NCBI GenBank assembly: GCA_029834535.1
Contig: JAQMWT010000027.1
Coordinates: 1-64,000 of the forward strand
Direction: 5' to 3'
Length of the DNA: 64,000 bases
Source of the DNA: Chrysophaeum taylorii
Lineage: Eukaryota > Sar > Pelagophyceae > Pelagomonadales > Pelagomonadaceae
In this document: piece after piece, positions 1-64,000 of the stretch
Numbering within the stretch: position 1 is the stretch's first letter
Layout: every line of letters starts with the position of its first letter
Notes under the pieces: model-generated
Database searches by the model: none
The model's input: only the letters and a program-made list of their open reading frames with translations
Told to the model about the DNA's origin: nothing
Made by a program: the position numbers and the translations under genes

Positions 1-560
1 GCCGTCTACGGCGACCTCGCAGACTATTTCCACGACCCGCGGCGGCTCTTTCAGCGCGCCATTCTCACGCCCCGTCGAAACGATGTTGTCGATGCTGACA
101 ACGCGCGCATGACCGCCGCCTTTTTCCCCTGGAGACGAGGCGTCGGAGTTCTTTTCGGCCGACTAGGTTGGGTCGGAAGACGACGCCTCGCTCTTTACAG
201 TCGAGTTTCAACTCCTGACAACCAACGGCATGCAGACTTTGATCGCGAGCTTAAAGTCATCGCAACCTCGACCCGTCGCACGGCCACTGCAACGGTACCA
301 GATACATGATCGATCGTGTCTTGTCACCGAGGCTCCTCCAACCTGTATCCCTTAAGGCCCGCCGACGCCAAACGATCACCAAGAGCCAGGGCCAGACGCC
401 CCGCGAGGTCGGCGTCCTCTTCCCAAGCCCGTCTTCTGCCACGTCCAGCTCTACGTGGCTCTCTGTCGATCGGCAACCCCGAGGATATCTCTTCTGAGTC
501 GACGACTCCACCCTACCCCACACGTGCTGCGCAATACCGATAAGCCCTCCCGGCGTCTAC
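1..560 (+). pseudogene. PIF1-like helicase fragment, Helitron type (unit 1)
   Basis: Frame 1 from the window edge reads a stretch ending in AILTPRRNDVVDADNARM, which matches the conserved ILTP-N-x-VD-xx-N block of Helitron and PIF1-type helicases. Further along, in another frame, a KSQGQT-like segment and a degraded copy of the VQLYVAL block follow, which in the family lie at the C-terminal end of the helicase. Frame changes and stops separate the two blocks, so the copy is dead. The Rep nuclease half of a Helitron is not in the window, and the helicase is only the last part of the domain. Family assignment rests on the motifs alone. Confidence 0.7.
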
Positions 561-572
561 ACGCGCACTGTA

Positions 573-905
573 GGTGAACTTACTGGGACCAGGTGAACTT
601 ACTGAGGTTTGAGATTGGGACTAGGTGAACTAGTGACCAGGTGAACTTACTGGGACCAAGTGAACTTACTGGGGTTTTTAGAGTGAACTCAAGGGCTAGC
701 GGCGTGTGCGGATCAAAGCAGCTTAGATTGGCGGAGGTGAGAGCGACGAGCTCGAAGGAGAGTGGGTGTGAGGATGTGAGCACGAGGAACAGCCGAACTT
801 ACTGGGGTTAGAGATTGGGACTAGGTGAACTTAATGGGACCAGGTGAACTTACTGGGGTTAGAGATTGGGACCAGGTGAACTTACTGGCGAACTTACTGG
901 CCTGC
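573..905 (+). repeat. GTGAACTTACTGG minisatellite spacer
   Basis: About ten imperfect copies of a 16-18 bp motif, roughly AGGTGAACTTACTGGGACC, alternate with GGTTAGAGATTGGGACT. The same spacer follows the other units at about 1668-1960 and 2655-2960, and a last trace (GACCAAGTGAGCGTACTGGCC) lies at about 6711-6733. It has no coding potential. It could be the terminal region of the mobile unit or a satellite spread with it. Confidence 0.75.
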
Positions 906-1093
906 ACTTGTAACTACTAATCGACAGATGTTTGTTTGTCTGTCTGTCTTTAAATGTCGACTGCTAAGAGGGGGGGGTGTGTGTGGGGAGCATGAAGGAT
1001 GTGGGTGGGTTTGTCCCTCGATTTAGGGTAAGGATCAGGTAGGCGCGAGAGTAAGGATCAGGTAGGCGCGAGAGCCAGACAGTGATCCTCCAA

Positions 1094-1655
1094 GCCGTCT
1101 ACGGCGACCTCGCAGACTATTTCCACGACCCGCGGCGGCTCTTTCAGCGCGCCATTCTCACGCCCCGTCGAAACGATGTTGTCGATGCTGACAACGCGCG
1201 CATGACCGCGGCCTTTTTTTCCCGGAGACGAGGCGTCGGAGTTCTTTTCGGCTGACTAGGTTGGGTCGGAAGACGACGCCTCGCTCTTTACAGTCGAGTT
1301 TTCGACTCCCTGACAACCAACGGCATGCTGACTTTGATCGCGAGCTTAAGGTCTTCGCAACCTCGACCCGTCGCACGGCCACTGCAACGGTATCAGATAC
1401 ATGATTGATCGTGTCGTTGTCACCGAGGCTCCTCCAACCTGTATCCCTTAAGGCCCGCCGACGCCAAACGATCACCAAGAGCCAGGGCCAGACGCCCCGC
1501 GAGGTCGGCGTCCTCTCGCCCAAGCCCGTCTTCTGCCACGTCCAGCTCTACGTGGCTCTCTGTCGATCGGCAACCCCGGGGATATGCTCTTCTGAGTCGA
1601 CGACTCCACCCTACCCCACACGTGCTACGCAATACCTATAAGCCCTCCCGGCGTC
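1094..1655 (+). pseudogene. PIF1-like helicase fragment, Helitron type (unit 2)
   Basis: This is a second copy of the same remnant, with the same AVYGDLADYF opening and the same ILTPRRNDVVDADNARM block in one frame. As in the first copy, the SQGQTPREVGVL block lies in a different frame, so it cannot encode a helicase. The shared extra CGT/CGA codon in the ILTP block of units 1-3, absent from the copy at 5668, shows that units 1-3 multiplied after that change. Confidence 0.7.
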
Positions 1656-2075
1656 TACACGCGCACTATAGGTGAACTTACTGGGACCACGTGAACTTAC
1701 TGGAACCAGGTGAACTTACAGAGGTTAGAGATTGGGACTAGTGAACTTAGTGACCAGGTGAACTTACTGAGACCAAGTGAACTTACTGAGGCTTTTAGAG
1801 TAAACTCAAAGCTAGCGGCGTGCGGATCAAAGCAGCTTATTGGCGGGGGTGACGGCGACGAGCTCGAAGGAAAGTGGATGTGAGCACGAGTGGGTTTACG
1901 CCGAATTTACTGGGGTTAGAGATTGGGACTAGGTGAACTTACTGGCGAACTTACTGGCCTGCACTTGTTTGTCTTTAAATGTCGACTGCTAAGAGGGGGG
2001 TGTGTGTTTGGAGCATGGAGTCTTGATTTAGGGTAAGGATCAGATAGGCCCGCGAGCCAGGCATTGATCCTCTAA

Positions 2076-2645
2076 GCCGTCTACGGCGACCTCGCAGACT
2101 ATTTCCACAACCCGTGGCGGCTCTTTCAGCGCGCCATTCTCACGCCCCGTCGAAACGATGTTGTCGATGCTGACAACGCGCGCATGACCGCGGCCTTTTT
2201 TTCCCGGAGACGAGGCGTCGGAGTTCTTTTCGGCCGACTAGGTTGGGTCGGAAGCCGACGCCTCGCTCTTTACAGTCGAGTTTTCAACTCCCTGACAACC
2301 AACGGCATGCTGACTTTGATCGCGAGCTTAAGGTCTTCGCAACCTCGACCCGTCCCACGGCCACTGCAACGGTACCAGATACATGATCGATCGTGTCGTT
2401 GTCACCGAGGCTCCTCCAACCTGTATCCCTTAAGGCCCGCCTACGCCAAACGATCAACAAGAGCCAGGGCCAGACGCCCCGCGAGGTCGGCGTCCTCTTT
2501 CCCAAGCCCGTCTTCTGTCACGTCCAGCTCTACGTGGCTCTCTGTCGATCGGCAACCCCGAGGATTTGCTCTTCTGGGTCGACGACTCCACCCTACCCCA
2601 CACGTGCTGCGCAATACCGATAAGCCCCCTCCCGGCGTCTACACG
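2076..2645 (+). pseudogene. PIF1-like helicase fragment, Helitron type (unit 3)
   Basis: This third copy has the same layout as units 1 and 2. It keeps the ILTPRRNDVVDADNARM block and a later SQGQTPREVGVL segment in separate frames, and carries its own private substitutions. It is followed by the same GTGAACTTACTGG spacer, which is cut at about 2966 by the retroelement remnant. Confidence 0.7.
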
Positions 2646-2966
2646 CGCACTGTAGGTGAACTTACTGGGGCCAGGTGAACTTGCTGGAACCAGGTGAACT
2701 TACTGGGGTTAGAGATTGGGACTAGGTGAACTTTGTCACCTGATGAACTTCCTGGGTCCAAGCGAACCTACTGGGGTTTTTTGAGTAAACTCAAAGGATA
2801 GCAGCGTGTGCGGATCAAAGCAGCTTAGATTGGCGGGGGTGACGGCGACGAGTTCAAAGGAGAGTGGGGTGAGTGGATGTGAGCACGAGAGGGTTTACGC
2901 CGAATTTACTGGGGTTAGAGATTGGGACTAGGTGAACTTACTGGCCTGCACTTGTCGCTATTAATT

Positions 2967-5525
2967 CGAAGGTCACAAGACGATCCTTGAAACGGATCAT
3001 CGCAACTTGACGTTTTTACGAAAGGCGAAGCACTCGTCTGGGCAGTTGGGTCGATGGGCGATGCGGCTCGCCAACTTTGATCCTGAATTGGGTTACAAAC
3101 CAGGGAAGTCGCCGGGAATGAGTATCCCTGACTGTCTCTCTCGCAATCCTATAGATCATGTCATCGAGACGGACGAGTTTGGTGAACCCTTGAACCACGC
3201 GTATCTAGTGTGCCAAGAACTTCCTTGCCCTGTTGATGATGAAGGAGTACCTTTACCTGGGTGCCATGTCACTCTGTCGTTTGTCACGACTGAGTTGCCT
3301 GTGGAGGAAGAGGGAGAGGACCTCGATGATCTGATGCAATTGGTCACGTCTCATGCTACGAAACGACGTCAGAAGCAACGTCTGCAGACCCAGCCTAGTA
3401 TTTTCCGTGATGCCGATGATTACCAAGAGTATATCGACAAGATTCCGGATAATTTGACTTTGGAAGAGATAGCCAAAGAGCAGATCACTGATGCTACATG
3501 CGAGGACATTCGTTATCGCGTGGCTCAGGGCCATTCTCTTCGTCGGTACGGAGCCAATTATCGCTATCAGGTAGTGAAAGGAGTTCTCTACCGTGCCGCA
3601 CCTGACTTGCACCCGATGATAGTCGCACCCCGAACTTTTCGGACGCGCATCATCCGATTGTACCATGACACACCTCTCAATGGTGGTCACATGGGTCGTC
3701 AAAGTACAGTGCAGTCGATACTTGAACGTTTTTGGTGGCCCCACACGTCTAATGAGGTGGGTGCTTATATTGCTGGTTGCATAGTGTGCAAGAAAGCTCG
3801 TACGCCTGAACCAAAGAGAGCAGGTCTGCTTCAGCAACCGGTGTATGATAGTGATTGCGCCGTCCTTTGTATGGATTTGTTCGGACCTTTGCCCAGTGCT
3901 GGTCCCGAGACATATCTGATGATCTTTTTTGATCCATTTTCTCATTTCTTGAGTCTTGACATACTACACCATAAGACTGCTGAGTCAATCCTCGAGTCTT
4001 TTGTCGCGAATGTATTACTAAAAGGTTATCTGCCCCAGAGGATTCGTACCGACGATGGGAAAAGAGTTCGTCAACAAGTTGATGGAAGAGTTTTGCATCT
4101 CTTCAATGTTCGGTATAGTACCACGATTCCGTATCATGCTCAGGCTAATCCTGCGGAAAGGGTCAACCGCTTTATCAAGGCTTTCCTCCGTGCGTGCCTC
4201 CAAAACCGCTAGATCACGGAATGGCCCGAATTCGCGGAGTACATTGCTTTTTGCTACAATCGTAAGTTTATTCCGGGAACTCAGATCTCACCTTTCATGC
4301 TTCGTCTTAACCGGCAGCCTTTATTGCCAACCGATTATACGATCATGGATCTTGATGTCCACCGCCAGCCGAAAACTCGCTCCGATGTTGTAGCAGAGAC
4401 TCACGAGAGGCTGAAGTTCTATACCGCTACGGTGAACGAAGCTCGCGAGAAGGCTCTTCGTAAACAACGCCTCGCTTACAATGCGGACCATGTCGATGTG
4501 GAGTATGAAGAAGGTTCACATGTTCTGCTCTACATCCCTTTTCTTCAGAACAAGCTTCGACTGGAATGGCGCGGTCCATTCGTTATTTTGGAACGCTTGT
4601 CTCCGGTCACTTACAGGATTGAGTCTCTTGATTCTCCTCCTGAACGCCGTTGTGTTCATGTTAGTCAGATCACCCCTGTGATGGTTTCTCCAGTGGTCGA
4701 TCGAGCTGTGCCCAAGCCCAAGGAGACCTTTCGGGATGATTACAAGCATGGTAAGTTCGTTATCTTTCGGAATCCGGATAACAAACGGTCCGATTGGCGA
4801 AAGAAGATTTACGTCGCTGAAGTTTATGAACCCTATGATTTTGTGAATGATCGAGTCGCTCTGCATTTCTATGCAGATCTCGGTCCCCATGACAAGGTTT
4901 CTTATTACAAGCCTACCTCACATCTCTCTACTCGTAAGCTTAAGCCGGAATACAAGGACGTGGACGGTCGCAGCTTCACCGACAAGACCAAGGTCAACAA
5001 CAGTACCACTCCTTGTGTCACCGACTTCGCCCCGCATGAGATCGATGTGTTGATTCCTAATTTCACTTTGCGTAGTGGACGCGTTCCCGAACCTGTCGTT
5101 GAACGTGTCTGCAAGAAGATTCGTTCCCGAGACGCTCACTCAGCCAAGGCTCGTGCTTCTCGCCAGACTCGCTGAGGGCAGCTCGTGTTCTCACCAGGGG
5201 ATTCCTGTGGCGGCAACTCCTGACCGCTAAGGCATACCCTCCCTTCTCGAGGCTTGATACGCGTTCAACGGGACGCCTTTCCCCCACCTTCCTAGTGACA
5301 TCATACCTCTCTCTTGCGAGAAGCATTCTTGTAGTATTCTTGTAGCATTCTTGCTATCATATACCATCTCTCCATCTTGTTGAGAGGCTTGGTGAGCGTG
5401 AGCACGGTGTGTGGCGAGCATATCCGACCCCAAGTCCGTGTTTTCCTCGTTCAGTGAGGTCTAGGACGAGTCGATGAGTGCCCCCTTTGTCACCAGGGGG
5501 TCGGAGTGGTTTTTCTGTGCCGCCA
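2967..5525 (+). mobile_element. Ty3/gypsy LTR retrotransposon remnant (copy A), broken, 5'-truncated
   Basis: The remnant starts within the RNase H end of pol and runs through integrase to a full 3' LTR. Recognisable parts are the RNase H end (HKTILETDHRNLTFLRKAKHS, about 2970-3070), the integrase zinc-binding region (H-x-H then CIVCKK, about 3660-3800), the integrase core (about 3840-4200) and the integrase C-terminal region (GPFVILERLSPVTYRI, about 4570-4620). A long tail follows, ending at about 5175. It is broken, with a small number of lesions. It differs from copy B by roughly 4 percent in a sampled 235-bp stretch, so both are moderately young fossils. It lies inside the helicase-repeat array. 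Confidence 0.88.
5206..5525 (+). repeat. 3' LTR of Ty3/gypsy copy A
   Basis: This 320-bp segment begins TGTGGCGGCAAC and ends TGTGCCGCCA, giving the TG...CA ends of an LTR. It aligns along its length with the 5' LTR of copy B at 15182-15482 with roughly ten percent differences. The matching 5' LTR of copy A is absent from the window. Confidence 0.85.
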
Positions 5526-5667
5526 TAAGCCTAACCGTCTGGGCACTGTCCAGGGTTTAGGTTTACTACATTAAGACATGGCCAGTGATCCACCAGACAC
5601 TATGCACTAGGCACCGGTCCCAAGAATCAGGGTTTAGGCTCACGTAGGCACAAGCCAGACCTTCCAA

Positions 5668-6355
5668 GCTGTCTACGGCGATTTCGCAGACAATCTTCCC
5701 CGACCCGCGGTGGCTCTTCCAGCGCGCAATTCTCACGCCCCGAAACGATGTTTCGATTCTGTTGTCAATTCTGTTGACGCGCGCATGACCGCGGCCTTTC
5801 CCGGAGACGAGGCGACGGAGTTCTTTTCGGCCGACGAGGTTGGGTCGGAAGACGACGCTCGCTCTTTCCAGTCGAGTTTCTCAGCTCCCTAGCAATCAAC
5901 GGCATGCCGACTTTGAGCGCGAGCCTAAAGTCTTTGCAATCTCGACCCGTCGCACGGCCACTACAACGGTACCCGATACATCGTGGATCGTATCGTCTCG
6001 CAGAGGCTCCTCCAAGTCGCCTATTGGGTGAACGGTGAAAAAAAAAAACCTCATGGTCCCGCGCGGCACCCTCACCACGAAGCAGGGCGAGCTCCCCTTC
6101 GAGCTGCGCCGACGCCAGTTTCCCTTGCGGCCCGCCTTCGCCATAACGATCAACAAGAGCCAGGGCCAGACGCTCCGCAAGGTCGGCGTCCTCTTGCCCA
6201 CCCCCGTCTTCAGCCACGTCCAGCTCTACGTGGCTCTCAACCGAGTCGGCAAGCCCGAGGACATCGTCTTCTGGATCGACGACTGCACCCTACCCCACAC
6301 CTGCTGCGCAATACCGACAACCCCCCCCTGGCGTCTACATGCGAAATGTCGTCTA
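5668..6355 (+). pseudogene. PIF1-like helicase fragment, Helitron type (least degraded copy)
   Basis: This fourth copy keeps the clearest family signal. The first part reads ARMTAAFPGDEATEFFSADEV, matching the FPG-E-xx-Y/F-SAD block. Later in another frame are [20 protein letters not shown] and [15 protein letters not shown], the diagnostic C-terminal blocks of Helitron-type PIF1 helicases. Frame breaks lie between them, one next to a run of eleven A at about 6037. The 142 bp before it (5526-5667) hold CAGGGTTTAGG motifs and a segment homologous to the unit junctions in the array. There are no Rep motifs, so this is a helicase-only fragment. Confidence 0.82.
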
Positions 6356-7219
6356 CCGTGAGGTCCTCGGGTAGCCGCCCTCTCTCCCGCAACAGAGTCG
6401 TCGAGCGCAGAGCCTTCGGCTGCAGCACCGACGCACGAGTGCTTCTAACCTCCGATTAACCCTCTCGAAAGGGCGAAGCGCCATGCCCAAGGAATAGAGA
6501 ACGAAGAGGTGAAGCACCTTTAGTAAGACCGGGACGAGCGGGGGGCAGTCGTACCCACCACCACTTTCGGCGCTCCGTTTTTCCTGGCTTGCCGGCCGTT
6601 CCTGTCACTCGCAGGAAGGGAGCACAACGACCCGGTCGGGCGACATTTTCCGCGTATTTGCGAGGGTCGAAGTGTGCGCGGCGCGAAACTTTGTGGGGTT
6701 GGAGATTTGAGACCAAGTGAGCGTACTGGCCTGCACTTATTCGCCTTAAAGAAATCGCTTTCGCGGTTTTTCGCTTTCGCGATTTCTTTTTTTGTGAATG
6801 TGCGGCTAGCGACATCACATTGAGCGCCACGGGCCGTAGAACCACCCTGGACGTGCATAAATTCATACTGCTCATCCAAACCCAGTTCTCTCATGGCTGC
6901 ACGCGGCGACCACGACGCCCACACAATTTTAGCAGCTACGGGTCTCGTCCCACTCGTCCCAGAGTGGGTTTCATTCCCAGACGGATCGGGTCATCTGGGA
7001 TGTATTTCAGGGCGCTCAAAAGCCGGGCGCTCAAAGCCCGGGCGAGTCTTGAGGATTTTGACTCCGGCGCGGGACTTCGCATTTCTTAACCGAAGCCTTT
7101 TTGCAAAACCCTGATCGCCGACCGCATGGTTGCGATGGAGGACGGTGCCTTATGAATCCTGAGCCTTGCGAGGGCATCCGCCCTCCCGGCGTAGGTTGGC
7201 ACATGCTCGCCTCCCGGGC
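6356..7219. other. Intergenic, repeat debris, no supported gene
   Basis: Several open frames cross this stretch on both strands, but none shows a recognisable domain and they overlap each other antisense. A trace of the GTGAACTTACTGG spacer lies near 6715-6735 (GAGCGTACTGGCCTGCACTT). At about 6750-6795 AAAGAAATCGC and GCGATTTC words repeat in opposite orientations and could form a hairpin. Confidence 0.5.
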
Positions 7220-7468
7220 GGGCCGGTTGGTAGCCGGAACGTTCGCAGTGGGGCGGGGTATGGTCGGGGGGCGCAGACGGGAATTATCGACGAGTTGGTT
7301 GTCAGTCACATCGCGGTCTCCGCTTCGTATGGTGACAAGCCTGATGATCATTCTCCGCCTACTCACCTTTCGGCGCTCCTCGTATACTGAGCCCGTGATT
7401 CTGGATCGGCTCCTGTCAGCCTGGCCTGGCTCCCATGCTCGGGAGAGGTATGCAGTTAGTTAGTTAGT
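7220..7468 (+). mobile_element. SINE-like element, copy 1
   Basis: About 249 bp match the insertion at 22146-22397 from the GGGCCGGTTGG start to a (GTTA)n tail. Conserved internal blocks include GACGAGTTGGTTGTCAGTC and CTGGCTCCCATGCTCGGGAG; the latter can fold as a CTCCC/GGGAG hairpin. I see no clear target-site duplication here, so its left end is taken from the better-bounded copy. No canonical tRNA A and B boxes are evident. Confidence 0.7.
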
Positions 7469-7488
7469 TTTTACAAGAACGGAGCCGT

Positions 7489-7561
7489 GATGAGGGGTTG
7501 CAAATACTCAAAACCACGTGGTAGTTCATGAGGGGTTGCAAATACTCAAAACCACGTGGTA
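7489..7561. repeat. Tandem duplication of a 38-39 bp unit at the 3' end of the JmjC gene
   Basis: The segment beginning ATGAGGGGTTGCAAATACTC and ending CCACGTGGTA occurs twice in a row. The second copy contains the last codons and stop of the minus-strand JmjC/cupin gene, so the first copy duplicates its C-terminal end plus some 3' flank. Confidence 0.9.
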
Positions 7562-8571
7562 ACTCCGAACAGACGATAGAACTCGGCGACGTAGCCTAGG
7601 TATTGTCCCTTAGCGAGGTAATGGATGTTGAAGCCGAAGTGGCCGGAACAGTTTGTGAAGGTAGTTTTGTGCATCCACCAAGCAGGAACGAAGAGGATGT
7701 CACCCTCTTCCTGCCGGATGACACTCTTGGGTATCGGACGGAGTTCTCGGGTAATGGTTCTGGCGAGGTCGAGGTCATACTCGACGTCATCGTGGTACCT
7801 TGGATGGGCGAGCTCCCAGGTTTTGGATTCTTTTACGCCGAAGCTCAAAAAGGAATCGGAGTGCGCATGAAAAAAGTTTACAACAGTATCGGTCCCCGAA
7901 CTTATGACGTAGTTGTGAACGAGCGGACGACCGGCGAGACTAAAATCATCAGGAAAGATCGATTGTTTCCGAAGATCTTGTGCGACAGTAGCGACTTGCT
8001 CATGGTTTAGCATATAAGCGTGTACTTTGAGTGCAGGGTCATCTAGGTTTCGCGATTCGAAACGACGTACTTTCTCGCGTAGTGAATGATTCGTACACGG
8101 ATAGAAGATGTTGATCTCTTGAGCCGATTCGTTGCCGTAACCGAAGTAGGTCAGCGGCTTGTACCAAAACACGCTCTCGCACTCGGTGAACACATTCTGC
8201 GCGTCGTCGCCAAAGTACACGAAATCCCGTATCTTCTTATCCTTAAAGCAATCCTTGAAGATGATTGGGGTCTTTGATTTGTGAATCAAATTCAATTCGT
8301 TGCAACTTGCTGTCTTGTAGTCGTCGGGGATCGGCCAGAGCCAGCTGTGCAATTCGAAGAACGCACCCACACCTCCGTAAATCTTCGCATCCAGAGCGTT
8401 TTCGTACTGTGTCAACGTTGACAATAACACCGCCAATATCGACAACCCAGTCCACGTCTTGCCGCCGACTACTCGCGGTTCCTGCGTCTTGGATACTCGT
8501 TCCATGTCCACGCTCGTCGGAACACCAAAAATTTTTTCTTTAAGCACTGGGTCGGTTAGTTTGTGTTCCAA
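7546..8571 (-). CDS. JmjC/cupin-8-type 2-oxoglutarate oxygenase, probably membrane-anchored
   Basis: This 341-residue single-exon protein has a cupin fold typical of the JmjC/cupin_8 family. The Fe(II)-binding set looks complete: HSD at residues 237-239 (inside FFHAHSDSF) and His301 in VPAWWMHKTTF, after the GDILF strand. Family members hydroxylate protein or RNA side chains using 2-oxoglutarate; the substrate here cannot be told. A single hydrophobic segment at about residues 39-53 suggests a type II membrane anchor, with the catalytic domain in the ER/Golgi lumen. The start is the first Met of the open frame, and translation ends in GVTTWF. Base composition is visibly less GC-rich than the genes right of 25 kb, as is all the surrounding accessory sequence. 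Confidence 0.8.
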   Translation of the reverse strand: MEHKLTDPVLKEKIFGVPTSVDMERVSKTQEPRVVGGKTWTGLSILAVLLSTLTQYENALDAKIYGGVGAFFELHSWLWPIPDDYKTASCNELNLIHKSKTPIIFKDCFKDKKIRDFVYFGDDAQNVFTECESVFWYKPLTYFGYGNESAQEINIFYPCTNHSLREKVRRFESRNLDDPALKVHAYMLNHEQVATVAQDLRKQSIFPDDFSLAGRPLVHNYVISSGTDTVVNFFHAHSDSFLSFGVKESKTWELAHPRYHDDVEYDLDLARTITRELRPIPKSVIRQEEGDILFVPAWWMHKTTFTNCSGHFGFNIHYLAKGQYLGYVAEFYRLFGVTTWF

Positions 8572-9162
8572 ATGTACAAACTACAATTGTACAAAGTTAG
8601 TAAATTTTTGTATTCACACATGTGTGCGCATCAACCTCAATTCCCGCTGACCGTCACGACCGTTACTACGTGGTGATTAAAAGGCCAATAATGGGGCTGG
8701 CTTTCTTGAAAATTCCGCCGCAGACGTCAGCCAAAGTGAATGAATGTGAGGTGAATACAGGATTTCGGACACAACACATGTTGGTGAGGAAGTGAATTGA
8801 AGTGAAGTAAACAAGTTTAGTGAACCTGGTGAAGTCAGCTTAGTGAATTGCCAACGCTGGGGTGATATGGTAAAACAACTAAAAAAGTGGCGCAGGCTGG
8901 GTTTCGTGCAGCATGATGATAGCTAGCCGCGCGCATAACACGGCAACAGGGTATCGCAGCGTCACGTGGGCGCTCCGCGTCGTCGAATTCCACACGACTT
9001 CGATTTACCGATCAATGTCTCTGCCTAAGACAGTTCTCCTAGTTTTTGCAATATTGTGCGGGCGAGTGCGCAATCAAGCACCGCAGGAGCTCATCGCGAC
9101 GACTCCCCAATGCCGATAAGTCAATGACGTAGATCGGCACGCTCTGTCGCCGGTGTGTATGG
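8572..9162. other. Intergenic, no supported gene
   Basis: This stretch is AT-richer and holds no convincing coding sequence. Between about 8738 and 8850 there is a loose cluster of GTGAA words (AAGTGAATTGAAGTGAAGTAAA and relatives) that may be a degraded relative of the GTGAACTTACTGG minisatellite. It presumably contains the promoter of the minus-strand JmjC gene. Confidence 0.4.
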
Positions 9163-9448
9163 ATTGACAAGCTGCGGCTTCTCATCGCCGACCGGGTGGG
9201 TCAAGTGTGGGGACTTGATCGCGGACCAACGGCAGTCTATCCCGCCTTATCGATGGCCCTGCTTCCAACACCTTTCCGCGAAAACTCACCGAGCCCTTGA
9301 ACTATCAATTGATGGAGAGCGATCCAACGGCGTTGGTTGAGGCAAAGTCTGGATATCATTGTGGTACCAGCTACTGTACGATTCTTGAAATACAGTGAAT
9401 TTTGCCTCAAATTCGGGCTCGAGACGTTCCCAAGTTTCAAAACAGGAG

Positions 9449-10165
9449 ATGCACAAGAACGTCAGGGGGGTGCTGGCCTTCTGCGCCGTGGCCGCTGCTT
9501 GGTGGCTGTCTCCGTTGACAATGGACACCTACCTCGAGCCGAATACGAGTGCCTTGCGGTGGTTTCACTTGGTCGCTTCGCTGACGCATATGTGAGTCGC
9601 GCGTTGTGTTCGTCGGAACTGACAGTCGACCCGCAGGTCCGCTCTCGCACTTGCCTGGCGGGGCCACCGCGACACGGCGGTTCTGGTGTTTCTGGCCGCG
9701 TCGTTCTGGTGGAACACGCGGATCCACATGCTGACGTCTTGGCTAAGGCAAATGAGCCCCGCGCTCAACAAGTCCGCCGAGTTTGCAGCCATGGACTTGA
9801 CCCACAGTCTCACCACGGCCTGGCTCGTCGGTGACAGCCTGCCGTCCGTCAAGTCGGACGTCGGCCAGCTCCTCGCTCGCATCGCCGCGGCCATCGGCGT
9901 TCACAACCACGTCGTTGGACTCGCCGCCACCATCAACACCCCCAAGCTCGACGACGGCAGCCCCGATGTTCGCGACTTCGTTAGCTTGTTTTACCCGGAG
10001 AACATCGACAACGCCACAAGCACCGCGTGGTTGTGGAGTACCTTACCGTTCCCGAAGGTGGTCCGCGAGTCTTTCTTCCAGAGCGACGTCTGCGCCTCAC
10101 TCGGCTTGCTACTGATCATTACCGCTACATTCGTCGCCCACCCGCACCGCGGGACGGCCACATAG
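9449..10165 (+). CDS. Unrecognised multi-pass membrane protein, copy 1 (two exons)
   Basis: I read exons 9449-9591 and 9637-10165, joined across a 45-nt intron (GTGAGT...CCGCAG), giving 223 residues. The start is the ATG before HKNVRGVLAF; the open frame extends upstream without another ATG. The protein begins with a hydrophobic segment (residues about 7-23), then two more (about 38-56 and 61-75) around an Arg-rich turn, a soluble middle with LTHSLTTAWLVGDSLP, and a final hydrophobic segment (about 198-213). I do not recognise the family. Reality is supported by comparison with the tandem copy at 11617: the exons differ only at three third-codon positions, all silent, while the 45-nt intron has three differences. 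Confidence 0.72.
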
Positions 10166-11616
10166 CTCCGGAAAGCGAGCACCGTCCATGTGTATGTGTG
10201 TTTATGCGTATATGTGTATACCTCTCTCTCGCGTGCGAGATTCAAGAACGGAAGATACACCAGAAACGTATGGCCGACGCATGGGCTGCGACCGCCGTGG
10301 ACCAGGGACTACGGCGAGATCGACGACTCGGCGAAAGGCCGTGCCACTGCAGTGGTGACTTCGTCTCGAAAGAATCGCCTTGGGACACGCCAGAAGCGGC
10401 GGAATTGAAGGCCCGCTGGCGGCGATCATCCCTGACGAACAGGTTGCTTTGCCGCGTTGTTGCGATTGGGGTGCTAGGAGTGGACACCACGGATTTGTGG
10501 TCGTCGATGTAGGGGCCGACGCACCTCTTCCCGCGGAGAAGGTCTTCCTTTTGTGGAGGTGGCGTCTGTTGCCACAGAGCATGTCGTCGGGCAAGGCTAA
10601 CGTAACGTGACGATTCGTGGAAACGGAAAAGAAAAAAGTTGTAACCGTTTCTGACACGGAATGGTAAATGGGCAGGACGAACCTACGTTTTGTTATACAG
10701 GGGGAGGGGTCATTCGTTTTGTGATCCTACTCCAGCTGTCGCGCCGTTTGTCCCCTTTCACGTGCCCAGTCTAGTCAGCCTCATCTCGCAACATTCGACC
10801 TCTTAGAATGCAACCTCCCCGCCCCGGGATGGCAGCACTCCGCACTAAATCCACACCAATGCACCGCTCGCTCGAATATCGCCCTGAGAGGTCGAAGGCC
10901 AAATCCCCTCAAAATGCGCCACTCGCGCGAATATCGCCCTGGGCATCCAATCCGTGGAGATTACCGTGGCACACTAGACGCATACAGGGGGGTGCTGGGT
11001 TGTGAGTCACACACAAGGGAAGGGAGGAAATAGCAGGCACAAGCTGAAACGGCGCGACAAAACATACTCTTCTCCGGATCCAGCTCCTTCAAGATGTCCA
11101 ACGAATGCCTAGTTCGATACAAAAGGGGGTCGTTTGCGGCCACTTTTTGGATCAACTTGGTTCTGAGGCTTAGCTCGGCGCACAAGCGCCGAGTGAATGA
11201 GATTCGCACAGACTGGCGCTGCACCTTGTTCCAGCATGGTCTCGCAGCTCGACTCGGCGCATAAGGATTCAAGTCGCTATCGAAATAAAATTCAGGCAGT
11301 TTGGCGCTACCATTTCATTTCACGTGGTTGTGAGGCTAGCGTTGCTGCCTGATTGACAAGCTACGACGTCGCATCGCTGCCAACAGCAGTCATCCCGCCT
11401 TATCGATGGCGCGGCATCAAGTGACCCTGCTTCCAACACCTTTCCGCGAAAACTCCCCGAGCACTTGAACTATCAATTGGTGGAGAGCGATCCAACGGCG
11501 TTGGTTGAGGCAAAGTCTGGATATCATTGTGGTACCAGCTACTGTACGATTCTTGAAATACAGTGAATTTTGCCTCAAATTCGGGCTCGAGATGTTCCCA
11601 AGTTTCTAAACAGGAG
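10166..11616. other. Spacer of the tandem unit, no supported gene
   Basis: Just after the stop codon come TGTGTATGTGTGTTTATG and related TG-rich words, then about 400 bp that are fairly well conserved between units. Open frames here (for example 10202-10657 minus) are shared between units but overlap on both strands and gain replacement differences freely. The corresponding stretch in unit 2 is 12334-13486. Segment 11040-11110 (minus, RTRHSLDILKELDPEKS) is recognisable in unit 2 as RTGHSLDILKKLYRDKS. Confidence 0.45.
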
Positions 11617-12333
11617 ATGCACAAGAACGTCAGGGGGGTGCTGGCCTTCTGCGCCGTGGCCGCTGCTTGGTGGCTGTCTCCGTTGACAATGGACACCTAC
11701 CTCGAGCCGAATACGAGTGCCTTGCGGTGGTTTCACTTGGTCGCTTCGCTGACGCATATGTGAGTCGCGCGTTGAGTTCGTTGTAACTGACAGTCGACCC
11801 GCAGGTCCGCTCTCGCACTTGCCTGGCGGGGCCACCGCGACACGGCGGTTCTGGTGTTTCTGGCCGCGTCGTTCTGGTGGAACACGCGGATCCACATGCT
11901 GACGTCTTGGCTAAGGCAAATGAGCCCCGCGCTCAACAAGTCCGCCGAGTTTGCAGCCATGGACTTGACCCACAGTCTCACCACGGCCTGGCTCGTCGGT
12001 GACAGCCTGCCGTCCGTCAAGTCGGACGTCGGCCAGCTCCTCGCTCGCATCGCCGCGGCCATCGGCGTTCACAACCACGTCGTTGGACTCGCCGCCACCA
12101 TCAACACCCCCAAGCTCGACGACGGCAGCCCCGATGTTCGCGACTTCGTTAGCTTGTTTTACCCGGAGAACATCGACAACGCCACAAGCACCGCGTGGTT
12201 GTGGAGTACCTTACCGTTCCCGAAGGTGGTCCGCGAGTCTTTCTTCCAAAGCGACGTCTGTGCCTCACTCGGCTTGCTACTGATCATTACCGCTACATTC
12301 GTCGCCCACCCGCACCGCGGAACGGCCACATAG
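11617..12333 (+). CDS. Unrecognised multi-pass membrane protein, copy 2 (two exons)
   Basis: This is the tandem copy of the gene at 9449, with exons 11617-11759 and 11805-12333 and the same 45-nt intron boundaries. The predicted protein is identical to copy 1 (223 residues). The silent differences are CAG/CAA, TGC/TGT and GGG/GGA, all in the last 100 bases. Upstream flank and intron differ more than the exons. Both copies look intact, so dosage or recent gene conversion may be keeping them alike. Confidence 0.72.
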
Positions 12334-13712
12334 CTCCGGAAAGCGAGCACCGTCCATGTGTATGTGTGTTTATGCGTATATGTGTATACCTCTCTCTCGC
12401 GTGCGAGATTCAAGAAAGGAAGATACACCAGAAACGTATGGCCGACGCATGGGCTGCGACCGCCGTGGACCAGGGACTACGGCGAGGTCGACGACTCGGC
12501 GAAAGGCCGTGCCACTGCAGTGGTGACTTCGTCTCGAAAGAATCGCCTTGGGACACGCCAGAAGCGGCGAAATTGAAGGCCCGCGGGCGGCGATCATACC
12601 AGACGAACAGGTTGCTTTGCAGCGTTGTTGCGACTGGGGTGCTAGGAGTGGACGCCACGGATTTTTGGTCGTCGATGTAGGGGCCGACGCACCTCTTCCC
12701 GCGGAGAAGGTCTTCCTTTTGTGGAGTTGGCGTCTGTTGCCGCAGAGCATGTCGTAAGGCAAGGCTAACGTTACGTGACGATTCGTGGAAACGGAAAAGA
12801 AAAGAATTGTAACCGTTTCTGACATGGAATGGGCACGTTTTGTTGGACAGGGGGGGAAGTCATTCGTTTTGTGATCCTACTCCAGCTGTCACGCCCTTTG
12901 TCCCCTTTCACGTGCCGAGTCTAGTCAGCCTCATCTCGCAACATTCGACCTAACAGAATGCGACATCTCCGCCCCGGGATGGCAGCACCTCGTGCTAAAT
13001 CCGCACCAATTCACCGCTCGCTCGAATATCGCCCCTGGACATCCAATCCGCCGAGATTGCCGTGGCACATGAGACATACACACGAGTTTTGGGGGAATCA
13101 AAAGGCAAAAGAGGGGTAATAAGTGGATAGCACAAGTAGACATGGGCGACAAAATAGACTCTTGTCTCGGTACAGCTTCTTCAAAATGTCCAGCGAATGC
13201 CCAGTTCGATGCAGAAGGGGCTGTATCCGGCCTGGAGAAAAAAAAAAAAGATGCGACACTAAGCCGGTTTTTGGTTTAGCTTGGTCCTGTGGCTGAGCTC
13301 GTCGCACATGCGGTGTACGTATGGTGGATTCGCACAGAAGGGCGCTGCACTTTGATGCCGCATGGTCTCGCGGCTCGGATCGGCGCATAAGGATTCAAAT
13401 CGCAATCGAAGTTGAAATAACCTGTTTGGCGCTACCATTTGATTTCGCGTAGTTATTGAGGCGAGCGTTGCCGTCTGATTGACAAGTTACGGCTGCGAAT
13501 CACAGCAATCGGCAGTCAACCCGCCTTATCGACAGCCTCTCCCGAAAACCCCAAGAGCCTTTCAACTCTAATAGACCAACGGGTAGAGCAGAAGTTGCTC
13601 CCATGGCGTTAGCTGTTCTAAGTCTAGATACGATTATGTTGTTCACGTATTTTAAGATTGTGGAAAATCCATTGGTTGAAATACTACAATTGTAAGCTTC
13701 TCTAAGAAAAGG

Positions 13713-13770
13713 TTTAACCAGGGGGATATATATTGATATCCCCTTGATATGTTATTAATATCCCCTGGCT
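13713..13770. repeat. Imperfect inverted repeat CCAGGGGGATAT...ATATCCCCTGG
   Basis: CCAGGGGGATATATATTGAT and TTAATATCCCCTGG face each other across a short AT-rich centre that itself repeats GATATCCCC. It could fold into a long hairpin or be the terminal repeats of a very small MITE-like element. No target duplication is obvious. Confidence 0.45.
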
Positions 13771-13827
13771 TCACCAAATTCCAAAGCTCGCGTTTAGGAG
13801 TTCTTCCGCATTTTTTTCGTGGTCGCT

Positions 13828-14270
13828 AGAAATAGAAATTACCTAAGGACGCAAGACTTGCTTCGGACGTCTTCCGTTTTTTCTCGCGATAAACCGCGTT
13901 GTAGAAGACGGGGAACGAGCAGATGAGGTACGGGACCGCCCGCTTGATCGTGAAGGGCGAGCAGTTCGATAAAGAGTTGCCGATCGTCGTGAAGAGGGGC
14001 TAAAGGGGCATCGGCAGAAGAATAAGCACCTAATTGTGGGGGTGCAGCAGCGTGACCCGGTGCTCCCAGCGTCCACGCCTTCGCGCAGACGAACCTTGAC
14101 TTCGAAGCGCTTCTCATCTTGAACCCTGAGTATTTTTTTGTTTCAACCAAAGGCCTTGCTGCGCCGGCCACTAATTATGAAGTAAAGCATGAAGTTGGCC
14201 TCAAAGTCGGGCTTGAGACGCAGGTAGTGGTCAAGGACTCCAACGAACCAGGTGGTTCAAGACCGGTGAA
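13828..14270 (-). pseudogene. Remnant or exons of an unrecognised membrane protein
   Basis: On the minus strand a frame ending at a TAG near 13828 reads PLFTTIGNSLSNCSPF and AVPYLICSFPVFYNAVYRE, followed by a basic tail; this looks like the end of a membrane protein. Just before it lies CCCTTTAG, a possible splice acceptor. Further upstream in another frame are VLDHYLRLKPDFEANFMLYF and then ILRVQDEKRFEVKVRLREGV. The LKPDFEANF block is similar to LEPEFEAKF read on the minus strand just before each tandem gene (about 9390-9440 and 11560-11610). I cannot decide between a multi-exon gene and a broken one. Confidence 0.35.
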
Positions 14271-15181
14271 GGTGAATACTCGGCAACCGGGTGAATGCTC
14301 TTACGGAGTTTGATAGGCGCAGTAGATTTTGCAGTGTTGGTCCGTGCAGTAATCCGTGCGCACGGTCGTGTGCGCAAACGCGCCGTGCACAGCGCCGTGC
14401 ACGTGCCGCAATTTTGAGTTAGTGCACAGGCACGCACCGTGTCGCGCCGTCGAGAGAAAAACGAGCGCACGCGGGCGGCCTATTTCTTTTCTTATCGCTT
14501 TGCTTAAAAAGAAACCGTTTCCGTGCCGTGCTTTTGGGGCGGCAAGGCGCCACGGTGCCGTGCGGATGGATGTGCCCTGCTCTCCAAGTGACACTGCACG
14601 GAATGTGCTGTGCAGGGTATTTAATTAATGTTCGACTTATAAGAGCGGGGGAGGGTTGTGAGAAAGTGAGGATGCAGGTGCGTGGAAGGTGTAGTGCAGC
14701 GCGTTTAAAGATCGACTGCTAAGAGGGCTGTGGTGCGAACAGGGCACGCCGTGCTTTTTTTTGGTGCGCGGACTCGTGACGGACCAACGCAGAGATTTTT
14801 GACGGCCACGTCTGCTTAAACCACCTCCAGGCCCGGGACCCCGGGGTCATTAATTACCATGCGGCTTCTCCCGATCGAGTCATGGCAATGAATTAGACAG
14901 TGCTTTTCTCTAACTCTTGAGGTTTTTTTAATGAAGAAACTTCTGAAGTTTTGTTTATTTTAAGGTCGGCTGCTGAGTGAGGGGGGGGTGGCGAACTTGA
15001 GTGCGCCGGGAATTCGGTGGCTTGGGGTTTTTAGTTCTTCGGCCGGTGGTGGGAGTCTGTTCGATGGGTGTGGGGCTGCGGCTTCAGTGACGGAGGTGTG
15101 AGCTCACGATGTGAGTTGGCTTGGTGGAAGTCTGACTGAAATGGCTTCTCTTGTGCGATGCGTGTTTGGACGTATTGGCTG
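14271..15181. other. Intergenic, dispersed repeats, no supported gene
   Basis: Around 14340-14440 there is a cluster of GTGCACGGC/GCCGTGCAC words that can pair with one another. GATCGACTGCTAAGAGGG at about 14710 and GGTCGGCTGCTGAG at about 14965 match blocks in the helicase-array spacers (GTCGACTGCTAAGAGGG at about 956 and 1980). AATCCGTGCGCACGG near 14350 recurs as AATCCGTGCGCGCGG near 30507. These look like debris of the same dispersed family. Confidence 0.5.
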
Positions 15182-15482
15182 TGTGGGCGGCAACGCCTGA
15201 CCGCTAAGGCATACCCCCCTTCTCAAGGCTTGATACCCGTTCAACGGAACGCCTTTCCTTACTTTCCTAGTGATGTCATACCTCTCCCTCGAGAGAGGCG
15301 TATCTTGCTATCATAAATCGACTCTCCATCCTCAAGTTGAGAGGCTTGGTGAGCGTGAGCAAGTGGTGTGGCGAGCATAACCGACCCAGAGTCCGTGTTG
15401 GCCTCGTTCAGTGAGGTCTAGGGCGAGTCGGTGAGTACCCCCTTTGTCACCCTAGGGTCGGGAGTGTTTTTCTGTGCCGCCA
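15182..15482 (+). repeat. 5' LTR of Ty3/gypsy copy B
   Basis: This 301-bp segment begins TGTGGGCGGCAAC and ends TGTGCCGCCA. It matches the 3' LTR of copy A and the stub of its own 3' LTR. Three bases further on, TGGTGGAGGCTACGAG begins with TGG and is a candidate primer-binding site, complementary to a tRNA 3' end ending in CCA; I cannot name the tRNA. Confidence 0.85.
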
Positions 15483-15858
15483 TACGTGGTGGAGGCTACG
15501 AGATTGTGCGACTATATCGGTCGCCAACGAACGAGTGCCCCGTACGCACTGTATTGCGCGGTCCGAGTTTACGCGCGCGCCCTGATCACGCACGCCGAGT
15601 TCCAGCGGGCCGAATTGCGTTGAAGTGTATACGCGGATTTTGCTTCGTTCGAACGTCCCGAGAGACGACGAACACGCGCGCGAGTTGGAAATCGGAGCGC
15701 ATACACTCGGGATTTTGATATAGCTGAACGGCGGAAGCTGTTGGCGAGTGGGATCGCAACCCGCACGGCATTTTGGATTGCCAGGCGGACAAGAACTCCG
15801 CGAGTGCTGTTTTGACTGCGACGGATCACGTCATTGTTAACGAGGTGCATCGCTTCGA

Positions 15859-18060
15859 GTGATCGAATCCGGACTTGGTTCGAGATTCCTCATCGACAGT
15901 ATGGAAGAAGACGCAGACGTGCGTGAGGAAGGATCTCCTCCAGTGCTTCCCGCCGCCACTGAGACCGGCCGCGAGGAAGGTGAATTACGAGAGGCCGAGG
16001 CAGTCGACGCAACGGAAATGCCTCCTGTAGAAGTGCCTTCAGAGACAGCATTTTTTTCGCTGATGAGTCCAACGACCCCGGACCGTGGCGAGCGCACTAC
16101 TATTGAGCGCGGATCCGCGACTCGACGTCAGCTTCGCGAAGACCTCGAGCGGAGACGACGCGAAAACGAGCGGCTAGCAGAGCGATTCGCCCGTGAAAGG
16201 GCTGAAGCTCGGGAGGAAGCAGCTCGACAAGAACTTATTGCGCTAAATGAAGCGCTGCGGCAAGAGCTCGAGACAACGAGGACCTTACGTGAAGAGGCTG
16301 ATCTATTTCGTCGTGAGCGATTCGAATTAGCAGCAGAACGAGTTGCGCGACGTGAGAGCAGCCGTGAACCACCCATGAGTCGGCCCGAACCGGAAACACC
16401 CGCGAGGCGAACCGGAAAGGAGCACTAAAACAGGGGATGAACCTCCGCCCCGAGTCGAAACGGAGACTGAAGGTAGGGCGGAACCCGACGATGAAGGTGC
16501 GAAGTTATTACGGGGATTATCGCAGACATCTGCGGACGCTTTCGAGAAGGCCAGCTTGGGCCGATCTCGTCGCCCCACTTCCGGTTTGAAGGCTGACAAC
16601 TTCAAACTCGTCATCGAAGGTCGAGATCAACGACAATTTTGATTCGGATTCGGCAGCGGTGATGCGCACCTTGGCTGAAGACAATTACTCGGTCGAGAAG
16701 CTACGTTATTAATTGCCCGTGCATTTACGTGACACGGTTGCACCGATTTTCGAGGAGCATTTGAAAAAATATGAGAAGCTCTGCGACGAGCTGCCGCACG
16801 GTCCGTCATTTTATTTGAAATTGGATGCGGACGACGAAGAGCATGGGGCCGCGATTCGGCGCCTCCGTCGTCTGAACAAAACCTATTGTGATAGGGTTTT
16901 GGATTATTTTAGATCGACTTGCCGACCTCCGAGCACGCAGCAGGAGCTGCTCGATAAGCTGCGGAAGGTCACTCAGGCTTCAGTTCCGAAGAAGAGTGGA
17001 GAAAGGCACGTGCAGACCTACTGCACCAAGTTCCAGAATGAGGCGTTATCCTTTTTGCACCGAATCCAGCCGCACGATGGACGACGTTGATATTATCGAC
17101 CAGCTTATTAGCGGTTTGGCGTCCAAGGACTTACGGACTCGTGTGCGGACTATGCGGAGCGGCCACCCGGATAGCTATTTGACTTTCACGTCGACGGTGG
17201 CCCTCATTACGAGACTCGAGAACGAATTTCGGAAGTTGATGGAGGAGGAAAAGGACCAAGGGACCAATCCGAACGCAAATAAACCGCCGCGAGGGCGGGG
17301 AGGTCGAGCTATGGCCTCCGATCAACATCGCAAACAAGATGCGGACGAGCCGTCAGGAATTACGGTTCCGCTGATCTTACGAGATCCGTTTTGGTGGTGC
17401 AAGAAGACCTGCAAGGAGTGCGGATTCTTCTGGTCCACGCATGATGAAGATGAACACGGAAGTCGCGTGGTTTGCAACCGAGAGCCGGATCGATACCATA
17501 GATGTGGAAGCGCTTTCGGAAACAGAAGAAGCAATCCATATCGCGGTCCGATTGGGAGAAGCGCGACGATGCATCTAATGCGCACGCTACGCGCGGATCG
17601 GAACCCACTACCGAGATTCAAACGGCGCTCACCGAGCTTGGAACCACGATGGCGACCATGGTGAGCGAAGTCAGAAGTATTAAAGACTGCAAGTCGTCGT
17701 CTACACGACAGCGAAACGGACGGTCACCTTCTAGACGATCGTCGCGCCGACGCCGAAGTAAGAGCCGTGATCAGAAGGTCAACAGCGCAACACCCAGTCC
17801 GAGCCCCCACCGTCGCCTCAATAGCCGGAGTTCCAGTCGCAATTCGCGCCGGCGCAGACGACGTCGGCCGCGCGATGACGAATATGACGGAGGCCGATAC
17901 CAGGACAGTTCGGGTCATTCGAGCGCAACTTTCGCGTTCCAATCTCTATGCGAAGCGCAGCCATCGTCGGGAGTTGTCTTTTACCCGACGGCGCGCCCCG
18001 CCCGAGTCTCCGATGACGTTGCCGATGCCGCCGCGACGAGCAGCCATCGCTTGTAACAGG
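15859..18060 (+). pseudogene. gag-like region of copy B (fossil)
   Basis: The first part is acidic, then a long Glu/Arg-rich coiled coil (about 16120-16380). A capsid-like stretch lies at about 16690-17250. A short Cys/His cluster (CKKTCKECGFF with His residues after it, about 17395-17455) sits where a nucleic-acid-binding knuckle would be expected, though the spacing is not a standard CCHC. An Arg/Ser-rich tail (about 17700-17880) ends the region. Position after the 5' LTR and before the protease-like region is the main support. It is broken. Confidence 0.6.
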
Positions 18061-18679
18061 AGCACGCTACCACCGACGCTCGGATCGTTCGGTGGCCTTC
18101 TACATCGTATGTGGAAGCAATATCAGATGAAGCTTTGGATTCTCCACGCTACTGGGAAGACGCAGACTCGGAGACCGACGAACCAGCGCTGCAGGTTCCA
18201 GTGTCCCCCAATTCGTTAATGTGTGCGTCTTGCAGGGAAGTTCACGACGACGACGTCTGACCCTTTGAGTCGACGTCGGCGACGACGTCTTCTTTTCCTG
18301 CGCCCCCCCCCCGAAACGGTTTTAGCCGATACAGTTTTGGTCGCAGCAGAGCAGACCACAGCGGCGCCGATGGAAGAAAAGTAGACAGGAATGCCCGATT
18401 TGATGGACGAGATTGCGAGAATCGTCCGAGGAAACGAAGGAGGAAGTATATATGCCTCCGATTGAGAAGTGTCAAAACTTGTTGCCAGCAAAACTTGGGA
18501 ATGAGGAAGCAGCAGAGGCGCCGAGCCCATCCGAGGTCGCGATGGAAAAAGAGAGAGAGCCACCAGACAAAGAGAGCGCGGCGAATGGCAATATAGATTC
18601 AGAGGCGAGACGCGGGACGCCCGAGATGGCAGCGGTGACGATGCAGATGTCGGGCGACGCGAATCCGGAGGGACGATGC

Positions 18680-19130
18680 CATCATGTTGCACTTTCGCCG
18701 CGCGACGGGGAAAAGATCGAGCAAGACCTCATCACCATCGGTTGTCTGGACCACCCTGGCACACTTACGTTCATAGTTGGACATATTTACAGACGAAGAG
18801 ACGGGCCGAAGTTCGCAACAACTTTAGGCGTTGAGGGCGTGGCTGATGTCTCCTATATTTGTCGTGTGATGGTCGACAAACTGGCGAAGGATAATATAAT
18901 CCTCGTCCAAGGTGATCTCCCAGTCGAGCGCACCCTGTACGGGTCAGGATTGAATAAGACGACTATCCGCAAATGGGTCGCATTACGAATTGCGGACGAC
19001 GTGGCAGTCCCAGTGGTTGCCATCGTGGCCGATACTAGTCACCTATTTCTGCTGGGAGCGCGCGATATTCGGGTGTTGGGAGCCATAGTGGACTACCCGC
19101 GAAATCGCATTGCGTTTCTCCGCACACAAG
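18680..19130 (+). pseudogene. Retropepsin-like region of copy B (fossil)
   Basis: The stretch has the layout of a retroviral-type aspartic protease: a strand-rich beginning, a core followed by TTIRKWVAL, and a closing LLGARDIRVLGAIVDY that resembles the ILG-x-D block of retropepsins. The call depends on this layout and on its position between gag and pol. About 300 residues with no assignment, including Ser/Glu-rich segments, separate it from the methyltransferase-like domain. Confidence 0.5.
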
Positions 19131-19984
19131 TCGCTTATGGGCGCAAGAAGATAAATGTGCAGGATCGACGAGTCGATTCTCCGATTTTGACGTTCAGAAC
19201 AACTTATGATGAGCGCAACCCCGTGGTAGTTCAGGTATGTGGGCAACAGCACCATGCGATGCAGAAGAGCCTGAGCACAGTTGAGCACCGAGTCTACGCT
19301 CGCTTGTGCAAGATTGAAGACCTCCAGCGTCCACCGCCGAAACGAGCGGGAGCTTCGACGACTTGGGGAGTCCCTCCAGTTACGCCTTCTCGAAGTTCGA
19401 ACAGCGATGCCTATGAAGTGATAGCCGATGCTGCGCGCACGATGAAGGTCGAGCCTGGGCGCACCTACTGCGTGCCAGTCGCTCTTTCAGAGCCCGTGGA
19501 AACCGGGCAAGTTTTTGTTGCTACGTCCTCTGGGTACGAGCAACTCGGGGTAGTCGATGGAGTGTGTTCTTCTCCTGAGGATCATGATAAGTTCGCAGCT
19601 CGAGTGGCGATATCCTTTACCCAGGATGTGCCGACCGTGATTACTCAAGGTGAAATTCTCGCTTTGGGAGATATTGTTTGTTTTGATGGCGAGCTGAATG
19701 TTGAAACTGTCGACGATTTAACGAAGGATGGTGAAGCCGAATCTGACAAGGCTAGCCTATCGTTCACCGTTCCGGTTGCAAGCCATCTGACTCAAGGCGA
19801 TGCGGCTCCCGAACCGATGCTTTTGAGCTCGGCGCAGAAGGCGTCTCCTTCTGCCGATAAGGATAAGAATTCTCGTCAAGAATCGCTCGGTAACGACGCT
19901 TTCGACCGACGAACCGACGAGGAGGAAAAGAAGTGCCGAGAAGTTACAGAAGGCGAGATTCGCCGAAGGTTTGAAAAAGTCCAC

Positions 19985-20860
19985 TGGGTGCCGATCGCGT
20001 ATCGCAAGGTTGTGATGCTCTTTAGCGGCGCCGGGGGCAGTACTTTAGGACTGCAACGAGCGAATGAGTTGTGCGGGACGTCGTTTCGAGTCGTCCTTGC
20101 TCTTGGCTCTTCAAAAGCTGCCAACAAGATTCATCAGAAGAATTTTCCGAAGATACACGTGGTTCAGCACACGCTCTGCGGACGATATGACACGACCCTC
20201 CGATTGATCAAGGCTTATTTGCCTGAAGCGGAATGGTCATCGTCGATGTGTATCGCGTCTCCACCCTGCGTTCATTCAGCACTCTGCAACTTGACATCCA
20301 GAGATGTGGGCAGGGGAGTTACGGCCACTACTTGGACGACGAAGCTGTGCAAAATGGCTGGCTTCATGATGTGGCTGATCGAACAGGAGGCGTCCATTAT
20401 TTCTTATATAGCGCGCTTACACCCTTACGTGTACGTCGTCAATTTTCATAATATCACGCCCACTTTAATGAGCTCTCGCGTGCTATTGTTGGTTTCCAGT
20501 ACCCACTGCACCTGCAAGAGGCTCCGAAGACATGTGCGAATATGCAACAGAAATTTGCTGCAGCTTTAGGGTACGCTGATGAACGTCACCTGCTCCAGCT
20601 GAATATCTAGGCTCGTCCCGAGAAGCAACAGATACGGCTTACACCGTTACGCGAGTTCCTCTTCGCTTGGGACCGCACCGCTCGGGCACTCAGCCTTTGA
20701 CTCTCGAGATGACGGCCGAGTTGCTCACGATGCCGCTGGACCATGATTGGGCTGGCTTGTCTAAGACAGACTCGTTCAAGCACTTAGCGTCTGTTGTCCC
20801 TCCAGACACTCTTGCTATTTTAGCAGCGATTGCACAACTCCGTGACCGAAGGTTTCCGCC
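19985..20860 (+). pseudogene. DNA (cytosine-5) methyltransferase-like domain carried by copy B (fossil)
   Basis: Four family blocks appear in the expected order. Motif I is VMLFSGAGGSTLGLQRAN (the FxGxGG S-adenosylmethionine site). The motif II-III region is VLALGSSKAANKIHQKNFP. Motif IV is CIASPPCVHSAL, with the catalytic Pro-Cys. The motif IX-X region is LTLEMTAELLTMPLDHDW followed by SFKHLASVVPPDTLAILAAI, which corresponds to the end of the family fold. The part in between, including the target-recognition stretch, is poorly readable. In the family these enzymes methylate carbon 5 of cytosine in DNA. Sitting inside pol upstream of RT, it would have travelled with the element. Cytosine methyltransferases in retrotransposons are known from dinoflagellates and a charophyte alga. 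Confidence 0.75.
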
Positions 20861-21479
20861 AAAGTGGCGAAGTCCTGCCGACCGCGTTGAGCCCGACAGA
20901 TCGATCCTCTGAGCAGTATTTGCGTCACGTACAGATTCCGCTGTTAAATACGCGTACTCGTGTCGTTAAGTGGGTGTCAAAAGATGATCTCCAGGATCCC
21001 ACCAAATGGGAACCGCCAGAAGTCCCTATGCTTCCGCTTCCAACAGATGCGCCGGGGACGGCTCATGCTTTTTCTGCTGAGCCCCCCCGACAATCAAAAG
21101 TGGACGTTCCGCCGGATCCTGAACCTGAACAGGAGCCGAAAGTAAGGAGCGAGCCGAATGTGCGCGTCAAAGGTGAAAAGATCAATAAGAGCCACCCTGA
21201 GGTGAGGTTCAAATACGAAGAAAAGTTCGATGTGCCATGGAAGGATGCGCCGCGCGACGCGGACGGTGCACCGTTACCGCAGACTCCGGAGCACGTCAAG
21301 GACAATGAGGCGATGAAAGTCGCAACTCCGACGAAGGAAGAAGTCGAGAAGGTTGTTCGAGAACTGGGAATTCCCGACAAGCCGCATCTGGATGAGGATG
21401 CGAAGATGATGTTGAGCCACTGCGTGCAATACGCGTGGGCCTTTTTTGATCCGATTATGAGACCCGTGGACTCGCCACC

Positions 21480-22145
21480 GGTTTCTCTACGATTTAAAGA
21501 CGCAAACCCACGACCGATCAAGATGACGCCTTAAAGGTTGACGCCAGCAAAGCTCGAGTGTCTCAGAAAGCAGATCACCGAGTGGTGTCGCGATGGAGTC
21601 ATCCGACCGGCGAACTCTCCGTGGGGATTCCCTGTACTGATGCTGCCTAAGAAGGGAGCAGAGGCCGGGACGTCGAATGCTTTTCGTGCTGCAGTTGACT
21701 TGCGTCAGCTCAATGATCAGCTGGTCAATGACAGTTGGCCGAATATTCGTCAAGATGATGCCTTGGCTTTTCTTGCCATGCGCCGTTGGCGGACGTGCAA
21801 TGATATTCGATGGGGTTATCATAACCTATGTTTGGACGCCGCCGCTCAGGACGTCGTTACGATGGTTAGTCCACTTGGAGCCCATAGGTTCTTGCGCTTG
21901 CCTCTGGGAGTGAAAATAGCAGGAGCTCTCTTTTGTAAACAGATGGCTAGCGATTTGTCCACATGGATGTATAAGGACTTGGTCGCGTTTGTCGACGATA
22001 TTATGATGGGATCGGATGAACTCCACCGTCATTTACAAGTCTTGATTGAAGTGCTGTGCCATTTAGCGCAGCGAGGATATAGTGGACGAACTTCGAAGTT
22101 CCACCTCCTCCAAGATGAAATCGAGTTTCTGGGACACATTTCGAC
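21480..22145 (+). pseudogene. Reverse transcriptase region of copy B (fossil)
   Basis: The RT palm is recognisable from GVIRPANSPWGFPVLMLPKK through AAVDLRQLND and FLRLPLGVKIAGALFCKQM to LVAFVDDIMMGS, the catalytic F-x-DD block, and EIEFLGHI. This is the standard order for Ty3/gypsy RT. A SINE-like element lies directly after it, and the RT thumb and RNase H continue on the other side. Confidence 0.85.
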
Positions 22146-22397
22146 GGGCCGGTTGGCAGCCGGAACGTTCGCAGGGACGGGGTATGGCCGGGGGGCGAAG
22201 ACGGAAGGTTATCGACGAGTTGGTTGTCAGTCACATCGCGGTCTCCTCGTCGCATGGCGACAAGCTCGATGGTCACTCTCCGCCGACCGACCTTTCGGCG
22301 CTCCTCGTCTACAGGCCCGTGATTCCGGACTGGCTCCTGTCGGTCCGGCCTGGCTCCCATGCTCGGGAGAGGTCTGAAGTTAGTTAGTTAGTTAGTT
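22146..22397 (+). mobile_element. SINE-like element, copy 2, nested in copy B
   Basis: The 252-bp insertion is bounded by a perfect 8-bp target-site duplication, ATTTCGAC, at 22138-22145 and 22398-22405. It starts GGGCCGGTTGG and ends in a (GTTA)n tail. It matches the element at 7220-7468. Target duplication plus a simple-repeat tail is the mark of LINE-driven retroposition. It carries a CTCCC/GGGAG hairpin just before the tail. It is non-coding as far as I can see. Confidence 0.85.
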
Positions 22398-22405
22398 ATT
22401 TCGAC

Positions 22406-23070
22406 TCCGGAAGGCTTGAAGCCGAATCCCAAGACGTTAGAAGCGTTGCAGCAGATGCAAATTCCCGATACGTTGCCGAACACGTCCCCGAAGACCCAGA
22501 TTCGATCTTTCATCGGCACGAGCAACTATTGCCGCCGATATGTGAAGAATTATTCGAAGATTGTGGAGCCGCCGAGGCGATTGTGTTAAGTTTGAGTGGA
22601 CGCCTGAGTGCCAAAAGGCGTGGAACACGATCATCAAAGCTTTGGTGAGCTCTCGCGGAGTTTATGATCCTGACTACGATCTTCCTTTTCAGATCCGCTC
22701 GGATGCTTCCAAGGATGGTCTGGGCGCTATCCTTTTCAGCTCGTGGAAGTCAAGGACGAAACCGGCAAGGTGACACGAGAGGAACGAGTAATTGAGTATT
22801 GGAGCCGAGCTGTGCCGAAAGAGATGCGGAACTATGAGCCTCGCCGGCTAGAGCTACTGGCAGTTATTCTTTCTCTTGAGCATTTCCGCTCTCATATCGA
22901 ACGTCACACCTGGCAGTTATTCTTTCTCTTGAGCATTTCCGCTCTCATATCGAAGGTCACAAGACGATCCTTGAAACGGATCATCGCAACTTGACGTTTT
23001 TACGAAAGGCGAAGCACTCGTTTGGGCAGTTGGCTCGATGGGCGATGCGGCTCGCCAACTTCGATCCTTA
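22406..23070 (+). pseudogene. RT thumb and RNase H region of copy B (fossil)
   Basis: After the SINE, LKPNPKTLEALQ-like thumb sequence is followed by the RNase H start IRSDASKDGLGAILF (about 22695-22740), then EYWSRAVPKEMRNYEP and LELLAVILSLEHFR. These are the expected blocks of the gypsy RNase H. It leads straight into the part shared with copy A. Confidence 0.75.
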
Positions 23071-23071
23071 A

Positions 23072-25428
23072 TTGGGTTACAAACCAGGAAAGTCGTCGGG
23101 AATGAGTATCCCTGACTGTCTCTCTCGCAATCCTATAGATCATGTCATCGAGACGGATGAGTTTGGTGAACCCTTGAACCACGCGTATCTAGTGTGCCAA
23201 GAACTTCCTCGCCCTGTCGATGATGAAGGAGTACCTTTACCAGGGTGCCATGTCATTCTGTCGTTTGTTACGACTGAGTTGCCTGTGGAGGAAGAGGACC
23301 TCGATGATCTGATGCAATTGGTCACGTCTAACGCTACGAGACAACGTCAGAAGCAACGTCTGCAGACCCAACCTAGTATTTTCCGTGATGCCGATGATTA
23401 CCAAGAGTACATCGACAAGATTCCGGGTAATTTGACATTGGTAGAGATAGCCAAAGAGCAGATCACTGATGCTACTTGCGAGGACATTCGTTATCGCATG
23501 GCTCAGGGCCATTCTCTTCGTCGGTACGGAGCCAATTATCGCTATCAAGTGGTGAAAGGAGTACTCTACCGTGCCGCACCTGACTTGCACCCGATGATAG
23601 TCGCACCCCGAACTTTTCGGACGCGCATCATCCGATTGTACCATGACACGCCTCTCAATGGTGGTCACATGGGTCGTCAAAGTACCGTGGAGTCGATACT
23701 TGAACGTTTTTGGTGGCCCCACATGTCTAATGAGGTGGGTGCTTACATTGGTGGTTGCATAGTGTGCAAGAAAGCTCGTACGCCTGAACCAAAGAGAGCA
23801 GGTCTTCTTCAGCAACCGGTGTATGATGGTGATTGCGCCGTCCCTTGTATGGGTTTGTTCGGACCTTTGCCCAGTGCTGGTCCCGAGACATATCTGATGA
23901 TCTTTTTTGATCCATTTTCTCATTTCTTGATTCTTGACGTACTGCACCATAAGACTGCTGAGTCGATCCTCGAGTCTTTTGTCGCGAATATATTACTCAA
24001 AGGCTATCTACCTCAGAGGATTCGTACTGACAACGGGAAAGAGTTCGTCAATAAATTGATGGGAGAGTTTTGTCATCTCTTCAATGTTCGGTATAGTACC
24101 ACGATTCCGCATCATGCTCAGGCTAATCCTGCGGAAAGGGTCAACCGCTTTATCAAGGCTTTCCTCCGTGCATGTCTTCAAGACCGCAAGATCACGGACT
24201 GGCCCGAGTTCGCGGAGTACATTGCTTTCTGCTACATTCGTAAGTTCATTCCGGGGACTCAGATCTCACCCTCCGTGCTTCGTCTCAATCGGCAGCCTCT
24301 ATTGCCGACAGATTATACGATCATGGATCTTGATGTCCGCCGCCTGCCGAAAACTCGCTCCGATGTTGTGGCAGAGACTCGCGAGAGGTTTAAATTCAAC
24401 ACCGCTACGGTGAATGAAGCTCTTCTTTCGCCAATCGGACCGTTTGCTATCTGGGATCCGAAAGACAGCGAACTTACCGTGCTTGAAATCATCTCGGAAG
24501 GTCTCCTTGGGTTTGGGCACGGCTCGATCGACCACTGGAGAAACCATCACGGGGGTGATCTGACTGACATGAACACAACGGCATTCAGGAGGAGAATCAA
24601 GAGACTCAATCCTGTAAGTGACTGGAGTTTTTCCACAATAACGAATGGACCGCGCCATTCCGATCGAAGCTTCTTCTGAAGAAAAGGGATGTAGAACAGA
24701 ACATGTGAACCTTCTTCATACTCCACATCGACATGGTCCGCATTGTAAGCAAGACGTTGTTTACGAAGAGCCTTCTCGCGATTTATTCGAAATTTATGTG
24801 GCTGAAGTTTATGAGCCCTATGATTTTGTGAATGATCGAGTCGCTCTGCATTTTTATGCCGATCTCGGTCCTCATGACAAGGTTTCTTACTACTACCCTA
24901 CCTCACATCTCTCTACTCGCAAGCTTAACTAACTAACTAACTAACTAACTTCAGACCTCTCCCGAGCATGGGAGCCAGGCCGGACCGGCAGGAGCCGGTA
25001 CGGAATCACAGAGGAAAATCACGCAGTTGGGGCAGGGCGACGGACGAGGACGGACTTGTTGATGGTGGACCGCTACTGCGCGCGGTCTTGTGCGAGGTCG
25101 TGCAAAAGCGTCGCAGGCCGCGGGCGTGTTGCTCCACGAACAATCGACCTGTCCGTCGCGTTCTGCCCAACCGAGCGAACCCCATCACAAGCTTAGGCCG
25201 GAATACAAGGACGTGGACGGTCGCAGTTTCACCGACAAGTCCAAGGTCAACAACAGTACCACTCCTTGTGACACCGACTTCGCTCCGCATGAGATCGATG
25301 TGCTGATTCCTAAGTTCACTTTGCGTAGTGGACGCGCCCCCGAGCCTGTCGTCGAACGCGTCTACAAGAAGATTCGTTCCCGAGATGCTCATTCAGCCAA
25401 GGCTCGTGATTCTCGTCGAGCTCGCTGA
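23072..25428 (+). pseudogene. Integrase region and C-terminal tail of copy B (fossil)
   Basis: The integrase zinc-binding domain (H-x-H, then CIVCKKARTP) lies at about 23640-23790 and the catalytic core at about 23840-24200, with FGPLPSAGPETYLMIF, RIRTDNGKEFVNKL and PHHAQANPAERVNRF. After the core comes a long tail related to that of copy A (for example FTLRSGRAPEPVVERV near 25315-25365). The second SINE-like element is inserted in this tail. Confidence 0.8.
24928..25188 (-). mobile_element. SINE-like element of a second subfamily, nested in copy B
   Basis: This 261-bp insertion is flanked by a perfect 7-bp duplication, AAGCTTA, at 24921-24927 and 25189-25195. Read on the minus strand it ends in GGCTCCCATGCTCGGGAG, GGTCTGAAG and a (TTAG)n tail, as in the other SINE-like copies, but its first ~190 bp are unrelated to theirs. 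So two families share a ~70-bp 3' module. Confidence 0.85.
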
Positions 25429-25458
25429 GGGCAGCTCGTATTCTCACCATGGGAGTCC

Positions 25459-25497
25459 TGTGGGCGGCAACTCCTGACCGTTAAGGTTTCCCCCCCC
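25459..25497 (+). repeat. Truncated 3' LTR stub of copy B
   Basis: TGTGGGCGGCAAC and the next bases match the start of the LTR at 15182. Similarity is lost in a run of C at about 25490, directly before the gene-rich region. Confidence 0.75.
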
Positions 25498-25559
25498 CTT
25501 TATCAACCCTGTCATTTACAATCGGGGGGCCCTTTCGTGTAGGACGTCTGGACATCGCG

Positions 25560-26359
25560 ATGTTTGGCGGGGCGCGGGTGATGATGATGCGCGGCGCGCG
25601 TTTGGTTGGGAAGCGTCGGTTCATCGCGGTGCCTCAGGGCGAGGCGGCGAGCGTGATCGGGGGTCTCATCGGGGGGAACGTGGCAGTGTACGCCCTCTGG
25701 CAGACGCAGTCGCCGCGTGTGATGACGGCGCACTTCACGGTGTCGACGGAGGACGTGGTGCGCAAACCGTACACGCTCGTGAGTGCGATGTTTTCTCACC
25801 AGAACGGCTACCATCTGCTGGGGAATATGATGACACTTTTTTTCTTTGGACCCGAGGTCATCTATGCCATCGGCGCGCGCCAGTTTCTCGCGCTTTATTT
25901 TGGCGCCGGATGCGTTGCGGGGACCTCCCAGCTCGCCGTGTCGGCGGCGACGACCCGCGACTGGTATTGGGCGCGCGAGCGCTTTCTCGGCGCCTCTGGC
26001 GCGGTGAACGCCGCGGTAGCTTGGAGCGTGCTGTACAGTCCGTGGCGCCTCATCATCGTCTTCGCCGAATTCCTCCCGCTTCCGCTCCCCGCCATTCTGT
26101 ACGGCGCGGTATACGTTGGCAAAGATGTGAGTCTCGTGTGTGGTTGTGCGCGTTCGCTCCCCCTTTACCGCTACTACTACTACTACTACTACCTACGACT
26201 TCTACGTAGGCGGCGTCGCTCCTGGGAATCCGCATCCCGTACTTGGCCGAGCGGCCGCAGAGCATTGCGCACGGCGCCCACCTCGCGGGGGCGGCGTGTG
26301 GCGCGGCCCACTTTTTTTTCTTCCGCCGCCGCCCCCCCCCTAGTCGCTTCTTTCGCTAA
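25560..26359 (+). CDS. Rhomboid-family intramembrane serine protease (two exons)
   Basis: Exons 25560-26126 and 26210-26359 join across an 83-nt intron (GTGAGT...TACGTAG) to give 238 residues. The rhomboid set is complete: the H-x4-H-x3-N motif in HQNGYHLLGNM (residues 80-90), the nucleophile Ser146 in GASG, and the catalytic His213 in AHLAG within the last membrane segment. Without splicing, the second exon, and with it the catalytic His, would be lost, which supports the intron. The N-terminus is Met/Arg-rich without acids for the first 27 residues, suggesting a mitochondrial or plastid targeting peptide, so it may be an organellar rhomboid. A CTA microsatellite lies in the intron. The end in polyproline is unusual and the 3' end sits in homopolymer C, where a sequencing error would shift the last few codons. 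Confidence 0.85.
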
Positions 26360-26534
26360 GTCTCGGGCGGTCCCGACGACGAGGGCTTGTTTGTTTGGAA
26401 CAAATACAAGTAATGAATCTTCTTCTCCGAAAGTGTGGAAATAAATAAATTTCACACTTGTGGTGGTGGTGGTGGTGGTGGCAAAAAAATAGATCAGTTA
26501 TTTCGGTCGGAAGAAGCGCGCGCGCGCGCGCTCG
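26360..26534. repeat. Microsatellites between rhomboid and OSCA genes
   Basis: This short spacer holds (GGT)n at about 26459-26481 and a (GC)n run at about 26517-26531, plus AAATAAATAAAT. It must hold the OSCA promoter. Confidence 0.6.
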
Positions 26535-29500
26535 ATGCCCCCCCCTCCAAGCGAAGGGAATGACTCGATATATGTCGCGATCGGCGCCGCGTCGGGAGTG
26601 CTCGTTGTGCTTTTGGTGGTGTTCGACCGGGTTCGCAGTCGACTCTGGTGGATCTACGAGCCCCGCGTCCACCACTCGGTGTACAAAGGGCGGACCCCCG
26701 GCGGTCCCGGGTCGGGGGTGTTCGCGTGGGTGCCGTGCGTGATGCGGCTGTGGGGCCGCGAGGCGTTCCTCGCGTACGCGGGCGTCGATGCGACGGTCAT
26801 GATCATATTTCTCGAGTACGCCTTCGACCAGAGCGTCGGCGCGGCAGCTTTAGGTCTCGTCGCGCTCCTTCCTACGTACTATAGCGGCCGAGGGCTGGAT
26901 GTGTGGGACAACGAGGTCGAGCGCCAGTACAACGAGGATGACCGCCGCACCGAGTACTCGTTCTCGCTCACGACGGTCCGGAACATCGAATGTCGCCTCG
27001 AGAACCGGCGCGCGGACGAGCACCGGAAACCGAGGGTCCTCAAACTCCTCTTCGCAAACTGCCACAACGAGAGCGCCTGGAGGTATGTGGTGGTGGTGGC
27101 GGCGGCGTGGATTCTGACGCTCCGCGCGCTTAGCAAGCTGAGCGTCACCTGCTGCGAATTCGTCGACCTCCGCCACCGATGGCTCCGGTCGCGGTACGGC
27201 TCGCGAACTCGCAGGCAGCTCCAAGAGGCACACACGGTCCTCGTCGAACGGGTCCCCGAAACCCTCCAGTCGATGCGCGCCTTGAAAGCAAAGTTCGAGG
27301 ATCTCTGCGGAAAGGGGAGCGTGCACTCGGTGCGGATCGCCGTCGGCAACGTCGTCCGCCTCAACGAACTCCATCGCCGCCGGCAACGCGCCTACAAAAA
27401 CCTCATCGAGGCGAGGGCGCGCAGGACGAGGGCCATCGCGCTCCATCTCCTTCGCGTGCCTCAGCAGCAGGAAGTAACGCGGCCCGGGTCTTCCACCGAC
27501 GAAGAACAGAAAAAGCAGCAGCAGCTCCCGTCGGTCCTTATCCCCGCAGACGAGGGCGAGGGCAAGCACGCGTCGCTCGTGAGGCGAGAGCGCGTCGTCG
27601 CCGCCGAGGAGGCTGCCGTAGCGACGCTCTTCGCCCGGAGATCGGGCATCACGGCTTCTACCTGGAACCTCGCCGAACAACTCACCGCGACCGACCATCA
27701 CGGCGACAAGACCTTCGTCCCCGAGACCCTCGTCGCGCGCGGACTCGCCTGGAACCTCGGCGTCGGCTCTTGTTGTTCCAACTTTTTTCCAAGTGGCTGG
27801 GTGGTGCCGTCGATCCCGTACTACCTCAACGTCTTTAACGATCTCACCGTCGAGATCTTCCAGCAGCACATCAGCTGCGTCGCGGTGACGAGGGGCTCGT
27901 CGTCGAGGAGCCTACTCTGGCGCGCGCGCGAGGCGCCGCCGACAAAAAAAAAAAAAACGCAGAGTGTGTCGTGGCGCGGCGTCTTTTGGGCTCTGGGGTG
28001 CGAGGAGGATCACTGCATCGACTACGATTTTGAGGCTCTCGAGCTCCACCAAGCTGCTGGTGGTGGTGGTGCGGCGCGCGGGGAAGAGGCCTCGTCGTCG
28101 TCGCGGTTCGAGCCGGAGCCCGGCTCGCTCGTCGCCCTCGTCTCGGCTCGCGCCTTGGAGGAGGCGGATCAGAACGATCATCGTTGTCAATCCGCGGAGC
28201 GAGCTCGCCTTTTGCGAGTCGTGCAACGGCAGCGCCAGCACCCCATGGTGTTGCTCGCGACCAAGCCCCGCGACGCGCCACGACTCATCCTCTCGCAGCT
28301 CGGCGCGTATTTCGTCGACGTCGCGACGGTGTGGGTCCCGTGTGTCGTCACGGGCGTGGCGTGCGCGGCGAGGACCGTCGTCCGAGAGCACGTGTTGTGC
28401 GGCCACAGGATCGAGCTCCCCGACGATGACGATAAAAACGACGACGACGGATTTGCCGCGACGTCCACGGCGTTCGTCACGTTCACGAGACCCACCGCCA
28501 AGCTCCTCGCGCTCAACTCGACGTTGCTGGTCAAGCCTTTTGGGATTCGCGTGCGCGAAGCTCCCGAAGAGCGCGACATTATCTGGGCTAACGTCCACGT
28601 GAGCGCTTCGGCCGTCGGCTCGAGGGCGGTCGTCGTCAACGCGCTCCTCGGATTGCTCGGATTCTTCTGGGGCGCCGTCGTCGCGCTCACCGCGAACGCC
28701 GAGCGCATCAAGAACCGCATGCCGGACGCGATCGTTGCCGTCTGGGTCGGGTCGCTCGCGCCAGTCCTCGCGCTGCTCGCGATCATGAACCTCCTTCCCC
28801 TCGTCTTCCAGCTGATCGCGAAATTCTACGAGCGTAAGAAAGCCGTCAGCGAGGTCGACCTCTCCGTGGTCGAGCGCTTCTACCGCTTCCAGTTCGTCAA
28901 CCTCTACGTCACCATCCTCTCCGGCGCTGTCTTGTCGCAGCTCGCGAAAGCGTGGGCAGACCCCTACACGTTCGTCAAAGTTGTCGGCACCCAAACGCCC
29001 GTCGCGGCGCGCTTTTTTGCTAAGTTCCTCGTCGTCACGTCCGGGACGACGCCGCTCTGGTTGCTGCGCGCGTGGCCCCTCGTCTCGAGGGGCTACAAAA
29101 CCTGGACCATCCAACCTCCCGAACTCCCCGCGTTGCTCTACGGCTGGGCCTTTCCAAAGTTGCTGCTCAATTTAATGATCGTGATGACGTTCTGGGTCTT
29201 CGCCCCCCTCGTTCCCGTCATCGCCGCGGTCTACTTCGCTTTGCTTTCGTTCTTCTTCCGCTACATTCTCTTGTATGTCCACATCGCCCCCTACGAGACG
29301 GGCGGAAAATTTTTTTATCGCGTCGTCGAGCGCGTCCTCTTCAGTCTCGGGGCCTCCAACGTCATCCTCTTCTTTTGGCTCTTGACGCAGCAAATCGTCG
29401 GCCTCGCGCTCCTCGTCCTGCCGCTACCGTTCGTAGTCCTCGCCTTCAAGGCCTTCGCGCACGACGCCTACTTCGAACCCTCGAAGACCGAAGCTCTCGA

Positions 29501-29966
29501 CGAGGTTGCGGCCTACGAGCGACGGCGGGATACCGATATGGCCAAAGACTTTGACCCCGTGCTCTATTCGCACCCCGCCCTTCGCAGCGGCCCTCGCCTC
29601 GACGCCTCCTCTCGCACTTTGGTCCACGACGACGACGACGACGACGAGAAGGAGGATGGCCTGCACGATGACGCGGCCAAGCCACCCGAGTTGCCCCCGG
29701 ACGCCGACCCCGCGTGGCAAAACGAGATCGCGCTCCGGCTCGCGCGCGAGTATCGCGAGCGAGCGACGCCCGAGTACGTCGACGCGCAACCCGCCAGCCC
29801 CCAAAGAGACCTTCGAAGACGAGCCACCTCCGGACTACACCATCAACCCTCCCTAGACCCCCTTAAGGAGCAACTCACGCGCGAGCACCATCGCCGCGTC
29901 ACGAAGAAACTCGACTTGATCTACCGCGGGGAAGCGGACTACTTCGACGCGCCCAACACCCCGTGA
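26535..29966 (+). CDS. OSCA/TMEM63 (CSC1-like) mechanosensitive or osmosensitive cation channel
   Basis: This 1143-residue single-exon membrane protein has the layout of the OSCA/TMEM63 family: N-terminal membrane segments (about residues 12-28, 85-115 and 180-200), a long cytosolic domain broken by low-complexity inserts, then the conserved entry APEERDIIWANVH before the C-terminal membrane core (about residues 690-970). Family channels open under membrane tension or hyperosmotic stress and pass Ca2+ and other cations. It is longer than typical members (about 700-800), mainly because of the cytosolic inserts and a hydrophilic tail with an Asp-rich run. No close motif of the anoctamins is needed to explain it. 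The start ATG is the first in the frame. It lies 175 bp after the rhomboid gene on the same strand. Confidence 0.85.
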   Translation: MPPPPSEGNDSIYVAIGAASGVLVVLLVVFDRVRSRLWWIYEPRVHHSVYKGRTPGGPGSGVFAWVPCVMRLWGREAFLAYAGVDATVMIIFLEYAFDQSVGAAALGLVALLPTYYSGRGLDVWDNEVERQYNEDDRRTEYSFSLTTVRNIECRLENRRADEHRKPRVLKLLFANCHNESAWRYVVVVAAAWILTLRALSKLSVTCCEFVDLRHRWLRSRYGSRTRRQLQEAHTVLVERVPETLQSMRALKAKFEDLCGKGSVHSVRIAVGNVVRLNELHRRRQRAYKNLIEARARRTRAIALHLLRVPQQQEVTRPGSSTDEEQKKQQQLPSVLIPADEGEGKHASLVRRERVVAAEEAAVATLFARRSGITASTWNLAEQLTATDHHGDKTFVPETLVARGLAWNLGVGSCCSNFFPSGWVVPSIPYYLNVFNDLTVEIFQQHISCVAVTRGSSSRSLLWRAREAPPTKKKKTQSVSWRGVFWALGCEEDHCIDYDFEALELHQAAGGGGAARGEEASSSSRFEPEPGSLVALVSARALEEADQNDHRCQSAERARLLRVVQRQRQHPMVLLATKPRDAPRLILSQLGAYFVDVATVWVPCVVTGVACAARTVVREHVLCGHRIELPDDDDKNDDDGFAATSTAFVTFTRPTAKLLALNSTLLVKPFGIRVREAPEERDIIWANVHVSASAVGSRAVVVNALLGLLGFFWGAVVALTANAERIKNRMPDAIVAVWVGSLAPVLALLAIMNLLPLVFQLIAKFYERKKAVSEVDLSVVERFYRFQFVNLYVTILSGAVLSQLAKAWADPYTFVKVVGTQTPVAARFFAKFLVVTSGTTPLWLLRAWPLVSRGYKTWTIQPPELPALLYGWAFPKLLLNLMIVMTFWVFAPLVPVIAAVYFALLSFFFRYILLYVHIAPYETGGKFFYRVVERVLFSLGASNVILFFWLLTQQIVGLALLVLPLPFVVLAFKAFAHDAYFEPSKTEALDEVAAYERRRDTDMAKDFDPVLYSHPALRSGPRLDASSRTLVHDDDDDDEKEDGLHDDAAKPPELPPDADPAWQNEIALRLAREYRERATPEYVDAQPASPQRDLRRRATSGLHHQPSLDPLKEQLTREHHRRVTKKLDLIYRGEADYFDAPNTP

Positions 29967-30961
29967 TGAGATCGTACTCGCGTTGATATATAAATTAAGA
30001 CGCGGAGGGTGTGGAGCTTCGAGCTTCAAGCGGAACAAGGGATTCTTTGCGGATGCGACCACCCGTCGATCGAAAACCTCCTTCCGGCTCTCCGAAGGGA
30101 GTGTGTTGTATATTCTTGAGCGCATCATCGATAACGAGGCGGCCACGCCCCTTACTCGCCAAGCTGTGCGTGCACGCAATGAGGTCACGTCGCTGTACTT
30201 CGCAGATTATCGTCTGGTCAGGTCAGGTCAGGTCAGGTCATACGCGCCACCGAGTCACCACCTGGAGTTCACGAACCCCGCAGTGCCATAGATGTTACCA
30301 TTCTCCTCGTCGGGGAAATAAATGTCCGCCGCCGCTTTATGAGTAGCCAGCCCTGCCTCGATTTCCCATCCCCCATCGACGCGAATTCGTCGTCCACGCG
30401 AAGGTTAGCCGCATCATGCTCGGGCACTCTGTTGCCGTTTGCCGTCGCCGAGACCATCGTGGGCAAACACCCAAGCATGTTGGGGGAGTAGCTGCGGAGT
30501 ATGTAATCCGTGCGCGCGGTTGTGGGCACAGCCATGTAGAGCACCCGCGGTAACGTGCCGCGATGCCGTGCAGAGACGAACGGGTTCAGGAGTAAACACA
30601 AAGGTTAATAAAGGGCGGAGAGTGCGCCATGACCAAAGCAGCTTAGATTGGCGGGAGTCCGAGCGTCGAGCGAAAAGGAGAACTGGGGTGAGTAGAAGGA
30701 AGGACGTTGACGCAATCCGATTATAGGGGACGGCCAAGCGCTAGCCTAACCGCTGTCCGGGCGCCGCTAGGGACCCGGCGGCCGGGATTCATGACTTCAG
30801 GCCCAATCAGGGTTTAGGAGTCCTTTTTCGAACCTTTGGTTGAAAAACTAACCCTCTCGATTCGAATGCCCCTGATTATTAATTAAAGCACCTTAGATTG
30901 GCGGGGGCTAGGATTTCTTATTTGTAGGGGAGGGACCAACGGTGCCTTTGCCTCGTCGGAA
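29967..30961. other. Intergenic with dispersed repeat fragments
   Basis: A short (GGTCA)n run lies at 30219-30240. AAAGCAGCTTAGATTGGCGG, a block of the helicase-array spacers, recurs at 30635-30655 and, less exactly, at 30885-30905. AATCCGTGCGCGCGG near 30507 matches the repeat region at 14350. AGGGTTTAGG-type words near 30822 resemble those before the helicase fragment at 5668. Open frames here overlap on both strands and show no domain. Confidence 0.5.
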
Positions 30962-33076
30962 ATGGGAGCCACTCCTCGTAAGCTGCCGTCGTTGTTCAGC
31001 TACCTCGAGCTGAACAAGGACCCCGAGACGCGCAAGTACATGCCGTACGATGAGGTGGCCTTTCCGAGCCTGACGTGTTCGGGATCGGAGCTTGAGGCGA
31101 TGTGGATGGCAGGGCATTTGGACCACATGCGGCGAACGGAGAGCAAACGAGTTGCGGCCAAGATGCGACCGTTTCTGGCGCTACCCGAGGGCGCGATAAT
31201 GCCTCGCGCGGGCCTCGCATACCGTCGGATCAAACCCGAGGCCCGAAAGCAGGAGGTTTCCTCGCTGTCGGAAGCGGAGAGGCTGAGGCTCAGCGAGCTC
31301 GCGTCCGCGCTCGCCCCAACGCATCGCCCGCAGAATCCATACCTGGTGGCCAACCGCAAGATGCGACACGCGTGCGCGCGGCGCAAGCCTCCGCGCGTCG
31401 CGCCGTCGATGCGGTGCCCGGCAATTGCCGCGATGACGCTCGCGAGCCGGGCGGAGATCGCGGCGCAAGTAGTCGTCGCGAGAGCTTGGCGACGTCACGC
31501 GCGGAGGAAACGCCTCGCGGAGCGCGTTCATGCGGAGCGTGTCGTCGTGCCGATCCAAGCGGGCGCGAGAGCGTACATTGCGCGACGGCTCGTCGCGGCC
31601 TGGTGGTCTGGCTCGCAGCGTCTCGCGGTCAAGTGGCAAGCGAGGTTGAGGCGGGCTATGTCCGCGCGCCGCGCCTCGACGGCCGTCGGCGTCGACCATC
31701 GCGCTGCCGTCGAGGCGCAGCGGCGCATTCGGGGCTTCGTGGGGCGGCGCCGCGGCGCGCGGCGGAAGGTGGACGCGGCGGCGACACGAATCCAGAGGTT
31801 GTACAGAGGGGCCGTCGCGCGCTGCCGAGCCGACTTGACGTGGCTGGGGCGCGTCCCGGTGCGCACGCAGGCGCGCGTCCGCGGCGTGCTCGCGCGCAAG
31901 CGCGTCGCGCGCGTTCGGACCGTCAAGACCGGCGCTGCCGAAGCGATCGAACGCTGTTATAGGGGCTTTTTGGCGCGGCGCGTCCGGGCGAGACTCCTCG
32001 AAGAACGCGAGGACGAGGCTCTCGAGGCGCTGCTGCGCGAGCTGGCCGCCTTTGCGGAGCGGCTCGGGGACCGCGGCCGCCGCCTCGAGCGGCGACGCCG
32101 CGACCTCGAGACCCGCGCCGAAGCATCGCGCGCCGCGATATCGGACTTGGTCGAGGCGGTCGCGCGGGCCGAGACGCACTACGTGAACGCCAAGCTCGAC
32201 CTCGAGCGGTGCACGCCTCGGTCGATCAGCGCCGGCTGGATACACGAGCTTCGGCGCCACGTCGCGGACCACCGCAAATCGATCACGACCTCGAAATTGG
32301 CGGTCTTGTTCGAGGGATTGAGGCCGCACGCGTACGCGCGACGCGCGCTCGACGACCACCTCGCGATCGTCGCGTGGCACGACCACCTCGTCGCCCGCGT
32401 CAACGACGACCGCCAGGCCGAGCTCAAGTGCATGTGGGCGCGCGACTCGCGAAGGCGCCACGACCGCGCCGCACGCGACGAGCGCCAGCGCGTCGCCGAC
32501 GAGAAGCGCGCCTGGCGCGTCCGCTTCTTCAATCCCGACGGCAAGCCGCTCGCGAAGAGGACCGAGCCGCGAGCGGAGCCCGAGGTGGGCGGCGCGCTGG
32601 CCGAGGCCGTCGCCCAGGCCGAAACCGCCCTCGACGCGCAGCACTGGATCAACCAGGTCGCGCACTTCGACGACCTGTTCCGACCCTACTTCGAGCCGTT
32701 TGCCAAGCTTAGCCGCGAATCTGCGACGCTTCCAACCGACATTCTCGAGAATTCGACGGCTCCACCACCACCGCCGGACGTTCTCAAGCCTGACGAACAG
32801 GCGCTTGTGGTACTTTCACCCGCGACGCCCGACGAAAGCCGCCAAACTGCCAGCCATACCGTCGGATCGCATGACGTCGACTCGCTGAAGCGCCGCTCGC
32901 GTCGTCGTCGCGCGCGCCAGCACGTCGACCGTATACCCTGGTCGCTGCTCGACGAACTCGATGCGGAAAAGGCCCGTATTTTCTGTCTTTCGCACGCTTA
33001 CGTGCTCTCGCCGCAGGCAAAATTCGAGACGCGCAAGGCCGTCGAGCAGGCTGGATGGACCTCGTCCGAGGGATAA
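30962..33076 (+). CDS. IQ-motif protein, predicted calmodulin-binding
   Basis: This 704-residue single-exon protein has a central array (about residues 155-345) of Arg-rich helices with several IQ-type motifs, such as ATRIQRLYRGAVAR and AIERCYRGFLARR. IQ motifs bind calmodulin or related EF-hand proteins without needing Ca2+ in many cases. After the array comes a Glu/Arg-rich coiled coil (about 345-430), a second basic helical part with W and H residues (to about 560), a Pro-rich linker and a short conserved-looking C-terminal part. No motor or kinase domain is present, so it is not a myosin. Flagellar or cytoskeletal roles are common for such proteins, but nothing here proves one. The ATG chosen is the first in the frame. 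Confidence 0.75.
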   Translation: MGATPRKLPSLFSYLELNKDPETRKYMPYDEVAFPSLTCSGSELEAMWMAGHLDHMRRTESKRVAAKMRPFLALPEGAIMPRAGLAYRRIKPEARKQEVSSLSEAERLRLSELASALAPTHRPQNPYLVANRKMRHACARRKPPRVAPSMRCPAIAAMTLASRAEIAAQVVVARAWRRHARRKRLAERVHAERVVVPIQAGARAYIARRLVAAWWSGSQRLAVKWQARLRRAMSARRASTAVGVDHRAAVEAQRRIRGFVGRRRGARRKVDAAATRIQRLYRGAVARCRADLTWLGRVPVRTQARVRGVLARKRVARVRTVKTGAAEAIERCYRGFLARRVRARLLEEREDEALEALLRELAAFAERLGDRGRRLERRRRDLETRAEASRAAISDLVEAVARAETHYVNAKLDLERCTPRSISAGWIHELRRHVADHRKSITTSKLAVLFEGLRPHAYARRALDDHLAIVAWHDHLVARVNDDRQAELKCMWARDSRRRHDRAARDERQRVADEKRAWRVRFFNPDGKPLAKRTEPRAEPEVGGALAEAVAQAETALDAQHWINQVAHFDDLFRPYFEPFAKLSRESATLPTDILENSTAPPPPPDVLKPDEQALVVLSPATPDESRQTASHTVGSHDVDSLKRRSRRRRARQHVDRIPWSLLDELDAEKARIFCLSHAYVLSPQAKFETRKAVEQAGWTSSEG

Positions 33077-34437
33077 TAATATCCGGACGCCCCAATAAGC
33101 GGCGTCGTGGAGATTGCGTGAGGTGATGATAAAATCGGGGGGGGGTGATTCCTTGCCTTGAAGGGTGAGGGCACTACCATAAGGCTCGGACACCGCACTA
33201 AATACCGGCGTCCCGCAATGTCTTTCAGCTGGGTGTTTGTGGGCGGTACTATATTCTCGGAGAGCATTTTCCGCGAGGGTGTTCTTCATCAACCTAAAGT
33301 ACCGCGTTTTTGTTGCCAATGTTGGTGAGAGCAAACTTGCGAAGGCGTGATTCTGGAGGGCCACAGGGAGCGTCGGGTCTGGGTCGCATTTCATTTGCGG
33401 TGGTGCACGAATTACACGGAGATCGCCGAACACGCCACACCTGACGTTGAAGAACGATGGCAGTGTGAACTTGGATTGGCGCACCATGGTAGTAGCAATG
33501 AAGGATCGGGGTCGTAATGCCAGCAAGCGGGAAGGAAGGGAGTAAAGAAATTAGGGGAGCGCCTCCGCCGCAGCAGGCCCTGCCAAAATAAATATTTTCA
33601 TCCGTCACAAAGAATGCGCCCCTAACTGGAACAGCCAGTCGCCGTGGGACGAGAAAAACAAGGCAGCTAGCTGATCACACTCTGAGGGATTTCTCACAAT
33701 TTCCAAGCGGATCGTACCAGGTGGGCGTCCGCACGCTTAACGGCCGCGAGTGGACAACGTCATTTTCGTGATTCCACTTTCGTAAGGGGCTCGATCACCA
33801 CTATATCCCCTTTGGCCTGTGCAAACGTGCACGGCGACTATTCGGCATTGGTCAATTGTTCGCTACGACCTGTGCAAGCAAATCGACATAGAGACTTTCT
33901 TCGCCAGAATGACCAAAGAAATCAGCCGGCAGAGAGGCCTTTGCGTGGAGGGCTCTTACTTAGTATCCTCCCAATAAAGTACAGTGAAGATGCAGACCGA
34001 GCACGACCGGCCGCAACGAAGTCATTCGAACTCAAGAGGCAAGGACTAGCCCGTGTGTAGAGGCTGCTGCGCGAGGTGGTTGCCAGGGAAAAGATCGCCG
34101 CCTGATCGCGAGGGCATGCAAGCGCCAGCTTGGGGCGGCCTTTGGGATGAACAACAAGTAGACTCGGAACAAAGTCGGCGTGGTGCGTGAACTCTTCTCT
34201 CGTGAATTTTCAGAAGCATGCCCAGGTCTACATAGCGTCGCCTCGATTCGAGACGAGTGGACGTTCGTTACTGAGTATAATAGACTATGTAGATGTGACG
34301 CATCACATACTTTTGTTGCGCGTGGTCGCGCACGACATTTTGGAACTGTAAGTATCCCTATAGAAGAGGAGCCCCACCTACGCTTTAGCGGTCACCCGTC
34401 GGCTTGGGTTAGTATATTTCATCCAGCGCTGGGCTCT
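33077..34437. other. Intergenic, no supported gene
   Basis: The longest frame (minus, 32816-33526) runs antisense into the IQ gene end and shows no family features; the upstream half (33090-33526) is not excluded as a small gene. The region is less GC-rich than the flanking genes. No repeats stand out. Confidence 0.4.
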
Positions 34438-35133
34438 TCACCGCCGTATATCCCGGATGTCCGCGAGGGGGGGTGGGCATTGGGATGAGGACGCGTTGGG
34501 CTGGAGGCGACCTGAAGCGAAGAGCGCGAAGGTGAGGTTGTGGTACGTAGCTGGGTAGGCGACCTGCTGGTCGTCGTGGAACTGCATGGAGATCTCCGCC
34601 TGGGCTGCGGGGAGGAGGTCGGCATCCTCGACGTAGACAGTGTTTGTGCCGAGGGTGTCGGGCTCGCTGCCGGTGCCACTGACGAGCGTCATGTTGTGAA
34701 CATTCGCTGCGTAGAGCGCATCGGCGTAGGGTCCATCCAGGCCGCCGGGCAAGCCGACGAGCGCGCGGTAGCCCGCGCCGACGTCGTAGTAATCGTCGCG
34801 GGCCCAGACCCCAGGTGCAAGCGAAATGAATGATTCGAAGTAGACGGTCGCGGCCGCTTGGACGTCGGCATCATCGAGCTCGAGGCTGACGACCTCGGCC
34901 GCGCCGGCGTCGGCGTACTGGTGTGTTTTGTTGGCATTGTAGTAGCACAGCGGGGTCGCCGACTGGTTCTTGTTGCCGGCGTAGGCGGTGATGGCGGTCA
35001 GCTGCGAAACATCGCGCCCTAGTGTTGACTGCTCGAATTCGACGAACATGTGCTGGCGGGCCCAGAAGCATCCGTTTCCAAAGTACACGCTCACGGAAGA
35101 CGCCGTCTCTAGAAAAAGCACCCACCACATCAC
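34438..35133 (-). CDS. MsrA-like peptide methionine sulfoxide reductase, divergent, possibly secreted
   Basis: The 231-residue protein starts with a short hydrophobic leader (residues 1-13) and goes directly into the MsrA core: YFGNGCFWARQH holds the catalytic Cys of the GCFW motif, followed by AYAGN, the AAEVVSLELDD strand and DYYDVGAGYRALVGL. MsrA reduces methionine-S-sulfoxide in proteins using thioredoxin-type electrons. It is divergent: the usual Glu after GCFW and the GHAE His are not conserved (ARQH and GAAE here). This could mean altered activity. The leader suggests the secretory route. C-terminal recycling Cys residues are not obvious apart from one near the end (SSQCPPP). Confidence 0.75.
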   Translation of the reverse strand: MMWWVLFLETASSVSVYFGNGCFWARQHMFVEFEQSTLGRDVSQLTAITAYAGNKNQSATPLCYYNANKTHQYADAGAAEVVSLELDDADVQAAATVYFESFISLAPGVWARDDYYDVGAGYRALVGLPGGLDGPYADALYAANVHNMTLVSGTGSEPDTLGTNTVYVEDADLLPAAQAEISMQFHDDQQVAYPATYHNLTFALFASGRLQPNASSSQCPPPLADIRDIRR

Positions 35134-35399
35134 GTTATGACGTGAGCGCAGGGTCTATCTATCGGTTCGTAATCGGGCAGCAAGAAAATTAATGCGTTTC
35201 GCGATGCCGAACGAATCTCGTCTTGCTTCTTCGAGGTTGAGTGATGTCTCGCAGGATCGTGACGTCAAGGTGGTGGCAGTGTCGATCGTTGTCTTGTCCC
35301 GTCGGGCCGCAGCCTAGTTGTCATCCTTGAATTGACCTACCGCATTACTATCGCTGGTGGTGCTGGCTGTAGTCGTGGCACCTAGCTCCCCATAAGTTG
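35134..35399. other. Intergenic upstream of the MsrA-like gene
   Basis: This stretch holds the presumed promoter of the minus-strand MsrA-like gene and no supported coding sequence. Confidence 0.4.
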
Positions 35400-35895
35400 C
35401 GACGTCGCGTTTCGCGTCCGCGTCCTTGAGCATCGTAGCGACCACAGCCTCGCGGTGCCCCTCCGTCCGAAAGACCTCGCTGTTGCTCGCGATGTTTCGT
35501 TTCGCTTTTCGAGTCGCAGCCTGGCAGCGAGCGTCCTTCTTTGCCCTCGCAAATGCAGCGTCGTCGCCCTCCACGCGAAAGACGCGATATTCACTTCGAG
35601 GGTGGCGAATAATGCGAAGCCGCTCGCCGCGCACAAAGCGTTATCTTTGCTTCGAGTCGCGGCGTCGCGTTTCGCGTCGTTTGCCGCCCTGGTAATAGTC
35701 ATCGCCACGCGCCACGCGCGATCTTCGCTTCGAGTCGCGGCCTCGAGCTTTGCGTTGTTTGCCGCCCAAGGTTACAACACGTAGCATCGTTGCCCACCGC
35801 GCACAAGGCGCGATCTTCGCTTCGAGTCGCGGCCTCGCGTATCGTCGCCTTGGTTGAAGTCCCGTGTCTCGCCGCCGCCGTCGCAATCGCAGCCT
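35400..35895. repeat. Degenerate tandem repeat with the core CTTCGCTTCGAGTCGCGGC
   Basis: About five imperfect units of roughly 85-110 bp carry the core CTTYGCTTCGAGTCGCGGC and often CGTTGTTTGCCGCCC. Clear cores lie near 35502, 35646, 35726 and 35815. Frames on both strands stay open because the repeat has few stops, not because they are genes. Confidence 0.7.
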
Positions 35896-36009
35896 CGTCG
35901 CCGCCACATATCCTGCAATTGCGAAAACACCGGACGCTAAGCAACAGCGGGCTCCTCAGAAGGAAGGTCCTTATTGCAGTTTACGAAACAATAAAGAAAA
36001 AATAAGCCA

Positions 36010-36780
36010 GCAATCATTCATCACCGGGACAAACAAGGGCAGCGGGTTCGACTGCAGAGTGGACACTTCCTCGCCGTGCGAGGCTCTTCCTGAACCACGA
36101 GCTCAATAGTACCAACGGCGAAGACGACGTTCTCGAGGAAACTGTCCCGGGAAAGCGCTCGTACGACGGCGTCGTATCCAAAGCCGCGCGCCACATCGAG
36201 GGGCGTCTCGCCATCGAGAGCGAGACGGTTGGCGTCGGCGCCGTGGGCAATCAATAACTTGACGACGTGACCGTAGTACCTCGCGATGGCGAGCGGCGAA
36301 ACGCCGTAAAGACCACGGTTGGTGGCGCGATCAACATCAGCGCCGTGTTTCAGTAACAGTCGGACAATAGAAAGGCTGCCTTTCTATATATAAAGGCGAA
36401 GCACCACCAGTCATAGTCTGGTCGAGATCAGCGCCGTTCTCGATTCGTCGGCGCAGTTCTCGACCAGCAGGGTTGCCACACTGACGTGGCCGTTCTGACT
36501 CGCGATACCAAGAGCCGAAGCGCCGTCGATGTCAACCTGGTTGACGTTGGCGCCGCGTTCAACTAAGAACAGCGCCACTTCGAGGCGGCCGGCTGAGCTT
36601 GCGGCCGGCCGAGATTGCGGCCATGAGAGCCGAGAATCGGCCCCTACTAACCAGGTTGACGTCGGAACCACGCGCGAACAATCGCTCCACAGCACCGATG
36701 TTGCCCGCGAAGCACGCATCAACAAGGCAGCTGGTTGTTCTGGGCATGGAGACAGACACGGACGGACGGACGGACAGCAA
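36010..36780 (-). pseudogene. Ankyrin-repeat protein gene, broken
   Basis: Ankyrin repeats are plain on the minus strand: CFAGNIGAVERLFARGSDVN near the start, then LEVALFLVERGANVNQVD, GHVSVATLLVENCADE, and after a gap IVRLLLKHGADVDRAT, GHVVKLLIAHGADANRLAL and GETPLDVARGFGYDAVV. They lie in at least three frames. One in-frame TAG falls within the repeat near 36380, next to a partly duplicated GAAAGGCAGCC/CTTTCTA stretch. No GT-AG introns explain the shifts well. Ankyrin repeats mediate protein binding; here the gene looks dead, though a multi-exon gene is not fully excluded. Confidence 0.65.
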
Positions 36781-37472
36781 TTTCAGCGTTGTGCATTTAC
36801 TAAATCAGTTTAGTAATGTAACGAACATTACTTACCACACCTTTTGAATAAAGTAATTCGTAAAGCAAAAGTCGAGCATTACAGCCGGCGCGCGCCGGCC
36901 CCAGCCGCCCTGCTAATTCCCCTGCTCGCCACCCGCTACTGCTCCGACCTGGTGCCCTCAGTCTCATTCGCGTTTTGGGGCGAAGGAGGGGTCGAGAGCT
37001 GTGAGGGGTATTTCTTGCATTAGATGATGTGAACGACCTCAGTGTCTTCATCTTCTTCTTACTCAACCTCTATCTCGAAAGAGTCACCGGGGATGCGACA
37101 CCGGGACGTGACTCGGATCTACCACGTCCTCCAAAAGCGTCGAGTTATCGTGGGGCAAATCCCTGGCGTAGTCCTGCTCGCCGGCGAAATCACCGTTACT
37201 GCCGGCCAGTCGGCCGGTCGGACCCGTCAAAAAGACGAGGCCGTGATTTGCCGCCGCCTTCTATTCAGTGAACCGCCATGCTATTAGAGCTATTGTCATG
37301 CTGCGCGGCTCACTGCGGGGGTTTGCTAGGGTAATATTCAATCACTGTTCTGTGCCCACTGACCCCGCGTGGGATGGACTCAGAGAGTCCTGCCCTACTG
37401 ATTGCTTCCAGCGACCGGCTTATCTCGACTTCGTCGTCGAAGGAAGGTCTCGTCAAACAGCCCGGCAGCGCG
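36781..37472. other. Intergenic, no supported gene
   Basis: A short (GACG)n run lies at 36758-36775 just inside the ankyrin remnant. Two overlapping frames at 37029-37287 have no recognisable domain. Nothing else stands out. Confidence 0.4.
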
Positions 37473-40400
37473 TCAGCAGCACGAACAGCACTGGCTGCAC
37501 TGCCGTTGTGCGGGCGCTGGCGCGAGCTGCAGGGCAGTTGCCGGCGCAGGCTGCGGGGAGGGTGCCGGCTCAAGCGGTGGGGCGGGTTCCGGCGCAGGCG
37601 GTGGGACGGTCGCGTGCCCGGCCTTTGTAACCCATCTCCAATTGCCATTCTCATCGGGCTTCGGCTCGAGCGTCGGCAGGTGTCTCGCTTCGAAGCCGAT
37701 GTTCTTGAGGAACTCGCCGAATTCGTCGTATGAACTTGATACCGTCTGGTTTACGTCGCCAGGGGCGCCTTTGTCGATGAGGTGGCGGATTTTCCGGCCG
37801 TAATCGTAGATGTCCAGAGCACGCTGTGCTTCATTCGAAACTTCGCTCAGAATCGGACCGAGGTTGAGGCCGACACCGACTTTCGCAGCTACAGTCAGCG
37901 AAATCGAAACCGCTTTTATGATGGGACCGCACTTCTGACAAAACCACAGTGTATTCTCCAAAGCAGTTGCTTGTCTATCCTTAATGACACGAAACTCGAG
38001 GCCTCTCTGGCCTTCGTATGGAGCTGGCTCCAACGGTTCGGCAGACCAAAAGACGATTCGCAGCTTCTCAGAGCCGATGTTCAAACAACCAGTCCACCCC
38101 TTGTCGTCGGCGCGTTCCATCTGGAAGAGCGTTGGGTGTTTGTGCTTCTTCTGTGCCAAGCCCGTCAGCGCCCCGAGCATGGCTTTTTCCTGGTTGACGA
38201 CAACATTGAAATTATGCTCAAGCTTCGCGAAGAGCTCCTTGTGGAAGGCGGAGTTGTTGCTCTCGCTCCTCTCCATACTATCCTTTAGGTGACTCAACTC
38301 CTCGAGGATCTGGGTGAAGCTCGTGTCTTGCTTCTCAACAATCCGCTTGACCGCCTTGCGGATCTCCTCTTGATCAGCGCCGTTGCTCATATCGTACTGC
38401 CTGAGCCGGAACGTGCGGCCACAATTCTTCGTAAAGCCGCACTCCGTTTTGCTCTCGTCCCAGTTGATGATTTCGCCGACGGAAGTCCTGCCAGCCACGA
38501 GACACTCTTCGCACAGCATGGTCGGTACCTTAGCGAGGCCGCTGAAGTAACGCGAACACTCATCCTCGAGCATCTGCCTCGATTTGCCCAGAACCGTCCA
38601 GGCAGCCGTTTCGTTCTCGGCAGACTTAGACGGGAAGCGGACCTTGACGGTGATGTAATCCGTGCTCTCGAGAGCGACACAAACCATGAAATCCGCGAGT
38701 GCGTAGACTTGTTTTATGACAGCACCCTCAAGCCAAGCATAGAGCACATCCCCGAATCGGTACGCACCCAAGGCGAAGCGTTCGGAGAGCCCAGCCGGAC
38801 AACCAGGCCATATTCGATATTCTAGCACGAGTTGACGCTCTTCAGGGCCCGCCATATCTTTCCAGTATTTACGGAGCTCGTCTCGATCCGGCTTGGGAGG
38901 CAGCCGTGACGGTACGATAGCGACGATACGTCGAGGGTAGTTCTCGTCCTGCACCCGACGGATGACACCAGACTTGCCAAGCATCTCCAGGATCTGCTCG
39001 TAGTGCTTATCGTGCAAACCAACAACATTGCGCCACAAAAAAGGGAGCAGCAGCACTTCATCACCGAGGCCACCCGAAGTGACGAACCGGTTGAGTGCGA
39101 CTAGTAGGTCACCGAGTCTGTCGGTGGTGCTGCTGGTGCCAAGATGTTGCGATTCTTGCAGCTTCCGCAGAAACTTCGTCGCGTCGCTCGTAATTTTCTC
39201 GGATTCAACCTCTTTATTCAGTCCACGGTCGACAAGGGGCTTGACAATCTTGGTAATGAATACTGGCTGCAGAAAGACGAGGCCAGCGTCGACCAAGATG
39301 TGGTCTTGATCTTGCCACAGTCGTGTCGCACAATCGAAGACGTAATCTGGAATCTCGGGAGATGACTCCGATCTCCGGTACCTCTCCCAGAGCCCCCAAA
39401 GCTTTTCTATCGGGCGGTACGCGACGTTTGGCTTGATCGTCTCTGTCTTGCCGAGCTCTCGAGCCGTCCCGTCGCACAACGCCTGTAGGGCGCTCTCGTC
39501 GTCGCCGTGTTCCACAATCGCTCCAAACAGCATCAATACTTTCCGATACGACGCCGGGACGCGTTGTCTGACACCTCGCAAGAGCGATGGTTTTCGATGG
39601 TTGGCGATAGCCAATATTTTGTTGCGCACGGCTTGCACGCTGTCGGCGGAACTTTGGCGTCGTCTTTTGAATACGCTTCTGAGATCCCCCGAGAGACTTC
39701 TGTCGGCCTCGACCCAAACTGCCAACGCCGGCGTCTGTATGCGCAGCGGAATCATCTCTTTCTGGTACTCGTCGTGATTTCGTCGGGCGGTGTACTGCTC
39801 TTCCAACCATTTCTTGACCTTGGTCTCGAACCATCGACAGGCCTTCTCCGGATCGTCGACTTCATCGACTTTCGAGACGACTAGCATGACGACAGCGCCT
39901 GGAGCTCGCGCGAGCAGGAGCACGAGGAAACGCCCGACTTTCGCTTCGAACTCTGCGTCTTTTTCGTCGTTTGCGCTAGTCGCCTCCAGCACGAGGATGT
40001 ACAGAGCCAGGCCGGTGAGGTACGGCAATTGGCCCGCAACATATTCTCTCTGACCGCCGCAGTCGAACAAGTTGGCGTCGACGTCACCGCCGACGGGAGT
40101 TCTTTCAATCTCTAAGTGTGGCGTGCGAAATTCCTCGGCCTGTCTCGGATTTGGGCGACGAGCGAGCGCGTTCCTCATACTCGTCTTTCCCTCCAAGCCG
40201 TCACCGATGAATACGGCCTTGATCAGCTTCGATTCATTCTCCTTGCCAGGATTGTCTTTGTTGAGCTCCTCAAAGTACCAGGCGATGTGTTGGAGGCCTC
40301 GTTCGGCGATCTCCAAAGGCGGCTCCTCGAGCGGATTGTCATGGACTTCCAGTTTGTGAAGCTTCTCGAGCTTGACAATCGAGTGCGGGAGCTCGTAGAG

Positions 40401-41525
40401 TTTGTTTTTGTTTATGATGAGCCCTTCAAGGTTGGGCAGTAGATCGCCGATCTCGACCGGCAGCGCTGTCACGTTGCAAGATTGAGCATCGATAGTTTTC
40501 AGCGAGGTGCACTTGGTGGAGAGCGCCTCGATTGCCTTGGTAGTGAGCTGGCGCCAGCCCTGAACCCAGATCGACTCGAGCAAAGGGCAGCCATCGGCGA
40601 TCGCGATGATTGCGGAGTCGCTTAGATCGTGGCTGCGGGCGAAATCCATTGACGTGAGTTGGATCGCCTTGAGTGAGTGGCAGTTGGCGCCAATCTCAGC
40701 GACCGCATCGTCTGTGAGGTTGGCACACCAGGAAAGATCGATGCCTGTGAGCTTAGTGCAGCCTCGGGCGAGTTCCTTGATCGCATCGCTCGAGAGCCAG
40801 TGGTTCTCAATCTCAATATCACCGGAGATGTTGACCGACACGAGCGAGCGACGACAATCCTTTGCTATCGCTTTGATCGCCTCATTGGTCACCTTATCGC
40901 ATCTCGAGATGTTGATCGACTGAAGCGAATGGCAATCGGCGGCGATCGCCTTGATCGCCTCATCTGTCAGGTTATAGCAGCGCGAGAAGTCGATCGACTC
41001 GAGAGCGCGGCAGGTTCGGATCGCCTTAAGCGCGGCGGCGGGCACTTCGCTATTGTGCGCGACTGTGATCGACTTGAGAGAGGAGCAGCCTTTGGCAATT
41101 GTCTCAATCACCTCATCAGTCAGGTTCCTGCACAACGAGACGTCGATCGACTCGAGCGAGCGGCAGCCTCCAATCTCCTTGAGGGCCGTGGTGGTCAGTT
41201 CGCTACCAAGGATGATCGACTTGAGAGAGGGACAGTTTTCGGCGATCGCCTTGATCGCCTCATCGGTCAGTTTGTAGCACCACGAGATGTTCATCGAGGT
41301 GACCGCTTCCGACAACACGAGCTTGACCACGTCGTCAGTGACCGCCTCTCGCGCCCTACGTCTCGCTCGCTTCAATAGAGGCCCTGCAAATGACGTAGGA
41401 TTGTCGAAGTCGATCGTGGCGCCGTCGTCCCGAACGATCAGATCCCAAACCGGGAGGAGCGCTTCGGGTACAGCGTCTCTTTGAGCCTGAACCATGTAGC
41501 TTTCGTATAGCTTCAACACAGGCAA
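37473..41525 (-). CDS. LRR-Roco (Roc-COR) GTPase
   Basis: The single 1350-residue frame has Cys-containing (AMN1/FBXL-type) leucine-rich repeats from about residue 75 to 350, each reading like LTDEAIKAIA-C-SLKSI. Two ordinary LRRs follow (about 355-405), then a Roc GTPase domain and COR-like region. The Roc domain shows the P-loop GDGLEGKTS at 441-449, the switch II DCGG at 488-491 and SKVDE at 551-555, the guanine-specificity motif. Roco proteins bind GTP and often dimerise through COR. No kinase domain follows. A Cys pair region (CEEC...CGFTKNCG, about 1030-1060) could bind zinc. The C-terminus has a long helix with heptads and ends in a Pro/Ala-rich repeat and Cys-rich tail. The function of such kinase-less Rocos in algae is unknown. 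Confidence 0.88.
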   Translation of the reverse strand: MPVLKLYESYMVQAQRDAVPEALLPVWDLIVRDDGATIDFDNPTSFAGPLLKRARRRAREAVTDDVVKLVLSEAVTSMNISWCYKLTDEAIKAIAENCPSLKSIILGSELTTTALKEIGGCRSLESIDVSLCRNLTDEVIETIAKGCSSLKSITVAHNSEVPAAALKAIRTCRALESIDFSRCYNLTDEAIKAIAADCHSLQSINISRCDKVTNEAIKAIAKDCRRSLVSVNISGDIEIENHWLSSDAIKELARGCTKLTGIDLSWCANLTDDAVAEIGANCHSLKAIQLTSMDFARSHDLSDSAIIAIADGCPLLESIWVQGWRQLTTKAIEALSTKCTSLKTIDAQSCNVTALPVEIGDLLPNLEGLIINKNKLYELPHSIVKLEKLHKLEVHDNPLEEPPLEIAERGLQHIAWYFEELNKDNPGKENESKLIKAVFIGDGLEGKTSMRNALARRPNPRQAEEFRTPHLEIERTPVGGDVDANLFDCGGQREYVAGQLPYLTGLALYILVLEATSANDEKDAEFEAKVGRFLVLLLARAPGAVVMLVVSKVDEVDDPEKACRWFETKVKKWLEEQYTARRNHDEYQKEMIPLRIQTPALAVWVEADRSLSGDLRSVFKRRRQSSADSVQAVRNKILAIANHRKPSLLRGVRQRVPASYRKVLMLFGAIVEHGDDESALQALCDGTARELGKTETIKPNVAYRPIEKLWGLWERYRRSESSPEIPDYVFDCATRLWQDQDHILVDAGLVFLQPVFITKIVKPLVDRGLNKEVESEKITSDATKFLRKLQESQHLGTSSTTDRLGDLLVALNRFVTSGGLGDEVLLLPFLWRNVVGLHDKHYEQILEMLGKSGVIRRVQDENYPRRIVAIVPSRLPPKPDRDELRKYWKDMAGPEERQLVLEYRIWPGCPAGLSERFALGAYRFGDVLYAWLEGAVIKQVYALADFMVCVALESTDYITVKVRFPSKSAENETAAWTVLGKSRQMLEDECSRYFSGLAKVPTMLCEECLVAGRTSVGEIINWDESKTECGFTKNCGRTFRLRQYDMSNGADQEEIRKAVKRIVEKQDTSFTQILEELSHLKDSMERSESNNSAFHKELFAKLEHNFNVVVNQEKAMLGALTGLAQKKHKHPTLFQMERADDKGWTGCLNIGSEKLRIVFWSAEPLEPAPYEGQRGLEFRVIKDRQATALENTLWFCQKCGPIIKAVSISLTVAAKVGVGLNLGPILSEVSNEAQRALDIYDYGRKIRHLIDKGAPGDVNQTVSSSYDEFGEFLKNIGFEARHLPTLEPKPDENGNWRWVTKAGHATVPPPAPEPAPPLEPAPSPQPAPATALQLAPAPAQRQCSQCCSCC

Positions 41526-42799
41526 AGCACTCTAGGAACTAGAGAAGCAGACGAAGGGCTTCTCGCAGCAGGGTTCAGAAAAAAATGCTGGTTGTGTGGG
41601 GGCCAAGTAGCGGTGGTGATGCGCGGCGAGAATTTCCGTGGGTTCTCGATGCTCGGGATGCCAGGCACGCTGATGCGTCGTTTGGCATGCGGCAATTCGA
41701 CGTTCGCGCCGCAAAAGGGCCGCAGCGCGGAGTGAGATGGCACGACTGGGAAAACGCTTGGGGACGTCGACGTCGTTTTGGCGACGTACGAGTGCGACAG
41801 AGCGGGCGCGGCAGGCTGGACGCGAGCGCTGAATGGGTGATACGGCGCGACATCGATAAGGTGCCGCGGCGTTCGAACGGCTCGATGGCCGACAATGATT
41901 GCTGAACTCAACGCTGTCGCGACCTACGACTTCGCTGTGGCGATTCGATCTCGTGCCGCTCGAGACCCTTCATTTCTTGGGGTCTGTCGCGGTCGCGGCG
42001 ATCGATGTGGGCTTCGCGATGCCCGGAGCTGTAGCGAAAGCGTTCTCCGAGGCGGTGCCTGTCCAAACTCGCTGCCGTCGGCTACTCCGCAGCTCCGTGC
42101 GCGTCTCTTGAAACGAGCCAAAGACCTCGGCCTGCCCCGAGTCGGAGTGCGAGCGCGTGTCCTCCTAAGTCTTAGGTCTGTCGAGGGCCCCAATCCAACT
42201 TTCGAGGACTGAAATGCTCCGCGGTTCCACGAGGAGAGCATCGATGGGAAGTGGCGAAATTAGCAGTACCTGGTCGATGGGCACTCGGCGATGGAGGACC
42301 ACCGCCTCATCGAGGGCTGGGTTCATTCCGCCAGGTTTGGGCCCGATGCCCCCACTTTTGTATTAAACCTTCTCGCCCCATATGCTCTGGAGCCGCCTCC
42401 CTCGGAAGATGCGCACCTCCTGGTGCGCCTTCACCCCCCCCCCCCGCGGGTTCCCACAGTTCACGTACGGCCGGGGTCTCAACAAGGTACTCCGCAAATT
42501 CGACATAATGCGGGAGACCTGGTGCTCCCTTGCTCAAAAGCGTGACAACTGGCGACAGACCATCAATTCGCCCTCAATCCCCCTTTCTACACTACACCCT
42601 CTGAACGCCCTGTAGTTACTCCGATCTCGCGCGCCACGGCGCTTGGATTCCGAGCCTACGCCCCATGCATTAAGCTGGCCTCTTCATCTTCCTTGTTTCT
42701 CTCTGCGCTCATCCAATCTGGCTCTTGGATCCTGGGAGTTGCAAGCAAACCAGTGCACAACGTATCACGAAGCCGGCTCAGAAGCTCCTTGATATATTT
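41526..42799. other. Intergenic, possible retroelement debris
   Basis: Fragments at about 42291-42600 (plus) read DHRLIEGWVHSARFGPDAPT in one frame and RETWCSLAQKRDNWRQTIN in another. The W-x2-LA-x-x-R-x2-WR pattern resembles the C-terminal end of some LINE reverse transcriptases, but the match is short. The rest, including open frames at 41513-41911, shows no domain. Confidence 0.3.
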
Positions 42800-44200
42800 T
42801 CAGGCAAGGGGATCTCTGCTACTGCTAAGTCTCCGTTCGGGGGGGTGAGCAGCGTCGTCGTCGTCCTCTTCCACCAATAAGGCGAAGAGTTCGTCGAGGG
42901 CCGCAACCCAGTGGCGAGAAGTGAAGGTGTCGACGTGGTGCCTGCGCATGATATTGTCGGGCTCGTCTATGAGGACGAAGCGAGTGAAAGTTTTGTTGTT
43001 CGACGATGCGCTGCGGCGCGCGGCGAGGGCCTCTTCGTAGACGATGCGGCCGAGGTGGTAGGGGATGACGTTGTCCTGGACCTTATGGAGGATGAGGAGA
43101 GGAATATGCGGTGGAAGGTGCTTGGCGCTGTTTAGGAAGGGGTCCGGGAGAGCGGCAACGAGTTGGTCGAGGAGGCCGCAGGCGCGGCAGACGGCAACGA
43201 AGGCGCGGACGACGGGATAGTGGACGGCGGCGGTGGCGATACTCGGGAACGGCGCGTCGAGGACGAGTGCCTGAATGCCGTCGGAATGTTCGGCGGCAAG
43301 GCGGGATGCGACGGCCGTGCCGAGGCTGTGGCCGTAGACGAGAAGCGCGGCGCGCGGGGCGTTGCCGACGCACCAGGTCTTGGCGGCGACTGCGTCTAGC
43401 GCGAGGCCCTCGGCGGACGGAGAGCCCGTCGAGTCTGCGAAGCCCCGATAATCGAAGGCCACCACAAAAGCGTCGAAGAGGGTCGCGAGGGCGCGGCAGA
43501 GCTCGACGCGGGCGGAAGGTCGTCGCGCGAAGACGCCGAGGCGCGTGCCCGCGTTGCCGTGAAAGAAGAGGACGACGCGCTTTGCGTCGCGCAGATCGGC
43601 GGGTCGGCGGGTCGCCGCGGGCGGCGCAAGCACGAATCCACCGAGGGTCTCGCCGTCGGCGGTCGTGGCGCGAACGTTGCTCGCCGAGAGCGAGTAAAAA
43701 GCGCGCCGAGGTCGCTCTAGGTCGCGCAATATCGACGGCGCGCGAGCCCAGTGCATGAAGGTCAGCGCGCGGCACGCGGCGACCCACGCGGCGCTCCCAA
43801 AGGCTTCCCACGCGACGGCGATCTGAAAGACGACCGACCAGATACCGAGCCCGTCCCGTTGCGCCGACGGCCGATTCCCGTCGACGAGCCAGTGACCGAC
43901 CATAACCTGGAGCGCGAGGGACCCCAGCCCGACACACGCGGCTTTTGCGGCGCTCGTGCGGAGCAGTGCGACGACACACCCCTGGGCGACGGCGGCGACT
44001 GGCCGCCGCGCGACCGCCGTCGCGAGCGAGACGGCCGCTTGCAACACCACGAACGCCGGGGGCCACACACGACTGATTATGGCCAAACTACACGCCTGCT
44101 CGATCGGTACGAGTACGGCGTGGAGCCCCAAATTCCCCAGCGAGACGTGACTTTTGCGGTACAGGGCATACTCGCGCGCATATACGTCGAGCATTGGCAT
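42800..44200 (-). CDS. Fusion of an Mpo1-like (DUF962) region and an ABHD12/13-like serine hydrolase
   Basis: Residues 1-155 look like the Mpo1/DUF962 membrane protein family: YRKSHVSLGNLGLHAV (His18, Asn23, His27) at the start and VGHWLVDGNRPSA (His103) later, with several membrane segments. Yeast Mpo1 is an iron-dependent dioxygenase that shortens 2-hydroxy fatty acids in phytosphingosine breakdown. Residues about 170-440 are an alpha/beta hydrolase of the ABHD12/13 kind: FFHGNAGTR, DYRGFADSTGSPSAEGL, nucleophile Ser292 in GHSLG, Asp376 in KVQDNVIP and a His pair at 421-422. The family includes lysophospholipases and palmitoyl thioesterases. One open frame spans both, so it would be an ER-membrane enzyme able to release and then shorten acyl chains. 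I do not know this fusion from elsewhere. Confidence 0.78.
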   Translation of the reverse strand: MPMLDVYAREYALYRKSHVSLGNLGLHAVLVPIEQACSLAIISRVWPPAFVVLQAAVSLATAVARRPVAAVAQGCVVALLRTSAAKAACVGLGSLALQVMVGHWLVDGNRPSAQRDGLGIWSVVFQIAVAWEAFGSAAWVAACRALTFMHWARAPSILRDLERPRRAFYSLSASNVRATTADGETLGGFVLAPPAATRRPADLRDAKRVVLFFHGNAGTRLGVFARRPSARVELCRALATLFDAFVVAFDYRGFADSTGSPSAEGLALDAVAAKTWCVGNAPRAALLVYGHSLGTAVASRLAAEHSDGIQALVLDAPFPSIATAAVHYPVVRAFVAVCRACGLLDQLVAALPDPFLNSAKHLPPHIPLLILHKVQDNVIPYHLGRIVYEEALAARRSASSNNKTFTRFVLIDEPDNIMRRHHVDTFTSRHWVAALDELFALLVEEDDDDAAHPPERRLSSSRDPLA

Positions 44201-44247
44201 CTGGGGCCCACAAACGGGGTAAGGTATCGCGCGTTCTCGTGAGGAAG

Positions 44248-44604
44248 ATGATGACTGCTCTTTGTCGAGGCGAGGACTGGGTGTTCGCGTTGTTCTACGG
44301 TGTGTCCGAGAGCGCCCTCGAGGACATCATGACGCAGCCGCATCACGGCTCTTCGATAAGGTTGGTATCGACCTGCACGTTGGTTAGGGCGACTTCGGAC
44401 GAGATCGACGACGAAACCGTCCAGCTTCCCAGCGACGCGGCGCACAAGCTTGTCGTCGTCGTCGAGGGGCTTATGAAGAAGCATACGTCGCGTGCCGGTT
44501 GGCCGCTGAAAACGGACGCCTCGGGCTGTATTGGGCATGCGCCAAAACGAGTACCCACCCTTGGGATGTTCGACACGCGTGCTCTGCGGTGGTCCTCGTC
44601 TTGA
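44248..44604 (+). CDS. Possible small hypothetical protein
   Basis: From the ATG pair at about 44248 the frame reads ALCRGEDWVFALFYGVSESA, LPSDAAHKLVVVVEGLMKK and ends after about 118 residues. The start would be 47 bp from the divergent start of the Mpo1-ABHD gene. Composition looks protein-like, but I recognise no family. It may include unseen introns or be chance. Confidence 0.3.
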   Translation: MMTALCRGEDWVFALFYGVSESALEDIMTQPHHGSSIRLVSTCTLVRATSDEIDDETVQLPSDAAHKLVVVVEGLMKKHTSRAGWPLKTDASGCIGHAPKRVPTLGMFDTRALRWSSS

Positions 44605-44980
44605 GGCGCCCCTGGAAGGAACGTGTTGTTGTTCCAAGGTCGCCGTCACATCTCGAGGTCCTTTTTCGAGTGGACGCCAGAGCACCGCGGAAAGAAACGT
44701 AACCAACGGACAGGGACGCGGCGGCTACCGACCGACCGGCCGGCCAGCCACCCACCCACCCACCTCGAGGTTGTCGTCATCTGGGTCGAGGACAACGGCT
44801 GCCCCTGGAACCGCGCGCCGCGCTCGGCTCGTGTAGTGGATAGAAGAGCGACGATGTCGGCGTCCAGAGAGCATCGAGCTGCGATGCGAGCATTGGACCG
44901 TCACGAAAAAAAAGTGCTGCAGCCGTCGTCGCTCAACCCGACCGCGCAACGGCGTTGCCGTCGCGCCACGCGCGGGAGAG
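44605..44980. other. Intergenic, no supported gene
   Basis: Frames on both strands are open but overlap and show no domain. A short CCGACCGACCGGCCGGCCAG repeat lies near 44728-44747. Confidence 0.35.
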
Positions 44981-46465
44981 TTAGAGATACTCGGCGCGGA
45001 GGCGCGCGCGAGAGAGGAGCTTGGTGACGACCTTGGCCCAGCGGAGAGCTTGGCGGCGTTGGTGCGCGTCTCGTTGCGCCGCGTGGCGGCGGCGCTCGTG
45101 GTCCTCCAGCGCGGCGCGGAGCGCCGGCGCGTGGCGCTCGGCAACAATCACGCCATCGCGCTTGGGGCGCGGGGGTCGGGCCGACGACGAATGCGTCAAT
45201 CTTGAGGCAGAAGGGTCGCGCTCCCAGCCGACCATGACGCGAGCGCGCGGGAGATCCAGCGCCTTGGCTACCTTATGCGCGTCGTCGCCCTTAAACCAGA
45301 CGGCGCCCTTGGGGACGAGGTTGGGGTCGCCGTCGACGACGTCGATCTCGCCATAGGCGTTGACGGGCAAGGAGCCGTCGTCTCCTACGGGGTCTGGGGT
45401 CCATTCGTCGGTCTGATCAATACCGTAGAGAGGACCTTCTTCGCCCTCGCGGACGCGGCGAAAGTGGCGGAGCCATTCGCGCTGCGTCCGGAGGGTCTGG
45501 ACGTCGGCGCGGCGGTAGACGGGCTCGCCGCGAAAGAGACCGACGCTCGAGGCGGTCTGGTCGACGCGTTCGCGCTTTGATAGCGTCGACCGGAGCGCGT
45601 AGGCGGGATGGTCCCGGAAGGCACCGCGGCTCCCAGGGAGCGAGGCCCCCGTACTCATCCGCGCCGACCCACCGTTGAGCGCGGCGAGCGTGCGCGGCCA
45701 CCACGCCCTATCGCTCTTGGGGAGCCTCCGCTTGTCGGGGACGACGCCCTGGCAGTCGCCGGTGATGTCTGCCCAAGCTCCGTCGGCGTACTCGATGACG
45801 TATGCGAACCGACGATCGACGCCGCAGTCGCCGACGCGCGCCCACACCTCGAACCCGGGCTTAGGCGAGCGGCCGCGCCGGCACGCGACTGGGTCGGTTC
45901 CGACGACGAGACGCGCGTCGAGCCCGACGGATAGGGCGAGCGCGCACGCCACTTGCGCAGCCTCGGACGCGTCGAGCTCGCCCCGAAGCGCGTGCCGCGC
46001 GAGCGTCGCCGGTTCCGACCCCAGACGCATTCCTGATCGCTCCTTGCGCGCGCGCCGCAACGCCTGGGCGACGGCGTTCCACGCGCCGCGCGTGCTTGTC
46101 TCGCCGCGCGCCGCCGCCTTGAGCCGCGAGACAACCTGGGCCGGCACCAGAGCGCGCGCTGCCTCCACCACCATCTCCTCGCCGCACCACTCGCTCGCCA
46201 GCCGCAGCCGGCAACACGTGGCGACAAGTTGTGCTTGGTGGATCGCGACGCGCGACCGTCGCCACGCGGCGGCCTCGGCCAGCTCCGCAGCGCTCTTTTT
46301 CTTCCGCTTCTTCGCCACGGGCTCCCCGATCTCGACCTCCTCCGCCAGCGGGACTGGTACCTCGCCCTCCGACGACGAGCTCGACGCGCCCTCCCAGCAC
46401 GCTCCGTCCTCTTCGTCGGAATCACCCATAAAGAAGTTAGAATAAAGCGACGCGAGTCCGGGCAA
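44981..46465 (-). CDS. XPC/Rad4 nucleotide-excision-repair damage sensor
   Basis: The 494-residue single-exon protein begins with an acidic and Lys-rich, nuclear-signal-like segment (VAKKRKKKS). A transglutaminase-like fold follows (about 150-250, with FAYVIEYADGAWADIT), then the beta-hairpin domains: GAFRDHPAYALRSTLSKRE (BHD1), FRGEPVYRRADVQTLRTQREWLR (BHD2) and NAYGEIDVVDGDPNLVPKGAVW (BHD3). XPC/Rad4 finds helix-distorting lesions and recruits TFIIH in global genome repair. It is short compared with animal XPC (about 940) but the diagnostic part is complete. It ends shortly after BHD3 with a basic helix. Confidence 0.9.
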   Translation of the reverse strand: MPGLASLYSNFFMGDSDEEDGACWEGASSSSSEGEVPVPLAEEVEIGEPVAKKRKKKSAAELAEAAAWRRSRVAIHQAQLVATCCRLRLASEWCGEEMVVEAARALVPAQVVSRLKAAARGETSTRGAWNAVAQALRRARKERSGMRLGSEPATLARHALRGELDASEAAQVACALALSVGLDARLVVGTDPVACRRGRSPKPGFEVWARVGDCGVDRRFAYVIEYADGAWADITGDCQGVVPDKRRLPKSDRAWWPRTLAALNGGSARMSTGASLPGSRGAFRDHPAYALRSTLSKRERVDQTASSVGLFRGEPVYRRADVQTLRTQREWLRHFRRVREGEEGPLYGIDQTDEWTPDPVGDDGSLPVNAYGEIDVVDGDPNLVPKGAVWFKGDDAHKVAKALDLPRARVMVGWERDPSASRLTHSSSARPPRPKRDGVIVAERHAPALRAALEDHERRRHAAQRDAHQRRQALRWAKVVTKLLSRARLRAEYL

Positions 46466-47722
46466 GCGCTCCTGCGCCGCGAGTTGAGCGTCGCGTCTTG
46501 AGAGCGCGTCCCGCTCATGTCGTTCTCACTTCGATTTCTCAACGCGGGCCAAGGTATGTATGACCAGGGCGTTTGTTCCAGCGCCTCGTGCATGCTCGCC
46601 ATCGGCGCACTTCAAACCGAACGAGTCCGTGCGCGCCGCCAACCTCTACCTCGCTCGAGTTTCGCAGTACGCGTGTCTCGACCAGGTCAACAAGAGCAGC
46701 CCGACACGGCGACGCGACCGCGGTCACGCGTGCTCGACGACGTCGATGTCGAGTAGTCTCGTCCCACGGAATACAGGTGTTTCGTAGATGAAGTCGCGAT
46801 GGCCGTCCAGATGGTCTTCATTCATTCAGGGATTCCCGACGGGCTGAGCTGAGCTCAGCTGGCCGGCAGCGCCGCGATTCTCAAACGACACATCACGGCG
46901 ACCCCACATGCCGCTCGACCGTACTGAAGGCTCATCGCCCCGCGTCGTACTTTAATGTGATGGCGTGCCTGGAGTCGAATCGGCGGCGGAGCAAGATGTC
47001 ACCTTTGGCTAAGTATCGACCACTGCGACCGTGATATTCCAAGAGCGCCACAGTTGCACTTGCCCGCGCTTGCGCCGAGGCTCGAGCATTGGGCTTATGA
47101 TGCTCAAGGCCGGCGTCCCGCGCGACAAAGCAACTCAGCATGCCTTGTATCCAGCGAGGTGTCACTCGTCGCAAAAATCATACGATGATGCCAGATGTCA
47201 AATAATATTCATCTTGTTTATCGGGGTGGGCCACGAACGCAGGGTCGTCAAAAGTTATCGTCGATGGTTGCTCCCGTTCATGAGAGTCCACTTTTCACGA
47301 AACAGGCGACGAGTACTCTCTCGCCCCCAATGGAATGCGGGGTCGCGAAAGTACGAACGAGATTCGCGATGTCACACCTGTGAAGTCCGTTAATCGTTCG
47401 CGCGAGCGGGCGCTGGTTTACCTGCACGGATTCGCGCATTCCGTGACAAGAGGGCTCTAAAGGCAGGACTAGCCGGAAGGTGCAAGTGTCGTGCACGTAG
47501 ACATTAAGACGCACGAGGACACTAACTTCTGGGCAGATAGTTTACTACTACACTTATAAGTCACCCCGCATATCATGAGGATCGCTGACGAGGTGAAATT
47601 CGTGACCTCATCTCTTTAAGTTCCGAGGGCTGGACGATATAGTCGCTGTCCCCAGTAGGTGTGAGACATGAAGCGTGGCAAGAACGACAAGGCCGTTCGG
47701 GCACACGAGAGAAGCTGTGGTG
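46466..47722. other. Intergenic, no supported gene
   Basis: Several frames (46517-46790 plus, 46932-47174 minus, 47031-47393 plus) are open but none shows a known domain or agreement between overlapping readings. TCATTCATTCA words near 46813 recur at about 50941 and 55736. Confidence 0.4.
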
Positions 47723-48004
47723 TTATGCCTTGAGCATCTCCTGTATCTTCCCGTTGCGAAGCAAGGGGAGCGTGCCGCCCATGCCCCCGTCGTTGCAGCC
47801 CCCAACAAACTGGCCCTTGACGAAGACCTGTGGCACCGACGTCTTTCCAGTCTTAGCGAGGAGCTCGGACTTCATCCCGCCGTCGACTTCAATGTACTTA
47901 AAGTCGATCTCGGCCGTCTTCAGCGCCTCGACGGCCTTCTTGCAGAACGGACACCAGTCATTGGCAAACACGACGACGTCATTCGCATCGATCTCTTTCT
48001 GCAT
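47723..48004 (-). CDS. Dithiol glutaredoxin
   Basis: The 93-residue protein is a bare glutaredoxin fold. The active site is CPFC at residues 18-21 within FANDWCPFCKKA, the cis-Pro block is TSVPQVFV, and the glutathione-binding block is GGCNDGG. It reduces disulfides and protein-glutathione mixed disulfides with glutathione. Length is typical for cytosolic dithiol glutaredoxins, and the frame has no leader, so the cytosol is likely. Start is the ATG at 48004. Confidence 0.93.
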   Translation of the reverse strand: MQKEIDANDVVVFANDWCPFCKKAVEALKTAEIDFKYIEVDGGMKSELLAKTGKTSVPQVFVKGQFVGGCNDGGMGGTLPLLRNGKIQEMLKA

Positions 48005-48506
48005 CTTGGTTTGCTTGTGATTTAATTGGTGGGCGACACTTTACCTGGGGCTTACGGAAAAGAAGAACAAGCGTGGAAAACGCTTAATAACCCGTTATTA
48101 ACTGTCGAGTTCTTTTTGAAGTAAGTCTTACCACCACGGCGAGCCACATGGGCCTTACCCGCGCCCCACCTGCGTGAGGACCGATGATAGTCCGCTGCGG
48201 GCGCACGGTTCGAATTTGAATGACGTCTGACCGTAGGTACCAATGCGCGGTATCGATATCCAGCCAAACTCGGAGGGCACACGGGCGGCTACATACTCCA
48301 CGAGTTACGCGTGTGGCATCAGCCAGTGCCGCAGGGCGCCTGCAGATCCGCGAGCGCGTGTGCACTGCGGGGCTGGCTTGGAAAAGACGTGTCGGCGCCC
48401 TGATTTTTTCGAGAGCGGACTACCCCGGCGAGGATAGCCGGCGAGCTCGCTCACTCACTCACTCGAGCTCGCTCACTCACTCACTCGAGCGAGCTCGCTC
48501 GCTCGC
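48005..48506. other. Intergenic with (CTCA)n and (CTCG)n microsatellite
   Basis: The 48447-48508 interval holds CTCACTCACTCACTCG and GCTCGCTCGCTCGCTC runs next to the phosphatase stop codon. No supported gene. Confidence 0.5.
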
Positions 48507-50201
48507 TCAAGAGTCGGGGACGATGTCGATATCGATGGTGCGACGGCGTGGAGGGGTCGTAGATGCGTCGACTTGGGTTTCATCGTCAGGTTCGGCATGG
48601 GGTGTCACGGGGGCGACAGTACTACTGCCAGGAGTCGGCGGGGAGTCAGGCGTGCCATTGAGGCACAGGATTAGGACCGTGACGTTGTCACGGGACTTTC
48701 GGTCGTGTATTGCCGAGTTTGCAAGCCGTTCGGCGGCGAGCTGTGGGTCGGCGTGGTGCATGAGGTCAGCGCGCGCAAAGGCGACGGCGTCGGTGTCGGA
48801 GAAGACGTTGAAAAGGCCGTCGGTGGCGAGGAGGACGAACTCGTCGGCCGGGTTGAGGTCGTCGACACGGATGTCGGGTTCGGCGACGACGAGGCGGCGC
48901 TTCTTCTTAGAAGCGGGCGTCGGCGGGGGCGGCGCTTCGGCAGAATCGCCGACGAGCTCGGAAATAGACTTCTTGAGCTCGGCATCGCCGAACGCCCGCG
49001 ACACGGCGAGTTCGCCCATAACGCGCTTGTGGATCACAAAGCCGCCGGCGGCCTTTATCCGCGCGGCCTCGTCTTTTCGCGAGGGCTTGTGGTCCTCGGA
49101 AAGAGGGATGGGGTCGCCGCCGCGACAGAGCACGGCACGCGAGTCGCCCACATTCGCGCAACACAGGAGTTTGGTCGTGACGAGCGCGACGACAGCAGTG
49201 CTGCCCGCTTGCGGTTTGCCAGAACTCGATATGAAGCGCTCGTCCGCGCGCAGAAAGGCTGCCGTCATAGCTGCCTTTGTACTGACCTCGTTCCACTCTC
49301 CATGAATCTTGGCAAGGTCATCGGCAAGGTGGAGGTGGAGCTGCTTGCGGAGAAAGGCCGCGCAGTTCGAACCGCCGTGGCCGTCGAAGACTGCCACGTA
49401 CGAGCACGGCGACCTCGCCACGTGGAGGAGATCCTGGACGACGGCGGCTCTGTCCTCCATCGCGTCCCTCACCCCCATCTCCTCGGCGATGCCGTAGTCA
49501 AACCTGTTGATCGAGAAGCCCGTGCGCGCGACGAGTATACGATCCGTCAGCCGGAGCTTACAGGGCCCGGCATAGGGCCCCTCGAGGCGCATGTAGGTGC
49601 CGTTTGTCGACGATAGGTCACGCAGGTAAAACGTCGTATCAACCCGCACGATCCGGAAGTGGGACCGAGACAAGTCCCCGTCCGGTACGACGATCGTGTT
49701 GTCCAACGACCGCCCGAGAGTTGCGCCGGTCTCGTCCACGGTGTGCGTCGTCCCAGCGATTGGCCCGGTTACGAACCGTATCTCGACGTGGCGAGGAGTG
49801 ACGCCAGTCACCTTGGCGACCGAGCTCGCGGCCGCAAACGACGCGCCGAGCAACAGAGGCCACTCACGAGCGGAGTCTCGCTCTTCGTCTATGCTGACGC
49901 GTACCGCGACGGTTCCCGACGCGGCGCGAACGCTGAAGACGCTGTCGGCATCGCGCTCAATGACCGCGTGCACGGGTTCCATTGTTGGGTCGCTCGACAC
50001 GCTTATCAAGTTCTCAGCGTTGCGTCCGATGGTCGCGCGACTGCTCACGACAAAACCCTTCCTGCGCCCGCCCTCGGCACCCAACGTCGTTAGCTTCAAA
50101 ATGATATGATCCAACCCCACCGAACCACGGCGACTGTTCGCCTGCTCCCTAGACCGCCGCACAATGTCGGGCGTGCGCCGAGTGTTCTGTGATAGCCTCA
50201 T
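48507..50201 (-). CDS. PP2C (PPM) protein phosphatase with N-terminal FHA domain(s)
   Basis: In this 564-residue protein, a clear FHA domain (GATLGRSLDNTIVVPD, LSRSHFRI, LRDLSSTNGTYMR, about residues 165-240) precedes a full PP2C catalytic domain (about 245-525). The PP2C blocks are RDAMEDR, VAVFDGHGG, AGSTAVVAL, ANVGDSRAVL, LSEDHKP, GELAVSRAFGD and LLATDGLFNVF, including the metal-binding Asp residues. An earlier segment (GFVVSSRATIGRNAENL, about 48-130) looks like a second, weaker FHA. FHA domains bind phosphothreonine, so the enzyme probably docks on phosphorylated partners before removing phosphate. Plant KAPP has the same FHA-PP2C order, though with a membrane anchor not seen here. The tail is Pro/Thr-rich. 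Confidence 0.9.
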   Translation of the reverse strand: MRLSQNTRRTPDIVRRSREQANSRRGSVGLDHIILKLTTLGAEGGRRKGFVVSSRATIGRNAENLISVSSDPTMEPVHAVIERDADSVFSVRAASGTVAVRVSIDEERDSAREWPLLLGASFAAASSVAKVTGVTPRHVEIRFVTGPIAGTTHTVDETGATLGRSLDNTIVVPDGDLSRSHFRIVRVDTTFYLRDLSSTNGTYMRLEGPYAGPCKLRLTDRILVARTGFSINRFDYGIAEEMGVRDAMEDRAAVVQDLLHVARSPCSYVAVFDGHGGSNCAAFLRKQLHLHLADDLAKIHGEWNEVSTKAAMTAAFLRADERFISSSGKPQAGSTAVVALVTTKLLCCANVGDSRAVLCRGGDPIPLSEDHKPSRKDEAARIKAAGGFVIHKRVMGELAVSRAFGDAELKKSISELVGDSAEAPPPPTPASKKKRRLVVAEPDIRVDDLNPADEFVLLATDGLFNVFSDTDAVAFARADLMHHADPQLAAERLANSAIHDRKSRDNVTVLILCLNGTPDSPPTPGSSTVAPVTPHAEPDDETQVDASTTPPRRRTIDIDIVPDS

Positions 50202-51255
50202 ATCCTGCGGCTGTCAAGGTTGAGGCCTCCGAAGCGATAATGCGTTCTTCTTCATCGTTTCTTCCAGCACTTTTTTGATCACTTTTTACAAAATCACCCC
50301 AAGAGGGTCGTAATAATTAGGATAATTATTGCAAAGGGTTTTAGAGTAGTCCTATTGTTTGAAGGAATTCCGATTTTCTTCCACCGCGACATCACGAATG
50401 AATCCGCGGGCCCGACTAGCACGAAAATGAGCACGATCTCGCTGACTGCAATAAACGCGGCTCTTTCTATGGCTGAAGTACACGTTGCTCTTGTGGAACC
50501 GACCGTCGGACGAAAAGGGTCTGGGGACGTAGTACAACGGAGCCACGGGACCTTGGAGCAAGCATTACAATCACGACGGCTGAAGAAGTACCGTTCCAAT
50601 TGTGGCAACCAACTTAGGAGCCATACTTCCCGGCATCGAACACGCTGCAACGCTCCCGGACAGAGAGAAGCCCTGGTGCCAAGGCCCATTACGCATGATT
50701 GTGTCCACTCTTGGACCGCGGCAGTGTGCCGAGGGAAGATGCGTAGTACACGGACGAAATGGCCTGGCCAAAATCCCCACACGCGAAGCGACCTCGGCCG
50801 CGCGCTCGACGCACTCGCCGCGCGTGTTCGGGTTGAGGCACTTCTCATCATGACCGCAGACCGTTTCCGACCAAAGAAAAATCGCGGCATGCGAAGCACA
50901 GCGCGAATATTTCGGGCGAGCCAATCGCCTTGATCACTCATTCCTTCATTCATTCATGAGCCTGGTGCTCGCTCGCTCGCTCGCTCGCTCGCCGTGTTAA
51001 TGACGAGCGGGACCGTGTTACAAAGGGCCGGGGGGGGTGGGCTTTCGGCTTGGTTGCGCCTACCGAGGCGCGACGGTGCTCCCTATAGCTCTCTCTCCAT
51101 GCGCCTCGGAACCTGGGTAAATCATCACGAGAGTCGCAGAGGTCGATTGTCTTAGAGATAGAGAAGCCCCGAAGTCCGATAGCAAGGCAAGGAATTGAAT
51201 GGCGAAGACGTGCAGGGTGGCTGGCGCATACGGGTAGGGGAATAATGGTATTCTT
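50202..51255. other. Intergenic, unassigned open frames
   Basis: Long frames exist on both strands at 50294-50953, and no reading shows a family match. A (GCTC)n run lies at about 50973-50993. GTGCTCGCTCGCTCGC and the earlier (CTCG)n run suggest a shared microsatellite habit of the genome. Confidence 0.35.
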
Positions 51256-52377
51256 TCAGGAGTAGGAGCGAATGGCGACGTTGGCAGTGCCGATCTCCGA
51301 GTGGCCGGTCTGGCCGCCGAGGTTGGAGACGACAAGGTCTTTGGCGGAGGAGAGGAAGCCAAGGGCGACGCCGCCGACGCGGGCGAGGGAGCCGGAGTTG
51401 GCGTCGTCGTTGTTGGTGGCATTTTCGAAGGCGGGATTACCGAAGCCGCGGTACTTGCCCGAGCCGACCCCGCGGATGCTGTCGAGTTCGCGGACGTTGC
51501 CGACGTCGTCGGAGCCGATGCCGCGCCACTTGTCGTTGCCGGCTCCGTCGACGCCGCCGCGCGAGTAGTAGTTTCCGTAGGTCGAGGGGTCGCGCGAGGC
51601 GGCGCGCTGCTCGGCGGCGCGGCGCTCCTCGGCGCGCTGGTCGCGCTTCCGGCGGCGCTCGATTTTTCGCTCGCGCTCCTCTTTTTTGCGCCGCTTTTCG
51701 TTTTTCTTTTTTCGCCGAGCCTCGTCGTCGTCGTCCTTTGATGAGGGCGGCGCGGGCGGCGGCTGCTCGGCGGGCGCGGGCGGCGGGTTGAAAAAGTCGT
51801 CGTCGTCGTCGCCGCCGGCTTCATCCTCTTCCTCCTCGTCGTCGTCGTCGTCGCCAAACAGCTCGAACGTCGACGTCGGTTGCTGTTGCGGTTGTTGGAC
51901 GGCGGGGGTACCCGAGAGGAAAAGGAGATCGTCGGTCGTGGGCTGCTGATGCTGCATAGCGGAACGCGGCGGGTCCACCGTCTTGGGCGGCGGCGGCGGG
52001 GACGGAGACGACTCGTCGCCGTCTCCTTCTTCTTCTTCGCCCTTGGCCGCCGCGAAGAGCGCGGAGAACGGGTCGTTCTGGTTACTGGCGGACGCGGGTT
52101 TCTTTTTTGGGGGGGCGGGGCGCGGCTGCATCGCGGCCATGGTGGACGTTGGCGGCGGCGGCGTCCACTCCGGCAACGGCTGCTGCTGCGGGTGCCCCAT
52201 CATGTGCTGGCCCATCCAGGCCCTCGTGTTGGCGAGCTGGTGGTGGAGCGCCGCCACCGTCGCCCGGAGCTGCGCGTTTTCGGCCCGAAGGCGCGAAATT
52301 TCCTCGGTTTGCACGCGAGCGTGCTCGCGGAGCAGGCCGCCATCGCCATTCTTATTATTGTCGGGGGCGGTGGCCAT
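51256..52377 (-). CDS. Hypothetical low-complexity coiled-coil protein
   Basis: The 373-residue protein starts with a heptad coiled coil (EISRLRAENAQLRATVAALH, about residues 25-50). Long Gln/Pro-rich and acidic (D/E) disordered stretches follow, then a highly charged Lys/Arg/Glu helix (about 220-260) and a Gly/Asn-rich end with WRGIGSDDVG and YRGFGNPAF. The end loosely resembles the region after the zinc finger in ArfGAP1-type proteins (the GFGN words), but no ArfGAP zinc finger is present, so I do not assign it. Its ATG lies 68 bp from the divergent XRN gene, with two TGACGTCA sites between. Confidence 0.6.
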   Translation of the reverse strand: MATAPDNNKNGDGGLLREHARVQTEEISRLRAENAQLRATVAALHHQLANTRAWMGQHMMGHPQQQPLPEWTPPPPTSTMAAMQPRPAPPKKKPASASNQNDPFSALFAAAKGEEEEGDGDESSPSPPPPPKTVDPPRSAMQHQQPTTDDLLFLSGTPAVQQPQQQPTSTFELFGDDDDDEEEEDEAGGDDDDDFFNPPPAPAEQPPPAPPSSKDDDDEARRKKKNEKRRKKEERERKIERRRKRDQRAEERRAAEQRAASRDPSTYGNYYSRGGVDGAGNDKWRGIGSDDVGNVRELDSIRGVGSGKYRGFGNPAFENATNNDDANSGSLARVGGVALGFLSSAKDLVVSNLGGQTGHSEIGTANVAIRSYS

Positions 52378-52445
52378 CTCTTGACGTCACTTCACCCATT
52401 TCTTGACGTCACTTTTGAGGAGGGGAGGCCACAACAATACCTAAA
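52378..52445. promoter_or_regulatory. Divergent promoter with two TGACGTCA (bZIP/CRE-type) sites
   Basis: The 68 bp between two divergent start codons contain CTTGACGTCACT twice, with the palindromes at 52382-52389 and 52404-52411, 22 bp apart (about two helical turns). TGACGTCA is the classical bZIP target; stramenopile aureochromes (bZIP plus LOV light sensor) are reported to bind TGACGT. Two such sites in so short a span are unlikely by chance. Confidence 0.6.
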
Positions 52446-54371
52446 ATGTGCTCGTCGTCGTTTCTCTTGTTGTTCGCGACGACGGCGACGAGTTTTGTCG
52501 CAGTTCATCATCATCATCATCATCGTCTTAATGTCGCGGCGTCGCCTCCTCGGAAGGCGTTGTTGACCCGGATGCACGGGATCCCGAAGATGTTCCGGTG
52601 GCTGACGGACCAGTACCCGCAGATCATGGAGCGGATCTCTGAGGCGTTGCCGGGAGAGGACGCCGTGGACAACCTGTACCTCGACATGAACGGGATCATC
52701 CACCAGTGCACCCATAGCAACGACGACCAGCTGGTGACGACGTCGATGAAGGAGCAGTTCGTTCGGATCTTCCAGTTCACCGACAAGGTGTGCAAGTTGG
52801 TCGGTCCGCAAAAACTTATTTATCTCGCCGTCGACGGGATCGCGCCGCGTGCCAAGATGAACCAGCAGCGCGCCCGGCGGTTTCGGAGTTCGCTCGAACG
52901 GACCCAGCTGATGGAGGACATCTTGGCGGCGGGCGGCGAGCTCCCCGAGGTCCACTTCGACTCGAATTGTATCACGCCCGGCACGGAGTTCATGTTCAAG
53001 CTCGGTATCGCGTTCGAGGCGTGGCTCGAACACAAGACGCGGACCGATCCGTTTTATCAGGGTCCCCTCGTCATCTTCTCGGGATGCGACGTCCCGGGCG
53101 AGGGGGAACACAAAATTATGGATTTTATTCGCGAAGAGGCGGCCAAGCCCGGGTGGGATTCCGCCCAACGCCACTGCTTCTACGGCCTCGACGCCGACCT
53201 CATCATGTTGTCGCTGGTGACGCACCAGCCCAACTTCCGGTTGTTGCGCGAGAAGATGCGGAGAAAAAAAGACCCTCTGACCTTTGGGAGGTACGACTTT
53301 GAGATTTTAGAGGTTTCGTTGCTCCGCGAGATGATCGAGCTCGAGCTCAAAACGGAAAGCGGCGAGCGCGCGATCGACGACTTCGTCTTTCTCTGCATGC
53401 TCGTCGGCAACGACTTCCTCCCGCACGTCCCGCATCTCGACATTCTTTCGGGTTCTTTGGATTTGAGCTTGCAGCTCTACCGGGAGTTGCTCCCCAACGT
53501 CGGTTTTTTGACCGACAAGGAGAAAATTCATCTAGATCGCTTCGAGATCGTCATTCGCGCGCTCGCGACCTTCGAACGCGGCAGCTTCGAGCGCCGGGCT
53601 TCGGCCGAGCGCGTCCCCGAGTACCGCGGGGACGGATATCGGGACCACTACTACAAGACCAAGTTTGGGATCGATCCCGATCGCGAGCCCGACAAGATCC
53701 GGGCCGTCGCGAGGGACTACGTCCTCGGCCTCTTCTGGTGCGTCCAGTACTACCACCGCGGCGTCAAGAGCTGGGACTGGTACTACCCCTACATGTACGC
53801 CCCCCTGGCCTCCGACTTGGTCGATTTGGCCGACCTCGACTTTGAGTTCCCGACCACCAACTCGAAACCCTTCACGCCCCTTATGCAGCTGCTCTCCGTC
53901 CTCCCACCGCAGAGTTCCAACTTGCTCCCGGCCGCCTACGCGGACCTCATGACCGGCACCTTGAAGGAGTCCTACCCTCTGACCTTTGACGTCGACCCCA
54001 ACGGCAAGGCGCAACCCTGGGAGGCCGTCGTTTTGATCCCCTTCTTAGACGAGGACGCGATGGTCGACGAGCTCTCTCGAATCGACCACACATCGCAACT
54101 CACCGAACTCGAGCGCAAGCGCAACAAGCAAAACAACCACGTCTGGCGATCGAGACGCGTCGACAACATAACACACTACCTCCGCACCGACGACGACGAC
54201 GACGTCGTTTTGCGACGACAGCAGCCCCCGTCCCGCCGCCGCCGCCGCCGTCGCCGTCCCTACCAACAACCCTCGAAACACCACCATCACTACGACCACA
54301 AGACCGCCGCCGCCGCCGCCGCCGCCAAGACCACGCCTCCTCCTTCTGCCCAGGACCGCCCGCCGCGGTAG
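52446..54371 (+). CDS. XRN-family 5'-3' exoribonuclease with N-terminal leader
   Basis: The 641-residue protein has the full XRN N-terminal catalytic region: LYLDMNGIIHQC, VDGIAPRAKMNQQRARRF, SNCITPGTEFM, CDVPGEGEHKIM, YGLDADLIMLSL and GNDFLPHVPHL, with the acidic residues that hold the metals. XRN enzymes degrade 5'-monophosphate RNA processively. It is short (XRN2 is about 950, XRN1 over 1500) and ends in a low-complexity His/Arg/Ala tail. Canonical XRNs start MGVPKFYRWL; here the matching MHGIPKMFRWL begins at residue 43, after a hydrophobic leader with TSFVAV that resembles an ochrophyte plastid signal. If translation begins instead at the second Met (52572) there is no leader. Confidence 0.88.
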   Translation: MCSSSFLLLFATTATSFVAVHHHHHHRLNVAASPPRKALLTRMHGIPKMFRWLTDQYPQIMERISEALPGEDAVDNLYLDMNGIIHQCTHSNDDQLVTTSMKEQFVRIFQFTDKVCKLVGPQKLIYLAVDGIAPRAKMNQQRARRFRSSLERTQLMEDILAAGGELPEVHFDSNCITPGTEFMFKLGIAFEAWLEHKTRTDPFYQGPLVIFSGCDVPGEGEHKIMDFIREEAAKPGWDSAQRHCFYGLDADLIMLSLVTHQPNFRLLREKMRRKKDPLTFGRYDFEILEVSLLREMIELELKTESGERAIDDFVFLCMLVGNDFLPHVPHLDILSGSLDLSLQLYRELLPNVGFLTDKEKIHLDRFEIVIRALATFERGSFERRASAERVPEYRGDGYRDHYYKTKFGIDPDREPDKIRAVARDYVLGLFWCVQYYHRGVKSWDWYYPYMYAPLASDLVDLADLDFEFPTTNSKPFTPLMQLLSVLPPQSSNLLPAAYADLMTGTLKESYPLTFDVDPNGKAQPWEAVVLIPFLDEDAMVDELSRIDHTSQLTELERKRNKQNNHVWRSRRVDNITHYLRTDDDDDVVLRRQQPPSRRRRRRRRPYQQPSKHHHHYDHKTAAAAAAAKTTPPPSAQDRPPR

Positions 54372-54401
54372 CTGTATAATATGTCATCATAGGGTTGTTG
54401 A

Positions 54402-54641
54402 TTACTGGGTCGATCTCGTCTTTTTTGGGATCGGCGCGCCGTGGGCTCTCGGATCAGTAGCAAACGTTCTTCGTTCCGACTGTGCTGCCGCGAGCTGTCG
54501 CGCGAGGTCGGACTGCGGCGGCAGCGGCTTGGGGGGGGGCTCGTCCGCCACAACACAGCTCGGAAGCGCGGCGATCGCCGCTCGTCGCGTGACGGGGGCC
54601 AACGCCGCGGCGCCCACGAGTAGTAGTACCAGTACCTTCAT
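54402..54641 (-). CDS. Small predicted thylakoid-lumen protein (Tat-type bipartite leader)
   Basis: I start at the internal ATG (54641) because it gives a clean leader: MKVLVLLLVGAAALAP (signal peptide ending in AP), then TRRAAIAALP, a twin-Arg plus hydrophobic stretch, then a short mature part with SDLARQLAAAQSERRTF. Total 79 residues. This succession is typical of ochrophyte proteins that cross the plastid membranes and then the thylakoid by the Tat route. The mature part is short and unrecognised, so a photosystem-associated small subunit or an incomplete multi-exon gene are both possible. Its 3' end is 30 bp from the XRN stop codon, tail to tail. Confidence 0.6.
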   Translation of the reverse strand: MKVLVLLLVGAAALAPVTRRAAIAALPSCVVADEPPPKPLPPQSDLARQLAAAQSERRTFATDPRAHGAPIPKKTRSTQ

Positions 54642-56028
54642 CCCCTCGTTGCGCAGGCGTACTCCTAACCCTATAAAATCACCTGTTGAGAAAATCCGCT
54701 CTCGATTCCCCACCGACAGCAGCTACGGAAGCGATCTCAGGTGCGGGAGCCTGCAGAGTTCGTCGGAGGGGCTGGCCCGATCTCTGCCAATACGGCCGCC
54801 AAGCCAAGCAGCGCATCGCGGGGACGAGGTTTTGCCGATTTAGGGGTTTGGGCGGCGTCGCGGGAGTGATTTTTTTCGTAAGGGTCCTTGCGATTTTTAG
54901 CTCCTCATTGAAAGGCAGCGGGGCGATCTCCAAGACCAGTTCAATACACATTCTAGCCACACAGACCGGGCCGCTGGCCGCAGGTGCCGCAACAGGAGGC
55001 CGTCCTGAAGCTCGCGACGGGGACTACAGCAGCGATTCAGGCGGTTGTTGTGCTCCGGGCAACCGAGCTCCAGGCAACCAAGCGAGGGGTTGATCGACGA
55101 TCCAGACAACTTCTACGCGGTATCAGTCCTAGGTATCGACCCTAACCTCTGGAAAGCCCATGGCAAGGCCGCGTTGAGGGCGGCCAATGCCGTGAGAGTA
55201 GGCAGCGAGACGGGTCCGAGTCGAGGCGAGTTCAATGGCAGCATCTGGTTCTACGTGCCGCCGGAGCCCGCGGTTCTGGTATACAGAGGACCTAGAGTCT
55301 CAGATTACGTCGACGTTGCGGCGACGATACAGATTTTTACCAGAAATAATACTCGATGAAAGAAAGAAGTCAACGCAGGAGAAGTCGGCGCGGACGACGA
55401 AGTCCCGGAAATGTCGACCGACGAGTCAACACCACAGCCACAGCTGCCGCCATCGCCAGTGGCGCGCCGGCTGACGCCGTTACCACCGCCGCCGCCGAAG
55501 AACCTGTTGCGGCGGGTCCGCGAGGTTGAAACTACGGTCGTAAGCTGCGGTATTTTTTTATTTGCCCGCGCCCGCTCAAGTCGGCCGACACTTGACCGAT
55601 TATCACTATCAAACCGATGGCGATCGCCAGCAGCCCGTTCACGCCCCTGACCGAATCTCCCCTTAGTTTAGCGCAAAACCGGGACATGGCCCACTTTGCG
55701 ATGTGCAAGATGCCCTCAGAGTAGTAGGCACCTTATTCATTCATTTGGTCGAACTCCCCAGGGGAGGCCGTTTGCTGCCAAGCCAGCCTCTCGCCGGCCC
55801 AAAGTCTAGAGAATGCTAGTCACGATGGCAGGGCGCTCAACCCTGGGGGCGGAAGTGCGCGTCGCTGGTGGCTTTCCGGGCCAAATACTCCTCCGGCCGT
55901 CTCCAGAATCCTCCTCCATCGTAGCACACAGAGCACCTCGGGATCATAGAAAAAAGGCACAGTGCGTATATGACTCAGAGAGCTTTGGTTGAAAAAAAGG
56001 CTCTATCCGAGCAAATTTTACGCCGGTG
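54642..56028. other. Intergenic with possible unassigned exons
   Basis: On the plus strand three protein-like stretches appear in different frames: GEFNGSIWFYVPPEPAVLV within 55045-55359, a Pro-rich MSTDESTPQPQLPPSPVARR frame from 55411 that meets a GTAAGC donor at about 55541, and a frame at about 55615-55725 ending MAHFAMCKMPSE. They could be exons of one unrecognised gene, but I cannot place all splice sites. The remainder holds nothing I recognise. Confidence 0.3.
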
Positions 56029-56904
56029 TTATTTTTGGTGGCGAGAGGCATGGTAGGCGACGTGGTCCGCGACGAAGGTCGCGACGAAGGTTGCGAGGTC
56101 GTGGTCGTAGCCAGCCTGCTCGCGATACTCCAAGGTCACCTTGTCGTTGAGCTTTGCGGCGTCGACGAGGCGGCGAGCGCCGAGGACGTGGATTTTCGGA
56201 TCGGCGGCACCCTGGTCGACGAGAATCTGGAGCGGGCGGCCGTCGTAGGCCTTGATGAGCTCGCACGCGTCGTAGGATCGCCAGATCTCGCGCCACGGCG
56301 CGTCGGGCGAGTCATCGACAGTTCCGCCGCCGAGATATGCCGAGAAGGCGCGCCAGGCAGGCGCTGGCGGCGGGATGGCGGAGGGGTTGGAGACGGGGGC
56401 AAACGCCGAGCACGACGCGTAGAGGTTCGATTTCCTTAGAAAGGCGACCAACGCCCCGTGGCCACCCATGCTGTGGCCACATATGCTCCGTCCACTCGTA
56501 TGAAAGGTGGCCTCGATGAGCCTCGGAAGCTCGTCGGTGACGTACGAAAACATGCCGTAGTGGCTCGACCACGGCTCCCGAGTCGCGTCGACGTAATAGC
56601 TCGCGCCGCGCCCGAGGAGCGGGTGCTCGTCGTCGGGACCCTCTCGCGGCGAGGTGTCCGGGAACACGAGCACGACGCCGTGCTGCGCCGCGGCTTGTTG
56701 GGCAGTTGCGAGCTTGGTTGCGCAATTCGCGTCGCTCGCCGTCAGACCGCCCAGAACGTACAGCGCGGGGCATCCCGCTTCTCGCGGCGGAACATACACG
56801 TAAGCCACCATGTGGCCGCACGCTTCCGACAAATGTTTGAACCGGACCAATCGACCCCCGAACGCCTTGTGCTCTTCTAACACCTCGAAGGTGGTGGTAC
56901 TCAT
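56029..56904 (-). CDS. S-formylglutathione hydrolase (esterase D family)
   Basis: This 291-residue single-exon protein is of normal length for the family. The nucleophile is Ser145 in GHSMGGHGAL, Asp230 lies in LVDQGAADP and His268 in GYDHDLATF; GASYYVDATREPWSSHYGM is the usual substrate-side block. The enzyme splits S-formylglutathione to formate and glutathione, the second step of glutathione-dependent formaldehyde removal. An oddity is that the widely kept Cys of the LTC block is Ala56 here (LGGLTASDAN), which in other members is linked to redox sensitivity, so this form may be less easily inhibited by thiol oxidation. No targeting leader is visible, so it is probably cytosolic. Confidence 0.93.
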   Translation of the reverse strand: MSTTTFEVLEEHKAFGGRLVRFKHLSEACGHMVAYVYVPPREAGCPALYVLGGLTASDANCATKLATAQQAAAQHGVVLVFPDTSPREGPDDEHPLLGRGASYYVDATREPWSSHYGMFSYVTDELPRLIEATFHTSGRSICGHSMGGHGALVAFLRKSNLYASCSAFAPVSNPSAIPPPAPAWRAFSAYLGGGTVDDSPDAPWREIWRSYDACELIKAYDGRPLQILVDQGAADPKIHVLGARRLVDAAKLNDKVTLEYREQAGYDHDLATFVATFVADHVAYHASRHQK

Positions 56905-57330
56905 CGATCCAGGAAATTCACAATCCTAGGGTAAGCGAGAGGGTATGTATGACGTGCCCAAGAAGGCGCTGCGGTGGTGGAGACTCGACGAAAGCCGGCT
57001 GGCTACAAGTGCTTCGGTCCTGCTCGGCCAAGCGAAAGAAAGCTCTTGCTTCTTTCCTACGTTTCCTACCGAGCACTCCATCACATGGTACTAAATTAAA
57101 TATGGCGACGAGCCCTTTTTTTTTAAACATGTAAGCACACCGAATAAAATTCAATTGTATAAGTGACGACAGGTTTTGGCACACGAAGGCCCTCTACAGA
57201 AGGAAGAAAGAAAGGAACGGGCGGGGTTCTCTCGCTAGGACGCCGCTGGCAGCAGCAGCAGCAGCAGCAGCAGCAAAGGAATTGGTCGCGAATTAAAAAA
57301 AAAAACAACAACACTAATAATAAGTCTTCT
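56905..57330. other. Intergenic with (CAG)n microsatellite
   Basis: A (CAG)n run of about nine units lies at 57248-57275. Followed by A-rich sequence and AACAACAACAC. The short open frames over it are repeat-driven. The run lies in the 3' flank of the minus-strand small protein gene. Confidence 0.5.
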
Positions 57331-57638
57331 TCATGTTGCGCTGATCTGTTCGATCATGTCGCAGTATCCCTTGGTGCGATTTTGCTGCGAGGCATACGTC
57401 GTCGCACGGGTCGAGCGGACGGGATGTACCTTGTTCGTCAACGAGTTGGCGTAGACGCCGGGGTTGACTTCTTCGTAACGAGAAGGGTTCCTCCCGACGC
57501 CGCCTCCGCCCGGGCGACCTCCGCCGAAGAACCGCATCCTGCGATGGCGTCATCACAAACTAACAAAAACAAGACGCACCAAGCCGACGTTGTGGCCAGC
57601 GAGGCGACCAAGACGAACAACGTGAGGATCGAGCGCAT
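57331..57638 (-). CDS. Small secreted or plastid-targeted protein (two exons)
   Basis: On the minus strand exon 1 is 57638-57580 and exon 2 is 57538-57331, joined across a 41-nt intron (GTGCGT...ATCGCAG), giving 88 residues. The first 20 residues, MRSILTLFVLVASLATTSAW, form a good signal peptide. The mature part is Gly/Arg-rich at first (MRFFGGGRPGGGG), then RYEEVNPGVYANSLTNKV and a C-terminal QNRTKGYCDMIEQ. Without splicing the frame ends in unrelated sequence. In ochrophytes such a leader could also be the first part of a plastid signal. I recognise no family. Confidence 0.6.
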
Positions 57639-57749
57639 GTTTCAACAAAAGTGACACTACTGACAGCCTTCTGCTGCTGCTGCTGTTTCCACCCTAACCA
57701 CGCCGACTCGTGGTGGTGGTGGTGGTAAGGGTTGCTGCAAGAAAGAAGT

Positions 57750-59852
57750 ATGGGGAGCTGCAATAGTACACTAAGCCTGGATGCTGCGTGTGGTGAGGCA
57801 GCCGAGGAGACGTATGGGGTATTCGAAGTGGGCGGCGAGAAGTCTTCTCACTTGAGTCCCGCGCTTCGTTGGGGTGCCAACGCCGTCGACGGCGTGCCAG
57901 CGCCGCCCCCCAGCTTTGACGAGGAGGGGAACGGCACCGTGTGGGCGATGGTCGCCGCGTGCGTCCGCAAGCACGGACCCAGGCCGTGCGTAGGGTGGCG
58001 GGCACTCCTCAAGCGCGAAATGGAGGGCAAGTTCGAAAAGCTAACGCTCGGCGACTACGAGTGGTGGACGTACGACGAGTTCGGGAAGAGCATCGCCGAC
58101 CTATCGAGCGGGTTGCCGGTATGCAAGGGCGACTGCGTGCTGATATTTGCCGAAACGCAGCGCGACTGGTTCGTCACGGCTCTTGCGTGCTTCCGGGTGG
58201 GTTGCACAGTGGTGACGGCCTACGCGACGCTCGGCGAGGAAGGCGTCACGACGGCCCTGGGCCAGACCAACGCCAAGGTCTGCGTGTGCGACGCCAAGCT
58301 CCTCAAAATTCTGGCCTCGGCCAAGAGTCTTCCACGGACGCTGAAGCACGTCATCACCATCGGCGACGCCTCGTCGGAGCTCAAGGGATTCGAGACCGAG
58401 ACGATCCGCGAGTTGGTTGCCAAGGGCGCGGAGACCCCCAAGGACGAGGTCCCCGTCGAGCCGAGCGACGTCGCGCTTATCATGTATACGTCAGGGACAA
58501 CAGGGACGTCCAAGGGGGTGGTGATTACCCAAAACAACCTCGTGGCCCACACGATGTCGTTCAAAGGCGCCGTGAGCGACTTGACGCGCGACGACGTCCA
58601 CCTCGCGTACCTTCCGCTCGCGCATATCATGGAGTTTTGCATCGAGCTCTGGTGTCTGAGTGCTGGGGGAAGCATGGGGTACGGCTCGCCGCACACTCTG
58701 ACGGACACGGGCGTGAAACTCCAAAAGGGCTGCCGCGGAGACGCGCCGCTGCTGCGCCCGACGTGCATGCTCTTCGCCCCCGCCGTCCTCGACAAAGTTT
58801 ACGCGGCCGTCATGCGAAAAATCGATGGCTCGTCGACCAAAGAGTTTTTATTTGGGTTGGCCCTCGAAGCGGGAAAACGTCGCTACGCGCAGGGTCTTGC
58901 CGGCGCCGGTCCCATCTGGGACGCGCTGCTCATGAAGAAAATCCAAGCCCTCGTGGGAGGTCGCTTGCGCTATTCTGCCTCGGGCTCGGCTCCGCTTTCT
59001 CCGGAGATTCAAGTGTTTATGCAGACGTGTTTCAACAGTATTTTTCGCCAGGGGTACGGCTGCACCGAAGGTGGCACGTGCATTGGCAGGACCGCCGACA
59101 ACACGCTGGGCCAGGTTGGCCCGCCGTCGCCGGCGACGTTCGTCCGCCTCCGCGACTGGGAAGAGGGCGGGTACCTCAACGCCGACATTAGCAACCCAAA
59201 AATCGGTCGCCGTCGCGGCGAAATCCTTCTCGGCGGACCCACGATTTGCGCGGGATACTGGGTCGACAAGAAGCGGCCCGACCCTGAAATAGTCAAGAAA
59301 AACGCCGATGATTTCGTCACTATTTCTGGCGTCCGCTACTTTTGCACCGGCGACATCGGCGAGTTCGACGAGCGCGGCCGCCTTCGCATCGTCGATCGCA
59401 AGAAAGACCTTTTCAAAGGTGCGACGGGCGAGTACGTCGCGCTCATCAAGGTCGAAGCCGCACTGAAGCTATCCAAGTACGTCGAGCTCCCCGTGGTCTA
59501 CGGCAAGACTGGGGCGAAGGGGGTCGTCGCGCTCGTCTGCCCGCAGATGCACGCGATCGAAGAACTTAAGCGCGCCGTGGGCCTGCACGACGTGCCCTAT
59601 GGTCCCGAGCTTTGCAAGCGCCCCGAGATCGTCAGCGCGGTCTCCGACGCGCTCAAAAAGCAGTGCAAGGACTACGGCCTCCTACCCTTCGAAACGCCCC
59701 TGGCTTACGCCCTCGTCGTTGCCCCCGACGGCTCGCCCGCCCTCACGCCCGACAACGGCCTCCTCACGAGCACCATGAAAGTCAAGCGCCCCATCGTGAC
59801 AAAGGCCTTCCAAGCTGACCTCGACGCCGCCTACGCGACTGTCACCGATTGA
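57750..59852 (+). CDS. Long-chain acyl-CoA synthetase, copy 1
   Basis: The 700-residue protein starts at the ATG at 57750. The AMP-binding P-loop MYTSGTTGTSKGVVIT lies near residue 246, the gate and linker blocks (AYLPLAHIMEF, YGCTEGG) follow, and the FACS-type signature GRLRIVDRKKDLFKGATGEYV lies near 545-565. It activates long-chain fatty acids to acyl-CoA with ATP. The N-terminus MGSCNSTL carries Gly2 and Cys4, a typical N-myristoylation plus palmitoylation signal, which predicts membrane attachment. The tandem paralogue at 60641 lacks it. The two enzymes are about two-thirds or more identical over their length, with divergent N-termini. Confidence 0.93.
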   Translation: MGSCNSTLSLDAACGEAAEETYGVFEVGGEKSSHLSPALRWGANAVDGVPAPPPSFDEEGNGTVWAMVAACVRKHGPRPCVGWRALLKREMEGKFEKLTLGDYEWWTYDEFGKSIADLSSGLPVCKGDCVLIFAETQRDWFVTALACFRVGCTVVTAYATLGEEGVTTALGQTNAKVCVCDAKLLKILASAKSLPRTLKHVITIGDASSELKGFETETIRELVAKGAETPKDEVPVEPSDVALIMYTSGTTGTSKGVVITQNNLVAHTMSFKGAVSDLTRDDVHLAYLPLAHIMEFCIELWCLSAGGSMGYGSPHTLTDTGVKLQKGCRGDAPLLRPTCMLFAPAVLDKVYAAVMRKIDGSSTKEFLFGLALEAGKRRYAQGLAGAGPIWDALLMKKIQALVGGRLRYSASGSAPLSPEIQVFMQTCFNSIFRQGYGCTEGGTCIGRTADNTLGQVGPPSPATFVRLRDWEEGGYLNADISNPKIGRRRGEILLGGPTICAGYWVDKKRPDPEIVKKNADDFVTISGVRYFCTGDIGEFDERGRLRIVDRKKDLFKGATGEYVALIKVEAALKLSKYVELPVVYGKTGAKGVVALVCPQMHAIEELKRAVGLHDVPYGPELCKRPEIVSAVSDALKKQCKDYGLLPFETPLAYALVVAPDGSPALTPDNGLLTSTMKVKRPIVTKAFQADLDAAYATVTD

Positions 59853-60025
59853 TTGATTTATACGCGTCTCTCTGCATATTATGTCTGCGCTCGTCACGCT
59901 GTTGTCAGCTATCGACTGACCTCGACACCGCCGCCTACGCGACTGTCACCGATTTATTGATTTATACGTTTCTCTCTGTATATTATGATGTCTGCGCTCG
60001 TCACGCTGTTGTCAGCTATCGACAG
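59818..60025 (+). repeat. Tandem duplication of the ACSL copy 1 3' end
   Basis: The last ~12 codons of the synthetase and ~70 bp of 3' flank are repeated once, the second copy starting at about 59917. Differences are small (for example GATTGATTGATT against GATTTATTGATT). The first copy holds the stop codon that is used. Confidence 0.88.
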
Positions 60026-60640
60026 CCCCCCCCCGTTTTTGGTAGGCCTTATTTTTCTTTCCCCCCCCCTGCAAACCACCAATATCTCCTCTCGAGATAT
60101 GGATGGTCGCCACACCCGCAATTTGATGCTGCCGCTGCTGCTGCTGCTGCTGCTGCGACATTAAGAACTAACACCCGTTGGGGCTCGCTCGCTCGCTCGT
60201 GGCGGGTGGGGTTGTCCCGCACGCTTTCTCCCCCAGGACGCTTCAGGCAGGATGGATGGCGCTGAGAGGAACCTCGCATGTCCACACATACCGCCGAGGC
60301 AGCGCACGAGGCTTCAAGCTGCAGCACTATCTCTCCGCCTTCTGCATGACGAAGCCTTGCGAGGAGGAGATTGTTTGAATAATTCGATCTCCTCCTTAGT
60401 TTAACGATGCACCCCGTCTGAATATCGCCGTGTGATGGAGACGCGCTGGTGGCTGTGGGGAGTTATGAAGGCGAGCCTTGCCACGAAAGTGATGAGCTTC
60501 CGGAATCCTAACTTGAAGCAGCCCATGCCACGTCTGCGTCATATAAAAAAAACCTATGTGGCGTCAGTCGCCCGGAAAGCACCGCGCACCGCAATTACTT
60601 TGTTTTGTTGTTGAGGATATTGTTCGCGACCGCCTGCAAA
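60026..60640. other. Intergenic between the two ACSL genes
   Basis: It contains a (CTG)n run at about 60129-60156, CTCGCTCGCTCG at about 60185-60197, and no supported gene. It must hold the promoter of ACSL copy 2. Confidence 0.45.
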
Positions 60641-62695
60641 ATGCTCGGGGTCTGGGAATCGGAAAGCGCGTCGTCGTCGTCGAAATCGATAAGCCCGGCG
60701 CTTCGGTGGGGTGGTAACATTGTTGACGGGTCTCCCGCCCCTCCACCGACCGAGGATGAGGAAGGGAACGGCACGGTGTGGTCAATGATTTCGGCGAGCA
60801 TAAACAAGTTTGGACCAAGACCGTGCGTGGGGTGGAGGCCGCTTCTCAAGCGCGAGATGGAGGGCAAGTTTGAGAAGCTGACGCTCGGCGACTACGAGTG
60901 GTGGAATTACGAAAAATACGGGGCGAGCGTCGAGGCGCTGGCGAGCGGGTTGCCCGTAACCAAGGGAGACTGTGTGCTGATATACGCCGAGACGCAGCGG
61001 GACTGGTTCGTAACGGCGCTCGCGTGCTTGCGCATGGGCTGCATCGTGGTGACAGCCTACGCGACGCTCGGGGAGGAGGGCGTGACGACGGCGCTCGCGC
61101 AGACCGACGCGAGCGCGTGCGTGTGCGACGCCAAGCTCCTCAAGATCCTCAAGAGTGCCGCCGGGAAACTTCCAAAGACCTTGAAACACGTCATCACCAT
61201 CGGCGACGCCGCTTTGGAGCTCGAGGGCTTCGAGACAAAGACGATCAAGCAAGTCCAGGAGTCTTGCGGTTCGAATATCAAGGACGCCGTGCCGGTCGAG
61301 CCGAGTGACATCGCTCTTGTCATGTACACGAGCGGCACGACGGGGACGTCCAAGGGGGTGGTGATAACGCACCGCAACCTCGTTGCCATGACGATGGCGT
61401 TCAAGGGCTCCGTCAGCCACTTTTCGCCAGACGACGTCCATCTCGCGTACCTCCCGCTCGCGCACATCATGGAGTTTTTGATCGAGCTGTGGGCTTTGCA
61501 GCTCGGTGCGAGCATGGGGTACGGGTCGCCGCATACTCTCACCGATACGGGCGTCAAACTGCAAAAGGGCTGTCGTGGCGACGCGCCGCTTTTGCGGCCG
61601 ACTTCCATGCTCTTCGCGCCCGCCGTTCTCGACAAGGTGTACGCCGCGGTCATGCGCAAGGTGGAGGGCTCAGTCTTCAAGGAGTGTTTGTTCGGTCTGG
61701 CTCTCGACGCGGGCAAGCGGCGCTTCGCCGAAGGTCTCTACGGCGCCGGCGTGTTCTGGGATTTTTTGCTCATGAGCAAGATCCAAGCGCTGGTTGGCGG
61801 GAGGCTCAAGTATTGCGGCTCGGGCTCGGCCCCGCTTTCGCCCGCCATCCAGGTCTTCATTCAGACGTGCTTCAACTGCCCCGTGCGCTCGGGCTACGCC
61901 ACCACGGAGGGTGGCTCGGCCATCACGGTGTACGACGACAACACGATAGGTACCGTCGGCCCGCCGTCGCCGGCGACGTACGTTCGCCTTCGCGACTGGG
62001 AGGAGGGCGGATACACGAACGCCGACTCCGAGAAGCCAGAGATTGGCCGTCGACGCGGCGAAATCCTCCTCGGCGGGCCTGCGATCTGCAATGGGTACTT
62101 TATCGACAAAAAGAGTCCCGACCCTGCGATCGTCAAGAAGAACGAGGAAGACTTTGTTACCATCGACGGCGTCCGCTACTTCTGTACGGGCGACGTCGGC
62201 GAGGTCGACGATCGCGGCTGCCTCTTCATCATCGACCGCAAGAAAGACCTCTTCAAGGGAGCCACGGGCGAATACGTCGCGCTCTCGAAAGTCGAGGCTG
62301 TGCTCAAACTGTCCAAGTTTGTCGAGATTCCTATGGTCTACGGCCAAACCGGCAAGCAGGGCGTAATCGGGCTCGTCGCCCCGCAGATGCCGGCGATCGA
62401 AGGCCTCAAGGAAACTCTTGGCCTCGGCGACGTCCCCTACGGCCCCGACCTCTGCAAGCACCCAAAACTCGTCAAAGCAGTCTCCGACATCCTCAAGGAG
62501 CAATGCAAAAAAGGTCGTCTCCTGCCGTTCGAGACGCCGGTCGCGTTCGCCCTCGTCGTGGCCCCCGACGGGTCGCCGGCCCTCACGCTCGAGAATGGTC
62601 TCCTCACGAGCACGATGAAGCTCAAGCGCCCGGCCATTGCCAAGACCTTCCAAGCCGAAATTGATGCCGCGTACGCTTCGGTTGCCGCCTCTTGA
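60641..62695 (+). CDS. Long-chain acyl-CoA synthetase, copy 2
   Basis: The 684-residue protein starts at the ATG at 60641 (MLGVWESES). The ATP-binding block MYTSGTTGTSKGVVIT lies near residue 228, followed by YLPLAHIMEF, YATTEGG and the signature LFIIDRKKDLFKGATGEYV near 530-548. Same reaction and family as the upstream gene; this is a tandem duplicate on the same strand. It begins with a Ser-rich segment and no acylation motif, so the pair may act at different membranes or pools. No hydrophobic anchor is visible. Confidence 0.93.
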   Translation: MLGVWESESASSSSKSISPALRWGGNIVDGSPAPPPTEDEEGNGTVWSMISASINKFGPRPCVGWRPLLKREMEGKFEKLTLGDYEWWNYEKYGASVEALASGLPVTKGDCVLIYAETQRDWFVTALACLRMGCIVVTAYATLGEEGVTTALAQTDASACVCDAKLLKILKSAAGKLPKTLKHVITIGDAALELEGFETKTIKQVQESCGSNIKDAVPVEPSDIALVMYTSGTTGTSKGVVITHRNLVAMTMAFKGSVSHFSPDDVHLAYLPLAHIMEFLIELWALQLGASMGYGSPHTLTDTGVKLQKGCRGDAPLLRPTSMLFAPAVLDKVYAAVMRKVEGSVFKECLFGLALDAGKRRFAEGLYGAGVFWDFLLMSKIQALVGGRLKYCGSGSAPLSPAIQVFIQTCFNCPVRSGYATTEGGSAITVYDDNTIGTVGPPSPATYVRLRDWEEGGYTNADSEKPEIGRRRGEILLGGPAICNGYFIDKKSPDPAIVKKNEEDFVTIDGVRYFCTGDVGEVDDRGCLFIIDRKKDLFKGATGEYVALSKVEAVLKLSKFVEIPMVYGQTGKQGVIGLVAPQMPAIEGLKETLGLGDVPYGPDLCKHPKLVKAVSDILKEQCKKGRLLPFETPVAFALVVAPDGSPALTLENGLLTSTMKLKRPAIAKTFQAEIDAAYASVAAS

Positions 62696-63046
62696 GTCCG
62701 TCCGCGAGCGCGCTCTTTTTCTCCCCCATCTTCTTCTTCTTCTTCTTCTGCGGCTGTGTCCCGATTATGTTGTCCCATTATCAACAACAACAACGCGCTT
62801 CTCTTCTCTTTTTGTCGTTGTTATCAACAACCAACAACAACGACCCGCACGCTTCTCCATTCCTCCTGCTGTGAATCTGTGCTTGTGACCATTACGCCCC
62901 ACCCCGCGTGCGGCAGCTGTCGCGCATTTGAAGACGGCCCGTGCTATTTTTCTAGAGAGACAGACTCGAGGGAGCAGCCAGCGCATGGCGATGATTGATG
63001 ATGCTGTTGCTGCTGCGTCGAAAATATATACAACTGATACTAAGCA
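62696..63046. other. Intergenic with (CTT)n and (CAA)n runs
   Basis: A (CTT)n run at about 62729-62748 and CAACAACAAC at about 62780-62791 and 62827-62841 fill the space between two convergent genes. No supported gene. Confidence 0.45.
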
Positions 63047-64000
63047 CTATGTTGTGGATGCGGCGCGTTGTGGTTTGAAGGTAGCGTAGGTGTCGTCGAT
63101 CGCGGGGAATTCGGGCTGCTCCAGGTCGCGTCGGTCGGGCGCCACGCGCGCGTAGTCGAGTCGATCCGCCCGGAGCGAAGCCCACTCGTGGCAGGCGATG
63201 ATGACGAGCAACGCGGCGCCGCCAAGGATGGTAGGCTCGGGAGGTATCTCGCCAAAGCAGAGGAAGACCCAGCCCGGCGTGAAGACGATTTCCAGGAGCG
63301 AGACGAGGCCGATCTCGCCGGCACTCACGTAGCGCGGGGCGATGCTAAAGGCGACGAGGATGATGCCTATCGAGAACCCGTCGAGGAGCATCGGCGCGAA
63401 AAAGACGGGACTAGACACGTCGCAGACGTTGCCCCAGCCCAACGCGGCTACGGCACCGAGCGCGGTCCCGATCGAGGAGGCGAGAGGGGTAGGAAGGTCG
63501 GGGACCCTTCGAAGTCCCGCGCGCACCGAAACCAGAAATATTGAATTAACTAAGCCGGTGACGAGCGCGAGGACGTCCCCAAAAACGTGGCCCGGCCGCT
63601 CGCCGCTGGGCCGAACGAACATGACAGTGATAGAGGCCGTCGCGGCAACAAGCGCGAGCACGGTGCGCCGGGGGAGCGCATCGTCGAGCAGCACCCACCC
63701 GAGAATCGCCGAAAACAGCGGAGTTAGCGAAAATAAAACTATGACGTTGGCGGCGTACGTGTACAAGAAAGCCAACGGAAATGAGATGGCGATGAACCCT
63801 TGGCACGCGACGGCGAGAGCGAAGAAGGGCCACCCCTTCAGGATTCGCCGTCCTGAAACCTCCTTGTGCTCGCGGTCGAGCAAGGCTGAGAGGACCGCAC
63901 CAAACAAGCAGGTAAACGCGTTCTTCCAGAACAACAATGGGGCCTCGCCGTCGATCAGAAATTCCTTCCCCCACCGTAAAATGGCACCCTCGGGGGTCGC
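63047..64000 (-). CDS. EamA/DMT-superfamily transporter, N-terminus outside the window
   Basis: The frame is open to the right edge, so the 317 residues seen lack the start. The codons before the first internal Met read GKEFLIDGEAPLLFWKNAFTCL, typical of the first EamA repeat. About nine membrane segments follow, arranged as two EamA units (PLFSAILGWVLLDDALPRR in the first, EIGLVSLLEIVFTPGWVFL in the second). The family exports or imports small metabolites; the substrate cannot be told. The hydrophilic C-terminus ends in TFKPQRAASTT. Confidence 0.88.
   Translation of the reverse strand, partial: ATPEGAILRWGKEFLIDGEAPLLFWKNAFTCLFGAVLSALLDREHKEVSGRRILKGWPFFALAVACQGFIAISFPLAFLYTYAANVIVLFSLTPLFSAILGWVLLDDALPRRTVLALVAATASITVMFVRPSGERPGHVFGDVLALVTGLVNSIFLVSVRAGLRRVPDLPTPLASSIGTALGAVAALGWGNVCDVSSPVFFAPMLLDGFSIGIILVAFSIAPRYVSAGEIGLVSLLEIVFTPGWVFLCFGEIPPEPTILGGAALLVIIACHEWASLRADRLDYARVAPDRRDLEQPEFPAIDDTYATFKPQRAASTT

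Follow-up and report, generated by a model that had tools for sequence, protein, structure and literature searches.

The window analysed here, the first 64,000 nucleotides of a contig of the pelagophyte Chrysophaeum taylorii (JAQMWT010000027.1), contains a Ty3/gypsy element in which the initial annotation had recognized the motifs of a cytosine-5 DNA methyltransferase ahead of the reverse transcriptase. This raises the question of whether an LTR retrotransposon of this alga has captured such an enzyme and kept it, and what the enzyme might do for the element. The features on which the following analysis draws are listed here.

15182..25497, plus strand: decayed Ty3/gypsy LTR element, the broken copy in the window
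15182..15484, plus strand: 5′ LTR, first letters TGTGGGCGGC; its start is shared with 25460-25497 (33/38 bp), and its end was set by alignment to a complete copy with identical LTRs on contig C5
15487..15503, plus strand: primer-binding-site-like stretch TGGTGGAGGCTACGAGA directly after the 5′ LTR, from reading of the sequence
15859..18219, plus strand: gag-like region with broken frames, from open reading frames; function assigned from position alone
18413..20569, plus strand: open frame of 718 aa with a protease-like part, a linker and the opening portion of the methyltransferase domain
20003..20830, plus strand: C5-cytosine methyltransferase-like domain split over three frames, with motifs I, II, IV, VI and VIII and a motif IX-X-like tail
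21646..22140, plus strand: reverse transcriptase (RVT_1; Pfam E 1.5e-12)
22145..22392, plus strand: insert of about 250 bp within pol that recurs, inverted and at 98% identity, in the C117 locus (L031)
23606..23782, plus strand: integrase zinc-binding domain (PF17921; E 2.5e-16)
23870..24115, plus strand: integrase core (rve; E 7.5e-9)
25460..25497, plus strand: 3′ LTR, first 38 bp only, the remainder lost

The methyltransferase-like domain lies upstream of the reverse transcriptase at the coordinates first assigned to it, and its identity is borne out by PF00145 and PHROGs matches in open copies of the same family. It begins at about 20003 (KVVMLFSGAGGSTLGL), and motifs I to VIII fall inside the open frame, which reads, in order, FSGAGGSTLGL (motif I), a motif II-like stretch, SPPC, LIEQ and SSRV before the stop at 20567-20569; we use the motif names and roles that we take to apply to this class of enzyme. 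Three-frame translation distributes the remainder over both other forward frames: one carries, up to about 20830, a tail resembling motifs IX-X (LTLEMTAELLTMP, LASVVPPDT), and a piece in between lies in the third. Because the later part continues in these two frames, the domain is broken in the window copy.

Around this domain, the protease-like label is a reading by eye, as no Pfam match to a protease was obtained in the window or open-copy proteins scanned; likewise, the three open reading frames scanned from the gag-like region gave no Pfam family above cut-off. At the position equivalent to the primer-binding-site-like stretch, the complete copy on C5 has TGGTGGAGGAATACGAGA. The segment at 24421-24762 aligns to that copy in the orientation opposite to its neighbours, implying an inversion in one of the two copies. 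An 83-bp inverted repeat with TTAG repeats (95% identity), which looks like a small non-autonomous element, occupies 22319-22401 at the edge of the pol insert and 24927-25009 near the 3′ end, and a host open reading frame that appears rhomboid-like by eye (25560-26444) starts about 60 bp past the cut 3′ LTR. The window copy is probably an old one.

The surmise that the host is an ochrophyte was supported by the genome itself. Among 84 light-harvesting matches, the one compared was closest to fucoxanthin proteins among solved structures (E 2.8e-76), and at three places (C38, C126 and C590) a bZIP domain is followed, after about 170 to 190 bp and on the same strand, by a LOV-like PAS_9 domain, the frames being equally long; a fourth such place, on C356, has a spacing of about 750 bp. 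A bZIP followed by PAS_9 is the build of aureochromes, which excerpts of PMC9416419 and PMC3779222 describe as restricted to Stramenopiles or heterokont algae. Light-harvesting genes also form tandem arrays on contigs C88 and C539, with five rows each.

We then asked how widely the domain is distributed in the genome (70.8 Mb, 697 contigs). The window frame returned 68 rows, the window included and some being pieces of one copy, whose identities to the query delineated subfamilies of roughly 80-93% and 65%. A 200-residue domain query from each of two subfamilies matched all 150 scored candidates both times (of 863 and 870), and comparison by hand of the two overlapping lists yielded at least about 201 distinct places; in one list of 150 rows, 135 were free of stops inside the match by hand count. 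We further compared the best 52 of 150 reverse transcriptase rows with 69 of 150 N-part rows, 18 of 150 C-part rows chosen near a reverse transcriptase and the window itself, a comparison that may miss some matches: a methyltransferase match lay upstream in 39, comprising 27 with the N-part at a distance of 934 to 1,333 bp and 12 with the C-part only, and the remaining 13 had neither part among the matches listed. An earlier pairing, which took in 55 of the 68 rows of the window-frame search, had found a methyltransferase match upstream of 81 of 150 reverse transcriptase rows and none, among the matches listed, for the other 69; conversely, a reverse transcriptase lay downstream of 68 of 150 methyltransferase matches and on the wrong side of none (0/150). 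Given the rows without a listed match, gypsy copies devoid of the domain may exist.

A complete 10.3-kb copy (C5:520043-530330) is bounded by two direct LTRs of 336 bp that are 100% identical, implying recent movement, and has a single open frame for methyltransferase, reverse transcriptase, RNase H and integrase (3,067 aa, of which 2,859 aa were scanned); in L029, the pol order is RVT_1, RT_RNaseH, H2C2 and rve. No target-site duplication was visible by eye within 10 bases on either side of the C5 copy, which recombination between copies could explain. The order of reverse transcriptase, RNase H and integrase in one pol, together with the direct LTRs, identifies the family as Ty3/gypsy. A survey of other copies had been called for at the outset because a methyltransferase gene might have inserted separately into the window copy alone. 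That explanation is refuted by the at least about 200 places in which the domain occurs, the N-part upstream of 27 of the best 52 reverse transcriptase rows and the single open frame shared with the reverse transcriptase in C5; we leave it practically no probability, and regard the domain as family-wide.

The profile evidence for the enzyme class was divided. The isolated domain of L029 exceeds the curated PF00145 cut-off (26.1 against 22 bits; E 7e-6), whereas the window frame, matched over residues 532-587, stays below it (18.3 bits; E 0.0017), as do the longer L029 polyprotein (18.7 bits) and L031 frame (19.1 bits). The check proposed in the initial annotation thus succeeds for an open copy and falls short for the window itself. 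When isolated domains were scanned, 9 of 11 open copies matched PF00145 (E up to 1; best E 4.5e-6), and PHROGs "DNA methyltransferase" families matched two open copies with best E values of 2.1e-7 and 1.4e-6; the TIGR00675 value was 0.0013, far under the cut-off of that model. Every one of these matches covers motifs I-II only (about 55 residues), and residues past motif II alone gave a Pfam match in none of three proteins. So short a match might be a chance likeness to the motif I found in a different Rossmann-fold enzyme, but three libraries (Pfam, NCBIfam and PHROGs) name DNA methyltransferases and no family of another kind, and PPC, Glu and RxR occur further on in that order; we consider chance likeness very improbable.

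The same profile, PF00145, marks at least 57 places in the genome (123 of 474 candidates scored). The best 20 of these comprise two host-type genes and 18 loci whose domains are all related to one another (18/18; L011-L028), to which we return below. Of the host genes, L010 combines a methyltransferase with an SNF2 domain and is DNMT5-like, and L009 we take to be DNMT2-like from its CFT motif, which is presumably typical of DNMT2.

Past motif II, the case is carried by individual residues. In open gypsy copies, motifs I-II are followed in order by the Cys of motif IV, the Glu of motif VI and the Arg of motif VIII. In alignment A1, built from 11 hand-chosen open copies, this Cys, this Glu and both Arg are invariant; motif VIII reads RVR in these 11 copies and RVL in the window copy. 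Distances from motif I to Cys, Cys to Glu and Glu to Arg are 82, 38 and 34 residues, compared with 65, 41 and 43 in the host DNMT2-like gene and 78, 41 and 39 in the host DNMT5-like gene. Motif VI is EQE, EQG or EQV instead of ENV. On the motif I-II profiles and the letters, spacing and conservation of the later motifs, we classify the gypsy domain as a predicted C5-methyltransferase. AlphaFold returned a pLDDT of 34.9 for it, the alignment being too shallow; this failure says little, since the domain of L011-L028, for which the Pfam match is better, fails likewise (pLDDT 32.3, alignment also too shallow). Neither within the polyprotein nor as an alignment did the gypsy domain match an entry of the protein database, which may hold few eukaryotes; alignments of both domains found no relative among viral contigs, and the first 8 kb of the window matched no phage record.

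Selection was then assessed on the domain. Two pairs between subfamilies gave dN of 0.110 and 0.121 against dS of 2.1 and 2.6, which are saturated, and hence dN/dS of 0.053 and 0.046; the ratio was 0.11 and 0.16 for two within-subfamily pairs. For reference, dN/dS was 0.155 in the linker after the domain and 0.022 in the reverse transcriptase, window versus C5. In 60-codon blocks along the window frame compared with C5, identity is 47-75% before residue 494 and then rises to 77, 82 and 90% in the methyltransferase; residues 614-673, which contain motifs IV and VI, have the lowest pN (0.058) of 12 blocks in this frame, the reverse transcriptase lying in a separate frame, and the frame of the window copy breaks within the last block (residues 674-718; 56% identity). 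The capture is therefore old enough for two subfamilies to have reached saturation at silent sites. Together, these results leave us highly confident that a C5-methyltransferase was captured by this Ty3/gypsy family, between the protease-like region and the reverse transcriptase, and has been maintained there under purifying selection. Constraint of this kind could also preserve a catalytically dead domain that serves Gag-Pol structurally or by binding SAM, a view that fits the altered motif VI, variable after its Glu, and the want of any profile match beyond motif II. The invariance of the Cys, Glu and Arg in A1 and the position of the most constrained block of the frame, precisely at motifs IV-VI, argue the other way, and we judge a dead domain unlikely.

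Which methyltransferase the captured enzyme resembles most bears on its substrate. At E values up to 1, the gypsy domain matched four PDB chains, DNMT2 twice and two unrelated proteins; the DNMT2 matches (1g55 and 9hgm) were the best at E 0.11 to 0.14, which is not significant, and spanned motifs I-II only, and no DNMT3 chain appeared at E 1 or better. In shuffle tests, 1 of 500 shuffles reached the score against the host DNMT2-like gene (z 5.2) and 72 of 500 reached that against DNMT5 (z 1.2), and hhalign aligned the domain to host DNMT2 at E 0.0018, though with a probability of only 15%; the corresponding value for the domain of L011-L028 was E 0.13. These comparisons are what a DNMT2-like enzyme methylating the element RNA or its tRNA primer would predict. 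The signal, however, sits in motifs I-II: past motif II, shuffles attain the DNMT2 score in 24 and 46 of 500 cases, and the CFT motif is absent from the 11 copies of A1, so that similarity to DNMT2 is not full-length and the domain does not qualify as a member of that family. The pairwise shuffle test is, moreover, of low power, because the control domain of L011-L028, a clear Pfam match, gives no signal against either the DNMT2-like or the DNMT5-like gene (271 and 240 of 500; z -0.1 and 0.0). An RNA-acting domain consequently appears to us doubtful.

If instead the enzyme acts on DNA, lasting CpG methylation should deplete CpG. The observed/expected CpG ratios of the window element (1.23) and the C5 element (1.30) fall inside the interval spanned by the left and right flanks of the window element (1.11 and 1.32). 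Transitions in the C5 subfamily (9 copies) amount to 0.033 per site at CpG versus 0.055 at other C/G, and in the window subfamily (11 copies) to 0.0157 versus 0.0121 per base. The gypsy copies thus exhibit neither CpG depletion nor a marked excess of CpG transitions, which argues against heavy, lasting CpG self-methylation; the implication, drawn in the initial annotation, that such elements methylate their own copies finds no support in base composition. A missing footprint is expected of an RNA-acting enzyme and agrees equally with a dead domain. Any mark made by the gypsy enzyme is, by base composition, not heavy, lasting CpG methylation.

The 18 loci L011-L028 constitute a Ty1/copia family with another C5-methyltransferase-like domain in the same genome. 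RVT_2, the Ty1/copia reverse transcriptase, and an integrase follow the domain in the two loci scanned through; tblastn over 10-kb stretches placed an integrase downstream on the same strand in 14/18 and a reverse transcriptase in 10/18, with the reverse transcriptase on the other strand in two. The copia domain has PCQ, ENV and the motif VIII Arg, matches TIGR00675 (1.1e-8) and PHROGs (3.5e-9), and finds its best PDB chains, weakly, among HhaI-type enzymes (E 0.009); inside its polyprotein it had no match in the protein database, which may hold few eukaryotes. Its dN/dS ranges from 0.10 to 0.21 in 10 in-frame pairs, the 5 of 15 pairs with L011 being left out as off frame; the reverse transcriptase comparison of L025 with L026, off frame too, was likewise set aside. 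In both families the domain stands ahead of the first pol enzyme, the reverse transcriptase in gypsy and the integrase in copia. Five copia loci (L012, L020, L022, L025 and L026) have CpG ratios of 0.98 to 1.06, against 1.1 to 1.4 in the other stretches measured, with 1.31 and 1.43 at the two host-gene loci; the low copia values may be a weak methylation footprint confined to that family, although base composition also differs.

No support was obtained for a shared origin of the gypsy and copia enzymes: hhalign aligned non-matching parts (E 0.038) and shuffles gave z of 0.0 to 1.0, so that no similarity between the two domains was detectable by either method, both of which are weak pairwise tests. 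This suggests, within the power of such tests, separate captures. One could go further and propose that two LTR superfamilies in one ochrophyte genome took up different C5-methyltransferases at the corresponding place before the first pol enzyme, and that both were selected; given the gypsy family without a CpG footprint, methylation there would then serve particle- or RNA-stage steps, such as protecting the cDNA or methylating the primer or the RNA, rather than lasting silencing. Because the pairwise tests are weak and the CpG ratio is lower in copia loci, we advance this proposal as a speculative one that is probably not correct in full.

For the gypsy family, the account that we favour as a whole, and consider reasonably probable, comprises capture, upkeep and a DNA-methylating role of the element's own enzyme. 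The enzyme would most likely be made as part of Gag-Pol and carried into the particle together with the reverse transcriptase and integrase, where it would methylate cytosines of the element's new cDNA, or of the DNA flanking a new insertion, and so favour the element. Methylation of the cDNA is the tentative part of this scheme, and we rate its chances as somewhat short of even.

Published cases, as far as excerpts of the papers cited here extend, match the belief that such elements were known only from dinoflagellates and a charophyte: C5-methyltransferase-bearing retrotransposons are described from dinoflagellates and Klebsormidium (PMC5890265). The placement inside pol, singled out in the initial annotation as notable, has precedents in the same source, where KnitGypsy-Dnmt3 and SymbioDIRS-Dnmt3 both carry the enzyme in Pol. 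KnitGypsy-Dnmt3 of Klebsormidium nitens resembles the algal gypsy family in its Gypsy domain set, the C5-methyltransferase in Pol, intronless copies and purifying selection; it differs in its Dnmt3-related enzyme, the algal domain having no DNMT3 chain among its PDB matches at E up to 1, in its DIRS-like arrangement of repeats, the C5 copy having ordinary direct LTRs, and in its host lineage (PMC5890265). SymbioLINE-Dnmt and SymbioDIRS-Dnmt3 of Symbiodinium are likewise high-copy retrotransposons with a C5-methyltransferase, but with LINE and DIRS machinery, whereas the algal family is of LTR type with a DDE integrase; the SymbioLINE enzymes form an orphan lineage, as the algal gypsy enzyme may, and their elements are CpG-depleted, unlike the algal gypsy family, while SymbioDIRS-Dnmt3 shares with it the absence of CpG depletion (PMC5890265).

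Citing work of 2018, PMC12344493 lists, for streptophytes and dinoflagellates, Copia and DIRS elements among the Dnmt3 members. Its LTR Copia with DNMT3 parallels the algal copia family in joining Copia to a C5-methyltransferase and differs in being of Dnmt3 type, the algal copia domain being nearest, weakly, to HhaI-type chains. The ParB-methyltransferase gene of Sola1-1 in Ectocarpus is also a methyltransferase in a transposon of an ochrophyte, but of a DNA transposon and with 4mC or 6mA, not 5mC, as the predicted product (PMC12477816). In the portions of the open-licence literature covered, including PMC9998398 and PMC9033089, we found no C5-methyltransferase in an ochrophyte retrotransposon. 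An earlier notice of an ochrophyte case is possible, as the excerpt of PMC6338049 lists Stramenopiles among the hosts of Dam- or Dcm-bearing Ty3/gypsy and DIRS elements, pooled and with no named Dcm case.

Collectively, the alga most likely represents a third host lineage for methyltransferase-carrying retrotransposons, with the activity of the enzyme predicted from sequence. If this is true, ochrophytes would join dinoflagellates and charophytes as hosts of cytosine-methyltransferase retrotransposons; a single genome would contribute two LTR superfamilies, one of them, gypsy, without the CpG footprint expected from self-methylation, and methylation sequencing of one alga would put the role of such enzymes for the element to a direct test.
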